Assembly: GCA_023105745.1 (NCBI GenBank)
Contig: JALGQZ010000011.1
Location: 17,448,975 to 17,512,974, forward strand
Source of the DNA: Austropuccinia psidii
Lineage: Eukaryota > Basidiomycota > Pucciniomycetes > Pucciniales > Sphaerophragmiaceae
Length of the DNA: 64,000 nt
Reading direction: 5' to 3'
Part shown: positions 1-64,000 of the stretch, piece by piece
Numbering within the stretch: position 1 is the first letter of the stretch
How the letters are laid out: every line of letters starts with the position of its first letter
Made by a program: the position numbers and the translations under genes
Notes under the pieces: model-generated
What the model saw: only the letters and a program-made list of their open reading frames with translations
Database searches by the model: none
Told to the model about the DNA's origin: nothing

Positions 1-792
1 GCAGTGGATAAAGTTTAACATGTCTCATCTGGATGGCGGAATTGGTTAGGCGTTTAATTGGGTAAAATGCCATGCTGCTCAATGCTCATACATATTCTAG
101 TTTATTTACACATTGTGATAGTGCGGGTTTGACCATTGAGGGGGTTCCATTAGTGAAGTGTTACCATTGAATTGAGGGGATTAACATTTAATCCATGTAC
201 GCTGGCACGCCATCGTACATGGTTTAAACCTTATTACAGACATAACTATATAACTCTATTACATAAGGGGTTGGAGTGCAGCTAAAGTCTTGGTATTTGG
301 TTTGAGTACGGCGGGCTTTGAATCAGTTGGAATGTGATTTGGATTGTCTTGCCTTTCGTGAAAAGGTGATGTCTCTTTTGTGGGTAAATCCTTCATGAAT
401 ATACCCCTTTACAGATGTACAATGTTGGGGAATTTCAATGCATATATTGGCAGTTTGGATAATTCACAAAATGTGACAATGGGGAGGCGGAAATGTTACC
501 AAATATGATTACCTATGGATGATGGGTCCCCTTTCAGATCAAGGAAATATCACATTATATGCTGGTAGGCCGTGCAGGGTGGTTTCCGACAAAAGCGGAG
601 GAGCTCAAGAGGAGGCAGGGAGGATTCTCCTCAAAAGAGTCTTATCCGACTTCCACACAACACTTAGTTCCAACTATTCATAGAATTTCTCTATTCTAAA
701 TTTGAAAAGATTTCATCTCATATCACTCTATTTTATCATAATACTGAGGTGTTTTATCTAGTTAAAAATATTACTGTACTTTTTCGGCCCTT
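1..792. other. Intergenic region upstream of gene A
   Basis: I see no gene in this stretch. It is moderately AT-rich, contains palindrome P1 at 193-222, and probably carries the promoter of gene A, but I find no convincing TATA element. Confidence 0.5.
193..222. repeat. Palindrome P1
   Basis: This is a 30-bp inverted repeat with outer arms CCATGTACG and CGTACATGG, then TGG/CCA around a CACG centre, with one c:t mismatch. It is one of six related palindromes (P1-P6) in the first 16 kb and lies 570 bp upstream of gene A. Confidence 0.85.
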
Positions 793-2853
793 ATGTCATC
801 TTTCAAGTCACATAAATCCTGTTCAGGTTCTGTTCATGACTCAAATAGTGAATCTAGCATAGAATATGTTCAAACACAGTCACCATTGAGTCCCAACATT
901 CCTCTCACAACCCCTATCGCATCCTCAATGAATGTATCAGGTCTTAACATTGATGTGGGCAATCCAAAGGCTCCAACTTCAAGCACTTGGTCGATCCCAA
1001 ATATTTCCGTCACTCCATTTCCCCGAATCCCACTAATACACAAATTCATGTGTCTCAGGGGCCAGAAGGCACACCTCAAATCTCCTCACACGCTAATCCC
1101 CAATCAAAATTTCCACATGAGTTCCTCCTTAATCCCGGTCGGAGTCCAGTCGCATCCCAGGATCCCTTTGGCCAAAGTAAACAGCCAACCCTCAATATTC
1201 CATCAGGATCGCAGGTTCATGTGGGTGATGAAAGGCGCGTGGATGGGGGGCGACGAAAAAGACCTTTGGAAAATGTAACTTGGAGCGGTCTGTCGGAGGG
1301 AAATCCAGTATTGACGCTTCATCAAAGTAAGTCATTTGAATTTTGGAGTAGAAACTTATTCATGATTTGATATGTTTGTTTCATGGGTTAGATATGGCAC
1401 CTAAAGGCAAGTCAGTCCGATCTCAGGAGCCAATTGAAGATCTTGAGGATGACCAGTCTTCATTAATGTTTTAATGTGTTAACTGATGATTTGCATAGCA
1501 GGGGATGAACTTTATGCGTCTTCACCTCTGGTCCATAAAGAGAAAGTCAGTGGACGTCATCATCCATATGCCTCCAAACCAAGAACGGGTCATGCCAGTA
1601 CATCAAGAGAAACAATGGTGGATGATGAGGATGAGAACATGTCTCCGACTCAAAGTGAAAGAAATGATGAACCAAGGAGGGACAATTTCACAGCGCATGA
1701 GCAAGGCACTCAATCAAATAGTGAGTTCACCCATCCTCAGCTGGGCCTCGCCCAGAGTATGCTTGAACAATCCGAGGTCAGACAGCAAAGGAACCAGGCC
1801 CGCAAAGCTCACAATGTGGCGAAACGTGCAAGCCAGAAGGAGCAACAAAAATGGCTGAAGGCAGAACTTCCAGAGAATGTCCATGGAATGAGATCAGCAG
1901 TACACGCACATTGCCTGTTCCTACTCAAAGTTAGGGATAAGGATTTTTCCTCACTACCAACACCACCCAGCACAGAAGAGCGTGAAATTGCAATTCAAGT
2001 GGCTGGTCATCTCGGTTATGTCCCCGAGGATGTGTTCAATGAGCCATCAACACAGGTTCAGTCTCAGGGTTTCCAAAGCTACTGCGAAAATGAGCTCCAC
2101 AAGCTAGGACTAAAGCGATTCACTTGGGACTGGGAGAGCTCATGGCAACATCCGTTCAACGAGCTGATGTCTATGGTGTTTTACCGTACATTCCGTCTCG
2201 CACTTGTCAGCACTGAGTATCATCACTACTGTTGGAACAAGGATCATAACAACTATGGGGTCGTGGCGGCTTTAATGGAGCGATATTTCACTTATTTGAA
2301 AAGAGAATGGAAGTCTATTCAAAAGGATTCCGAGTATTTGGTAAAAAAGAAAGAGAATCAAAAGCTCGCAAAGATTCGTCAAAGAGTTAGTTACTGTATC
2401 TCTTCTTCATTGTGGACCAAGTCTGATGATGATCTACTTGATTATGTGCAGACCTGTGAGCGCCGTCGTGAATGGTGTGATACGGCTAAATTTCCCATCC
2501 TAGCATCACAATTCAATGACCCTCGAGTATGCTCAGATACTGAGGAGGTACTGGAAAATGGCCGTCAAGTTTACCGCAAAGTGGGATTACGCTGGCGCTC
2601 CCAGTTATTTAATGATTTGGTATTGAAAATGGATAGAGACATAGAGTTTTGTAATCGGATTAAAAAAAAGGGTAAAAAAACTATTGATAGATTGCCAGAA
2701 TTACAATCGACAGATGATGGTGATATTCCGGAAGGCCTATCATTTCAGGTATTTGATCAAGATTGGCTCAAAGGCTGTAGTAAGATGCAGACTAGCGCCC
2801 TCAAGATACTTGACATGCGAGTTATTAGGCCTAATGGTGATGCTCTGCAATAA
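793..2853 (+). CDS. Gene A, unrecognised protein; C-terminal exon open, 5' exons uncertain
   Basis: I do not recognise the family. The firm part is the long exon 1499-2853, open for about 450 codons and ending TAA. It begins with an acidic Ser/Pro-rich stretch, then a Lys/Arg/Gln-rich segment (RQQRNQARKAHN), then a globular-looking region rich in Trp, Tyr and His (WDWESSWQHPF, EYHHYCWNK). Upstream, 793 opens a Ser/Pro-rich frame that continues in another frame from about 987 to 1326, so a 1-nt shift or missed intron lies near 960-990. A good intron fits 1327-1391 (GTAAGT...TTAG). The next junction fits only a GC-AG intron (AAAG|GCAAGT at 1406/1407, acceptor CATAG ending 1498). If that is wrong, the protein may start at ATG 1615. 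The gene converges on the SNF2 gene, whose stop is 170 bp away. A nuclear role is only a guess from the neighbours. Confidence 0.6.
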
Positions 2854-3025
2854 CTTAGTAATTGGTCACGGTATAGCACTGTGACAAATTAAAATTTTGT
2901 GAATTATTTGTGCAGGTGTAATAAAATCTGATTATTATCTCTTAAGGATGCAACAACTTGCTAAATATGTTAGAATATAGACAATATGAATTGAAATGTA
3001 TCACCGTCTCCCTTGCAATAATACT

Positions 3026-5592
3026 CTATTGCTCATTTTCATTGAGGAAATATTGAAGAAGTTCGATCCAGCTCATGGTGTTCATAATTGTGGACCTGTG
3101 CCAGAGTCAACAGGAGTTATCAACTTTGTCAATCACAAATTATATAATATCAGTAAGGCTCACGCAGTTAATGATTTTTTCTTTTCTTGGACCTATTGGT
3201 AATTGGAATATGGCATTCCCATAAGGAATGATTTCAGAATAGTAATACAATCAAGTGAAAGATGAGCTTGAAAGGTACCTTCCGCATGTTGACCTCAACT
3301 GAATGAGGAGTGATATAGTGGATGACCTGTACAGGTCGTTGTTGGCCAATACGATGTAGACAATCAACAGCCTGAGCCTCAATGGCTGGGTTCCAATTGG
3401 GCTCCTGGAAATGTGGATGTCAGGGTCCGAAAATCAGGGGAGAATTTTGGGGGGCCCCTCACCATTAAATAGACTACATTAGCACAAGTTATATTGAGGC
3501 CAGTTCCAGCCGCGGCAATGGATGCAATGAGTACTTCACATTCAGGATTATTGAAGAAATTCTCAAGCGCCTTGTCCTGCGCTCGTGGTGTAATTGTTCC
3601 ATCAATTCGTGCTGAAAGGATAGAGTGATGGGCAAGAGCAATACCAATTCTACAATATAAAAAAGTCAGATGGAGTCAATTGGTAATGGATGCATATTAG
3701 AATTAACGCACAAATCTAGAAATTGGGTCCATTGGGTATAAACCACCGATTTCGTTGGACCACACCTTGTTTGTTTGTTCTTAATTAAGCTTTGTAGGAG
3801 GTGTGCAATTTTACTACTCATCATGCATGTTTCCACATCCACAATAGTTCGTGTGATTCTTGGGGAGTTATCCTGAGTGCTCCTGCCCTCGGGGTCTTCC
3901 AGCTCCGCCTCCGCAATTGTGTTAAGCATGATGTGATGGTTACAACATACTCGCAGCTTATGAATATTTCTGAAAAACTCTCCTGGTCCTTTGCTTTTGG
4001 ATGATAGGAATTCTTCATATAATGTGGAATATTCTTGCTGCATGGTCGGGTTGAGTGGGAGCAGCTCATAATGATGGCTAATAGTGGGGAGAGATTTGAG
4101 ATGTGTGGTTTTGGTGCGGCGCAAACTTAAATGCCGCAATGCCAAATGCAAAATATCATTGCAACCTTTTGAAAGACTACTCAGGATGAATGGTGACCAG
4201 TTATCTTGATCGGCGCTCTGGGGTTGAGTGATGAAGGATATTATGCCCAAAAGGTCATAAATGGTGTTGTGAATAGGTGTGCCCGTTAAACATATTCGAC
4301 GGGATGAAAGGAGGCTATTAATGGCACGGTGAGTGGCAGTGTATTGAGAGCGAATATAGCTATAAGAGGGGGCAAGGGTTATTGGATATAAAAGGTAATT
4401 TGAATCATTTAAGCTCAGCCACTCACTGTGCTTCATCCAAGATTATACGATGCCAATTGATTTGAAAAATGAATGATGTAGAGGGATTGGTTTGCTTAAA
4501 TTCTTGGGTGATAGTATTGTAAGAAGTGATGATGATATCATATTTTAAGATGTCGGCTTGGGATAATGAGTGACGAGTGGGACCATGGTAGATTTTCGCA
4601 TGCAGTGCTCCAGCCTGAGCATGCTTGGATATTTCTGATTGCCAGTTGGTAATTAAGCGAGGGGGGCAGATGATCATGGTGGGCGTGGAGCGATGGGGGT
4701 TTGCAATTATCCGCTCCTTGGAGGTACCAATTAGAGCAATGGCCTGAATGGTTTTACCTAATCCCATATCATCCGCAAGCAGTCCTCCAAGAGGGGTATT
4801 GGTCGAAAGGGATTCAAATGAGCTAACGACCTTGTTTGTAATGATGTGCCTGGCATTAAAAGTGGATCCTGGGGGTGAGGTTGCCCAAAGGTTACGGGCT
4901 GATTGGCCATTGGGGATTTCTCGATCCCAGAGAAAAGCTAGTCCGGTCTTTTGATGAGGGAGGAGGGGGGTTTGAATAATGGCATGGGGCGGGGTCATCA
5001 TGGGGAGGTCTGATCCACTGGGTAATTGTATCAGTTTTTGCTTGGAAATCAATGATGAAACAGCAGGATATGAAGCAGGCGTCGAGTTTGAAGCGGGAAA
5101 TGTCGGAGTAAAGAGTTGACATTGACAATGAGTAGTACAGTCATATTCTTTGGGCATTTTAAGCTTGAAATCTTGTGTTCGAAAGCTTTCCATTATGAAT
5201 AGAACGTTTGGATACCATGTGAAGAACGTCAATGCTAGATTGGGTTTCTGAGATGAGGAGGGATCATTGGCATCAGTCATAAATACTCCCTCAACGAATA
5301 ATATTTGAGTAGGATTGGATTGGCAATTTTCAATCCATGCCCCACCAGGACCACAGTGCATGAACGTTTTGGGTGCCCCAAGGAATGGTATCAACGTTTG
5401 GGAAAGGTTTCCCGGGAGAGAGCCAATAGCATGCTGGTGATTGGGGAGATATACGAATATGTTGTGTTGATTGTGCCATAGGATAATCCAAAAAGCTAAG
5501 TGGGAATTCTCAGGATTTAAGGCTATATCACTATTTATTTGAATACGAATATTAATCATCCCAATGCAAAGTGGTTGTGAAGGGGTTGACAT
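3026..5592 (-). CDS. SNF2-family ATPase, Rad5/Rad16-like, six exons, 741 aa
   Basis: This is an ATP-dependent DNA translocase of the SNF2 superfamily, expected to act on chromatin or damaged DNA in the nucleus. Exons (minus strand) are 5592-4427, 4359-3712, 3649-3463, 3404-3279, 3192-3164 and 3095-3026. The total of 2226 nt is divisible by three, and all introns are GT-AG, 58-86 nt. Motifs in order: Q-like LLPHQKTGLAFLWD; motif I ADDMGLGKTIQAIAL; motif II DEAH, whose His codon is split by intron 1; motif III LTGTPIHN; helicase-C entry SVVYTQWTQFLDL; then ASIAAAGTGLNIT and EPNWNPAIEAQAVDCLHRIGQ. All key ATPase motifs are present. The RING finger found between the lobes of true Rad5/HLTF proteins is missing. 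The last two small exons (VQEKKKSLTA...) fit the usual SNF2 C-terminus but are the least certain. The N-terminal 200 residues are unrecognised. Confidence 0.9.
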
Positions 5593-5956
5593 GATGGCTA
5601 TTTTGAACTATTTGGGGACAGTTGGAAATTATATGATCGGGAGGGGGTAGCTAAACGGAATGAAGACAAACAAGCGCAGGTGGGGAACTTATATGAGAGG
5701 CAGCAATGGGGTCAAGGGGGGATGGCCTGTGGTTACGTGCATGGTCTTGATGGGGGTGGGCCTCTTGGGCTCATAATTTTCATATCCGATTTGGGGCATA
5801 TATCAAGGCAAGGTGGCCAAAATGTGGGTGCACCATTTGACTGCTGGATCTGCAGCGAGTTACGAAACCTTTGGTGGAACAAGGCTGACATTAGCACATC
5901 CGAAATTGGGTGGGTTGTAGCAGCTTATTGTGGAGGGCATATTAGAGGCATGCAGT

Positions 5957-5985
5957 CATGTTCGCTGGTGTGACAGCGAACAATG
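5957..5985. repeat. Palindrome P2
   Basis: A perfect 8-bp stem GTTCGCTG/CAGCGAAC (5960-5967 and 5974-5981) encloses a 6-nt loop, with weaker outer pairing. Compared with P1 the stem carries paired changes (GTAC to GTTC on the left, GTAC to GAAC on the right). Confidence 0.8.
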
Positions 5986-6091
5986 AGCGTATCCTCCCCA
6001 GGTTAATTGTTCACAGGGACCTACTGGGCAATGTTGGCAGTTTCAAAGGGCAATCTCACTGTGGGGATGTTTGTGTGTGGGCGGGTGAGAT

Positions 6092-6117
6092 ATGTTCGGT
6101 GGCATGCCACCGAACAT
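6092..6117. repeat. Palindrome P3, perfect 26 bp
   Basis: The left arm is ATGTTCGGTGGCA and the right arm is its exact reverse complement. This is the most perfect member of the P1-P6 family. Its TTC/GAA pair matches P2 and differs from the TAC/GTA of the other four. Confidence 0.92.
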
Positions 6118-7314
6118 GACTTTGGTTTGGCCTGAAGTTTTTTGCTGACTGATGCATACTGGGCTTTCAGGGGGGAATGTCTGGGATGATCAAAGGGGGC
6201 GCCAGCCGTGAGCCATGATCCACATATACATTCACCCCTATGGCGTTTGAGGCGAGTACTAATCCACCGAGATTGGCATTGGCCTCTTTGCCTCACGCGC
6301 ATACAGAACTCCGGAGAAAGAGGCCACACGCCCGAGGAATTTTTTGGCTGCAAGCCAGGTGCCACAACTTGCGCGGGGCGTGTGAGAACGTGAAGAAAAT
6401 GACCCGCGGTGGGAGATACCCACGCGAACATGACCAGCCTCAGCAATCATAGGCTGAGATTGTTATTCTAATGTGGATGAGGCTGAAGCGAATCCACACT
6501 GATTGGCCTCAGGTTTCCACACGCAAGCGGGTGAGCGTCTGCAGTCAAGCTGACAACCCGACCAAGAAAATAGGCAGCTGGAAGACTGGCAGTAAAATGT
6601 CTTCCAGGCGTGTGAAAGTTGCCTGTGTATGACCCATCGGGGGTGCGTATGAAAGCGTGTGGCTGCCCGACAATGAACAAGCGGGCCAGTCATTGTTTGC
6701 CCCAACAATGGCACCGGAGTGAATCAACTCTTTGTGTTAGACCCAAATATTAAGTCATCCCATTAAGACCCACTTACATTAATTTGGATTACATGCGCAT
6801 CTGTGCCGTAGTTAGGCAGAGCTGTCCAACAAGGTGCTTCAAAGGGATGCAGGTGAGAGATATGACTCGATGGCTTGACGTTATTGCATGTTACATTGTT
6901 GAACAGCTTTTTGCTCTGCCCCGCAGTACATTTACAAAGGTGTACTGCGTACTACAGTGTCGACTGTACTGTACAGATCAGGAAGGTGTAATACTACTTG
7001 AGCCTGCATCCATCGAGCAAATGTGCATGCACCTTCCGATCGTTTGCATTTACGTAGCTCATGTGCCACATGCTCAGCATTGCGTTTCACCCGATTTGCA
7101 CACGCAAGCTGAGCATGTCATGGTCAAAAGCACCGTGAGAAAGTGCTCAGTAAAGCCATGGAATGAACTTTTTTGCAATAGTTCATTGGAAGGCTCAGTT
7201 TGGAGCACTTCACCAAAGCGTGTGAAATGCTGCACCTGGCTGAAATGTCATCCGATGCTGTGCCAAATGCTCAGAGTGCGCGCATACAAAAACGACTGAG
7301 CAATGGCTCAGCAT

Positions 7315-7687
7315 GGTGCATTTGATATTGTTATATCTATAGTTCAATCACTGTGCAATTCCAATGTTCAGCCACTGAGCATTTCAATTATGACCCGAAA
7401 GCAAACCTGAGCAATGGGTCGAGGCAAGCTCACGCTGTATTCACTTGTCTTGCAGCCCCCCCCTTTGTTCACATACTATTACCAGGCCATATGGCCGGTA
7501 ATCTCGCCGCGGTCACTTGTGACCAAATGCACCGGGTGCTTTTCTGCATGGGTCACTTGTGGATTGCACCCACAATGCACATTCAACATGGGCCTCACGA
7601 CCACCCTCCTGGGTGATCGGGTGGCTATTTAAGGAAACAAAGGGGATTTGACTCAGCTTGACAATTCAATAAATTGCAATACTCAGA
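7315..7687 (+). repeat. Direct repeat unit 1
   Basis: This starts GGTGCATTTGATATTG and ends near AATACTCAGA. It is copied almost verbatim directly downstream at 7688-8019. Each copy contains TGACCCGAAAGC, a C-run (CAGCCCCCCCC) and AATAAATTGCAATACTCAG. Confidence 0.85.
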
Positions 7688-8019
7688 GGTGCATTTGATA
7701 TTGTTATATCAATTGTTCAATTACTGTGCAATTAGAATGTTCAGCCACTGAGCATTTCAATTATGACCCGAAAGCAAACCTGAGCAATGGGTCGAGGCAA
7801 GCTCACGCTGTATTCACTTGTCTTACAGCCCCCCCCTTTGTTCAAAGACTATCACCAGGCCATAAGGCCGGTGATCTTGCCGCGGTCACTTGTGCATTGC
7901 ACCCACAATGCACAATCAATAAGGGCCTCACGACCACCCTCCTGGGTGATCGGGTGGCAATTTAAGGAAACAAAGGGGATTTGACTCAGCATGACAATTC
8001 AATAAATTGCAATACTCAG
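7688..8019 (+). repeat. Direct repeat unit 2
   Basis: This is the second tandem copy of the 7315 unit. It is shorter because about 40 bp is missing around 7880-7900 (the part of unit 1 holding TGACCAAATGCACCGG). The closing piece ACAATTCAATAAATTG-AATACTCAG is then repeated once more at 8020-8050. Confidence 0.85.
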
Positions 8020-8091
8020 CTTGACAATTCAATAAATTGAAATACTCAGCCAGACCCCCATTGTTCTTCTGCCTCACGCGAGCATTTCACT

Positions 8092-8179
8092 TCTCAGTTG
8101 CAGCATTCGCTGAGACTCAGCTTCAATTTTGCCCACACGCCTTGAAGCTGAGACTTTTGCGGGTGCTGCAACTGCTGAG
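8092..8179. repeat. Imperfect inverted repeat upstream of the TATA box
   Basis: The left arm runs CTCAGTTGCAGCA...CTCAGCTTCAA and the right arm TTGAAGCTGAG...TGCTGCAACTGCTGAG. Arms of about 35 nt surround a short GCCCACACGCC centre. A smaller hairpin, GCTGAGA-tcg-TCTCAGC, follows at 8173-8190, just before the TATA box. Confidence 0.8.
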
Positions 8180-8200
8180 ATCGTCTCAGCTTCACCTTGG

Positions 8201-8208
8201 TATAAAAG
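8201..8208 (+). promoter_or_regulatory. TATA box of the Zn2Cys6-like gene
   Basis: TATAAAAG is followed by a strongly pyrimidine-rich leader (8215-8560), as in many fungal promoters. A 5'-UTR intron and then the coding start follow in the same orientation. Confidence 0.75.
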
Positions 8209-8560
8209 ACCATCTTCACACGACACGCACTTCACTTTCTTTCTCACCCGCTCCACTTCGCTCAACCTCACCCGCGTTTGTCCTTCTTGTGCGTATTCCC
8301 CCTCGTCTTCCTGCCTTTCCAGTCTTTTCTTTCGCACTCGACTAACCCCACTCCCCTTCCTGCTCGCTTTTTGTTTTTCCTGCTAATACTTTCAGAACCC
8401 CACTTCTATCTACTTTGTACGTTTTCTCCAATTAAACTTTCGTCAACATTATGTACCGATATTAATATTTTTCTTTCTTCACGACTTCCTTCCAGACTTT
8501 TAAAAACTTCCGACTAGAGCGTTTTTATATTGATTCCGTTTTAAATTTATATAAATCATC

Positions 8561-8631
8561 GTATGTCTTCCTTTTCTTTCTTGATTGCTTACTTTCTATT
8601 CAGTTACTAACCTGTTTTGTTTTGTTTTTAG
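8561..8631 (+). other. 5'-UTR intron of the Zn2Cys6-like gene
   Basis: The donor is GTATGT at 8561, the branch point TACTAAC at 8605-8611, and the acceptor TTTTTAG ends at 8631. The initiator ATG is the first codon after the acceptor. Confidence 0.8.
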
Positions 8632-9995
8632 ATGTCGTGCACGTTATGCACCAAGCGGGGTATCCCCTGCATTCGCTCCTCGACGACAAACGACGCTTGT
8701 GATGCTTGCCGACAAGCACACAAGAAATGTTCGTTCGTTGTCCGCCCCTTCCGACCACGAGGCCAGACGAGTTCTTGCCCAAGACGCCCTCGCGAGGACT
8801 CCTTTGTGGTCGACGATGATGAAACCATTTCCGAGCATGAATGGACGCCGGGCCCCCAAACAGGCCAACGGGAACGATTCCGGACGATTAGCCCTGTCCC
8901 CTCCAGTATCGATTTGTCCACTCCCCCTCCTAGGCCACCATCCGATGGTCACTTCACTCCTTGACCGGAGCGAAGTGATTATCCGGCCGATGAAGGATGG
9001 CGATGGCGAGAGGACATTCGAGCTTGGGCTGATCGTCACCATGTCTTGTCACCGATGGGATTCAAACGCCAAAGTAAGTTTTATTTCTCCTCTTTATCTC
9101 ATTTCTCTTCACGCAATAATACTGACTTTTTTCCATTACTCATAGAACCAAACCCCCCGAATCCCCCCCGACACGACTCTCCCGTTCCCAGTTTGCCTCG
9201 CGAGCAAACCCCCCGGCAACCCACTCCAGGCCCGAGTGGCACCCGATGGTCTGAGGAATTATTCCGTGGTAAGCAGCCAAAGTTTCATTTCATTTTCACT
9301 TTCACTTTTGAGTCGAGTGAACTGACTCTTACTCCTTTTTTAGAACCCTCCCGAACCGAAGAGCCACCTATTCCTGGCCCGAGTCCATCGTCCCAACCAC
9401 CTGAGGACAATACGACTTGTGAGCCAGAACCTGAGGTGGCTCCTACGCAATCCACGGAGGAACCTTATGGTAAGTCACCCCTTCTTTCTCTTCGATCCAT
9501 ATTCACCTTTCCTCATTTTTTCTTTGACCGTCTCCAGATCGTCCCGCCACTCCTCGCTCGATCATCATCATCGACGATACGCCCGTGGGATCACCCCATC
9601 CCCCTCCCCCTTCTTCTTCACCGACTCCACCATCTTCCCCTTCCACTCCAACCCCGGTTCCCTCCCCAGAGATCCCTTCCAGTGCCCCCGAGAACCCCAA
9701 CGCCTCCTCCCCCCCGGTGCCAAGCTCGTCTCATTCTCACGATGACGCTCGCCAGGAATTCACCGACCTGCGACCGACCCTAATGATTCCTCGAGCCATC
9801 GTCCACGATTCGATCAACCGAATCTTGTTGGAGCATCGTCGCTTGCTCCACATGATTCCTTTCGTGGATGCAACTCATCCAAATGAGATGCACCGGGAAT
9901 TCCGGGAGGAACTAAACTCCCTCCTTGCCCAGGCACTGGAGGCTTATCCAAAGGAGGACATAACCGGGATGGTCTCCAAATTCCTTGAAAAATAA
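8632..9995 (+). pseudogene. Zn2Cys6-like cluster protein, four exons, one in-frame TGA
   Basis: Exons are 8632-9073, 9146-9268, 9344-9469 and 9538-9995. Together they give 1149 nt in one frame (383 codons with stops). The N-terminus has CTLC-x6-C-x9-C-x2-C-x6-C (Cys at residues 3, 6, 13, 23, 26 and 33), which fits the fungal Zn2Cys6 binuclear cluster that binds DNA in transcription factors. A long Pro/Ser/Thr-rich disordered middle follows, then a helical-looking C-terminal 70 residues (REELNSLLAQALEAYP). The frame is broken only by TGA at 8962-8964; reading continues smoothly after it, so a single CGA-to-TGA change is the simplest explanation. Alternatives are a real 110-residue protein, or a weak GTCACT intron skipping the stop. 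It has its own TATA box and leader. No linker or activation domain of classical Zn2Cys6 regulators is recognisable. Confidence 0.7.
8962..8964 (+). other. In-frame TGA in the Zn2Cys6-like gene
   Basis: Coding sense continues in the same frame on both sides of this TGA, through to the next donor at 9073. CGA to TGA is a C-to-T change at CpG, the typical outcome of deamination of a methylated cytosine. Confidence 0.75.
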
Positions 9996-10052
9996 AAATT
10001 TAAAAAAAATGTCATTATTTCCTCTTTTTATTTTTTGTAATACTTTCTTTTG

Positions 10053-10058
10053 AATAAA
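10053..10058 (+). terminator. AATAAA polyadenylation signal
   Basis: AATAAA lies 58 bp after the TAA of the Zn2Cys6-like gene within an AT-rich 3' flank. It is a plausible 3'-end signal, but AT-richness makes chance occurrence possible. Confidence 0.5.
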
Positions 10059-10419
10059 ATATTTGTCTTAAATTATTGTTATGTTCAAATTCTATTACAT
10101 TCTTTGTTCACGTAAAAATTACTTATTTCCTCCTTAGAGAAAAACCCTGATTGCGTGAGAATTATTTTTGTAAGTGCCCCACCAAGAGTTTGAGTGAGTA
10201 TTTGTTTTCGTGAACCTCTTTTTCTCAAAATGCGCCAATAGTTGCCGTTATCCTCTCCTATATTTTCTTCTCCCATGGTTTAGAGCCATACCCATTCTTA
10301 ACTGTAAAAAAGCGGGAGGTTCCCGTATGTGAGCAATCGAGTCCAGATTAGTGAAACATGGCCTTTCCTATGGTCACACGCTATTAGTCTTACTCATGTA
10401 TTGAATTGTTTAAATTGGC
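10059..10419. other. Spacer without recognisable gene
   Basis: I see no gene here. The short antisense frame at 10085-10276 has no domain. Confidence 0.5.
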
Positions 10420-11035
10420 TAGAACCTTCACAAGCGTAAGGATTGGCGTGTGACTTGTCGGGAGGCTGCACAGGCATAAGGATTGGCGTGTGAATTGTTG
10501 GGAGCCTGCACAGGCATAAGGATTGGCGTGTGAATTGTTGGGAGCCTGCACAGGCATAAGGATTGGCGTGTGAATTGTTGGGAGCCTGCACAGGCGTAAG
10601 AATTTGTCAGCATTGTTGGCAACCCTCCCATGCGTAAGGATTGGCGTGTGAATCGTCGGAAGCCTGTACAGGCGTAAGGAATTTTAGCACTTTTGGGACC
10701 CTCCCCAAGCATAAGGATTAGCGTGTGAATTGTTGGGAGCCTGCACAGGCGTAAGAATTGGCGTGTGAATTCTTGGGATCCTGCACAGGCTAAAGAAAAT
10801 TTCAGCATTGTGGGGAAGCTTCACAAGCGTAAGAATTGGCGTGTGAATCATCGAAAGCCTGTAAAGGCGTAAGGATTGGCGTGTAAACTTTTGGGAGCCT
10901 GCACAGGCATAAGGATTGGCGTGTGTAGCAATGGCCCCCCGCATAGGCGTAAGGAACTTTTAGCATTGTCAGAACCTGCACAAGCATGAGGATTCGCGTG
11001 TGAAGCATTGGCATCCTGGACAATAGCAACAAACC
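10420..11035. repeat. Minisatellite A, 40-bp unit, about 15 copies
   Basis: The unit has an exact 40-bp period in its core (copies at 10475, 10515 and 10555). Its key words are GCGTAAGGATTGGCGTGTG, TTGTTGGGAGCC and TGCACAGG. Outer units drift. It ends immediately before palindrome P4. Antisense frames reading it give only repetitive peptides and are artefacts of the period. Confidence 0.92.
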
Positions 11036-11042
11036 AGGACCG

Positions 11043-11068
11043 ATGTACGATGGCATGCCACCGTACAT
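11043..11068. repeat. Palindrome P4
   Basis: The left arm is ATGTACGATGGCA, the right arm TGCCACCGTACAT, with one A:C mismatch. It lies between minisatellite A and the 3' end of the TET/JBP gene. Confidence 0.9.
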
Positions 11069-11192
11069 AATCCACTTCACCCCTTTTTCATGTGAGACAC
11101 CCCATCTCCCGCACTCGAATCCATCCAATCCTGGTGTATATTGTCCTCTGCCTTACCTCACCATTACTTACCCAACCCACTTGCAAATCTCC

Positions 11193-12537
11193 TCATTCTT
11201 TGAATCGGCATGAGATTGTATTACCATCCCTGATTTGATAGCCCGCTCTCTCGCCAATCTCATAATAGCCATTGCTTTTTTGCCGCATTGTTTTTGCTAA
11301 CCTGCTTGAGCATTGTGCGGACATACCCACTAGTGTCGTGCTTTCGTTGTCCTGTGCTGGATCAGTATAATGAACAAATGTACTACTGGCCCACACTACC
11401 TGAATGAGCCCATGACATGTGGATAGATCAATCCAAAAATGCTCATTTGGGAAAATCAATTTTCCCCCTGTACACCGCTTTGACGCATCTCTTTGAATTT
11501 GGCCGGTCCGCTTATCAGCTTGAAACCACCATCCCGAAGCATACAGCGATGCATCCTTATCAACATGAGGTGCGATTTTGAATCCATTCATGGTGAAAGT
11601 GAGTGCGGAAGCGAACTCGAATGCACCCTGATTTGCCGGAATATCGCCTTCATAGTTGACTTGATCAAAAGACGGAACCCCCAATGAGTTGTAGCAATTT
11701 TGAATCTTCTGAAATAAATTATCCCCAACATATCGTAAGGATTGACCTAGAATGCGACCCACCGAGCTAAGATTGGCACCTCGGTCCCGCCATTCATCTT
11801 TTGCATTTTCAATTTTGCCAGCACTACCATACAGACCAAATTGTTCATTCTTCGTGGTGCATTTGCGCCACCCAATCGCGAACATAAATCCCTCCAGTAA
11901 TGCTCCATTTGTTGCAATAGGGTCAGTGAACCTCTTTTCGCGAAATAAGAATTGTGATAATTCATCCCATTGATTGACCTCGACTTCACTCATTGTTGTG
12001 AATGGTCGGAATTCAACAAGGGCAATGAGTAATCCGGTTGAAGAGAAAATTGCCACACGGCCAAAGTGAATGCGTTTGATCTGATTGACATCCACCACCC
12101 TCCGAATTTCACTTGGGGTGATATTTGCTGATACTGGCATTGATATTTGTGCTGTTGGGCGAGAGGAGGAAAAAAACCTATTCATTCGGGTCGTTTTGCG
12201 CTCATTTGTCTTTTGGGATCTGCTACTATTCCCGAGTGGTTGCGGGATCACTATGTGTTGAAGCACACAAGATATCAGATACTGCCAAGGAGCTTTCTTC
12301 GGCACACATCCTTTGACTTCCCTGTTAGAGCCCACATGACATTGGCACAATCTGAACCGACTAAAGCCCATGTTCTTCAGTGGGGCCCAATGAGGGTGCC
12401 ACATAAATGTGGAAGCATATATATATATCTATATATATACACTGAGATTAAGCGAGTAACTCACACTTTCCTTCCTCAGCCCGACGCTTTCTCGCGAGTT
12501 CCCTTTTACGCTCTTTTCCTTTTTTCGTGAATGGCAT
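11193..12537 (-). CDS. TET/JBP-family 2OG-Fe(II) dioxygenase, two exons, 412 aa
   Basis: This belongs to the fungal TET/JBP family, whose founding members oxidise 5-methylcytosine or thymine in DNA using 2-oxoglutarate, Fe(II) and oxygen. Proposed exons are 12537-12467 (Lys/Arg-rich start MPFTKKGKERKREL) and 12360-11193, joining in frame (1239 nt). The iron site HxD is visible as PHVDKD (His codon 11565-11567). It is followed by GWWFQADKRTGQ, CTGGKLIFPNEHFWIDLS and the distal His in FVHYTD (11370-11372), in the order and spacing of the family. The stretch after the distal His reads TTLVGMSAQ. Where homologues as I recall them carry the 2OG-binding Arg, a Leu is seen, so activity is uncertain. 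In Agaricomycetes these genes are expanded and often linked to KDZ DNA transposons; no KDZ transposase is visible here. The gene is bracketed by palindromes P4 and P5. The first exon is the less certain one. Confidence 0.85.
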
Positions 12538-12972
12538 GCTTTCAGCAGAAAATGAAATGAAACCGAATGATTACTGATTTCTTAATATCACCTAAATTGG
12601 ATTGCGGTGGATGAATCTTTTTTAATTGCGGCTAAAAAGAAAGCTCACGCCTGACCTTGGCAAATTCACGATCTCAAATACCTGAACCTGAAAATTGCAG
12701 TGGATAGTGCATTATTCAATTTTACACATTGATGTTCCCATGCAATCACTTTCCAATCCAGCAATTTGGAATATTGCAAGCACACGCAAATGCAATATGC
12801 ATCCTGCTGCGGATCCCTAGTTATCCCACTCCTCTTGAAAGACACAGTAACCTTTTGCCTATTATGGGCTGGCGTGAAGTGATACACGCGACCTCCCGCA
12901 ATGCCCCCGCGTGTGCTACTCGCGGGCACAACGCCTGACTCAGCTTGCGTCTTGTCGGAGTCTTCGCAATGA
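12538..12972. other. Putative promoter region of the TET/JBP gene
   Basis: This is non-coding as far as I can see. It runs from the presumed TET/JBP start to palindrome P5. The overlapping short frames at 12666-12938 on both strands show no domain. Confidence 0.45.
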
Positions 12973-12996
12973 TGTACGGAGGCATGCCGCCGTACA
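12973..12996. repeat. Palindrome P5
   Basis: TGTACGGAGGCA pairs with TGCCGCCGTACA apart from one A:G mismatch. It separates the TET/JBP gene (to its left) from gene D (to its right). Confidence 0.88.
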
Positions 12997-13234
12997 ATTA
13001 CTATTGGTACTCAGACTGTGGCATCCGGGCAGTAGTAGGATAGGAAGTCATGATTATTAAATTCATAAATATCTTTGCAAAATTAAATTACAATCTATCT
13101 AGTACAAAGCTAATCTAAAACGGGTCAATCCTGGTTGTGAGTTTAGCTGACCTGGGTACCGTCAAGGTGACCTCATCACTTGAACCAAGCCCGCGATTCG
13201 CCACCCAGGCATCACCAAAGTCTAATACTAAGCA

Positions 13235-15356
13235 TCATGCAAAATCAAATCTAAGAGGTACAGTGGGGTTAAAAGACTCTGATGAGAAGAAACTTTTATT
13301 CAGTAAATTACATATATACTTATTAGTACGTAGCCACACTGGCTCCACTAGATTTTTACCCTCTGAAAGTTTTGCGGAAATGTCAATTAGTGCTAAAGCC
13401 CCTTTAACTGAGCTTGTTCTCCAGTCATCTGAGCATACCATCAAACCACGAACCCCCGCCGCACAGAATGCCGCTAATATACCATAGCAAATTCGATTGA
13501 TTCCAAGATTCTTGTGACACGCCAAAAGATCTTTGATGGCCTCATTTTTTTTTGAGTTTGTGAGTTTGCCTTTGATGCCATTAACTTCGACCTTTGTATG
13601 TGCACGTACCATGTTGTATGCAATCATCAAATGGATAACTGTATCCATTAGATCCTCCAGGTTCTTGTGCGGCTTTGTGGATATCTCATTGTCAGCCCCG
13701 CCACCTTCAATGCTGAGTTGGGTTGCACGTTGCTTCGATTTACTCAAGCAGGAGGCAAGGTATTCAACTGCTCCCCGTTCGAGTCCAAGAGGATCGGTTG
13801 AATTTGATGTTGGTGCAACATATGGTTTGGGTGCAATCACATCGTATGAGACTAAACTAATGGATTCAAACATAACATTTGCCCAAAAATGTTTAACTGG
13901 ATTGGCGGGGTAAAGAAGGCTCTGAACCATTTTGAAGAAGGAGTGTTCAGATTTTGGGAGATTATCTGGAGGTTTAGCTGATTCCTTCATCAATTTGAGA
14001 TTCCAAATGTTGTGATCAAAAAACGCTTCTGTTTCGGTTGGCTTAAAAAAATCTAACCCTGTATATTGCAATTTATATCACCAGTCAACAGCCAATAATC
14101 AAGTATCATGCACAAAGATAAAAAAAAACTCACCTGCCATCTCAAGGTCCTGCAGCCAAGCCGACATTTTAAGATCTCGGTTACTGATCACCTTAATACC
14201 AACGGGCAGGAATGTATGAGCATCCTTTGTTGGTAAATTGTCCCATCTATTTTTGTAAATCCTATTGATATTATCAAGCCCCCTTTTCCATGATTGTTGA
14301 GTAATATTGGAATGATAATTCAAAACGCCTGCAAACTCTTCCATGCGGGATAAAAATATTCCTTGAAAATTCGCAGCGGATGACACTTCGGGCTCAGCGT
14401 CGGGAATTATATCAGTCATATCTCGTCCCATTGTATCATGTTTAATTGTTTCCCTTTCTTGAAAGGCTTGAATATTCCGAGGAGAGGCGGGAGGGGTTGC
14501 ATCATGCATTGTTTCATTGGGTATCGGGGGACTTTCAGTATGTGGAGCTTCATCATGGATTGTTTCATTGAGTATTGGGGGGGGTTCAGTATGCAGAGGT
14601 TCATTATCAATATGGTCCCCTTCAACATTGATAATTTCATCACCTTGATCGCGAGAATCGTTTGCGGCTTCAAAGGTACGGCGTTTTTTGTTTGTTTTTT
14701 TGGTCGCATGTATATTTGGTCTTTTTCCTAATCCTTTGCCTGGAAATCCAATTACGACTCGAGATCCTTCAGGTAGAGATTCTCCCACCTCCACACCTGC
14801 CCATATATTGTAAGCAGCTATTTTTATCAATTTTGTTTTGAATTAGTAATGGACTTACGGTTCAAATCCATTTTGAGCAGGCTCATGGCTTCAGCAATCA
14901 TTTGACGCACATAATCAGGAATTTTACTATCATTTTGGATTTTTTCGAGCCTTGGGATTGTTTGAGCAATGTTGGAGACAAATTGTTCCTTGGATATAAT
15001 TTCCACCTCCCCACTGAAAATTACATCATCTTGCCCATCATCTTCTGTCGGTGCACAAGGTTCAACAGTCTTTTCCTTCTCATAACTTTTAAAATTCGGT
15101 TTCTGAGAGCTTGGAGGCTGCCCTGAAATAAAGGCTATGACACAATATCAGGTTTTGAGAGATTTGAAATATTAAAGATGGATGCATACTCACATTCCGG
15201 AAGAACTGGTGGATCTTGATTATCTTCATGTGACTGGCTCTCTACTTCAATGCCTAATTCACGACTACTGGCGATATCAGAGATTTCACTTCCACTCTCT
15301 GGGGCTGAAGTTGGTCGTTCATTGAATTCTGTTGAATTTCCCGGGGTTCGGGCCAT
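13235..15356 (-). CDS. Gene D, unrecognised nuclear-like protein, four exons, 644 aa
   Basis: Exons are 15356-15194, 15122-14859, 14817-14134 and 14058-13235. All introns are GT-AG, and the 1935 nt form one frame from ATG to TGA. I do not recognise the family. Residues 1-55 are acidic and Ser-rich. The middle carries a basic KKTNKKRRTFE stretch suggestive of nuclear import, then a roughly 16-residue repeat (HTEPPPILNETIHDEAP, HTESPPIPNETMHDATP). The C-terminal 270 residues look globular (FFKPTETEAFFDHN, NRICYGILAAFCAAGVRGLM). After the TGA at 13235 the same frame stays open and plausible (DFGDAWVANRGLGSSDEV...) to a TAG near 13115. The stop could therefore be a recent truncation, or the extension a missed exon. 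The gene is bracketed by palindromes P5 and P6. Confidence 0.75.
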
Positions 15357-15831
15357 AGCGGAGGTAGTTTATTAAGCAAATAGATGGTGACGAGTTGATT
15401 GCTAACTTGTTTGAAAATTTTTTGATAAAAGATCCAAATTCAAGAAAAAAGGTGCAAATGCGATTTGTCGGGAAATTGAAGGAGGCGATGTTTTGCAAAT
15501 TATTTCATATCATGCAAATGAAATCACTTCCCTGTGAGACATTGAATAAAGTTGACTAGTGAGGAACCTACTAAAGTCAACTTTTGAACTATTCAATGCT
15601 CATGAGGTAAGGACTAAGCAAAGTGTTCATTTGATTGATATGAAATAAAATGGTTTTGTCGGCGAAACAGGAGACACAATTCTTGTCTTAAGTAGTCCAC
15701 TTATTAGGTTTTAATTTGTGAGTCTCATGATTTAAACCCTAGCCACAACATTGTGAATATACTGACCAATTTCCCCTGAGGTCCTGTTGGCAGAGAAGGC
15801 CACTCAGCATATTTCGGCAATGGCGTCCATT
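15357..15831. other. Upstream region of gene D
   Basis: AT-rich, with no recognisable gene. It presumably holds the gene D promoter, but no clear TATA box was found. Confidence 0.4.
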
Positions 15832-15857
15832 GTGTACGCCAACAAGCCACCGTACAC
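15832..15857. repeat. Palindrome P6, degenerate
   Basis: The outer arms GTGTACG and CGTACAC are perfect, but the centre has decayed. The 26-bp span and the flanking words match P3 and P4. It lies just before minisatellite B. Confidence 0.75.
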
Positions 15858-15869
15858 ACTATGGATGTA

Positions 15870-16390
15870 GTACGGAAGCTTAAGGATGGTAACTGTTGTC
15901 GGAGGCATGTCGGGAGGGCACTACATGAGCGTAAGGATGGTAAGCAGTGTCGGGAGAATGTCGGGAGGGAGGGTAAGCGTTGTCGGAGGCATGTCGGGAG
16001 GGCACTACATGAGCGTAAGGATGGTAAGCAGTGTCGGGAGAATGTCGGGAGGGAGGGTAACTGTTGTCGGAGGCATGTCGGGAGGGCACTACATGAGCGT
16101 AAGGATGGTAAGCAGTGTCGGGAGAATGTCGGGAGGGAGGGTAACTGTTGTCGGAGGCATGTCGGGAGGGCACTACATGAGCGTAAGGATGGTAAGCTGT
16201 GTCGGAGGCATGTCGGGAGGGCACTACACAAGCGTAAGGGTCATCAGTGGTGTCGGAGGCATGTCGGGAGGGCACTACATGAGCGTAAGGATGGTAAGCG
16301 TTGTCGGAGGCATGTCGGGAGGGTATTACACAAGCGTGAGGATGGTAGGGGCGGGGGTGTGAAAGCGTAAGGAGTGGTGAGGACGGAGAG
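15870..16390. repeat. Minisatellite B, 84-bp higher-order unit
   Basis: The word GTAAGGATGGTAAGCAGTG recurs at 15931, 16015 and 16099 (exact 84-bp period). Each 84-bp unit is two related halves of about 40 and 44 bp, both ending in ATGTCGGGAGGG. Distal units at 16200-16350 are single halves. The start word GCGTAAGGAT is shared with minisatellite A. The long frames on either strand are artefacts of a period divisible by three. Confidence 0.92.
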
Positions 16391-16751
16391 GGGTGGGCAG
16401 TGTCGGAGTCTCATCCGGATGGAGGGCGGTGCGGGTGCGTAAGCATGCTAAGCGTCGGGGAGGCGGAAGCCAATGAGGTGAAATTACACGAACGTTGCGC
16501 ATAGTGTTGAAATGGGTTTGGGCTTTGAGTGACATTCTCATGTGACACATGTGACAATTGACGTTGTCTTGACGCTGACGTGACGTGACCCACTAAATCC
16601 AGTGACTATAAAGTGACACTAACGCGACTGAAGCAAGATTTTATACTGACCGCGGTGCGACGTGAAGTCAATCGCCGACGATTGACGCGAGATTTGCCCT
16701 GGTGATTTCTGACATGAAATTGTTAATTCAATTACACTGTAATTGTACAAG
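16391..16751. other. Boundary between host region and retrotransposon nest
   Basis: GACG/GTGAC-rich sequence with no gene recognised. The left limit of element 3 must lie near here, or in the part displaced to 23006, but no LTR of that family is visible. Confidence 0.4.
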
Positions 16752-16756
16752 GGCAT
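16752..16756. repeat. Target-site duplication of element 1, left
   Basis: GGCAT is repeated directly after the element at 23001-23005. Confidence 0.85.
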
Positions 16757-17063
16757 TGTGAGCCTTAGAGGTAATTTCATATACCCAAAAGACCACAAAT
16801 ATAAAAAATAACATATTAATATAAATAAAATAAATTCATTTATATTATTAAAATAAAAATAAAAAATATAAATATAAAATTATATTAAAAATAAAAAATT
16901 AATTATAATTTAAAAATAAAATTACTTTAAATTTTGTAAATATAAAATTACATTTATACTTGAAAAATTTAAGTAAAAATGAAATTTTAACAAAATTGTG
17001 AAAAAATAAATAAATTTGGAAAAAAGTTAAATAAAATTTATTATAACTTTTTATCCAATAAAG
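16757..17063 (+). repeat. Element 1, 5' LTR fragment
   Basis: It matches 21161-21467 almost base for base and stops abruptly after TTATCCAATAAA. The sequence then turns into gag ([15 protein letters not shown] in frame), marking a deletion of about 1.5 kb of LTR plus leader and gag. Confidence 0.9.
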
Positions 17064-17162
17064 CATGCTGTCAAAAGCAGGACTACTGAACAATCTTCAG
17101 CAGAGGATATTATCAATATACTAGAAGAAGTAACCACCAGAACCAAAATTGGTTCTAGTAGG

Positions 17163-20100
17163 GTGAATCTTAAAACAAGGTTTAATACACCTTGGAAAGA
17201 TTCTGTGGACAAAAACCCCAAAGAAAATTCTAGTAATATTAAATATAAATCTGCAGATACAGTCAGAAAATGCCATATTTGCCAAAGCACCACCCATTTA
17301 GCCAATACATGTCCAAAAAGGGGGGAAATCAATGAAATTGACATTGAAAAAGAACCAGATGTTGAAAAAGAAGACATAATTGAAGACAATTCAGATGATA
17401 AGTCATCCATATTCTCTGAATCTTCAAAAGATATAGAAAATATCAATGCCACTTTTGACATCATGGAATCTTATTCCCACTTACCACAATTGAGCAATGG
17501 TCAAGTTGATTTATCAAAAGTTCAAGATGCACAACTTATGAAGACAAAACCAAACAGAGGAAAAGGTTATACAGCTGGTAACTCCTGTATAACAGAAGTG
17601 GTGATTGACAACAAACCCACCAAACTTTTTCTTGACCCAGGAGCCTTCTGCTCTTGTGTTGGAAAATCTTTTCTTAAGACTTGTGTACCAAATTTTGAAG
17701 ACCAATTGTTACCAATTGATGGTATAAAATTCAACAGTGCAAGTAACCCAATGAAAGAATTAGGAATCTTTGAGACCAATGTCATATTCCCACACATAAA
17801 TGGGAATTTAAGGATCACAGTTGAATTTGTTGTTATGGAAAATTGCTCTAGTACCCATTTTATATTGGGAAATGACTATTTAATCATGTATGGGATAGAT
17901 TTACATAATAACAAAGACAGATACTTTACAATTGGAGACAATAAGCACCAGAAATTTGCCTTTTTACCCTTTAAAAGACAAATTACAGTAAACAAAGTAT
18001 CACCAGTCAACTTAGAGTTAGAGAAATTCAAGTCTGAACAGTTAAATGAGGCTGAAATAAGCCTTCATCTGACTGATAAGCAAGAAAATGAACTTTCTTC
18101 CCTTTTGTATGACCACAAAGGAGAATTTGCTACAGACAAAGAACCCCTGGGAGCAATTATTGGTCATGAAGCTGACATCATTCTTAACATTGAGAGACCT
18201 TATCCACCACTCTTAAGAAGACCTGCTTATCCAGCAAGTCCAAAATCAAGAGAAGCTCTAGAAATTCATATCAAAGAACTTCTAGACCTTGGTGTAATAA
18301 GAAAAGTAGGCCACAATGAGGAAGTAGAAATAACTACACCAGTCATAGTGGCGTGGCATAATGGAAAATCCAGAATGGTTGGGGACTTTAGAGCTCTGAA
18401 CACTTGCACTGTTCCAGACAGATACCCAATACCAAAAATCCAAATTGCCCTTACTCAAATATCTCAAGCAGTGTATATAACCACTATGGATGCCCTTAAA
18501 GGATTCCATCAAAATGTAGTAACACCAAGAGCAAGAAAATACTTGAGAATTATTGTTCATTGTGGAGTGTATGAATACTTAAGGATGCCCTTTGGTATCA
18601 AAAATGCACCTTCACACTTCCAAAGAATGATGAATGAAATCTTCCCTGAAGAACTCTCAGAGGGATGGTTAATCATTTACATTGATGACATTATTATCTG
18701 TTCAAAGACTTGGGAGGAGCACATGTACAGATTATCAAGAGTTTTGACAAAAATCCAATCAGTAAACATGAAAATCTCCTTGAAGAAATGTCATTTTGGA
18801 TTTAAAGAACTTAAGGCACTAGGACATGTTGTATCTGGTTTGTCCCTTGGAATTGATAAAAACAAAGTTGCAGCAGTATTGTTAAAACCCATGCCTCAGA
18901 ATAAGAAGGAAATTCAGTCATTCTTAGGTTTTGCAGGATATTACAGGCAACACATTAAAGACTTTGCATCCATAGCAAGACCACTTTATAAGTTGTGTGA
19001 CAAAGACACAGTATTTGAGATGACTGTTGACAGAGTCAAAGCTTTTGAGTCTCTAAGAGAAGCATTGACCACTGCTCCACTCTTACTGATGCCAGACTTT
19101 AAATTGCCTTTCAAACTGTATATTGATGCATCAGGGGATGGACTAGGTGCTGCACTTCACCAAGTTCAGATCATAAATGACAAACCTGTAGAAGGACCAA
19201 TATGTTTCATATCCAGGCAAATCAAACCAACTGAAGCCAGATATGGAGCAAGTCAAATGGAATGTCTATGCCTTGTCTGGGCCTTAGAGAAATTGAACTA
19301 TTTCTTAGAGGGATGTGTTTTTGAAGTAATAACAGATTGTACAGCTGTGAAATCACTTTTGAACATGAAAACACCTAACAGACACATGCTCAGATGGAAA
19401 ATAGCCATACAAGAATACAGAGGCAATATGACTATTGTTCATAAGGATGGGAATATTCATAAGAATGCAGATGGACTAAGCAGATGGCCATTACCAAATA
19501 ACATTGATAATCCTGATTATGTTCCAGAAGAAGCTTCACCACAAATTCCAATAGAAGGAATAAGTGTTACAGACTTGAACACCACCTTCTTTGAAGAAGT
19601 CAGAAATAGTTACACTCAAGATAAGAATTGTAGCATCTTATGCCAATTACTTAACAAAGACTGTAAAGACAACTCTCTAATACATGCCTTGGATGAAGTA
19701 TGGAGAAAATCTTATAATGAAGGGAGATTTCACTTACTGGATGGTATAATTTACCACAGAACCAAGCACACATGTGTGATGACAGTTGTAGACAGGTCAT
19801 TAATCAATCTTGTACTGAAAGAATGCCATGATAGTCCCTTTTCAGGACATCTTTCTGAGGACAGAACAAGAGAGAAAGTAAAGACCTGCATATGGTGGCC
19901 AATGTGGCAAAAAGATGTTGCAGAATATTGCAAAACCTGTGACAGATGCCAAAAGGCAAATAAATCCACTGGCAAAAGACTTGGAAATATGATGAAAATC
20001 CAAGAACCAAACAGACCTTGGGAAATTGTCCATATGGATTGGGTAACTGGCCTACCACCAGGAGGTGACAGGAGCTATAATGCTTGCCTAGTAATTGTGG

Positions 20101-21137
20101 ACAGATTCAGTAAAACTCCAATCTTTTTACCATGTCACAAAGATGATACAGCCATGGATACAGCTCTTCTGATATGGAATAGAGTAGTGTCATGGACTGG
20201 GATATTTACAAATATCATCAGTGATAGAGATCCCAAATTCACTTCAGCTCTATGGACAAATCTTCACCAATTATTTGGCACAAAACTGTCTTTCTCTACA
20301 GCCTACCACCCACAAACTGATGGTCTGGCTGAAAGAATGATCCAAACCTTAGAGGACATGGTGAGAAGATTTTGTGCATATGGCCTTGAATTCAAAGATT
20401 GTGATGGATTTACCCATGATTGGTGTACTCTGTTACCAGCACTGGAATTAGCATATAAAACATCAATCCATTCCAGTACCAATCAGACTCCTGCTATTCT
20501 AGAAAAAGGATGGAACCCCAAGTTACCCCAAGATTCCTTGAGGAAAGACTTAATTGAAATACATCCCACAGCTGCTAGCTTCAAAGGAATGCTAGACAAA
20601 GCTAGAAAGCATGCAGTGAGATGCATGGAGGACTCTTTTGCATATGCTAAAGACAAATGGGATAAATCTCATGCAACTCCAGATTTCAAAGTGGGGGACC
20701 TAGTTCTTGTATCCACCACTAACTTCAATAACATCAAAGGATGTAAAAAGTTAAAAGACTCCTTTGCAGGACCTTTTGTGATTAAGGCCCTCCATGGAGA
20801 AAATGCTGTTGAAGTAGAGTTATCTGAAGAACTTAGCAATAAGCACCCTACATTTCCAGTAAGCTTGATAAAGCCATACAAATCTAGTGATGCTGAGAAA
20901 TTTCCCTTGAGGAATAAGATTCCCCAAGTTATACCTCCTATTGAGACATCTGGTACTAAGAAAATAACCAAAGTTCTTAAAGAAAGGAAATTAAGAACCA
21001 AGAAAGTAAGGGAATACCTTGTTAGGTACAGTGACCCAACTTGTGAAGATGAATGGTTAGAAGAAAAAGATATACCAGAAGCCACCAAACTCCTGAGGAG
21101 ATTCAGACACACTAGAAACACCAATATTACAAAGTAA
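17163..21137 (+). CDS. Element 1 gag C-terminus and pol: zinc knuckle, PR, RT, RNase H, INT, chromodomain
   Basis: A single open frame of 1324 codons covers the enzymes for reverse transcription and integration. Visible domains: CCHC zinc knuckle C37/C40/H45/C50; aspartic protease with D158-P-G, where D-S/T-G is usual; RT with YIDD at 506-509; RNase H beginning [15 protein letters not shown] near 650; integrase HHCC ([12 protein letters not shown]...CDRCQ) and D959, D1021, E1057, giving D,D-35-E; GPF motif; and a C-terminal chromodomain-like segment ([19 protein letters not shown]). Reading continues upstream to about 17064, so the listed start is not a true initiator. The missing gag makes this copy non-autonomous. 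The DPG protease is a second possible defect. Confidence 0.93.
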
Positions 21138-21148
21138 TATTCTTTTTT

Positions 21149-21160
21149 AGGGGGAGGGAA
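21149..21160 (+). other. Element 1 polypurine tract
   Basis: AGGGGGAGGGAA after a T-run lies directly before the 3' LTR, the expected plus-strand primer position. Confidence 0.85.
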
Positions 21161-23000
21161 TGTGAGCCTTAGAGGTAATTTCATATACCCAAAAGACCAC
21201 AAATATAAAAAATAACATATTAATATAAATAAAATAAATTCATTTATATTATTAAAATATAAATAAAAAATATAAATATAAAATTATATTAAAAATAAAA
21301 AATTAATTATAATTTAAAAATAAAATTACTTTAAATTTTGTAAATATAAAATTACATTTATACTTGAAAAATTTAAGTAAAAATGAAATTTTAACAAAAT
21401 TGTGAAAAAATAAATAAATTTGGAAAAAAGTTAAATAAAATTTATTATAACTTTTTATCCAATAAATAAACATATAAATTTTATTTCACCATTGGATTCC
21501 TCATAAAAAATCAGGTGGGGTCACCTCTGAGTGAAATTTTTGTAACTCAACTCTAAATAAGCTTAAATTAAGTTTTTAATATTTTCAATACAAAAGTTGA
21601 AAATCCTCAAAACTTTAATTTAATTCACACCACATGTGGTGTTAACCATCAATTTTTGTGTTAAAATTGAGGTGTTGTGTTTAGTTTAGAAGTTATGAGG
21701 AATTGAAGTATTTTCAATTGAATTCAATTGAAATGTCAAAATGTGCACGTGTATTACATAAGTGAACTTTGATTTACATATGAGGTGTCAATTATTACTG
21801 TATTGTACTGTACAATTGAATTGAATTACATATGTAAATTATAAGTATAATACATGATGAGGAATTAAAGGAAAAAATAAATTGGAAAGATTAAATTTGG
21901 GGGGGAAAAGGAACTCCAGCTCCAAGGGGGAGCTAGACCCCCAAAATCCTTGCTGACAGGCGTGGGATGTCAAAATTCACGCAAAAGTTCATCACTTTTG
22001 GCCTGGAATTGAGTTACAGGGTCTGTGAACTCAATTGATGATGAGGTTTTGATACCAACTGGGGTAGTTTTAGCTGTTGCCAAGAGGGTAAAACTACCCT
22101 TAAGATAAAACAATCATAGTAAAAACAGTTTTAACTGGTTTCTACGCCTCTGACACACATTCTGACGTGTTTTGAAGGCTCTAGGCCTGGTATTGCTATA
22201 GTAATGGCTGATTTAAGGGTCTAAAATGGCTAAAAATGGCTAAAAATGGCTTAAACCAGCCCTTTTTTGGTCTAAACCAGGGTTCAATGATGCCATAATT
22301 GGCTTTTCTGTTGTCAGACTGTTTTTCACGACTGACAAGAGTAAATTTTACTTTTGGAGTAAGAGAATTGATGGCTATAAAAGAATGTCTTCTTTGCCCC
22401 ACTTTTCTCTTCATGTTAGAATCTTTTCCTTTTATTAATTAGTTTAAAACTGTTAAACCAATCAATCAAAGATTCCAACCACCACTTTTAAATCATTTTA
22501 ATCCTTTTAACCACGTGAAAAAATTATTATAATCATTGTTTGTAACTCTTATAATCATTTTTACCCCTGAACCACCCCAAAAGTGAATTAAAGCATCTTT
22601 CATCACTGTTAACTTTGTCACTTTGTTTCCAAATTCACTCTGGTCACTTTTGGGCGTGTTTTCTCTTTAAAATTCTTTTTAAAGACTTTGTTCTTTAATT
22701 AATTGCTTGCAGTTCTTTGCTCAATTAATTCCAATTGAAATTGCTCTTGAAGAAATTTCTTTTGTAGCCTTAAAATATCTCTTGTAGAGTATTTTTGGGA
22801 TAAATTTTTATTGTTGGTAAAACAATAAATTTTTATAATATTATTGTTTTATACTAATAAAGTTATAAACAATAAAATTGGCGTGTTTTCTCTTAAAAAT
22901 AATATTTCATACTATTTTTAATTGATTTTTACCTTATACAAATTTTGAGGACAGGAAAAGTACTTGATTTTTAATCAAAGTTTCATATCCACACCTTACA
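21161..23000 (+). repeat. Element 1, 3' LTR, 1840 bp
   Basis: A full LTR from TGTGAGCCTTAGAG to CACACCTTACA. It carries TATAAAAG at 22376-22383 as the likely promoter core. No credible coding sequence is inside. Confidence 0.88.
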
Positions 23001-23005
23001 GGCAT
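23001..23005. repeat. Target-site duplication of element 1, right
   Basis: GGCAT, identical to 16752-16756. Confidence 0.85.
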
Positions 23006-23406
23006 ATTGTAGTAATATACAAGCCCAGAGGCCATTCTTAGACGTGCAAAAAGCATTCATAGAAGTCTTAACTGACATTAAGCCCTCTTTTTCCTGTTAG
23101 ATTCAGTGGAAGATAACTTCATACCACTTGAAAGCCAGTCACAGGCCAACACACCAGTGACACCCTCAGAACCAGAGGGCAGCAAAGGCAAAGGAAAGAG
23201 GCACAGTGAAGGCCTGTTAACAGCAAAGAAGTGGACACCCATTGCCACACAGAAGAGTAGAAAACCACAAAATCCTGCTTCAATACAAGTTCAACCAACC
23301 TTGATAGCTTGTACAGGGAAGATTACTATAATTAACCCAGTTGTAACATCTAAAGGCAAATTTCCCAAATCAGGAGACAACAAATTTGTACAAGGCACAG
23401 TCAAAG

Positions 23407-23474
23407 GTAAATCCCCCAAGAACATAAAGTTTTTTACTGCTTGCAAACGCTAACATGTCACCTGTACACCTCAG
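23407..23474 (+). other. Intron in element 3 gag
   Basis: Donor AAAG|GTAAAT, a branch-like GCTAACA and acceptor ACACCTCAG. Removal restores the gag frame. Element 2 has an intron of the same phase in the corresponding place. Confidence 0.7.
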
Positions 23475-26400
23475 AGATCTTGGCTTCCAAAGGAACCAGC
23501 CAGAGGACAGAGAAGGTTTGTCCAGAACCAGAAGACCTGAAAGAGGACATCTTGGACACAGTAGTGGATGGCAAAACAATGAGGGAGATAATATCAACCC
23601 TTCCATTCACACTCCAATTCAATGGAGACCTCAAACCAGAGGACTGGAAAGACATGGATCAAGTTCTTCAGCGCCACCAACTCCTCAAGGACTTATTCCA
23701 ATGGAGCATGGACAACAATAGGTTCAACCTGGCATCTCACTGGGCAGAACTTGGAGCAAGTTGCCAGAAGATCTGTCTCAAAGAGAAAGACTTCAAGGAC
23801 CTTATGGTAATCACCAAAGGTTGGAATCCTACCAGGCAGTTCAGACTCCTGCAGGCAAGGGCACAGAGGATAAGGGAGAATCAAGCCACTATCCAAGCTA
23901 TAGAAGAACAGTTAACCCAGACAGGGCCTACTGAGATTCCTTCAGGATCTCAAGGAGCAGGCCAAATCAGCTCTCCAGTGGCTTTAAACCATTCAGAAAC
24001 CGGCATATCAGTGGACAATAGTCACCATTCTTGACAATTCCAGGAAGCTTCCAGGAGAAGACAAGGAAACAATGGCAAGAACAAAGCCTCCTTCAAGCAG
24101 AGGAGGAAAAAGTCAGACCCTATGATCCAGAAGCTGTTAGATTTTTTAAAAGGAGTACACAAGAGCCAGAAGTAGTTGTAAGCCACTCTAGAATCAGTAG
24201 TCCTAGTAATAGAAACATTACCCCCACTCAGATTGAACATAACATTGTCACATCTGAGAGTAACATCAAAAGTGATACACTGTTGTTACAAATTTCCCAA
24301 TATGCTGAGCAATCTGCAAAACAGTTTGCAGATCTTGAATCCAGCCATGAGAGAATGAAAAAATTACAAGCCTCCATGGAAAAAAGAGTTACTAATCTTC
24401 AAGAAGAACATGCTCAATTGAGCAAAGCCTTTTAAGAAACTAACAAAAGACTGAATTTAGTCTTTGAAGAACAACACCACAGCAAAAGGGACAGGGATTG
24501 TCTGGATCAAGACATGAACAAATTGTTTAAAGTCTACCATAACTTGAAGCCCCAACCACAAGGCCAAGTTATGGATAATCCATATCAACCAGATGACATC
24601 AAACCAGATTCCATGCTGATGAATAAGGCAAGATCCCCATCACAATATCAGGATGGAGATGGAATGTCTTATTCAGAAAAGGAAGCCTTGAAACAGCTTC
24701 CTGAGGCCTCAAGCTGGCCCAAATTATCTGGATCAGGAGAATATGATCATATGGAACTCATAGATTATATTGATGGACTTTTCATTGATGTACCAAGCAT
24801 ACCAGATTATGGGATTACTGCTAGACTAAATACAGCATTTAAAGGTCATGCTAGTATATGGTACACAGAAATGAAAGAAATCCATGGTGGAAGAGTCAAA
24901 TCATCCAAAAGTACAGTAATGGAACTTGGATATGGCAAAAGACCATGTCATTTGAAAATGACAAATACTCAGTGGACAAAGATCCATATGAGTGATGTCT
25001 TAGACAGTCTAAAAGACTTAAAGCCATTGATCCTCAGATGAACATACAAATGAGGAATAACAAACTTCTGACACAACTGCCAGGAGAACTAGAGCCTGCA
25101 GTAAAATGCAGATGCAACCAAAATTGCACTCTAGATGACATAGCCAACACCTTACAAGACATAAGGAAGAGGACTCATATAGGGAAATTCACCCCATATA
25201 GAAGCAGTGGTTTTAAAGAGAAACAACCTCTCAGGATAGAGTTTAAAGACAAACCTAGAAAAAAAGTGGCAGAAGTGGCAAAGAAGAAGAATTTTTGTCA
25301 CAATTGTGGTTCAACAGACCACTATTCCAACAACTGTCCAAAGGCAAAGAAAAAAGTCTATGCCATTGAGAAAGTCCCAGAGGAAGAATCTCCAACAGAG
25401 GATTCTGAATCAGACCCTATGGGTGATGCCATCAGAGAACCATCTGATGATGACCAAGACCCAAGAGAAGAATTTATAGTGGAATACCAAGAGGAAACCC
25501 CACTAGAAATTCAGGATATACAGTTAGAAGCAGGCATGCCACAAGACACTGCCAACAAAAACTTGTGCAAGCATACACAAGATGCACTAACATTCCTGGT
25601 TACACCAACAAAAGGAATGGCATATATACATGGAACAGCCACAAAAATGACTGTATGTATTGACAATGCTCAGCACCCACCAATCTTTGATAGTGGAGCA
25701 CACTGTTCCATAGTGTCCAGAAATTATCTGCATAACCACTTCCCAAACTGGGAAAAACAGCTCTAGCCCAATGAAGCAAAGAACTTTAAAAGTGCATCAG
25801 GGAAGATGAATTCCATTGGGACAATTATCAAAGAGATAATTATAACCCACAGGAAGGGTCATATCAGACTCAACCCAAAGTTTGTAGTGCTGGATGATGC
25901 CCACATCCAAGGGTTCTTACTGGGAACAGACTACCAGAGGATGTATGGCATAGATATTTACAACAGTAAAAATAGGCACATTACCATTGGTACCAACAAG
26001 GAAAAGAAATTTTCACTTTATATATACCAAATATCTTCTCAGGATCCACTAGAGGAACTACTGAATGAATTCAAAGAGGGCCAGTTTAGGTCTTTCCTCA
26101 CCAATAAACAAAAACTAAGTTTACTGAAGATGCTGAGAAACAACAGACCAGCATTTGCCATTGGTGAATAGCCATTAGGCAAGATTAAAGGCCATGATAT
26201 AGAACTATATCTGGATGTGTAAAGACCTTATCCACCCATTCTCAGGAGACCTCCTTACCCAGAAAGCCTGGAAACCAGGAAAGAAATTGAAAACATATCA
26301 ATGAACTCCTGGACATGGATGTCATCAGAAAGATTGGACACAATAAAATAGTGGCAATTACCGCTCCAGTCCTGATCACCTGGAATTATGGCAAGTCTAC

Positions 26401-26737
26401 GCTGTGTGAAGATTTCAGAGCTCTAAATAACTACACAAACGCTGACAGGTATCCTATACCCAGGTTACCTCATGCCTTAGACAAACTGGAAAAAGCCAAA
26501 TACATAACCAAAATGGATTGTATGAAAGGCTTCCACCAAAATGGAGTTAAACACAACCCCATGAAGTCACTCAGAATCATATTCCATATTGGAATATATT
26601 AGTACACCAGAATTCTATTTGGCATCAAGAATGCACCAGACCACTTGCAAAGGATGATGGGCATAATATTTCAAGAAGAAATATTGGAAGGCTGGGTGGT
26701 AGTATATATTGATGATATCATTATATACTCAGAGACA

Positions 26738-26742
26738 TGGGA
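26738..26742. repeat. Target-site duplication of element 2, left
   Basis: TGGGA, repeated at 37412-37416. It lies inside the RT codons that follow YIDD of element 3. Confidence 0.92.
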
Positions 26743-28742
26743 TGTGAGCCTTTGAGATATGACCACATATCCAATAAGGTCACAAAAAAGACTAAGAATA
26801 ATTATACCTTTAATATCATTATATTAAAATTACTTAGAATAATTATACATTAAAAATAATTACTTAAATATACAAAAAATACCATAAATTGGTACAAAAA
26901 TTGGTTTAACTTAAAAACCAATGAACTAACATGTAAAATAAATTATACCATTGAATTCCACATGGAGAAATACACATATACCATTTTTATGGCATATCTG
27001 TAAAGTCAATATTTAATGAATTATAAGGTATAATACCTTATACAATCCATAAAACCTTAGTTATCTCAAGAACTAATGAGACAACATGTGAAATAAATTG
27101 TACCAGTGGATTCCCCACGAAATTCTACACATAAAACAATTAATAAGCTAATTCCCAAAGTTAATACTTAAGGAATTAACCTGAATATATGCACTTTTTG
27201 GTCAACGCATATATTCAAGGATCATAGCTAATATCTCCTAAACTATACATGATAGAATGATGAACCAAAAATAAAGTTACCACGTAATTACTGTAGGAGC
27301 ACAGATATGAACTTTATTTTACAAATTATAAACAAGGTTAAAACCTATGATGAAATATTGATAAAAATCAACAGAGCTGTTGACCACTTTGTTGTGAAAG
27401 TGGTCCAAACTTAAAAAAAAGTATACAGTTGGATTCTACTAGTTCATTCGTGAAGAATGATGTAATTTGTATTATTAAATTCAGGGTATAACCCCCTGAA
27501 ATCAAGGTTTGAAGTTTAAAATATTGAATTTCAACAGAAAAGATGAGTTACAAGGAAAATCATCAAAATTAGAGTTTTGATGATGTAATGAAAAGCTCTT
27601 GGCAGCATAATAACGTTATACCAGGCTTTCAGAATTCACTCTCTGAATTGCTGTAGCGTGTAGATCTTAAACGTTATTGAGGATCAAAGTTTGAGCTTAA
27701 TTTGAGCAGTTATGATCACTTACTGTAACCTTAATTTAAGTTTAACAGTCTTAAGAGTGATAAAATTGGTGAATACTATTAGTTTATGATTAAAACTAAT
27801 AAAATCCACGAAATTTGGGGTTCTGCCAAGCCTCTGATGTCATCAACTTTAGAGTTATAGTGATAACTCTAAATAATGGTGTAATAATGATGTAATATGG
27901 TTTGATAGTGATGTAATCATCTCCAAAGCTTAAAATATTGATCAATTCCAGTGGATATGATCAGTACACGTCTACTAGAAGCCTGTTGGACTCTAGGAGG
28001 GAGGTATTTACTATAAATAGAGCTCTTTTTACTCTATTTTCCCCTCAGACGCATAAAAAACATTAAATCAATTAAATCAAAGGTAATTTCTTTATTCTTT
28101 ATATATAAAAGTATTATATTATTAAAGATTAAAGACCACCTTGCTATAATCATCTATTTTGACGTGATTAAATCATTTATTTAATTGTTTTTGTTAAAAA
28201 ATCTCTCTAAAACTCATTTCCACGTAAAAATCCAGAATAATTTGTAATTTTCTTTATTTTTATTGTAAATACAATTTGAAAAGGTTGTATTTATATTTTT
28301 TGGCGTATAATATTTCAAAATTGATATATTAAGTGTTAAAAGTAGGTTATTTTCTCTTATTATAATAATTTCTCTATTATTACTCTCTTAATAATTTTTT
28401 AATTAATATAAATAGTATTTATATTAATTCATAACTTTAATATTAGTAATATTATTGTTATTAATTGTTTTTTATTAATAAAAAACAATTTTTTACGCCT
28501 TTATTATTTGTTGGTAACAATAATAAAGAGTTTTTTAAATATATTAATTATTTTATATTAATATATTTATTTATTATATTATTATATTTACTTAATAATA
28601 TAATTATTTTATGCCATAATAATAATTATTATTTATTATTATTATATTTCTAATCTTATTTATTCAATTAATAAGGACATTCAGAGTACAATAAGTAATA
28701 AATTAGTAATTTTTACTTATTGTTTCATAGTCAAACCTTACA
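26743..28742 (+). repeat. Element 2, 5' LTR, 2000 bp
   Basis: Starts TGTGAGCC and ends CCTTACA. TATAAATAG at 28012-28020 is the probable promoter core. A short open frame at 28465 is AT-rich noise. Confidence 0.92.
28012..28020 (+). promoter_or_regulatory. TATA box in element 2 LTR
   Basis: TATAAATAG is conserved in the right LTR at 36656-36664, about 730 bp before the LTR end. Confidence 0.65.
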
Positions 28743-29244
28743 TTTGGGGGCCTGGCCATGATATTTACTTAAAAGACCTTTAAAAAGATTCTAATTGGGT
28801 TTATCCAATAATAAATTATATTTATAATCATAAAATTATATAATAAATTTATATTTTATTGATTTTAAAAGCTATTGAGGCATTTGGAAAGCAATTGTAC
28901 TGTCTTACACGTGGTTTTTCACATCCTTAGACTTGCAAGAACTTTCTTTGAGTGACTCTAGTGATTAAAAGAGATATTTGATAAATTAAAAATAAATTTA
29001 TTATAATTTAATTTTATAAGAATCATATTCATTTTTTATTTTATTCTTTAAAAATGAAGATATAAAAAAAAATACTAATATTAAAAACCAATAAAAAAGT
29101 TATTTTTATTCATTTTTTATTCATTTCTTTATTTATTTCCATTTTTCAAAGATATAAAAGCAATTTCTACGTGGAAAATTGCCATATCTTGCCAAAAAAA
29201 TAACACTTCTTATAAAAAGACTTATATTTATTTGTCTTTTTTAG
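28743..29244 (+). other. Element 2 leader
   Basis: This is the untranslated leader after the 5' LTR, beginning TTTGGGGGCCTGGCC where a primer-binding site would lie; I cannot assign the tRNA. It ends in a strong acceptor, GTCTTTTTTAG (29244), so a leader intron probably precedes gag. Confidence 0.55.
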
Positions 29245-31847
29245 TGTTTGAAGATAACCCAACAGAAGACAACCAAGCTACTGTTGAGAGATTGGTGGAA
29301 GAAACTTGTCAAAGTTCTCCAACACCAGTCATCACTAAAAGAAAGAAAGCTAAGAAATTAGATTTTCCAGGACCCACCATTCAAGACTCTGAAGGTGAGC
29401 ACCTCTTTTATAATTGCCATAAAAAGAAATTTTATTCTAAAATACTTTTATTTATCTTATTCTTTAAATTATGACTACCAGAAGAGGTTCCCAATACTCC
29501 ATCCAATCAGATGGAGCTGGACTCAGAGGTAGAACTGATCCCTCAAAAGGGAAAAGAAAGGGCAATATCCCCAGTGGAACAGAATCCACACAAGGAAGTG
29601 CCTTATCCCAAAGGCAAGTCCCAGAAATGCCCATGATATCTGAGCCTGAATTGGAACTAAGTATGAGTAACTCAAACAGGTACAAATCACATTCAGAGGG
29701 CTCAAATAAACATCTACATGAGCCAGTACAAGCAGTATTGCACAGTGTACAAGGACAAAGACTGGGAAATGTTGCCTCAAATACACCAAGGAGTGATGAG
29801 CTCCTGGCACATCCTGAAAAGGTTCCTCAAAGAGGAGGAGATAGTGAAATACTCCAATGGATGGAATCCACTGTCATCCAAACCTCAAATCAAAAAAATC
29901 AAGGATTACCATGCCAAAAAGAGGGAGGCAACCAAGGAAGAAGCCCCAGTAGCTTCTACCAGCAAACCCCAAGCCAACCCACTTCCCCAAGAAGGGAAGA
30001 AGAACAAGAAAAAGCATTGGAGGAAACCATATTCCCCAAGCTACATAATCCCAAGAATCCAAAAGGATGCCATGGACAATGTTTTCAACATGGCCAGAAC
30101 CTTGATGGAATTCAAGTACAAGGAAGAGCAAAGAATGAGACAACCTCATTTCCCAAAGAGATAACCTTGTCCAAAGATGTTGTAAATACTTTAACAGAAA
30201 TTAAAAATAGTATATTACCTCTAAAAGAAATTAAAGATAGTTTATTATCACTACAAGAAATAAATAACAATTTATCTTCTTTAACAAAAATTGTTGTGCA
30301 AAACAAAAAAGAAATTGACAACATTAAGTTTATTGTTGAAAATAATAAACCAAAGAATTTAATTGACAATACTCAAAAATTAATACAAGGACAACAATAA
30401 TTGTATAAATACATAAAAGATATCAAAGACAAGACTTTGACAATCAATTATGATGTGAGTATTGACAATCTTACAGAAAAGTTAAATAAATTAAGTATCT
30501 CTGTAGAAAAATTTGAAGAAAAGACTTCATCACACCAAAAATTACTTTTGGACCATGTGGAAAAAAGTGATGAAGCAAGAATGCATCTGAAAGATGATAT
30601 TCAGAGTGAAATAAGGCTTATTACTGAAAAAATGGACAAAATTAATGAGGCTAATTTAAATATGCCAAAGTTATCAACACCATTTTCTCATATAAGAAGC
30701 CCTGTTAAAACAAAAGAGGAATTGTCAAATCCTTTCATAACAGACTTGAGTCACCAAGATAATAACCAAGTCTTAATGAAGGAAGCACCTCAGCTGAAAG
30801 AATGGCCAACATTCACAGGAGAAGGTGAATATGACCACATGTCATTTATTAAAACAATTGACATGTTACAAGAAGACTATGCAATACCAGATGAATTAAT
30901 CACTGCAAGATTACATTCATTGTTTGAGAAATCTGCAAAGAGATGGTATTATGGCATAAGACAAACAAATGGTAAAAATACCTGGTCTTGGTGGAAACAA
31001 GAAATAATCACCAAGTGGGCAAATGATGCCTGGAGGTATAAGATGAAAATGCATTTGAAAACTCTTTCTTTGACCCAGAGAAAGACAAACCTTTAACTTG
31101 GTTCTTAAAACAAGTTGAAAGGCTTAATGCACTGTACCCAGAAATGTCACAGAAGATGGTGCATATGAAAATACTTAAAAAATGTGGAGGGGAACTAGAA
31201 CATGCCCTAAGAAGCAGATGTATAGAACCATGCTCCACAGAAGAGTATATAAATGCACTAGAAGATAGAGTGACAAGAACAAAAATTGGCAGGACTTGGA
31301 AAAAATTGGACATTAAAAGCCCAAATAAACCATTTATCAAAAAAGATAAATCAAAAGAATCCTTTAAGCCCAATACATCCAACAATAATGAGCAAAGAAA
31401 ATGCCATAAATGTGGAGGTATTGGACACTTAGCCAATAATTGCCTTAAAAAAGCAAAGATTAATGAAATTGTGGAAACAGAAAGCCACAATGACAAAGAA
31501 GAGGAATCTGACTCTGAAAAAGAGACAGAAGAGTCAGAAAGCTCTGAAAGTGGTGAAATCAATATAATTAATGCACAAATTAATAATATTGATATAATTT
31601 ATGAAGTACTGGATGTTAATTCAAACTTACCACAAGCTGGAACATCTGACACAAACCTGACAAACATACAAGATGCCAAAATGTATAGGACCAAACCTGC
31701 AAGAGGAATGGGATATACAGCTGGAAAATCAAGTATAAGTATTGTTATGGTTGATAACCAAGAAGGAAAAGTTAACTTGGATACAGGAACATATTGCACT
31801 TGTGTTGGCAAAAGCTATTTAAAAACCATTGTCCCAAACTGGCAATA
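29245..31847 (+). pseudogene. Element 2 gag and protease, interrupted
   Basis: The first exon (FEDNPTEDNQATVE...) ends at donor GAAG|GTGAGC. The intron 29395-29481 ends ACTACCAG and rejoins in phase 1 (EEVPNTPSNQ). A TGA follows near 29636. The gag N-domain homologous to element 3 is readable at 29718-30164 (YKQYCTVYKDKDWEML). A Lys/Asn coiled-coil-like part and the capsid-like domain are at 30401-31096 (LHSLFEKSAKRWYYG). A shift near 31045 moves the frame to DPEKDKPLTWFLKQVERLN. The zinc knuckle CHKCGGIGHLANNC is near 31403 and the protease DTGTYC near 31780. TAG at 31846-31848 then cuts protease from RT. The order matches element 1. Confidence 0.82.
29395..29481 (+). other. Intron in element 2 gag
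   Basis: Donor GTGAGC, acceptor ACTACCAG, 87 nt, phase 1. It sits at the same place in gag as the element 3 intron although the flanking protein has diverged. Confidence 0.65.
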
Positions 31848-31854
31848 GAAACTT

Positions 31855-34800
31855 ATGCCAATACAAGGTGTCAAATTTAGTAGTACAAGTGAGAGCATGA
31901 AGCCCCTTGGAATAATTGATTTAACACTAATTTTTCCTCATCCCTTACAATGTGTCAGAATTAAAGTAGAGTTTGTAGTAATGGACAACTGTACTAGTAA
32001 TCATTTCATACTTGGGAATGACTACTTATCAATCTATGGTATAGATATCTCCAACCAAAAAGATAGATATTTTACCATAGGAGATAACAAAAGACAAAAG
32101 TTTGGCTTCTTAAATAACACAAAACAAATCACAGTTATTAAGAAGGAAGAAAAAATTCCAGAAAAGGACCTTTTTATATCTGAACAACTTAAAGAGGCAG
32201 AATTCAATCAAGAATTAACAGAAAAAATGAAAGAAAAATTGATTGACCTCTTATTTAAGTATAAAAATGCCTTTGCAACTGACAAAGAGCCACTAGGTGC
32301 CATAATTGGACATGAAGTGGATATAATTCTTAATGTAGAAAAGCCTTACCCACCTTTATTAAGAAGACCTGCTTATCCAGCCAGTCCAAGGGCTAGAGAA
32401 GCCTTAGAGGTGCACATTAAAGAATTAATGGACCTTGGAGTATTAAGAAAGGTTGGACATAATGAACAAGTAGAAGTTACTACACCTGTCATTATAACTT
32501 GGCATAATGGAAAATCAAGGATGGTAGGAGACTTCAGAGCCCTGAATACCTATACCATTCCAGACAGATATCCAATACCCAGAATCCATGAGACATTGAC
32601 CCAATTGTCACAAGCTAAGTTCATCACAGCTATGGATGCTCTTAAGGGTTTTCATCAAAATGTCTTAACAGACAATGCCAAGAAACTACTAAGAATAATA
32701 GTCCATTGTGGAATTTTTGAATACTTAAGAATGCCATTTGGGATAAAAAATGCACCTTCCCATTATCAAAGAATGATGAATACCATATTTCCTGAAGAAT
32801 TATCAGAAGGATGGTTAATTATCTATATTGATGATATTATAGTTTGCTCAGAAACTTGGGAAAATCACCTTACAAGACTAGAAAGGGTACTACAGAAAAT
32901 AGTCCAAGTGAATATGAAAATTTCCTTGAAAAAATGTCATTTTGCATATAGTGAATTAAAAGCACTAGGACATGTTGTATCTGGACTTAGTCTAGGCATA
33001 GACAAAAATAAAGTAGCAGCAGTACTACTTAAACCAATGCCTCAAACCAAAAAAGAAATGCAATCATTTCTAGGATTTGCTGGTTACTATAGACAGCATA
33101 TAAAGGACTTTGCAAAAATTGCCAAATCCTTATATAAATTATGTGACCAACAAACAGTTTATGAAATGACTGAAGAAAGGGTCAAGTCATATGAAGAATT
33201 GAAAAATTCCCTAACAAATGCCCCATTTCTTGTAATGCCAGATTGGAAACTACCCTTCAAACTGTACATTGATGCTTGTGGAGAAGGACTAGGTGCTGCA
33301 CTTCACCAAACACAAATTATCAATGATAAACCAGTGGAAGGACCAATTTGCTTCATTTCAAGGCAAATAAAGCCAACAGAAGCAAGGTATGGAGCAAGCC
33401 AAATGGAATGCTTATGCCTAGTGTGGGCTTTAGAAAAACTGCATTATTATTTGGATGGCACAGTATTTGATGTAATCACAGACTGTAATGCTGTGAAATC
33501 ACTATTAAATATGAAGACTCCAAATAGACATATGCTGAGATGGCAAATTGCTATCCAAGAATATAGAGGAAATATGACTATTGTTCATAAATCTGGAAAT
33601 ATTCATAAAAATGCAGATGGTCTCAGCAGATGGGCTCTAGCAAATACCCCTGACAATCCAGCATGGGTACCACAAGAAGAGCACCATATAGAAGGAATAT
33701 GTGTTACAGACATTGGCACAGAATTCTTTAACCAAGTTAAAGAAAGCTATAAGACAGACAAAAATTGCCATATCTTAAGCCAACTTCTAATGAAAGACTG
33801 CAAAGATCCATCACTTTCATCAAAACTAGATGAAATATGGAAAAAGGCATATGATGAAGGAAGATTCCACCTCCTTGATGGAATCCTTTACCATAGAACA
33901 AAACACACATGTGTTATGGCCTTAACAGACAGAACACTAATAAACACTATTTTACATGAGTGTCATGATAATGTTGCATCTGGACATCTCTCAGAAGATA
34001 GGACACTAGAGAGGGTGAAAACCTGCTCTTGGTGGCCAAATTGGAAGAAAGATGTTGCAGAGTACTGCCAAACCTGTGACAGATGTCAAAAAGCCAACAG
34101 AGCCACAGGAAAGAAATTTGGAATGATGATCCAAATCCAAGAACCAAAATCCCCATGGGAAATAGTTCATATGGATTGGGTAACAGCTTTACCTCCAGGA
34201 GGAGACAGGAGTTATAATGCATGCCTAGTGTTAGTTGACAGGTACAGTAAAACTCCCATGTTCTTACCATGTCGTAAAGATGACACAGCTATGGATACAG
34301 CCATAATGATATGGAATAAAGTCATTAGTCACACAGGCTTATTCCAAAATATTATAAGTGACAGAGACCCAAAGTTCACTTCAGCATTATGGACAAATCT
34401 CCATAACTTGTTTGGGACAAAGTTATCATTCTCAACAGCTTATCATCCTCAAACTGATGGTTTAGCAGAAAGAATGATACAGACCCTAGAGGATATGATC
34501 AGAAGATTCTGTGCTTATGGGCTAGAATTCAAAGATTCTGATGGTTTTACCCATGATTGGTGTACACTAATACCAGCACTTGAACTGGCATATAAGACAT
34601 CAATCCATTCTTCTACTGGCAAAACACCAGCAATGCTAGAAAAAGGTTGGAATCCAAGACTTCCTTATGATACCCTCAAAAAGGACTTAGTGGACATATA
34701 TCCAACAGCAAACAGTTTTAAGATAATGCTTGACAAAGCAAGACACCATGCAAACAGATGTATGCAAGACTCTTTTAAATATGCAAAAGAAAGATGGGAT

Positions 34801-35268
34801 AAAAGTCATAAGCCACCTGATTTCAAAATAGGAGACTTGGTCTTAGTATCAACCCTTAATTTCAATAACATAAAAGGCCCAAAGAAATTGAAAGATTCCT
34901 TTGCAGGACCATTTATGATAAAAGCACTTCATGGACCCAATGCTGTGCAATTAGAACTCACAGGTGAACTAATGAACAAACACCCAACTTTCCCTGTAAG
35001 TCTGATAAAACCTTACAGTTCAAGTGACAAGGAGTTATTTCCACTAAGAAATAAACCCCCACTTGAGATTCCCCCCTTGGAAGAAGGAGAGGAAAAGAAA
35101 ATAGTACAAGTCCTTAAAGAAAGAAGGACAAGAAACAAAAAAGAAAGGGAATACCTTGTAAGGTATAGAAATTCAACTCAAGAAGATGAATGGCTAATTG
35201 AGAAAGATATAACAAATGCTGATAAACTACTAAGAAGGTTCAGACATGAAAGAAAGCCTGAAAAATAG
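31855..35268 (+). CDS. Element 2 pol: RT, RNase H, integrase, chromodomain (1137 codons)
   Basis: Open throughout and clearly homologous to element 1 pol. RT has YIDD at 324-327; RNase H starts at [15 protein letters not shown]; the integrase zinc region is [12 protein letters not shown]...CDRCQ; the catalytic residues are D774, D836 and E872 (D,D-35-E); GPF is followed by the chromodomain-like [19 protein letters not shown]. It is in the same frame as the protease upstream but separated by one TAG (31846-31848), where element 1 has sense codons. That TAG is thus probably a mutation, since no known readthrough context can be recognised. Enzymatic residues look intact. Confidence 0.93.
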
Positions 35269-35386
35269 AAAAGTTAAGCATTATTGAGCTTCAAGAGTAA
35301 CAAAGTCTATTGCAGAGGTAGGACAGTGGATGATACCCTAATCACACATATCAGATTGTGGTACAATCTTTTTTTGTGGTAGGGAA
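35269..35386 (+). other. Element 2 3' untranslated part with polypurine tract
   Basis: This is a short non-coding stretch ending TTTTTTTGTGGTAGGGAA directly before the 3' LTR. The purine run is shorter than in element 1. Confidence 0.7.
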
Positions 35387-37411
35387 TGTGAGCCTTTGAG
35401 ATATGACCACATATCCAATAAGGTCACAAAAAAGACTAAGAATAATTATACCTTTAATATAATTATATTAAAATTACTTAGAATAATTATACATTAAAAA
35501 TAATTACTTAAATATACAAAAAATACCATAAATTGGTACAAAAATTGGTTTAACTTAAAAACCAATGAACCAACATGTAAAATAAATTATTTCATTGAAT
35601 TCTCCATGGAGAAATACACATACACCATTTTTATGGCATATCTGTAAAGTCAATATTTAATGAATTATAAGGTATAATACCTTATAAAAACCATAAAACC
35701 TTATTTATCTCAAGAACTAATCATACAACATGTGAAATAAATTGTATCAGTGAATTTCCCACGAAATTCCACACATAAAACAATTAATAAGCTAATTCCC
35801 AAAGTTAATACTTAAGGAATTAACCTGAATATATGCACTTTTTGGTCAACGCATATATTCAAGGATCATAGCTAATATCTCCTAAACTATACATGATAGA
35901 ATAATTAACCAAAAATAAAGTTACCACGTAATTACTGTAGGTGCACAGATATGAACTTTATTTTACAAGTTATAAACAAGGTTAAAACCTATGATGAAAT
36001 ATTGATAAAAATCAACAGAGCTGTTGACCACTTTGTTGTGAAAGTGGTGCAAACTTAAAAAAAAGTATACAGTTTGATTCTACTAGTTCATTCGTGAAGA
36101 ATGATGTAATTTTTATTATTAAATTCAGGGTATAACCCCCTGAAATCAAGGTTTGAAGTTTAAAATATTGAATTTAGACAGAAAAGATGAGTTACAAGAA
36201 AAATCATCAAAATTAGAGTTTTGATTATGTAATGAAAAGCTCTTGGCAGCATAATAACGTTATGCCAGGCTATCAGAATTCACTCTCTAAATTGCTGTAG
36301 CGTGTAAATCTTAAACGTTATTGAGGATCAAAGTTTGAGCTTAATTTGAGCAGTTATGATCACTCACTGTAACCTTAATTTAAGTTTAACAGTCTTAAGA
36401 GTGATAAAATTGGTGAATACTATTAGTTTATGATTAAAACTAATAAAATCCACGAAATTTGGGGTTCTGCCAAGCCTCTGATGTCATCAACTTTAGAGTT
36501 ATAGTGATAACTCTAAATAATGGTGTAATAATGATGTAATATGGTTTGATAGTGATGTAATCATCTCCAAAACTTAAAATATTGATCAATTCCAGTGGAT
36601 ATGATCAGTACACGTCTACTAGAAGCCTGTTGGACTCTAGGAGGGAGGTATTTACTATAAATAGAGCTCTTTTTACTCTATTTTCCCCTCAGACACATAA
36701 AAAACATTAAATCAATTAAATCAAAGGTAATTTCTTTATTCTTTATATATAAAAGTATTATATTATTAAAGATTAAAGACCACCTTGCTGTAATCATCTA
36801 TTTTGACGTGATTAAATCATTTATTTAATTGTTTTTGTTAAAAAATCTCTCTAAAACTCATTTCCACGTAAAAATCCAGAATAATTTGTAATTTTCTTTA
36901 TTTTTATTGTAAATACAATTTGAAAAGGTTGTATTTATATTTTTTGGCATAACATATTTCAAAATTATTATATTAAGTGTTAGAAGTAGGTTATTTTCTC
37001 TTATTATAATAACTTCTCTATTATTACTCTCTTAATAATTCTTTAATTAATATAAATAGTATTTATATTAATTCATAACTTTAATATTAGTAATATTATT
37101 GTTATTAATTGTTTTTTATTAATAAAAAGCAATTTTTTACGCCTTTATTATTTGTTGGTAACAATAATAAAGAGCTTTTTAAATATATTAATTATTTTAT
37201 ATTAATATATTTATTTATTATATTATATTTTCATAATATAAATTATATTATTATATTTATTTAATAATATAATCATTTTACGCCATAATAATAATAATTA
37301 TTTATTATTATTATATTTTTAATCTTATTTATTCAATTCATAAGGACATTCAGAGTACAATAAGTAATAAATTAGTAATTTTTACTTATTGTTTCATAGT
37401 CAAACCTTACA
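35387..37411 (+). repeat. Element 2, 3' LTR, 2025 bp
   Basis: Near-copy of 26743-28742, with TATAAATAG at 36656-36664. It includes a short extra AT-rich block near 37225-37250. Confidence 0.92.
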
Positions 37412-38322
37412 TGGGAAGCCCATGTGCAATACATAGACAGAGTGCTAAGTAAATGTACATCAATCAATCTGAGAATTTCACTTAAAAAGTGTAATTTTGG
37501 CCAACAAGAGCTACTAGCTCTAGGACATAAAGTCTCAGGTCTTAGTCTGGAAATTGACCAGAATGAAGTAGCAGCAGTACTGAAAAAGCCAGTACCAAGA
37601 AACAACAAAGAGATGCAATATTTCCTTGGGTTTGCTAGCTACTATAGAAAGTACATCAAAACCTTTGCCCACATAACTAGTAGTTTATACAAGTTATGTT
37701 CAAAAGATGTAGATTTCCAAATTCCCAAGGAAATAAGAGATGCATATGAGAGGATCAAACATCAACTCACAAATGCACCTGTTCTCATATTGCCCAACTT
37801 TCAACTACCATTCAAGCTATATATAGATGCAGCATGTAGCCAAGGCTTAGGAGCAGCCCTGCATCAGAGACAAATTGTAGATGGTGAACCAAGAGAGGGA
37901 GTCATATGTTACATCTCTAGGAAACTGAAAGATTCAGAAGCCAGGTATGGGGCCAGCCAGACTGAATGTCTATGCTTAGTCTGGGCTCTGGAAAACTCCA
38001 CTATCATTTGGAGGGTGCAGTCTTTGAAGTCTACACAGACTTCACAGCCTTGAAGTCTTTACTAAACATGCAGACTACCAATAGACCCATGCTGAGATTC
38101 CGAATAGCCATCCAGGAGTATAGAGGGAACATGACCATCATATACCAAGAAGGTATGAGTCATACCAAGGCAGATGGCCACTGTATAATGTCAAAAGCAA
38201 TCCAGCTTATGACCCTGAAGTTTCAGCCAAGATCCCTATCTATTTCATGGAAATATATAGGAAGAAGAACTTCAGATTCTCTGAATGGGCACCAGAAAGT
38301 GGTACCCTTGACAGTGGAAACA
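37412..38322 (+). pseudogene. Element 3 RT C-terminus and RNase H, continuing after element 2
   Basis: The frame resumes at GGAAGCCCATGTGCAATACA, giving VQYIDRVLSKCTS, the RT thumb (KKCNFGQQELLALGHKVSG) and RNase H ([17 protein letters not shown]). A 1-nt shift near 38000 separates RNase H halves ([12 protein letters not shown], then KLHYHLEGAVFEVYTD). Homology to element 4 ends exactly at 38322, where element 4's LTR begins. Integrase is therefore displaced beyond the right edge of the window, or lost. Confidence 0.85.
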
Positions 38323-39744
38323 TGTCAGGCTGAGTCTATGATAAAAGTGTTATAAAGGTATTTACAACTTTTAACTACGACTGGAACAAGGTAAAAAAGA
38401 TTTAAATAGTATTTTAAGAGCTTTCAAGATGTTTTAAGTTAATAATAAAAGGGATTTACTATATTAAATATAGTGGGGGTGAGCGCTGTTGAAAGCCCTG
38501 AGGGCAGCTTTACCTGTTGGGTTACAATAATTAAAGTTAAAATTATACCTGATTATTACCCAAGAGTAAAACTGTTTTTGACAGTTTACTACGTAGGGTA
38601 TTCAAGAGCAGGATGAGGAAACAATTCTGGCTGTGAAAAGCCTCCTTTTTATCCTGAAATGGGGTGAAAAGGGTGCAAGACCTTTCCACGTAGAGGAAGT
38701 GAAGATTTTTCACCTTCAAGAACAGGCCTGTGGTTTTCAAACAGCCTGTATAGTCTTTATTGGGCTCAGATGTGGTTTTAAAACCACATCTGGCCAGCTT
38801 TCACCAATACAGGGTAAAAATTTTCATCTGGGGACCTCACAGCCTGATTCTGACATGTATGATGCGTAGAATGCTCTACAGAAACTGTATGGGACCCCAG
38901 TATTGACTGAAATATGAGGTATTGAAGTAAAAACAAGCTTCTCTGTCTATTTGACACCTCATATTCATGGTATGGGATATTATCCCATGGTAAAGCTGTA
39001 TTGGACAGAATGTGGGATTTTGACCTTAAAGCAGCTATACCTTTGTCAGTGTTTGAGATATCAACCTCAAAACTGAACCGGTGTGTAGCCCTGTATGTTT
39101 TCTACACAATGGTACCTTATTTGATATGGTTATTATTAGATATGGCAAAGTTATGCCATGTACAAGATTTTTGTACATATGCGTGGTGTAGGCAAAAAGC
39201 TGTATTGAGCTTGTTTGCCCCATAACTTCTGCTATAGTTGAGATATGGGGAAATGGATGACACCATCAGATAGCCCTGATTGTGATTTTTCCTAAAAGAC
39301 CCCACTTCAAGTATCTCACACTAAAACTGTAGAAGCTAGATGAGAGGTGAATCTTCTGTTCACCCTTATTTGGCCTGAAATTGACCATAATTCCAGTAAT
39401 ATTGGTGCTAGCTCAGTTTGGATGGTACCATTGAATAGCCCTGGCTTAAAGCTTCATTTTGAATACCCATTTGATGGGGTTAAGCCTCGTCTTCTGGATT
39501 TTAGATGAGAGGTGAAAATTAGGGTTTATGCTCAGCAACAACTTTGAGCAGGAATAACTTTTTTGTTCTTTGTCCTATGGTGATGGGACTTATATCTTCA
39601 GAAAGAGGTGAGTTTTGCCTTTCCGTTGATACCTTTTGAGCTAATTTGGCTCAGCTCCATGTTTTGGTGGTATCTTGGCTATACCATTGATTTATGGTAT
39701 TTTGGCTGTCTTGCTTGTGCTCTGGTTTTGAGTCACAGGCTGAC
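38323..39744 (-). repeat. Element 4, 3' LTR, 1422 bp
   Basis: Read on the minus strand it runs TGTCAGCCTGTGACTC...GACTCAGCCTGACA. It is preceded (minus sense) by polypurine tract TTAGAGGGAGGGTA at about 39745-39760. No coding sequence is credible inside. The partner 5' LTR must lie past the right end of the window. Confidence 0.85.
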
Positions 39745-39769
39745 ATACCCTCCCTCTAAAAAAGGCTCA

Positions 39770-42272
39770 TCATTGATGAGACTGTTCAGTCCTCCTAGAG
39801 GCTCTGAATCTCCTTAAGTGAAGGTTCCCATCTGGTATGGCATCTTCTGCCAACAATTTGTCTTTATCAGCTGTTTGGTTCTTGAATCTGACTAAGTACT
39901 GTCTTTGATCCTTCCCATTAAGTCTGATCTTCCTGGCCCTGATGATTTTACTTACAGGTCCAGGGGAGTTCTCCACCTCCACTATGTCTGGTGGTGTGAG
40001 GTTCTTCTTCCTGGAGGGGATCTTGTTGTCCTCTGTTTGGAAGTATGGTTTGACCAAACTCACTGGAAACACTGGGTCTTTTCTGGAAAACTCCTTTGTG
40101 AGCTTGACTTCCATTGCATTCTTGCCTACCAACTTAATGATAGTGAAGGGCCCTATAAATGAGTGTCTCATCTTCTTGGGTCCTTTAAGATTGTTGAAGT
40201 TCAGTGTAGACACTAACACCTGGTCCCCTTCCTTGAAGTCAGGTTCCATTTGTGTCTTGTCCCACCTCTGCTTATTATAATCTTTAGCCTCAGCTATGCA
40301 TCTAGCAACTGTGTCACAAGCCCTCTTCCACATATCATGGAAGTCTTTGGTTGTGGGGTGGATGGTCAGAATATTTTCCTTCAAGTAATCCACAGGCAAC
40401 AAGGGATTCCACCCTTTCTCTACCAGCTCAGGTGTTTTTCCTGTGGTAGAGTGCTGCCTTGTATTATAAGCCAGTTGGACAGCTGGTAGAAGCGTAACCC
40501 AGGCATGGGTGTATCCCTCATGGTCCTTGTATTCCATGCCATAGGCACAGAACCTTCTAAGGATGTCCTCCATTGTTTAGATCATCCTTTCAGCTAGGCC
40601 ATCTGTTTGAGGATGGTAAGCTGTGAAAAAAGCAAGCTTGGTGCCAAGTATGTCATACAAGTTGGTCCAAAACTCAGATGTGAATTTTGGCTATCTATCA
40701 CTGATGATGATCTTAGGGACTCCACAGGTAGATATGATGTTATTCCAAAATAACAGAGCAGTATCCATGGCTGTGTCCTCTTTGTGGCATGGTAGACACC
40801 TCATGCTCTTGCTGAACCTATCAACTATGATCAAGAAGGCATTGTAGTTTTCTTTGCCTCCTGGGACAAGTCCTGTAACCCAGTCCATGTTAATGGTTTC
40901 CCATGGGTTTTTGGGTTCTTCTATATGTTGAAGTAACCCATACTTCTTCCCATGTTTCCTATTTTCCTTTTGGTATATTTCACAAGTGTTGATGTATTCA
41001 CTCAACTCTTGTTCCCACTTGGGCCACCAAGCTGTGCTTGCTACCCTCTCTTTGGTCCTGTCCTCACTCATGTGTCCTATATAGGGGAAGTTATGGCATT
41101 CTTGCAGGATTGGAGAGATGTGGTCTCTGTCTACCTCTGTGAGTGCACTGGTGTGCTTTCTCTGTGATAGAGCAGGCCATCTACAAGAAAAGATTTTTTG
41201 TCCTTATAGACCCTCAACCAGTGTTCTCCCAGCTGGGTTTCCAGTTCTGGACTCCTGTACCTTTGTTGAAGGAGTTGTAGTAATATGCCACATTGTTTGT
41301 GTTTGGCATAAGACTTCAGCACTGCACTAAAAAAATTCATTGTGCAGTTCTGAGGAACTTATTCCCAGTATGGGAGTTTCTGTTCCTTCTGAATCAGTGT
41401 TTCCACTGTCAAAGGTACCACTCTCTGGTGACCATTCAGAAAATCTTAATTTCTTCTTCTTATCCACTTCCATGAAATGGATAGGGATCTTGGCTGAAAC
41501 TTCAGGGTCACCAGCTGGATTGCTTTTGACATTTTCTAGGGGCCATCTGCATTGGTATGGCTTTTGCCTTCTTTCTATATGATGGTCATATTCCCTCTAT
41601 ACTCCTGGATGGCTATTTGCCATCTCAGCATGTGTCTATTTGTGGTCTTCATGTTCAGTAAAGACATCAAGGCTGTGCAGTCTGTGTAGACTTCAAAGAC
41701 TGCACCCTCCAAATAATAATGGAGTTTTTCTAGAGCCCAGACTAGACATAGACATTCAGTCTGGGTGGCCCCATACCTGGCTTCTGAATCTTTCAGTTGC
41801 CTAGAGATGTAGCAAATTACTCCCTCTCTTGGTTCACCATCCACAATTTGTCTTTGGTGAAGGGCTGCGCCTAAGCCTTGGTTACATGCTGCATCTATAT
41901 ATAGCTTGAATGGTAGCTCAAAGTCAGGCAAGATGAGCACTGGTGCATTGGTGAGCTCATGTTTGATCCTCTCATATGCATCCCTCCTTTCCTTGGTTAT
42001 TTCAAAGACTACATTTTTTGAACATCACTTGTATAAACTACTGGTTATGTGGGAAAGCCTTTTGTTGTGGTTTCTATAGTAGCTAGAAAACCCAAGGAAG
42101 GATTTCATCTCTTTGATGCTCTTTGGTACTGGCTTTTGCAGTACTGCTGCTAATTTATTCTGGTCAATTGCCACACTAGGGCCTGAGACTTTATGTCCTA
42201 GAGCTAGTAGCTCTTGTTGGTGAAAATTACACTTTTTGAGTGAAATTTTCAGATTGATGGGTGTACATTTAC
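39770..42272 (-). pseudogene. Element 4 RT C-terminus, RNase H, integrase and chromodomain, degraded
   Basis: Minus-strand frames in order: RT thumb (42294-42025, KKCNFHQQELLALGHKV); RNase H (41940-41575, [17 protein letters not shown]); tether (41340-41131); integrase zinc and core (41071-40691, [33 protein letters not shown]), then a stop in the second Asp block (TAG where DRDPKF is expected); and the integrase C-terminus with GPF and chromodomain-like QYLVRFKNQTADKDKLL (40573-39770). Stops or shifts near 42020, 41575, 41340, 41130, 40690 and 40575 disable it. Confidence 0.87.
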
Positions 42273-42276
42273 TTAG
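42273..42276. repeat. Target-site duplication of element 5, left
   Basis: TTAG, repeated at 62330-62333. Four bases, one fewer than for elements 1 and 2. Confidence 0.85.
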
Positions 42277-44251
42277 TGTGGTATTCCATACCATTTTCTT
42301 TCACCAGGCTCAAGCTCATAGTACCCCATAACAGCAGCAAATCCAGCCTACAGGCAGACTTACACTCAAATTTTACACCAAAAGGTTAATTTTACAGCAA
42401 GAAGCTGGATTTAACTCATAAAACCATGGCACAGGCACCAAAGGGCAGTGTATGTGTTTAAATAAATTATTCAATTTCATTATGCATATGTCAAAAATCA
42501 AGTTACATATAGTACACTAGTTACAACAAATGAGGTACCACCCTTTAAATTACACACCCCACCCAGCTTTACACCCCCCTACAGCCACAGGACTCATGCA
42601 ACAAGAAAATGACACATGCATTAGTTATACAGCCAACTTGCATTCAAAGTCACATGATGCAAAGCTCAGCTCCATGGAATTCCTGCAATTTATTTACAAC
42701 ACAGCCCCAGGAGTACCTTATCTTATATCCACAGTAACCCCACTTAAAACCTTAAAACATATTTATTTACACCACTCATCACCTCATGCAAACCAAAGCA
42801 AGTTACAACAGGTTGCATGCAGTACACAATTTTATTCAAATCTCAACCACATGACTATGCACAGCATGTGTCAAACTCAAAAATCACATCATCTCATACA
42901 TAACAGTAAATTCACCAGTGCAAGAAATTATCACCTGACTTCATTTTAAAGTTCAAAAAGAAGAAAAACAACCCTGACACCTGCATAAATTACACAGCCA
43001 CTTCTACCAAACCTAAAATAGGACATATGCAAAGGAATTAAAAGGTCATCATGTGATACTGCATCCACCAACAGAATATCATGTGACAGGAAAGAGGCTG
43101 TGCACAACAAAAATCCCCAGCCAAAATTGAATCACCTCATGTATGCAAGGCAAATTCAAGAATATCACATCATAATTAGTTCACCAAAAAGACAATCATG
43201 TGATAAATGGAGGCTGTGCAGAAAGAAAATTATCACCAAACCTTAAATCACCTGACCCATGCAAGAAAGGTCCTCACCAAAAACAGAGTCACATGATGAA
43301 ATCAAGAGGAATTAAAGTGGAAGAAGACAGCTCCAATGGAGGGCCCCCTGGGCTCTCAAAAGGTATAAATAGAGGGGCTCTCTCCCCCCAATTTTCAAAT
43401 TCCCCCGCATGCACAATATATCCTCTGCACATTACAAGCACAGGAATAAGTCATCCCTCACCTGGGAGGTAGTCCAGCAAATTATAGTGAATTTACTTAC
43501 CCAGTAGCTAAGCTCAGTGGAAGTATAGTGTTGAAGATTACCCAGTAGCTAAGCTCAGTGGAATCTTATTATTATTAAAATAAAAATAAAAATTACCCAG
43601 TACCCAAGATTAGGGTTACTACTCTATTAAAATATTTTATCCACTAAAATTAAAACAATTTATCAAGACTTAAAAATAACTTAACCTTTAAAAATTCAAT
43701 ATCAAAGAACCTTACCTCTTAAATTCAACAAATAAAATTTTATCTTATTATTAAACACTCTTAAAAAAAAAATAACAAACCTTTCAAAAAATTATTTTAC
43801 TATATTAAAACTTTAACTTAACAAAACTACCTTTATCAACACCCATCAAATCTTTCAGAAAACCTTAAATAACCCATCCTACCAAGGATTTATCACCAAG
43901 AAGAAACCACTCACCTCAATTTAACCAAAAAATATTAAAATTAAACAGACAAGTATTCCATTAAAATATCAAATTTAACCAAAATTACTGACATTATTTT
44001 TCATATTATTTATTGAATAGGTCTGATCTGAGACTGCTGAATTTTGTCTTCTGCAGTTGTAAAGCCATTTACTAATTTTATTTTGGTTTGTGAGCTCCAA
44101 GGAAGATTTTGTTCAGTATTTTAGGAGGGGCAGGCAATACACCCTTGCCACCCTTGGTTACAGGAGTTATTAGCAATTCAAAACTAGTTACCTGTGATTT
44201 CCCCCTCCAGGTACTGCCTCATTTTAATCCCACACAAGAGGAGTTCCCACA
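42277..44251 (+). repeat. Element 5, 5' LTR, 1975 bp
   Basis: Carries TATAAATA at 43364-43371 and a 41-bp repeat (ACCCAGTAGCTAAGCTCAG..., one full and one partial copy at 43499-43563). Two open frames inside (42530, 43200) recur identically in the other LTR only because the LTRs are identical. Confidence 0.93.
43364..43371 (+). promoter_or_regulatory. TATA box in element 5 5' LTR
   Basis: GGTATAAATAGAGGGGCTC is conserved in the right LTR at 61359-61366. The 41-bp repeat lies about 130 bp downstream, within the presumed transcribed part of the LTR. Confidence 0.7.
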
Positions 44252-44530
44252 TCTGGTGTCCCAACAGTGGCCAGTCAACCTCAAACTTCAATAACATATA
44301 AATAAAATTCCAATAAATCAAAAAAAAAACTACATTAAAAAATATTATTGCTATAACAAAAACTGGATTCAAATAATCAAAATCATCAAAAACCATAATC
44401 TCAAGAATCTGAATCATCAACTCACTCTGACCATTACTATTATCCACCCAAACAAGAATCAGAATTAGGAGAGGAATCAGAAAAATATTCTAATTTTCCT
44501 ATTGCAACACCAAGAACCAATAAAAGGGAC
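44252..44530 (+). other. Element 5 leader
   Basis: Begins TCTGGTGTCCCAACAGTGG directly after the LTR, the primer-binding-site position; the tRNA was not identified. The gag reading frame is already open from 44399 without an ATG. Confidence 0.5.
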
Positions 44531-47500
44531 TTGAAGGTTGTGGAAAAATTCTTCCTTGATCTCCTTGAAAGAAATAAACTCAATAAATCAATCTCAAAAG
44601 AGGAAATTAACCAATCAAAAATGGATAAACCTTCATCATCAAAATTACCTGGTAGTATTGAAGAAATCCAGGAAGAAAACTTTAATGAAGAAACTGTTGA
44701 AGGACAGGAAGAAATGTCTTCAACAGAGAGACTTCAGCAGAAGATGCTAGAAATGCAAGCAGAATTACTAGCATTAATCAAAAAGGAAGGCAAAAATAAA
44801 TCATCAAGTTATACTCCACAAAATAGTCCACTTGAAGAGCAAACCACCCTTCCAAGATCATTCAGGCAGCATGGATCACCTTCACCTTATCCTAGACCCA
44901 TGGCCACATCAACACCTTATACAGAACAAAGACAAAGTACCTTACCAAGAAGAGTCAACATTTCTTCCCAAATGCCAACTCCATTACATCAACAAATTCC
45001 AAGAAACACTACTCCAATAGTGAAAATCAGAGCCAAGTACTACAACTTGTGGTTTGATGGAAAGGATGTTGAAAGATTCATCAAGAAAGTTGAAAATATT
45101 GCAGAAATTGAAGGAGCAAGTGGAAGAGACATTGCAAGACAAATAATATTTTGGACAAAAGATGAAGAAATCAGTTATCATATTGAAGGAATGCCAGGAT
45201 ATGAAACAGCTGATTGGGATCAATTGAAAGTGGATATGAAAAGAAGATGGGGAACAGTCTCACCTGAAAGAAGATACAGATTATCCTCAATCACTGATTT
45301 ATTCACAAAACCTCAACAAGAAGATGGAATAAGAAACATGACTCAATACAGAAAATTCATTGGGGAATATGAAGCAATCATCACTTACCTCAAAAGATAC
45401 CAATATATCCAAGCTGATATCAATCATAACCAGGAAATATTGGCCAGCCTTTCCACTAGTGTTCAAGAATCAATTTACAAAGAAATGATTAAAGACAGAG
45501 CTATGGTCCAAGCCTTGGATGGAGGTTACATCATTCCAAGATTGGATATTTTGAAATTATACATTGAACAAGACTTGGAGGCCAAGGTACTTATTCAACA
45601 AAAGGAATTTTCTAAACCAAAACCTCCAGAAAAGAAAACAAGATTTGAGGATGAAAACTGGGATGAAGTTTTAAAACAAGTAAAAGAACTCACCCAAAAG
45701 ATCAAAAATCCTCCACAACCAGAACCTCAACCAAGAAATGAGGGAAAAGAATCAGTTAAAGAAGTTTTAAATCAACTCAAAACCCTTTCAGAAGCAGTGA
45801 ATCCACCAAGAAGGAATTGGAACAACAATCAAGAGCAAATATTACCTCAAAATAATCAGCCATATAGGCCCAGGAATCCTTTACCACCATTTTCATCCAG
45901 TTATCAACCTTACATACCAGCTCAAATGGCTCCAAGACCACCAATGAAATGTGCTTACTGCAAGGAAGAAGGACATTCAGCAACTAGATGCACTCACCTT
46001 GCTGAAGATTTGGACAAAAGGATTGTCAGAACTCAAGGAGCATCTTACCTTTTCCCCAATTATCAGAGAGTACCTATTGAAGGAAATGAAAGTGCCAAAG
46101 ACATAGTCAGAGCTTTTGCAAAGGAACAAGCAGAACTCAACAAGAAATTTATGGAAAAACCTGCTGTCAAACCAAAACCAGAAGAAGAGTTTAAGCCCAC
46201 TGAAAAGAAACAAGAGGATAAATCAACCTCAATTGCACATGTTGAAGATTGGTCAAATTGGAAACCACCTACTATTTCCTCAGCCAATGACCCATTTGAA
46301 TCACACATTGGATTAAGGCAGACCAAACAAAGGTTGGAAAGACAATCCCAAAATCAAGAGCCAAAGAAGAAAGCAGCTATTCCAGGAACTTACATTGAAG
46401 AAGAAAAAGAAGAGGAAAGAGTCATAATTCCCACCAAATTCCAACATTCAAATATTCCAAAACCAGAGCAACCTGAGGAGGAAATTGAAAATATTGCCAA
46501 TAAGAATGAAGATGAAGACATTCCAAAAGAAAAGAAAGTCAGCAAACCTCAAAAGAAACAAGCTGAAAGCAAACTAGAAATTGACAAAATTATTAAGAAA
46601 ATCATGCAACAAAAGATCAACCTCACCATTGAAGAAATTTTGAGGATGTCACCAAATTTTGTCCATAAATTACAAGAATTATCAGAAAAAGACAAGGAAA
46701 AAATTAAATCACTCAACTCAATGGATCTTCAAGAAAGACTATTATCATTTGGATTCAAAGAAATACCCAAGCCCAAGATTCATTATGCCTGTCCTTTGGG
46801 ATTTATGGAAATCTTCATTGGAAAGGAAGAATATCCTATCAGAGCATTAGTAGACACTGGGGCAGAACTCAACATTATACCAGAAGAAATAGCAATCAAA
46901 GCTTCACTCACAACAAGAAATCTTAACATGAACCTCAGAGGTATTGGAGGACATACCACTTCATTGGTTGCACTATCAGAATTTACTCCAATCATTTTGG
47001 CTTCAGGTGAAGAAACTCTAATTCACTTCTTCATTGCCAAAGGATCTGTCCATACAGTACTTGGAAGACCTTTCTTGGCAGACAACAATATCAGACTAGA
47101 ATTCTCCCATAAACAAGGTGAAATACTAAGCTATCAAGAACCTGATGGAAGAAGATTATGCATGCCAATATGCAAGCCTCAAGCACTTGGATGGCAAACT
47201 GGTCCACCTAGAGGAATGGATTTATGCAATATGGCAACATTGGTCAGAAATAACCCAGGAAAGAAGTTTCAAAATGCAAAAAGAGACAATACCATAACCA
47301 ATTTAACCCAGAAGACCCAAGAGTTATCCATATCTCCAAAAAGTGATAAATTTGGTCAAAATTTACAAAATACCCAATGGCCAAACAACCTCAAAAGACA
47401 ACTTGAAGACTCAACCTCTGAAGATGAATTACCCAATATAATTTACAAGCCAATTAACAATAAGGAAGAAACATTCCAAATTTTGGTGGATGGAAATGAG

Positions 47501-48247
47501 AAAATACATGGAAACCCTTTCAAACCTAAACCCAAAAAGAATAAAGTCAGATTTAGTGAACATCATGAGCTCTCAGATGAAGAAATTATAAATGACATTG
47601 AAAAAGACCTCAAAATTATGGAAGAAAGAGACAAAAATTTAAAAGACACATACCATATCAACTTCTTGGACAGACCATTGAACAACCAAGAAGAACCTTA
47701 TGAATGGCAACTGGAAAACCCTGAATTCATCCACCAACCTCCCAATGAAGATGATGAAACAGAATCAATCCTAGAAAATGAATACAACTACATTTACTTG
47801 CCATATATCACTTTTGAAGATATTTATGGGGATGAAGCTCAAGAAATTTTATGTGAAGATAAATATTTATATCACCTTCCAGGAGCAAACTTGAACAATA
47901 TCCAATTCCTAGAACTATTAACTGAAGAGGGAATTAAAGGTAACCTCTCAAATCAATTCTGGGATAAAACATTTTCAATAGGAATTTTACCAAGAAGAGG
48001 TCTCTACTTCAATAAAATTTGGGCCCAGTGGTACCTTGGATTAAATGGATCAACATATCAAACTGGAAGACTGAAATGGGTTGGAGATGGATATATATTC
48101 ATTGATGAAGACTTATGGTGGTCAGAATTTCCATCAGAACCAGAGATTGAGGAAAGAAATAACTTTGTGGAAGCCCTCAAAGACCTTATTTTGACCAGAT
48201 TGCTCAACAGACACTCACCTTTCCCACTTGGGGGAGCTCAGCTTTGA
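44531..48247 (+). CDS. Element 5 gag-protease polyprotein with C-terminal accessory domain, 1238 codons
   Basis: This forms the particle shell and protease. The frame is open from 44399, and the first ATG in frame is 44621. Order: acidic coiled-coil-like N-terminus; capsid-like region at about 170-350 (YYNLWFDGKDVERFIKKVE, ISYHIEGMPGYE, WGTVSPERRY); Pro-rich linker; zinc knuckle C474/C477/H482/C487 (CAYCKEEGHSATRC); Lys/Glu-rich linker; aspartic protease with D775-T-G (ALVDTGAELNIIP) and ILASGEE...VLGRPFL; then about 400 residues with acidic patches and a domain at about 1090-1205 (LPYITFEDIY, LPGANLNNIQFLELLTEEG). That last domain recurs in the ORF at 48978. The whole frame is undamaged, unlike pol. 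Protease sits with gag rather than pol, so pol must be expressed by another route. Confidence 0.92.
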   Translation: MKVVEKFFLDLLERNKLNKSISKEEINQSKMDKPSSSKLPGSIEEIQEENFNEETVEGQEEMSSTERLQQKMLEMQAELLALIKKEGKNKSSSYTPQNSPLEEQTTLPRSFRQHGSPSPYPRPMATSTPYTEQRQSTLPRRVNISSQMPTPLHQQIPRNTTPIVKIRAKYYNLWFDGKDVERFIKKVENIAEIEGASGRDIARQIIFWTKDEEISYHIEGMPGYETADWDQLKVDMKRRWGTVSPERRYRLSSITDLFTKPQQEDGIRNMTQYRKFIGEYEAIITYLKRYQYIQADINHNQEILASLSTSVQESIYKEMIKDRAMVQALDGGYIIPRLDILKLYIEQDLEAKVLIQQKEFSKPKPPEKKTRFEDENWDEVLKQVKELTQKIKNPPQPEPQPRNEGKESVKEVLNQLKTLSEAVNPPRRNWNNNQEQILPQNNQPYRPRNPLPPFSSSYQPYIPAQMAPRPPMKCAYCKEEGHSATRCTHLAEDLDKRIVRTQGASYLFPNYQRVPIEGNESAKDIVRAFAKEQAELNKKFMEKPAVKPKPEEEFKPTEKKQEDKSTSIAHVEDWSNWKPPTISSANDPFESHIGLRQTKQRLERQSQNQEPKKKAAIPGTYIEEEKEEERVIIPTKFQHSNIPKPEQPEEEIENIANKNEDEDIPKEKKVSKPQKKQAESKLEIDKIIKKIMQQKINLTIEEILRMSPNFVHKLQELSEKDKEKIKSLNSMDLQERLLSFGFKEIPKPKIHYACPLGFMEIFIGKEEYPIRALVDTGAELNIIPEEIAIKASLTTRNLNMNLRGIGGHTTSLVALSEFTPIILASGEETLIHFFIAKGSVHTVLGRPFLADNNIRLEFSHKQGEILSYQEPDGRRLCMPICKPQALGWQTGPPRGMDLCNMATLVRNNPGKKFQNAKRDNTITNLTQKTQELSISPKSDKFGQNLQNTQWPNNLKRQLEDSTSEDELPNIIYKPINNKEETFQILVDGNEKIHGNPFKPKPKKNKVRFSEHHELSDEEIINDIEKDLKIMEERDKNLKDTYHINFLDRPLNNQEEPYEWQLENPEFIHQPPNEDDETESILENEYNYIYLPYITFEDIYGDEAQEILCEDKYLYHLPGANLNNIQFLELLTEEGIKGNLSNQFWDKTFSIGILPRRGLYFNKIWAQWYLGLNGSTYQTGRLKWVGDGYIFIDEDLWWSEFPSEPEIEERNNFVEALKDLILTRLLNRHSPFPLGGAQL

Positions 48248-48345
48248 ATAAAACCAACAAAATCAAGATTTCTTTCAAAAATGTATCAGTATCATTCATC
48301 AAATGTATCATTAGTTTCTCTTTTATTTCATTTTTTCTCTCATAT

Positions 48346-48376
48346 GGCAGTGACTTCCTGCCTTAACAAAGAAGAA
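48346..48376 (+). repeat. Intercistronic hairpin motif, copy 1
   Basis: GGCAG-TGACTTC-CTGCC followed by TTAACAAAGAAGAAA. The 5-bp stem is perfect. It lies 99 bp after the gag stop. Confidence 0.75.
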
Positions 48377-48453
48377 ATTTATCAATAAAGTATTTCTTAA
48401 ATATAAAATAAAAAAGAAAAAACACTTACAAAAATATATCAATCACCTCCACC

Positions 48454-48789
48454 ATGGCCAATTCACCAATTTTAGGATGCTATGGGGAAGAATTAATAAA
48501 AGAAGACCAAATTACCAAGGAAGAACTTCATTGGTCACCAGAAGATGAAGATTTCAATAAAGAGAACCTTTGGCACCTTAAGGATACTTCATCAATAACA
48601 AGAAACCAAGAAATTGAAGAAATCAAGGAATTGCTGAAAATTTTGGAGATTTCTGACAAAACCAATGATCAAATTATTCAAGAATTAATGGACCAATTAA
48701 ATTTCAAACCATCAAGGCCCATCTTGAAGACACATAAAAGCTCTAATAATCAAAAATCAAATAAAATAGTCAGATTTCAACTCCATTAA
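48454..48789 (+). CDS. Element 5 accessory ORF 2, 111 aa
   Basis: A small acidic protein starting at CACCATGG, a good initiation context. It has no known domain. The end (RPILKTHKSSNN...KIVRF) resembles the segment PFKPKPKKNKVRF of gag near residue 1000, so this ORF and the next may be a split partial copy of the gag C-terminus. It is flanked by copies 1 and 2 of the hairpin motif. Confidence 0.6.
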   Translation: MANSPILGCYGEELIKEDQITKEELHWSPEDEDFNKENLWHLKDTSSITRNQEIEEIKELLKILEISDKTNDQIIQELMDQLNFKPSRPILKTHKSSNNQKSNKIVRFQLH

Positions 48790-48795
48790 TCACTA

Positions 48796-48828
48796 GGCAG
48801 TGACCTCCTGCCTTATCAAAGAGGAAAA
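48796..48828 (+). repeat. Intercistronic hairpin motif, copy 2
   Basis: GGCAG-TGACCTC-CTGCC then TTATCAAAGAGGAAA, seven bases after the ORF 2 stop. Confidence 0.75.
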
Positions 48829-48885
48829 TCATTTCTTAGCAACCAAAATCACCAATTTTCTTCACCCAAAACCCAATCATCATTA

Positions 48886-48917
48886 GGCAGTGACCTCCTG
48901 CCTTATCAAAGAGGAAT
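48886..48917 (+). repeat. Intercistronic hairpin motif, copy 3
   Basis: Identical to copy 2 through GGCAG-TGACCTC-CTGCC and TTATCAAAGAGGAA, 90 bp further on and about 90-160 bp before ORF 3. Confidence 0.75.
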
Positions 48918-48977
48918 ATTCAAATTCTTACTCTAAATTACCATTGAAAACCCATTAAACCTACCATCAAACTATTT

Positions 48978-49736
48978 TTGATAAATAAATTTGATACTAT
49001 TCTCTATTCATCTTACTTTAACACATCAAATCCCACCAAATCCTTCAAAATGGAGTCATGGCCATTACTTGATGAAAATCCCTGGTCAATGGACACAGAT
49101 ATCAGCTGGCTAGAACAAAAAGAATTCTGGGACAATTACATTAATCCACAAGAAATTGATGAAAATCCTGACTGGTTCTTGAAAATAAAACCAGAACCCT
49201 GTCCTGATATTTTCACCATAATACTTCCATACATTGAGTTTGAGGACATCTTTAAAAAAGAAAAACTACCATCTGAAACTATCATACCTCATCCATGGAA
49301 AGAATTACCTGGATTCAACCTCACAAAGTATGAATTCTTGGATTTACTGACCTGGGATGGAGTTGAAGGCAACCTTGGAAACAATTACTGGAATGAAATA
49401 TTCAACATGGAAGAACACCTCAGAAAATCATTATTTTGGAAAACCTGGGAATGCCAAGACTGGTTCAACCTTCATAATTTTGAAATTCAAAATGGAAAAA
49501 TTAGCAAGATCTCAAGAAACCATATTGTAGAAGATGCCACATGGGACTGTCACTGGGAAGAAGCACTCATACCAGCAATCCTCAGTCTTAAAAGTGGTGA
49601 AATTGAGCTTAATAAAGAAGCTTGGGACTCCTTCTGTCAAGAACACCTTTTCAAAACTTTCAAAAGAGAAAAATGGAGGGGAGGTAAAATTATAAAACAA
49701 GAATTATTAAAGAAATTACTTGGTCAAAGGAATTAA
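48978..49736 (+). CDS. Element 5 accessory ORF 3, 252 aa, paralogue of the gag C-terminal domain
   Basis: The likely initiator is ATG 49050 (AAAATGG; Met25 of the open frame). Residues 83-90 LPYIEFED, then LPGFNLTKYEFLDLLTWDGVEGNLGNNYWNEIF, align directly with gag LPYITFED, LPGANLNNIQFLELLTEEG and IKGNLSNQFWDKTF. The protein is rich in Trp and acidic residues. Its function is unknown. A duplicated domain kept open as a separate ORF suggests it is used, perhaps in particle assembly. No membrane segment or signal peptide is visible, so it is not env-like. Confidence 0.7.
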   Translation: MINKFDTILYSSYFNTSNPTKSFKMESWPLLDENPWSMDTDISWLEQKEFWDNYINPQEIDENPDWFLKIKPEPCPDIFTIILPYIEFEDIFKKEKLPSETIIPHPWKELPGFNLTKYEFLDLLTWDGVEGNLGNNYWNEIFNMEEHLRKSLFWKTWECQDWFNLHNFEIQNGKISKISRNHIVEDATWDCHWEEALIPAILSLKSGEIELNKEAWDSFCQEHLFKTFKREKWRGGKIIKQELLKKLLGQRN

Positions 49737-50248
49737 TCAAAATAAATCTCACCTGCTAAGTACCCAATTCTTTGATTCATCATCCATCCCATTTCCATTG
49801 ATATTATTATTATTTATTTCCTCAATTTTTTATTTTTTTTCTTGCCATTTCTTTATCTTTCCTCTTTACAATTCAATTTTCTTTCATAAAAAAAGAGACA
49901 AAAAAAAAGAAAATAATAAAATCTTAAAAAATTGAAAATAAGCTTCAATTCATATAAGCTTAGAAGGAAGAATTAAAATATAAACCTACTTGATATTGAA
50001 GAATTTTTATATTTGTTTTTTCAACATCAAAAAAAATATATATAAATAATTATCATCTTTAATTCTAAAAAATAATATAAATAAAAAGCACAATTAGTTT
50101 CAGTTTAATTCATATTAGTAGATGATAAATATAAAGGAAAAAAATCTTACATAATATCAAAATTCTATTTTATCATTTTCAACTTTAAAATTTATTCTAT
50201 CTCAGTTCTAACTTTTATCAACTAAAAAATTGAAAAAAAAAAACAAAC

Positions 50249-50279
<31 letters not shown>

Positions 50280-50290
50280 AAAATTAACCA
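49737..50290 (+). other. AT-rich non-coding part of element 5
   Basis: No gene seen. Contains a poly(A) tract at about 50229-50275. Confidence 0.6.
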
Positions 50291-50887
50291 ATAGTCCTAA
50301 ATAAGACTGTAAACTGTTTAATTCAATTTTTAACTTGGTTTTGAAGATAAATCAAAACCAAAATTATTATCAAGAAAAGAAATCAACCAATGTCCTTAGC
50401 AAGACAATAAACTGCTAATTTGGTTTTTTTTTATATGTTTAATTTTTAGGGCATGAATTCAAGGAGAATGACCCCCATGGATTCAAAATAAATAAATAAA
50501 AGCCCTCATCAAGGCTTTAAATGGATGATTTTCTTAAATTTAACATACTTTTATTTTTTATAACTAAATTAATTCAAAGCCTCTTATTATTCAAAAGGAA
50601 AACAATAAAAAAGGGGCTATGAATTAAAAAAAACAAAGAGCCCTGGGCAAGGCTTTAAACTGCTTGTTTTGCTTTTCTTTTGTTTTTTTTTTTGATAATG
50701 TTGGCTAATCTTCATTTATTGGCCTTTAAATTACTAACATTGTTTTTATTCAGTTAAGACATTGAAAGAGCCCTCATCAAGGCTTTAAACTGCTTGGTTT
50801 TTATATTTAATTATTGGTTCTTTTTTTTTCAGCTCTAACATTGTTTTTTCTATTTTTGATACAGGGATATTTAAAACAAAACAAAAA

Positions 50888-50890
50888 TAG

Positions 50891-50920
<30 letters not shown>
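50888..50920. repeat. (TA)n microsatellite
   Basis: A run of TA dinucleotides of about 30 bp inside the spacer. Confidence 0.9.
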
Positions 50921-50922
<2 letters not shown>

Positions 50923-51169
50923 ATGACCTCAGAAGGTTAAAATACAACAAAAAAAAAGAGCCCTCAGTATGGCTATAAACTGCTTATTTCATTTTTTATG
51001 ATTCAATTAGTTGACTAACCATTTTTTTGTTAGAGAATGAGGGCTGAAAATCAAATGCCCTCAGCATGGCCTAAAACTGCTTAGTTTTTTTATGAATTAT
51101 AATTTTGATTTTTTAATTGGCTGATTGAATTTTTTATTTTGAAATTCTACAGGGCTATAATAAAAAAAA

Positions 51170-52670
51170 AAGAAAGTCCTGAACAAGACTTAAAACTGTT
51201 TAATTTCTTTTTTTATTATTAAAGCTCAATATTACTGATTTTTTTTCTTTTGATTAATGTATTATAAAAAAAAACAAAGATGCCCTCAGCATGGCTTAAA
51301 ACTGCTTAGCTCTTTTATGAATTATAATTCTGATTTTTTAACTCGCTAATTGATTTTTTATTTTGAAATTGTACAGGGCTATAAGTTAAAAATAACAAAA
51401 AAAAAATTCCCTGAGCAAGGCATTAAACTGCTCAATTATATTTTTTATGTCTATTTATTGAATTATTCATTATTGAGTTTACTGATATTTTATATTTTCA
51501 GTTAGGAAAAATACCTTGGGAGGGCTTAAAAAAAATTATAAAAATTAAATAAAGAGCCCTGGGCAAGGCTTTAAACTGCTTGTTTTGCTTTTCTTGTGTT
51601 TTTTTTGATAATGTTGGCTAATCTTCATTTATTGGCCTTTAAATTACTAACATTTTTTTTATTCAGTTAAGACATTGAAAGAGCCCTCATCAAGGCTTTA
51701 AACTGATGATTTTCTTATATTCTTGTTTTTTATGTTTACAATAAATTATACTAACATATTTGATTTGGCTTTTACAGGTATTCAACATTAAAAAAAAAAA
51801 AACACTTTCAGGATCTTATAAGATTAAGAAAATGATTTTTAAATGAGAGGAGTCCTTAACAAGACTATAAACTGTTTAATCTAATTATGCAACTTGGCTT
51901 TGAAGATAAATCAAATCCCCTGAAAACCAAAAATTATCAAACAAAAGTGTTTGGACAAAAGAGGAGGCCCTCAGCAAGGCTTTAAACTGCTTATTTCTTT
52001 TTTCATTCTTAAATTGTGTTGGATACAAATGGAGCTGACACATTCAATTGTGCTACAGGTCTTCAATATACAAATGAGCCCTCAGTATGGCTATAAAATG
52101 CTTCTTTTACTTTATTTCTCATGATCTTTTTATCTTTGATATTAAATTGAACTGACATATTTTACCTTTTATGTGCTACAGGGCCATAAAGGACAATGCA
52201 AGCCCTCAGTATGGCTATAAACTGCTTATTTTGTTTTATTTTTCATTCTTACTTTATTTTTTGGATATTAAATTAAAACTGATATATTTCATTTTTTGAT
52301 AGGTAAAGGGCTACAAATAAAAGATAATGCCCTGAGCAAGGCTTTAAACTGCTATTTTCTCTTTTATGATTTCTTATTTTGAATGATAACTATACTAACA
52401 TATTTTATTTGGCTTCTACAGGTATTCAACATTAATAAAATATTTCTCTTATTTTATAGGCTTAAATATGCTTTTAAAGTGAAAATGAGTCCTCAATAAG
52501 ACTATAAACTGTTTGAACGACTTATACAACTTGGCTTTGAAGATAAATAACATGCCATGAAACCCCAAAGGCAACAATCAGGTTCCTGAAGACAACATAT
52601 GGTCCTTGGCAAGACCATAAACTGCCCACTCAGACTCTCAACAAGGACTCAAAGTAAAAAAAAATTAACC
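51170..52670 (+). repeat. Tandem 1.5-kb duplication, copy 1
   Basis: AAAGTCCTGAACAAGACTTAA at 51174 recurs at 52675, and the sequence that follows matches nearly base for base for about 1.4 kb. Each copy carries about a dozen hairpin motifs. Confidence 0.9.
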
Positions 52671-54115
52671 AAAAGTCCTGAACAAGACTTAAAACTGTTT
52701 AATTTCTTTTTTTATTATTAAAGCTCAATATTACTGATTTTTTTTCTTTTGATTAATGTATTATAAAAAAAACAAAGATGCCCTCAGCATGGCTTAAAAC
52801 TGCTTAGCTCTTTTATGAATTATAATTCTGATTGTTTAACTTGCTAATTGATTTTTTATTTTGAAATTGTACAGGGCTATAAGCTAAAAATAACAAAAAA
52901 AAAATGCCCTGAGCAAGGCATTAAACTGCTCAATTATATTTTTTATGTCTATTTATTAAATTATTCATTATTGAGTTTACTGATATTTTATATTTTCAGT
53001 TAGGAAAAATACCTTGGGAGGGCTTAAAAAAAATTATAAAAATTAAATAAAGAGCCCTGGGCAAGGCTTTAAACTGCTTGTTTTGCTTTTCTTTTGTTTT
53101 TTTTGATAATGTTGGCTAATCTTCATTTATTGGCCTTTAAATTACTAACATTTTTTTATTCAGTTAAGACATTGAAAGAGCCCTCATCAAGGCTTTAAAT
53201 TGATGATTTTCTTATATTCTTGTTTTTTATGTTTACAATAAATTATACTAACATATTTGATTTGGCTTTTACAGGTATTCAACATTAAAAAAAAAAAACA
53301 CTTTCAGGATCTTATAAGATTAAGAAAATGATTTTTAAATGAGAGGAGTCCTTAACAAGACTATAAACTGTTTAATCTAATTATGCAACTTGGCTTTGAA
53401 TATAAATCAAATCCCCTGAAAACCAAAAATTATCAAACAAAAGTGTTTGGACAAAAGAGGAGGCCCTCAGCAAGGCTTTAAACTGCTTATTTCTTTTTTC
53501 ATTCTTAATTTGTGTTGGATACAAATGGAGCTGACACATTCAATTGTGCTACAGGTCTTCAATATACAAATGAGCCCTCAGTATGGCTATAAAATGCTTC
53601 TTTTACTTTATTTCTCATGATCTTTTTATCTTTGATATTAAATTGAACTGAAATATTTTACCTTTTATGTGCTACAGGGCCATAAAGGACAATGCAAGCC
53701 CTCAGTATGGCTATAAACTGCTTATTTTGTTTTATTTTTCATTCTTACTTTATTTTTTGGATATTAAATTAAAACTGATATATTTCCTTTTTTGATAGGT
53801 AAAGGGCTACAAATAAAAGATAATGCCCTGAGCAAGGCTTTAAACTGCTATTTTATCTTTTATGCTTTCTTATTTTGAATGATAACTATACTAACATATT
53901 TTATTTGGCTTCTACAGGTATTCAACATTAATAAAATATTTCTCTTATTTTATAGGCTTAAATATGCTTTTAAAGTGAAAATGAGTCCTCAATAAGACTA
54001 TAAACTGTTTGAACTACTTATACAACTTGGCTTTGAAGATAAATAACATGCCATGAAACCCCAAAGGCAACAATCAGGTTCCTGGACACAAGATATGGTC
54101 CTTGGCAAGACCATA
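52671..54115 (+). repeat. Tandem 1.5-kb duplication, copy 2
   Basis: Second copy of 51170-52670. A few point changes are visible (for example TTCCCT in copy 1 is TGCCCT in copy 2 at 52900, which restores the stem pair). Confidence 0.9.
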
Positions 54116-54430
54116 AACTGCCAACTCAAATTATCAACAATAATCAAGAAAAATTAACCAATGGTCCTTGGAAAGACCATACAATTCCCCTTCAAATATA
54201 AACAAGAAATCACTAAAATTATCAACAAGGACCAAAGCAAAGAAACCAATGGTCCTTGGTAAGACCATAAACTGCCCACCATTAGAATTATCAACAAGAA
54301 CTCAAATTTACAACACAATCAAGCATTTTGGTCCTTAGCAAGACCATAAACTGCCTATTTAAAGTATTCAAAAAGATTGGAAAAGGACTACAAAAGGAGG
54401 ATAAGTCCTAGGCAAGACTATGAACTACCT

Positions 54431-56626
54431 AAGGTTTTATTTTTTATTTTCTCTAATTTTATTTCATTATAAAGAAGAATTAGAGAGAATTACTGACTCA
54501 AACCTTTTGAACATATTTTTTTATTCCTTTTTTAAGTTTATTTATTTATTTTCACTAAGAATTAGGGGCATATCCCATTCATGATCTCAAAAATATTTTA
54601 TTTATTATCTTTATTACACTTATCCTACTATCACAACAAGAGCCATCAAATTGGCTTAATATTTCAACTCAAAAAAAAACAAAAAAAAAAAAAAAAAAAA
54701 AAAAACAAACAAACAAACAAACAAAACAAACAAAAAAAAGAACAACTCTACATCAAGTATTTTTTTAAAAAAAAATGATCAATTTATTTGAAATATTTCT
54801 TCAATTACAAGAGAGTGATTGGAACTTGTTTGAAAATAAGAAGTATTTGTGTCATGAAGGAATTAATTGAACTCTGAAGGAGTTATTTATATTGGGGAAT
54901 TTACATATTAATAACACCTCAATGTGCTATTTATTCCAAATGGGATTGAACAAGCCCCTCAAAAGCAAACAAGAGTTTTTTTAAATTGTACAAATTTTCA
55001 ATTTCACTGTTTATATTTTTTTAACAACTCAAATGCATTTATGGGTAACAGAAAATCTGAACCATAAAGGGGATGGACTTGAAATAAAGTCTGAGTCACA
55101 ATGATGATTCCAGAAAGGAAGAGTTGTGGCATCATAAGGGTCATTATATGAATAAAGGACTCAAATTATGATCATTCAACTATGTAATATTAATCATAAA
55201 TACTCTCAAGAGCACCAATTTTTACTGATTGGCACAAATTACCACCTTCAACCAAACAGTTCCATGATCTTAATTGTGATTCATGTTTATTTCATTTGAA
55301 TTGTACTTTTTACTCAGATATTTCAGTTAATGGGTATTTTATACTTACAGTAAAAAGAATAAAATATATATATATATATGTATTGAATCATCATCAAAAT
55401 AAAATTATGTATATTTACTGTATCATTATTTATCCTCATCAAAATCACTATAAAAAATAAGGGGTGGGTAAACTTATTTCTTACACTATCCCTTATAGTG
55501 GAAGTTTTGGGGGAATGAGAACATATCCTCTTCAAAATTTGAAAACCAACTCAACATTTTTAAATGGAGAGGGGGGCCCTCATCCAAACAAATATTATAA
55601 AAAAAAATATATCAATAAATTAATATTAAAATCAATTTTAAATCACCTTATTATTACAATTTTTTTTTTTCATTTCTTTACAACAGGTATAATTCAGGAA
55701 TACAAAAGAACAAAAGGACATGAATTATTTTGAAGAAATAGCAAGAGAATTGGGAAACAACTTATCATAGGACAATTATTCAGAATACTGAAAATGAAGA
55801 AGATTATTTATGAAGAAAAGCAGGGGTTCCTTATGGATTAACCTTTGGACAACACAAGACCTTGGACACTTCTTTGATTCTGGATTGAAACTCATTTGGA
55901 ATTCAAGAATAACTGGCCAGGATTTATGGACTGAAGGATGACTCACTGGATTAATTCTTGACTCAGAACTCACTCAACATGATGGACCAACAAGATAATG
56001 TACAACACTCAACTCAAATTGCCCTTGGGATTTTAAAGAAGCTTGAAGACTCAAGAGGTCCTCAGCATGACACTAAACTGCTTCCCCTGTAGACTTGGGC
56101 AGGGAAACTTATAAAAGAAAATATTAGCCAAGAAGCTGGAGGGGATTGTCCTAGTCAGGAGAAGTGCTGAAGGACCACTTTTGTCCTTAGCATGACAATA
56201 AACTGCTCCCTTTGTGTAACAGGAACAAGGGGTTTCACAGGTGTTTATCATTATCAAATTGGCCAAAATGAACAAAGTGGAGTCCCAAGCCATCAATTAA
56301 AACAATAAAATTCCTCATCAAGAAATAAAACAAGCAGAAGAATCTTGCATCAAGTGGGAATCATGAAGATTGAAGAATAAAACAAGAGTCAAGTGGAATC
56401 CAAAATCAAGCCCAAAGGAGCTCAAGAATCAAGATAAGCCCTTGGATTAGGCCAGGAGGTCCTTGCATGACTTAAACTGCAGGACTTGTATACCTAATAT
56501 ACAGGGGTTACACACCTAGTTGTAGGTCCTGTATGACCTTAAACTACATTTTTTATAGAAGAAAGAAGAAAGAAGAATTGTGAAGACCTCAAGATTTCAG
56601 GACACTAGCAAATTCTTAGAAATAAA
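54431..56626 (+). other. Distal spacer of element 5
   Basis: No convincing gene. Holds a poly(A)/(AAAC)n tract (54668-54740), an internal polypurine tract (55562-55576) and four further hairpin motifs (near 56057, 56184, 56457 and 56525). The 89-codon frame at 55464 has no domain. Confidence 0.6.
55562..55576 (+). other. Internal polypurine tract resembling the element 5 3' PPT
   Basis: AAATGGAGAGGGGGG against AAATGGAGAGGGGGA at 60257-60271, preceded in both by T residues. The position, about 1.5 kb before pol, suggests a central plus-strand primer or a relic of an old 3' end. Confidence 0.6.
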
Positions 56627-60223
<3,597 letters not shown>

Positions 60224-60256
60224 AGAGCTCTCACCTGGAATGCTGGGGACAGCATT

Positions 60257-60271
60257 AAATGGAGAGGGGGA
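60257..60271 (+). other. Element 5 3' polypurine tract
   Basis: AAATGGAGAGGGGGA directly before the 3' LTR. Confidence 0.88.
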
Positions 60272-62329
60272 TGTGGTATTCCATACCATTTTTTTTCACC
60301 AGGCTCAAGCTCATAGTACCCCATAACAGCAGCAAATCCAGCCTACAGGCAGACTTACACTCAAATTTTACACCAAAAGGTTAATTTTACAGCAAGAAGC
60401 TGGATTTAACTCATAAAACCATGGCACAGGCACCAAAGGGCAGTGTATGTGTTTAAATAAATTATTCAATTTCATTATGCATATGTCAAAAATCAAGTTA
60501 CATATAGTACACTAGTTACAACAAATGAGGTACCACCCTTTAAATTACACACCCCACCCAGCTTTACACCCCCCTACAGCCACAGGACTCATGCAACAAG
60601 AAAATGACACATGCATTAGTTATACAGCCAACTTGCATTCAAAGTCACATGATGCAAAGCTCAGCTCCATGGAATTCCTGCAATTTATTTACAACACAGC
60701 CCCAGGAGTACCTTATCTTATATCCACAGTAACCCCACTTAAAACCTTAAAACATATTTATTTACACCACTCATCACCTCATGCAAACCAAAGCAAGTTA
60801 CAACAGGTTGCATGCAGTACACAATTTTATTCAAATCTCAACCACATGACTATGCACAGCATGTGTCAAACTCAAAAATCACATCATCTCATACATAACA
60901 GTAAATTCACCAGTGCAAGAAATTATCACCTGACTTCATTTTAAAGTTCAAAAAGAAGAAAAACAACCCTGACACCTGCATAAATTACACAGCCACTTCT
61001 ACCAAACCTAAAATAGGACATATGCAAAGGAATTAAAAGGTCATCATGTGATACTGCATCCACCAACAGAATATCATGTGACAGGAAAGAGGCTGTGCAC
61101 AACAAAAATCCCCAGCCAAAATTTAATCACCTCATGTATGCAAGGCAAATTCAAGAATAACACATCATAATTAGTTAACCAAAAAGACAATCATGTGATA
61201 AATGGAGGCTGTGCAGAAAGAAAATTATCACCAAACCTTAAATCACCTGACCCATGCAAGAAAGGTCCTCACCAAAAACAGAGTCACATGATGAAATCAA
61301 GAGGAATTAAAGTGGAAGAAGACAGCTCCAATGGAGGGCCCCCTGGGCTCTCAAAAGGTATAAATAGAGGGGCTCTCTCCCCCCAATTTTCAAATTCCCC
61401 CGCATGCACAATATATCCTCTGCACATTACAAGCACAGGAATAAGTCATCCCTCACCTGGGAGGTAGTCCAGCAAATTATAGTGAATTTACTTACCCAGT
61501 AGCTAAGCTCAGTGGAAGTATAGTGTTGAAGATTACCCAGTAGCTAAGCTCAGTGGAAGTATAGTGTTGAAGATTACCCAGTAGCTAAGCTCAGTGGAAG
61601 TATAGTGTTGAAGATTACCCAGTAGCTAAGCTCAGTGGAATCTTATTATTATTAAAATAAAAATAAAAATTACCCAGTACCCAAGATTAGGGTTACTACT
61701 CTATTAAAATATTTTATCCACTAAAATTAAAACAATTTATCAAGACTTAAAAATAACTTAACCTTTAAAAATTCAATATCAAAGAACCTTACCTCTTAAA
61801 TTCAACAAATAAAATTTTATCTTATTATTAAACACTCTTAAAAAAAAAAATAACAAACCTTTCAAAAAATTATTTTACTATATTAAAACTTTAACTTAAC
61901 AAAACTACCTTTATCAACACCCATCAAATCTTTTAGAAAACCTTAAATAACCCATCCTACCAAGGATTTATCACCAAGAAGAAACCACTCACCTCAATTT
62001 AACCAAAAAATATTAAAATTAAATAGACAAGTATTCCATTAAAATATCAAATTTAACCAAAATTACTGACATTATTTTTCATATTATTTATTGAATAGGT
62101 CTGATCTGAGACTGCTGAATTTTGTCTTCTGCAGTTGTAAAGCCATTTACTAATTTTATTTTGGTTTGTGAGCTCCAAGGAAGATTTTGTTCAGTATTTT
62201 AGGAGGGGCAGGCAATACACCCTTGCCACCCTTGGTTACAGGGGTTATTAGCAATTCAAAACTAGTTACCTGTGATTTCCCCCTCCAGGTACTGTTTCAT
62301 TTTAATCCCACACAAGAGGAGTTCCCACA
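60272..62329 (+). repeat. Element 5, 3' LTR, 2058 bp
   Basis: Copy of the 5' LTR with about ten substitutions. It has three full and one partial 41-bp repeats (61494-61640), two more than the 5' LTR, explaining nearly all the length difference. TATAAATA lies at 61359-61366. Confidence 0.94.
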
Positions 62330-62333
62330 TTAG
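62330..62333. repeat. Target-site duplication of element 5, right
   Basis: TTAG, as at 42273-42276. Confidence 0.85.
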
Positions 62334-64000
62334 CACTCTGTCTATGTATTTCACATGGTCTTCCCATTTTCTGAGTATATAATGACATCATCGATATATA
62401 CTACCATACAGCCTTCCAATATTTCTTCTTGAAATATTGTGTCCATCATCCTTTGGAAGTGGGCTGGTGCATTCTTGATGCCAAATGGCATCCTGGTGTA
62501 CTCGTATATGCCCATATGGCATATTATTCTGAGTAATTTCATGGAGTTTGTTTTAACTCCATTCTGGTGGAAGCCCTTCATACAATCCCTTTTGGTTATA
62601 TATTTGGCTGTTGCCAGCTTATCCAAGGCATGAGGTATCCTGGCTATAGGGTACCTGTCTGCTTTTGTGTAGTTATTCTGAGCTCTGAAGTCTCCACACA
62701 ATCTAGACTTGCCATCATGCCAGGTGATTAGGACAGGAGTGGTTATTTCCACTATTTCATTACGTCCAATCTTCCTGATGACATCCATGTCCAGGAGTTC
62801 ATTGATATGTTTTTCAATTTCTTTCCTGGTTTCCAGACTTGCTGGATAAGGAGGTCTCCTAAGCATGGGTGGATAGGGTCTTTCCACATCCAGATATAGT
62901 TCTATATCATGACCTTTCATCTTTCCCAGTGGTTCTTCACCAATGGCAAATGCTGGTCTGTTCTTCCTCAGCATCTTCAGTAAGCTTAGTTTTTGTTTAC
63001 TGGTGAGGGTAGTGCTAAACTGTCCCTCTCTGAATTCCTTCGGAAGTTCTTCTAGTGGGTCCTGAGAAGATATCTGGTATATATCAAGTGAAAATTTCTT
63101 TTCCTTGTTAGTACCAATGGTAATGTGCCTATCTTTACTAATGTAAATATCTATGCCATACATCCTCTGGTAGTCTGTTCCCAGTAAAAACCCTTAGATG
63201 TGGGCATCATCCAGCACTACAAACTTTGGGTTGAGTGTGATATGACCCTTCCTGTGGGTTATAATTATCTCTTTGATAATTGTCCCAATGGAATTCATCT
63301 TCCCTGATGTACTTTTAAAGTTCTTTGCCTCAGTGGGAAAGAGCTTTTTTCCCAGTTTGGGAAGTGGTTATGCAGATAATTTCTGGCCACTATGGAACAG
63401 TGTGCTCCACTATCAAAGATTGGTGGGTGCTGAGCATTGTCAATACATACAGTCATTTTTGTGGCTGTTCCATGTATATATGCCATTCCTTTCGTTGGTG
63501 TAACCAGGAATGTTTGTGCATCTTGTGTATGCTTGCACAAGTTTTAGTTGGCAGTGTCTTGTGGCATGCCTGCTTCCAACTGTATATCCTGAATTTCTAG
63601 TGGGGTTTCCTCTTGGTATTCCACTATAAATTCTTCTCTTGGGTCTTGGTCATCATCAGATGGTTCTCTGATGGCATCACCCATAGGGTCTGATTCAGAA
63701 TCCTCTGTTGGGGATTCCTCCTCTGGGACTTTCTCAATGGCATAGACTTTTTTCTTTGCCTTTGGACAGTTGTTGGAATAGTGGTCTGTTGAACCACAAT
63801 TGTGACAAAAATTCTTCTTCTTTGCCACTTCTGCCACTTTTTTTCTAGGTTTGTCTTTAAACTCTATCCTGAGAGGTTGTTTCTCTTTTAAACCACTGCT
63901 TCTATATGGGGTGAATTTCCCTATATTAGTCCTCTTCCTTATGTCTTGTAAGGTTTTGGCAATGTCATTTAGAGTGCAATTTTGGTTGCATCTGCATTTT
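62334..64000 (-). pseudogene. Element 4 gag C-terminus, protease and RT N-terminal half, degraded
   Basis: On the minus strand from the window edge: the capsid C-terminus, zinc knuckle CHNCGSTDHYSNNC (near 63800), an acidic linker, a break near 63540, protease FDSGAHCSIVARNYL (near 63400), breaks near 63295 and 63190, then RT from TIGTNKEKKFSL through GKSRLCGDFRAQNNYT and [15 protein letters not shown] to YIDDVIIYS (about 62390). A shift follows just before element 5. It matches element 3 closely in order and sequence and continues at 42272. Confidence 0.88.

Follow-up and report, generated by a model that had tools for sequence, protein, structure and literature searches.

A Ty3-Type Retrotransposon Carries 39 Pseudoknots Between gag and pol

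Between the gag-protease and pol regions of a 20-kb LTR retrotransposon lies an array of 39 copies of a compact H-type pseudoknot, each with two crossing stems that are both supported by covariation. All copies occupy the + strand, within positions 50293 to 56549 of the 64-kb stretch of DNA that was analyzed (hereafter the window). An initial annotation had described about 35-40 small hairpins at 50291 to 56560; the array is borne out, but the units are pseudoknots in which the loop pairs with the tail.

The carrier is a Ty3-type element, as identified by its LTR pair, target-site repeat, and gag-PR-RT-RH-INT order, with every feature on the + strand. The 5′ LTR (42277–44251) has TG...CA ends and a 4-bp flanking repeat, TTAG, and the 3′ LTR (60272–62329) is 95.5% identical to it. 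An ORF containing gag, a CCHC zinc knuckle recognized by eye, and an aspartic protease (44399–48247) precedes a 262-aa ORF (48948–49736) that is without a Pfam match and, on visual inspection, looks like the C-terminal portion of its predecessor. Beyond the array and an A-rich (AAAT)n tract (56620–57055), pol begins with a reverse transcriptase ORF (57063–58133) that closes at an in-frame stop, continues in the same frame with RNase H (58134–59066), and then in another frame with integrase (59015–59851); pol is broken in this copy of the element. Its closest pol relatives come from the rust Austropuccinia psidii, and no reverse transcriptase relatives were found in viral contigs. The interval 49737–57062 contains 110 ATGs, none of them within 56550–57062, and the pol ATG is the first to follow the last pseudoknot. 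On the + strand of the array region, no ORF reaches 150 codons.

Each pseudoknot was recovered both by a sequence pattern and by a covariance model. Numbered from the 5′ end, units 1 and 2 occupy 50293–50319 and 50391–50417, followed by unit 3 (50501–50527), whose innermost stem-2 pair is broken, unit 4 (50639–50665), and unit 5 (50769–50795), with one broken stem-2 pair. Units 6 to 11 are found at 50959–50985, 51056–51082, 51175–51201, 51281–51307, 51407–51433, and 51555–51581, and unit 12 (51682–51708) forms stem 2 as CATCA/TGATG. Units 13 to 19 lie at 51851–51877, 51966–51992, 52077–52103, 52201–52227, 52328–52354, 52488–52514, and 52601–52627. A 1.5-kb tandem duplication spans much of this region (copy 1, 51158–52679; copy 2, 52655–54168; 97% identical), and unit 20 (52674–52700) is the first of the second block. 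It is followed by units 21 to 31 at 52779–52805, 52905–52931, 53053–53079, 53179–53205, 53347–53373, 53462–53488, 53573–53599, 53697–53723, 53824–53850, 53984–54010, and 54097–54123. Unit 32 (54163–54189) has a GGAA/TTCC stem 2, unit 33 (54251–54277) precedes two units with one broken stem-2 pair each (34, 54330–54356, the fourth pair; 35, 54404–54430), and units 36 and 37 are at 56057–56083 and 56182–56208. The last two have shortened loops: unit 38 (56458–56482) with stem 2 as TGCA/TGCA, and unit 39 (56525–56549), the last before pol, with a 6-nt loop and stem 2 as TGTA/TACA.

The pattern that yielded these 39 copies is blind to tail pairing. As the initial annotation had proposed, a covariance model was built from all copies, and a search of both strands of the 64-kb window at E≤1 returned the same 39, on the + strand throughout, and nothing beyond the array. 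A stricter pattern, GYCCTNNNNAWGRCNNTAAACTG, has 25 matches in the window versus 0 in 100 shuffles.

Covariation Supports Both Stems

The units are 25–27 nt long. In stem 1, the five paired substitutions noted originally are all present: AGCC/GGCT (12), AGTC/GACT (8), GGTC/GACC (6), TGTC/GACA (2), and TGCC/GGCA (1), together with imperfect combinations such as TGCC/GGCT (4). At least three of the four pairs form in 39/39 copies and all four in 32/39, with 95.5% of stem-1 cells paired. The loop reads CU-NNNN-A-W in most copies. It begins with CT in all 39, a feature fixed by the search pattern, and the covariance model without that constraint gave the same 39. The unpaired CU and UAAAC are conserved across the array; in the columns after UAAA, as read from the array alignment, C is present in 34/39 and U in 38/39. 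Five of the 39 rows, which have a TAAAAC spacer, were re-parsed by rule.

The TAAACTG tail had been regarded as a conserved single-stranded element. That description fails for its 3′ part, since the TG and the following two to three bases pair with the loop and constitute half of stem 2, so that every unit folds as an H-type pseudoknot. Stem 2 has its first 4 bp complete in 35/39 copies, and both stems have at least three of four pairs in 39/39. Overall, 90.3% of cells are paired, compared to 77.0% (sd 1.5) in shuffled alignments, and the covariation score is 0.448 compared to 0.196; neither observed value was reached in any of 500 shuffles. Both measures drop once one side of a stem is shifted by 1–3 columns.

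A few duplicated blocks were named in the initial annotation as an explanation that would undo the case for selection. The 1.5-kb tandem duplication is real, yet it cannot account for the covariation. When grouped by flank identity, the 39 copies represent 25 lineages at 90%, 21 at 80%, and 10 at 70%, and covariation persists over 21 lineages (P = 5e-5, the lowest value that 20,000 shuffles can give) and over 10 (P = 0.0002–0.006). Covariation establishes the fold, and the strand, the position in the element, and the sharing of the fold with phages are likewise shown.

Non-Watson–Crick cells lean weakly toward the + RNA strand: the 24 distinct copies contain seven G·U cells, two A·C cells, and seven other mismatches. 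A DNA-level palindrome is rejected because the stems cross, all 39 copies use one strand, and G·U exceeds A·C by 7 to 2. The evidence supports selection on the array structure as RNA, as originally proposed, with covariation evident in the array, across lineages, and in the viral-contig copies described below.

The Same Pseudoknot Occurs in Phages

Matches to the array's pseudoknot are also present in IMG/VR viral contigs and in named phages, including dsDNA phages and a microvirus. A sample comprised at least 120 viral-contig loci. Viral contigs were also matched to a pattern in which stem-2 pairs 2–5 are unconstrained on their loop side and, from pair 3 on, on both sides. Among the matches listed, these pairs are formed in 136, 132, 131, and 116 of 136 copies, respectively, and the unconstrained outer pair of stem 1 is formed in 116/136. 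For the 117 listed copies with unrelated flanks, all five pairs that are free on both sides exceed every one of 2,000 shuffles. Additional stem-1 replacements appear in named Staphylococcus, Lactobacillus, and Vibrio phages, among the 19 named phage loci that were read for the fold.

Many phage copies are located just past a gene. Among the matches listed, the knot begins 5–9 nt past a gene's stop codon in 60 of 129 copies examined; these 60 are among the 89 copies that have an open-frame stop within 39 nt. The commonest spacing is exactly 5 nt (44/130, and 29/89 in a second count, among matches listed). Several knots stand upstream of scaffold or capsid genes, and others upstream of tRNAs; family assignments were made for 65 of 138 downstream ORFs, which were hand-picked without a fixed rule, and one protein may match several families.

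Luteovirus and polerovirus −1 frameshift pseudoknots are also compact and H-type, with a short loop 1, a 1-nt junction, and an A-rich loop 2, and the array unit is similar. In contrast to these RNAs, the array is non-coding and there is no frame to shift. Extensions past the stop in the 89 phage copies listed are mostly short (medians of 14, 15, and 5 codons in the 0, −1, and +1 frames), and 10, 14, and 6 of them, respectively, reach 50 codons. A role as a frameshift or readthrough pseudoknot is thus unsupported by these extensions and by the lack of long + strand ORFs in the array region.

Most phage records among the matches listed belong to what we take to be phages of Firmicutes, Actinobacteria, cyanobacteria, or Alphaproteobacteria. 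The extended consensus, used as a 30-nt query in a BLAST search that is not exhaustive, had no match in a collection of 5,426 E. coli genomes. A strict rule confining the knot to hosts with RNase J was considered and is not claimed because a Vibrio phage has a well-paired copy, because four of the listed records are from Pectobacterium, and because matches in phages of Klebsiella, Stenotrophomonas, and Vibrio alginolyticus fall within annotated genes.

Coremin Is the Closest Described RNA

Curated Rfam 15 models gave no match at E≤1 in 42000–62500. In six viral loci, tRNAs were the only Rfam 15 matches at the gathering threshold, and around the L045 copies there was a single weak, unrelated match at E≤5. 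No tRNA-like identity was detected in the window. The initial annotation knew of no described motif of this form. That statement holds only in part: stem 1 and the UAAACU spacer match coremin (PMC10520033), and viral contigs frequently carry the whole motif.

The closest RNA yet described is coremin (xrRNA-C), which resists Xrn1 and is found in RNA viruses of plants and fungi, namely in beet necrotic yellow vein virus RNA3 and in other beny-, cucumo-, hypo-, and chrysoviruses (PMC10520033, PMC5869530). Coremin stalls Xrn1 and slows scanning ribosomes in vitro; its spacer C and U are essential, its loop follows the consensus YGAD or YGNNAD with G required at position 2, and a second hairpin is required directly downstream (PMC10520033). 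Its structure was unsolved as of that 2023 paper.

Coremin and the array units share a 4-bp stem 1 (with a GYC/GRC core in the array) and, directly after it, a spacer containing UAAACU, in which the essential C and U are present in the array. Both have a loop that opens with a pyrimidine and closes with A and then D, both reside at untranslated or intergenic sites, and the motif is repeated in some coremin RNAs as well. The two also differ. Loop position 2 is U in 39/39 array units, whereas coremin needs G; the array loop forms a covarying stem 2 with the 3′ side of the spacer; and the carrier is a retrotransposon with 39 copies in array. A downstream hairpin like that of coremin is not a general part of the array unit. 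With a criterion of −3 kcal/mol or better and a start within 4 nt in 30-nt segments, it is present in 3 of 35 distinct fungal segments and, among matches listed, in 13 of 130 segments downstream of phage copies and 13 of 60 downstream of the coremin-type copies in viral contigs.

Coremin-type hexaloops were also found in IMG/VR contigs (71 of 72 stretches were read, one being too near an end, and a further reading covered at least 35 rows). They have the same stem 1 and spacer as the array units but differ in carrying a CGNNAD loop, UA after the spacer C, and no clear stem 2. Intermediates with a short stem 2 (CTGCAT/TGCA and CTGTAT/TATA) connect these hexaloops with the extended form.

A Probable Roadblock to 5′–3′ Exoribonucleases

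By analogy with coremin, the array knots probably act as roadblocks of the same class to 5′–3′ exoribonucleases, leaving protected RNA that contains pol. Each knot would be a mechanical block that halts the enzyme at the base of stem 1. After decapping or cleavage of the 20-kb transcript, Xrn1 in the cytoplasm or Rat1 in the nucleus would degrade the gag portion and then be held up at one knot of the array after another, and protected 3′ RNAs containing pol would be left over. In the last of these, the pol start codon would be preceded by an A-rich leader with no AUG outside the knot. In phages, a knot between genes, often just past a stop codon, would provide a protected 5′ end for a downstream mRNA or tRNA transcript. 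We infer both that nucleases stall and that this stalling serves to express pol or to stabilize RNA.

Exoribonuclease-resistant RNAs have been described in RNA viruses. Flavivirus xrRNAs have larger, ring-like folds and no known sequence likeness to the array unit. What the two share is the proposed function, a structural block of 5′–3′ exonucleases, and a flaviviral xrRNA is reported to halt bacterial RNase J1 too (PMC5760640). In Bacillus subtilis, 5′ roadblocks are reported to stabilize downstream mRNA via RNase J1 (PMC3997798). Plant RNA viruses have intergenic xrRNAs that yield coding subgenomic RNAs (PMC10520033). The array likewise lies between genes, with a protected downstream coding RNA proposed, whereas the plant examples belong to another fold class and to RNA viruses rather than to a DNA-integrated LTR element with an array.

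Several observations count against the roadblock reading. Thirty-nine copies far exceed the need of a simple roadblock, U at loop position 2 and the rarity of a downstream hairpin are unlike coremin, and intron-like signals after the knots are left unexplained. Nor can RNase J account for the whole phage story, given the well-paired Vibrio copy and a coremin-like sequence in seven E. coli genomes, the latter at a chance-level E-value. We know of no 5′–3′ exonuclease in E. coli.

More tentatively, these compact pseudoknots could form a single class, of which coremin would be the short version, and serve as a general 5′–3′ exonuclease roadblock in RNA viruses, in dsDNA phages, and in a fungal LTR retrotransposon. 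In the retrotransposon, the exonuclease would then produce the pol mRNA itself, by halting at the array, which lies upstream of the AUG-free A-rich leader. If so, RNA decay would be a step of gene expression in a retrotransposon. We found no description, in the open-licence literature, of an exoribonuclease-resistant RNA from any retrotransposon or DNA phage, or of one arrayed in tens of copies. If phage copies stop RNase J, they would represent a widespread, simple device that raises capsid mRNA levels and is usable as an mRNA stabilizer. The large natural set also shows which bases pair, providing a testable secondary-structure model of the extended form, and its intermediates offer a hint for the structure of coremin.

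Alternative Explanations

The effect of coremin on scanning ribosomes (PMC10520033) raises the alternative that the knots mainly block or pause scanning or terminating ribosomes instead of nucleases, and so shield pol from initiation upstream or, in phages, act at stop codons. The preferred 5-nt spacing past phage stops fits this idea. We nevertheless consider it unlikely, as the array lies 3′ of the gag ORFs amid many ATGs and no long + strand ORF, where scanning ribosomes are unexpected, and phage post-stop extensions are mostly short.

It is improbable that the knots are instead protein-binding sites, either Gag packaging or dimerization signals or sites for a host factor, repeated for avidity. 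Each transcript would carry many copies in which the conserved unpaired CU and UAAAC could be recognized, but dsDNA phages and a microvirus also carry this knot and lack such a Gag, and the array sits between genes, not close to the LTR leader.

Control of splicing is suggested by branch-point-like and 3′-splice-site-like sequences after the knots, which could give a spliced pol mRNA a wide choice of acceptors. CTRAY followed by YAG occurs in 21/39 units, whereas 200 mononucleotide shuffles averaged 7.8 and never exceeded 15. Such shuffles, however, ignore the T-rich/A-rich order of the unit, and 12 units have a near-identical second copy. Moreover, the 5′ splice site is not constant, with A or T before the YAWG of the loop in several copies, and the same GYAWG is common in phages (G in 94/117 copies listed), where no splice site is possible. 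These features make splicing control distinctly improbable.

Finally, the tandem duplication, several near-identical units, and a single cluster holding 38/39 copies at 65% flank identity might suggest neutral, satellite-like amplification of one ancestral knot into an array with no function of its own, a scenario made highly improbable by compensatory changes across lineages and by a motif identity of 0.718 versus 0.51–0.56 in the flanks (210 lineage pairs).

A Pseudoknot Array in an LTR Element

A 25–27 nt motif is present in 39 copies at positions 50293–56549, between the gag-protease and pol regions of a Ty3-type LTR element, and every copy lies on the forward strand. The pattern used to find these copies is blind to tail pairing. 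When a covariance model built from them was scored without filters against both strands of all 64 kb, it recovered exactly those 39, with no further match at E ≤ 1, which agrees with the 35–40 units estimated in the initial annotation. A strict form of the pattern matches 25 times in the window versus 0 times in 100 shuffles. Start-to-start distances range from 66 to 190 nt, with two exceptions (1653 and 276 nt) among the last five copies. Similar A-rich runs (50225–50275 and 54664–54734; 78% identical over 74 nt) flank the main block of 35 units.

The initial annotation proposed small hairpins, each followed by a single-stranded TAAACTG tail. The hairpin stem (stem 1) holds, but the tail is not single-stranded: the loop pairs with bases 3′ of UAAAC (AGCA/UGCU, CAUCA/UGAUG, GGAA/UUCC, UGUA/UACA, GGCA/UGCC), and each unit is therefore an H-type pseudoknot. 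Its layout is the first half of stem 1 (4 bp), CU, the first half of stem 2 (4–5 bp), A or U, the second half of stem 1, nUAAAC, and the second half of stem 2. All pairs of stem 1 form in 32 of 39 copies, the first 4 bp of stem 2 in 35, and both in 28.

Among 28 distinct rows, pairing reaches 90.3% of cells, compared with a shuffled value of 77.0% (sd 1.5). Covariation scores 0.448 versus 0.196 for the shuffles; neither value is reached in any of 500 shuffles. Sliding one side by 1–3 columns reduces pairing to 21–40%. Changes on both sides occur at two of four stem 1 pairs and four of five stem 2 pairs, the outermost stem 2 pair being weak (15/27 cells unpaired). Two of five whole-structure measures, namely pairs with a double change (69/500) and further pair types (45/500), resemble shuffles.

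The array includes a tandem duplication of 1.5 kb, and near-identical second copies exist for 12 units. To address the concern that a few duplicated ancestral blocks explain the paired changes, copies were clustered by their flanks, giving 25, 21, and 10 lineages at 90, 80, and 70% identity. With one copy drawn per lineage (five draws, 20,000 shuffles each), pairing persists. For 21 lineages, stem 1 is paired in 80–82 of 84 cells and stem 2 in 80–81 of 84 (P = 5e-5, the lowest value that 20,000 shuffles allow); for 10 lineages, P = 0.0014–0.006 for stem 1 and 0.0002–0.0008 for stem 2. Lowering the flank threshold to 65% identity merges 38 of the 39 copies into one cluster, so the copies may descend from one remote ancestor; the shuffles used model no tree. 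Identity is 0.718 within the motif versus 0.51–0.56 in the flanks.

The Carrier Element

The array resides in an LTR element of 20,053 bp. Its 5′ LTR (42277–44251) and 3′ LTR (60272–62329) are 95.5% identical and have TG...CA ends, and the element has the 4-bp repeat TTAG on either side. A 41-bp repeat occurs four times in the 3′ LTR (61494–61640) and twice in the 5′ LTR (43500–43565). The element order is gag-protease ORF, 262-aa ORF, array, (AAAT)n tract, RT, RNase H, and integrase. By eye, the 262-aa ORF (48948–49736) resembles the C-terminal portion of the gag-protease ORF (44399–48247), as a tandem paralogue would, with motifs LPYI.FEDI and GNL.N..W. The pol of this copy is broken: it carries an in-frame stop and also switches reading frame. 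Close RT relatives come from Austropuccinia psidii, a rust of the order Pucciniales (e.g., P0001, 84% across 90% of the query, and P0002, 82% across the whole query), which suggests a rust origin for the window.

The first ATG 3′ of the last pseudoknot is the pol start codon at 57063, with no ATG in 56550–57062 and one inside the last pseudoknot itself. Most of this leader, however, consists of (AAAT)n, in which no ATG can occur. A methionine start lies at nearly the same place in 7 of 17 homologues listed (P0002–P0006, P0009, and P0021); the remaining 10 start further in or have longer upstream parts. The approximately 430 bp of AAAT repeats (56620–57055) immediately 5′ of pol could serve as an unstructured A-rich leader. 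Elsewhere in the window, an ORF on the reverse strand (11193–12428) carries a Tet-like 2OG-Fe(II) oxygenase domain (PF20515).

Related Pseudoknots in Viral Contigs and Phages

A search of IMG/VR viral contigs with GYCCTNNNNAWGRCNNTAAACTG, which sets the first pair of stem 2 and the G of its second pair, placing no constraint on the remainder of that stem or on the outer stem 1 pair, returned at least 120 stretches (L001–L120; e.g., L045:5645–6027, L027, L090). Among the matches listed, stem 2 pairs 2, 3, 4, and 5 are formed in 136, 132, 131, and 116 of 136 copies, and the outer stem 1 pair in 116 of 136. For the 117 of 135 listed copies with unrelated flanks, the five pairs free on both sides exceed all 2,000 shuffles; five control column pairs in these copies do not exceed theirs. 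Two units lie next to each other in one viral contig (L006:9929–10020), and the loop of the second contains an additional insert.

Named carriers include Mycobacterium phage Labelle, Nostoc phage NMeng1, Arthrobacter phage Molivia, Paracoccus phage ParMal1, Moorella phage MTATph1, Synechococcus phage S-EIVl, Staphylococcus phages SA13 and B166, Corynebacterium phage phi673, Streptococcus phage Javan271, and one microvirus. Some of these pseudoknots have a broken pair, and that of Molivia has a longer spacer. Several also have stem 1 changes outside the search pattern: CGAC/GTCG in Staphylococcus and Lactobacillus phages and TCTC/GAGA in a Vibrio phage, where the pseudoknot lies opposite an annotated small gene. 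Of 19 named phage loci, the fungal model alone detects 15 at E ≤ 0.015. The remaining four (L263–L266) are of the coremin type described below and were retrieved by a coremin query. Across 257 Gb of species-representative prokaryote genomes, a narrower pattern seldom matches (28 stretches), with the first four stem 2 pairs present in 19 of 30 matches. The pseudoknot is widespread among both viral contigs and named phages, and is possibly an undescribed phage mRNA element.

Gene Context in Phages

Among the matches listed, an open frame of at least 60 codons ends 0–39 nt 5′ of the pseudoknot in 89 of 129 copies with sufficient upstream sequence. The offset from the stop is 5–9 nt in 60 of these 89 and most commonly exactly 5 nt (29/89). 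Recoding is unlikely as a general phage role, since in each of the three phases most frames past the stop are short (extensions of at least 50 codons in 10, 14, and 6 of these 89 listed copies).

Downstream, the pseudoknot is followed by scaffold and then major capsid genes in D6E, phiEF-1.1, and Javan271. In SA13 and B166, a minor structural or hypothetical protein gene comes next, ahead of major capsid, and in the microvirus the next gene is major capsid. tRNAs lie downstream in Labelle, NMeng1, and Molivia, and on both sides of the coremin-type copy of S-CBWM1. In other named phages, it neighbors hypothetical genes or genes of the helicase, primase, or ATPase type. Among 65 hand-chosen downstream ORFs, scaffold families phrog_172 and phrog_194 occur in 7 and 5, major head families phrog_422 and phrog_267 in 5 and 4, and DNA polymerase and PhoH-like families are likewise represented.

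Relation to Coremin and Possible Function

Coremin, an Xrn1-resistant RNA (xrRNA) class of plant and fungal RNA viruses, halts Xrn1 and slows scanning ribosomes. According to the available text of PMC10520033, where its structure is unsolved, it comprises a 4-bp stem, a YGAD or YGNNAD loop, a spacer with essential C and U, and a required second hairpin. Compared with that description, the array units share stem 1, the first and last two loop positions, and the UAAACU block, but lack the loop G and the downstream hairpin. For this reason, we liken them to coremin without classing them as members, and propose by analogy that they may work as coremin does. A strict hexaloop coremin pattern matches 72 IMG/VR viral-contig stretches (L158–L229). 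The outer pair, not required by the pattern, is formed in 67 of 71 coremin-type stretches, and the downstream hairpin is present in just 13 of 60. A looser scan of viral contigs yields intermediates between the coremin-type and extended forms, with stem 2.

In the available text of PMC5760640, one flaviviral xrRNA blocks Xrn1, RNase J1, and Dxo1 alike, which makes it plausible that one mechanical exonuclease block could serve both fungi and bacteria. Such a putative roadblock would explain the untranslated, between-gene position in phages and in the element. It would not account for the copy number of 39, for the intron-like signals that follow pseudoknots, or for copies in hosts without a known 5′–3′ exonuclease (Vibrio phage, E. 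coli). The E. coli sequences are coremin-like, occur in 7 of 5,426 genomes, and have E-values at chance level; one with such a value (L269, strain STEC1585, 801–821) lies approximately 105 nt upstream of an integrase-domain gene.

Searches of open-licence papers on coremin and Xrn1, xrRNAs and retrotransposons, phages and xrRNAs or RNase J1, and conserved pseudoknots of phages, together with the available text of PMC5869530 and PMC3997798, turned up no account of this motif in phages or retrotransposons; a report elsewhere is possible.

An intron-like layout is found in 21 of the 39 array units versus 7.8 in shuffles. Within 50660–54400, many pseudoknots are followed by a T-rich stretch containing CTAAC-like and YAG-like signals, and then by A-rich sequence.
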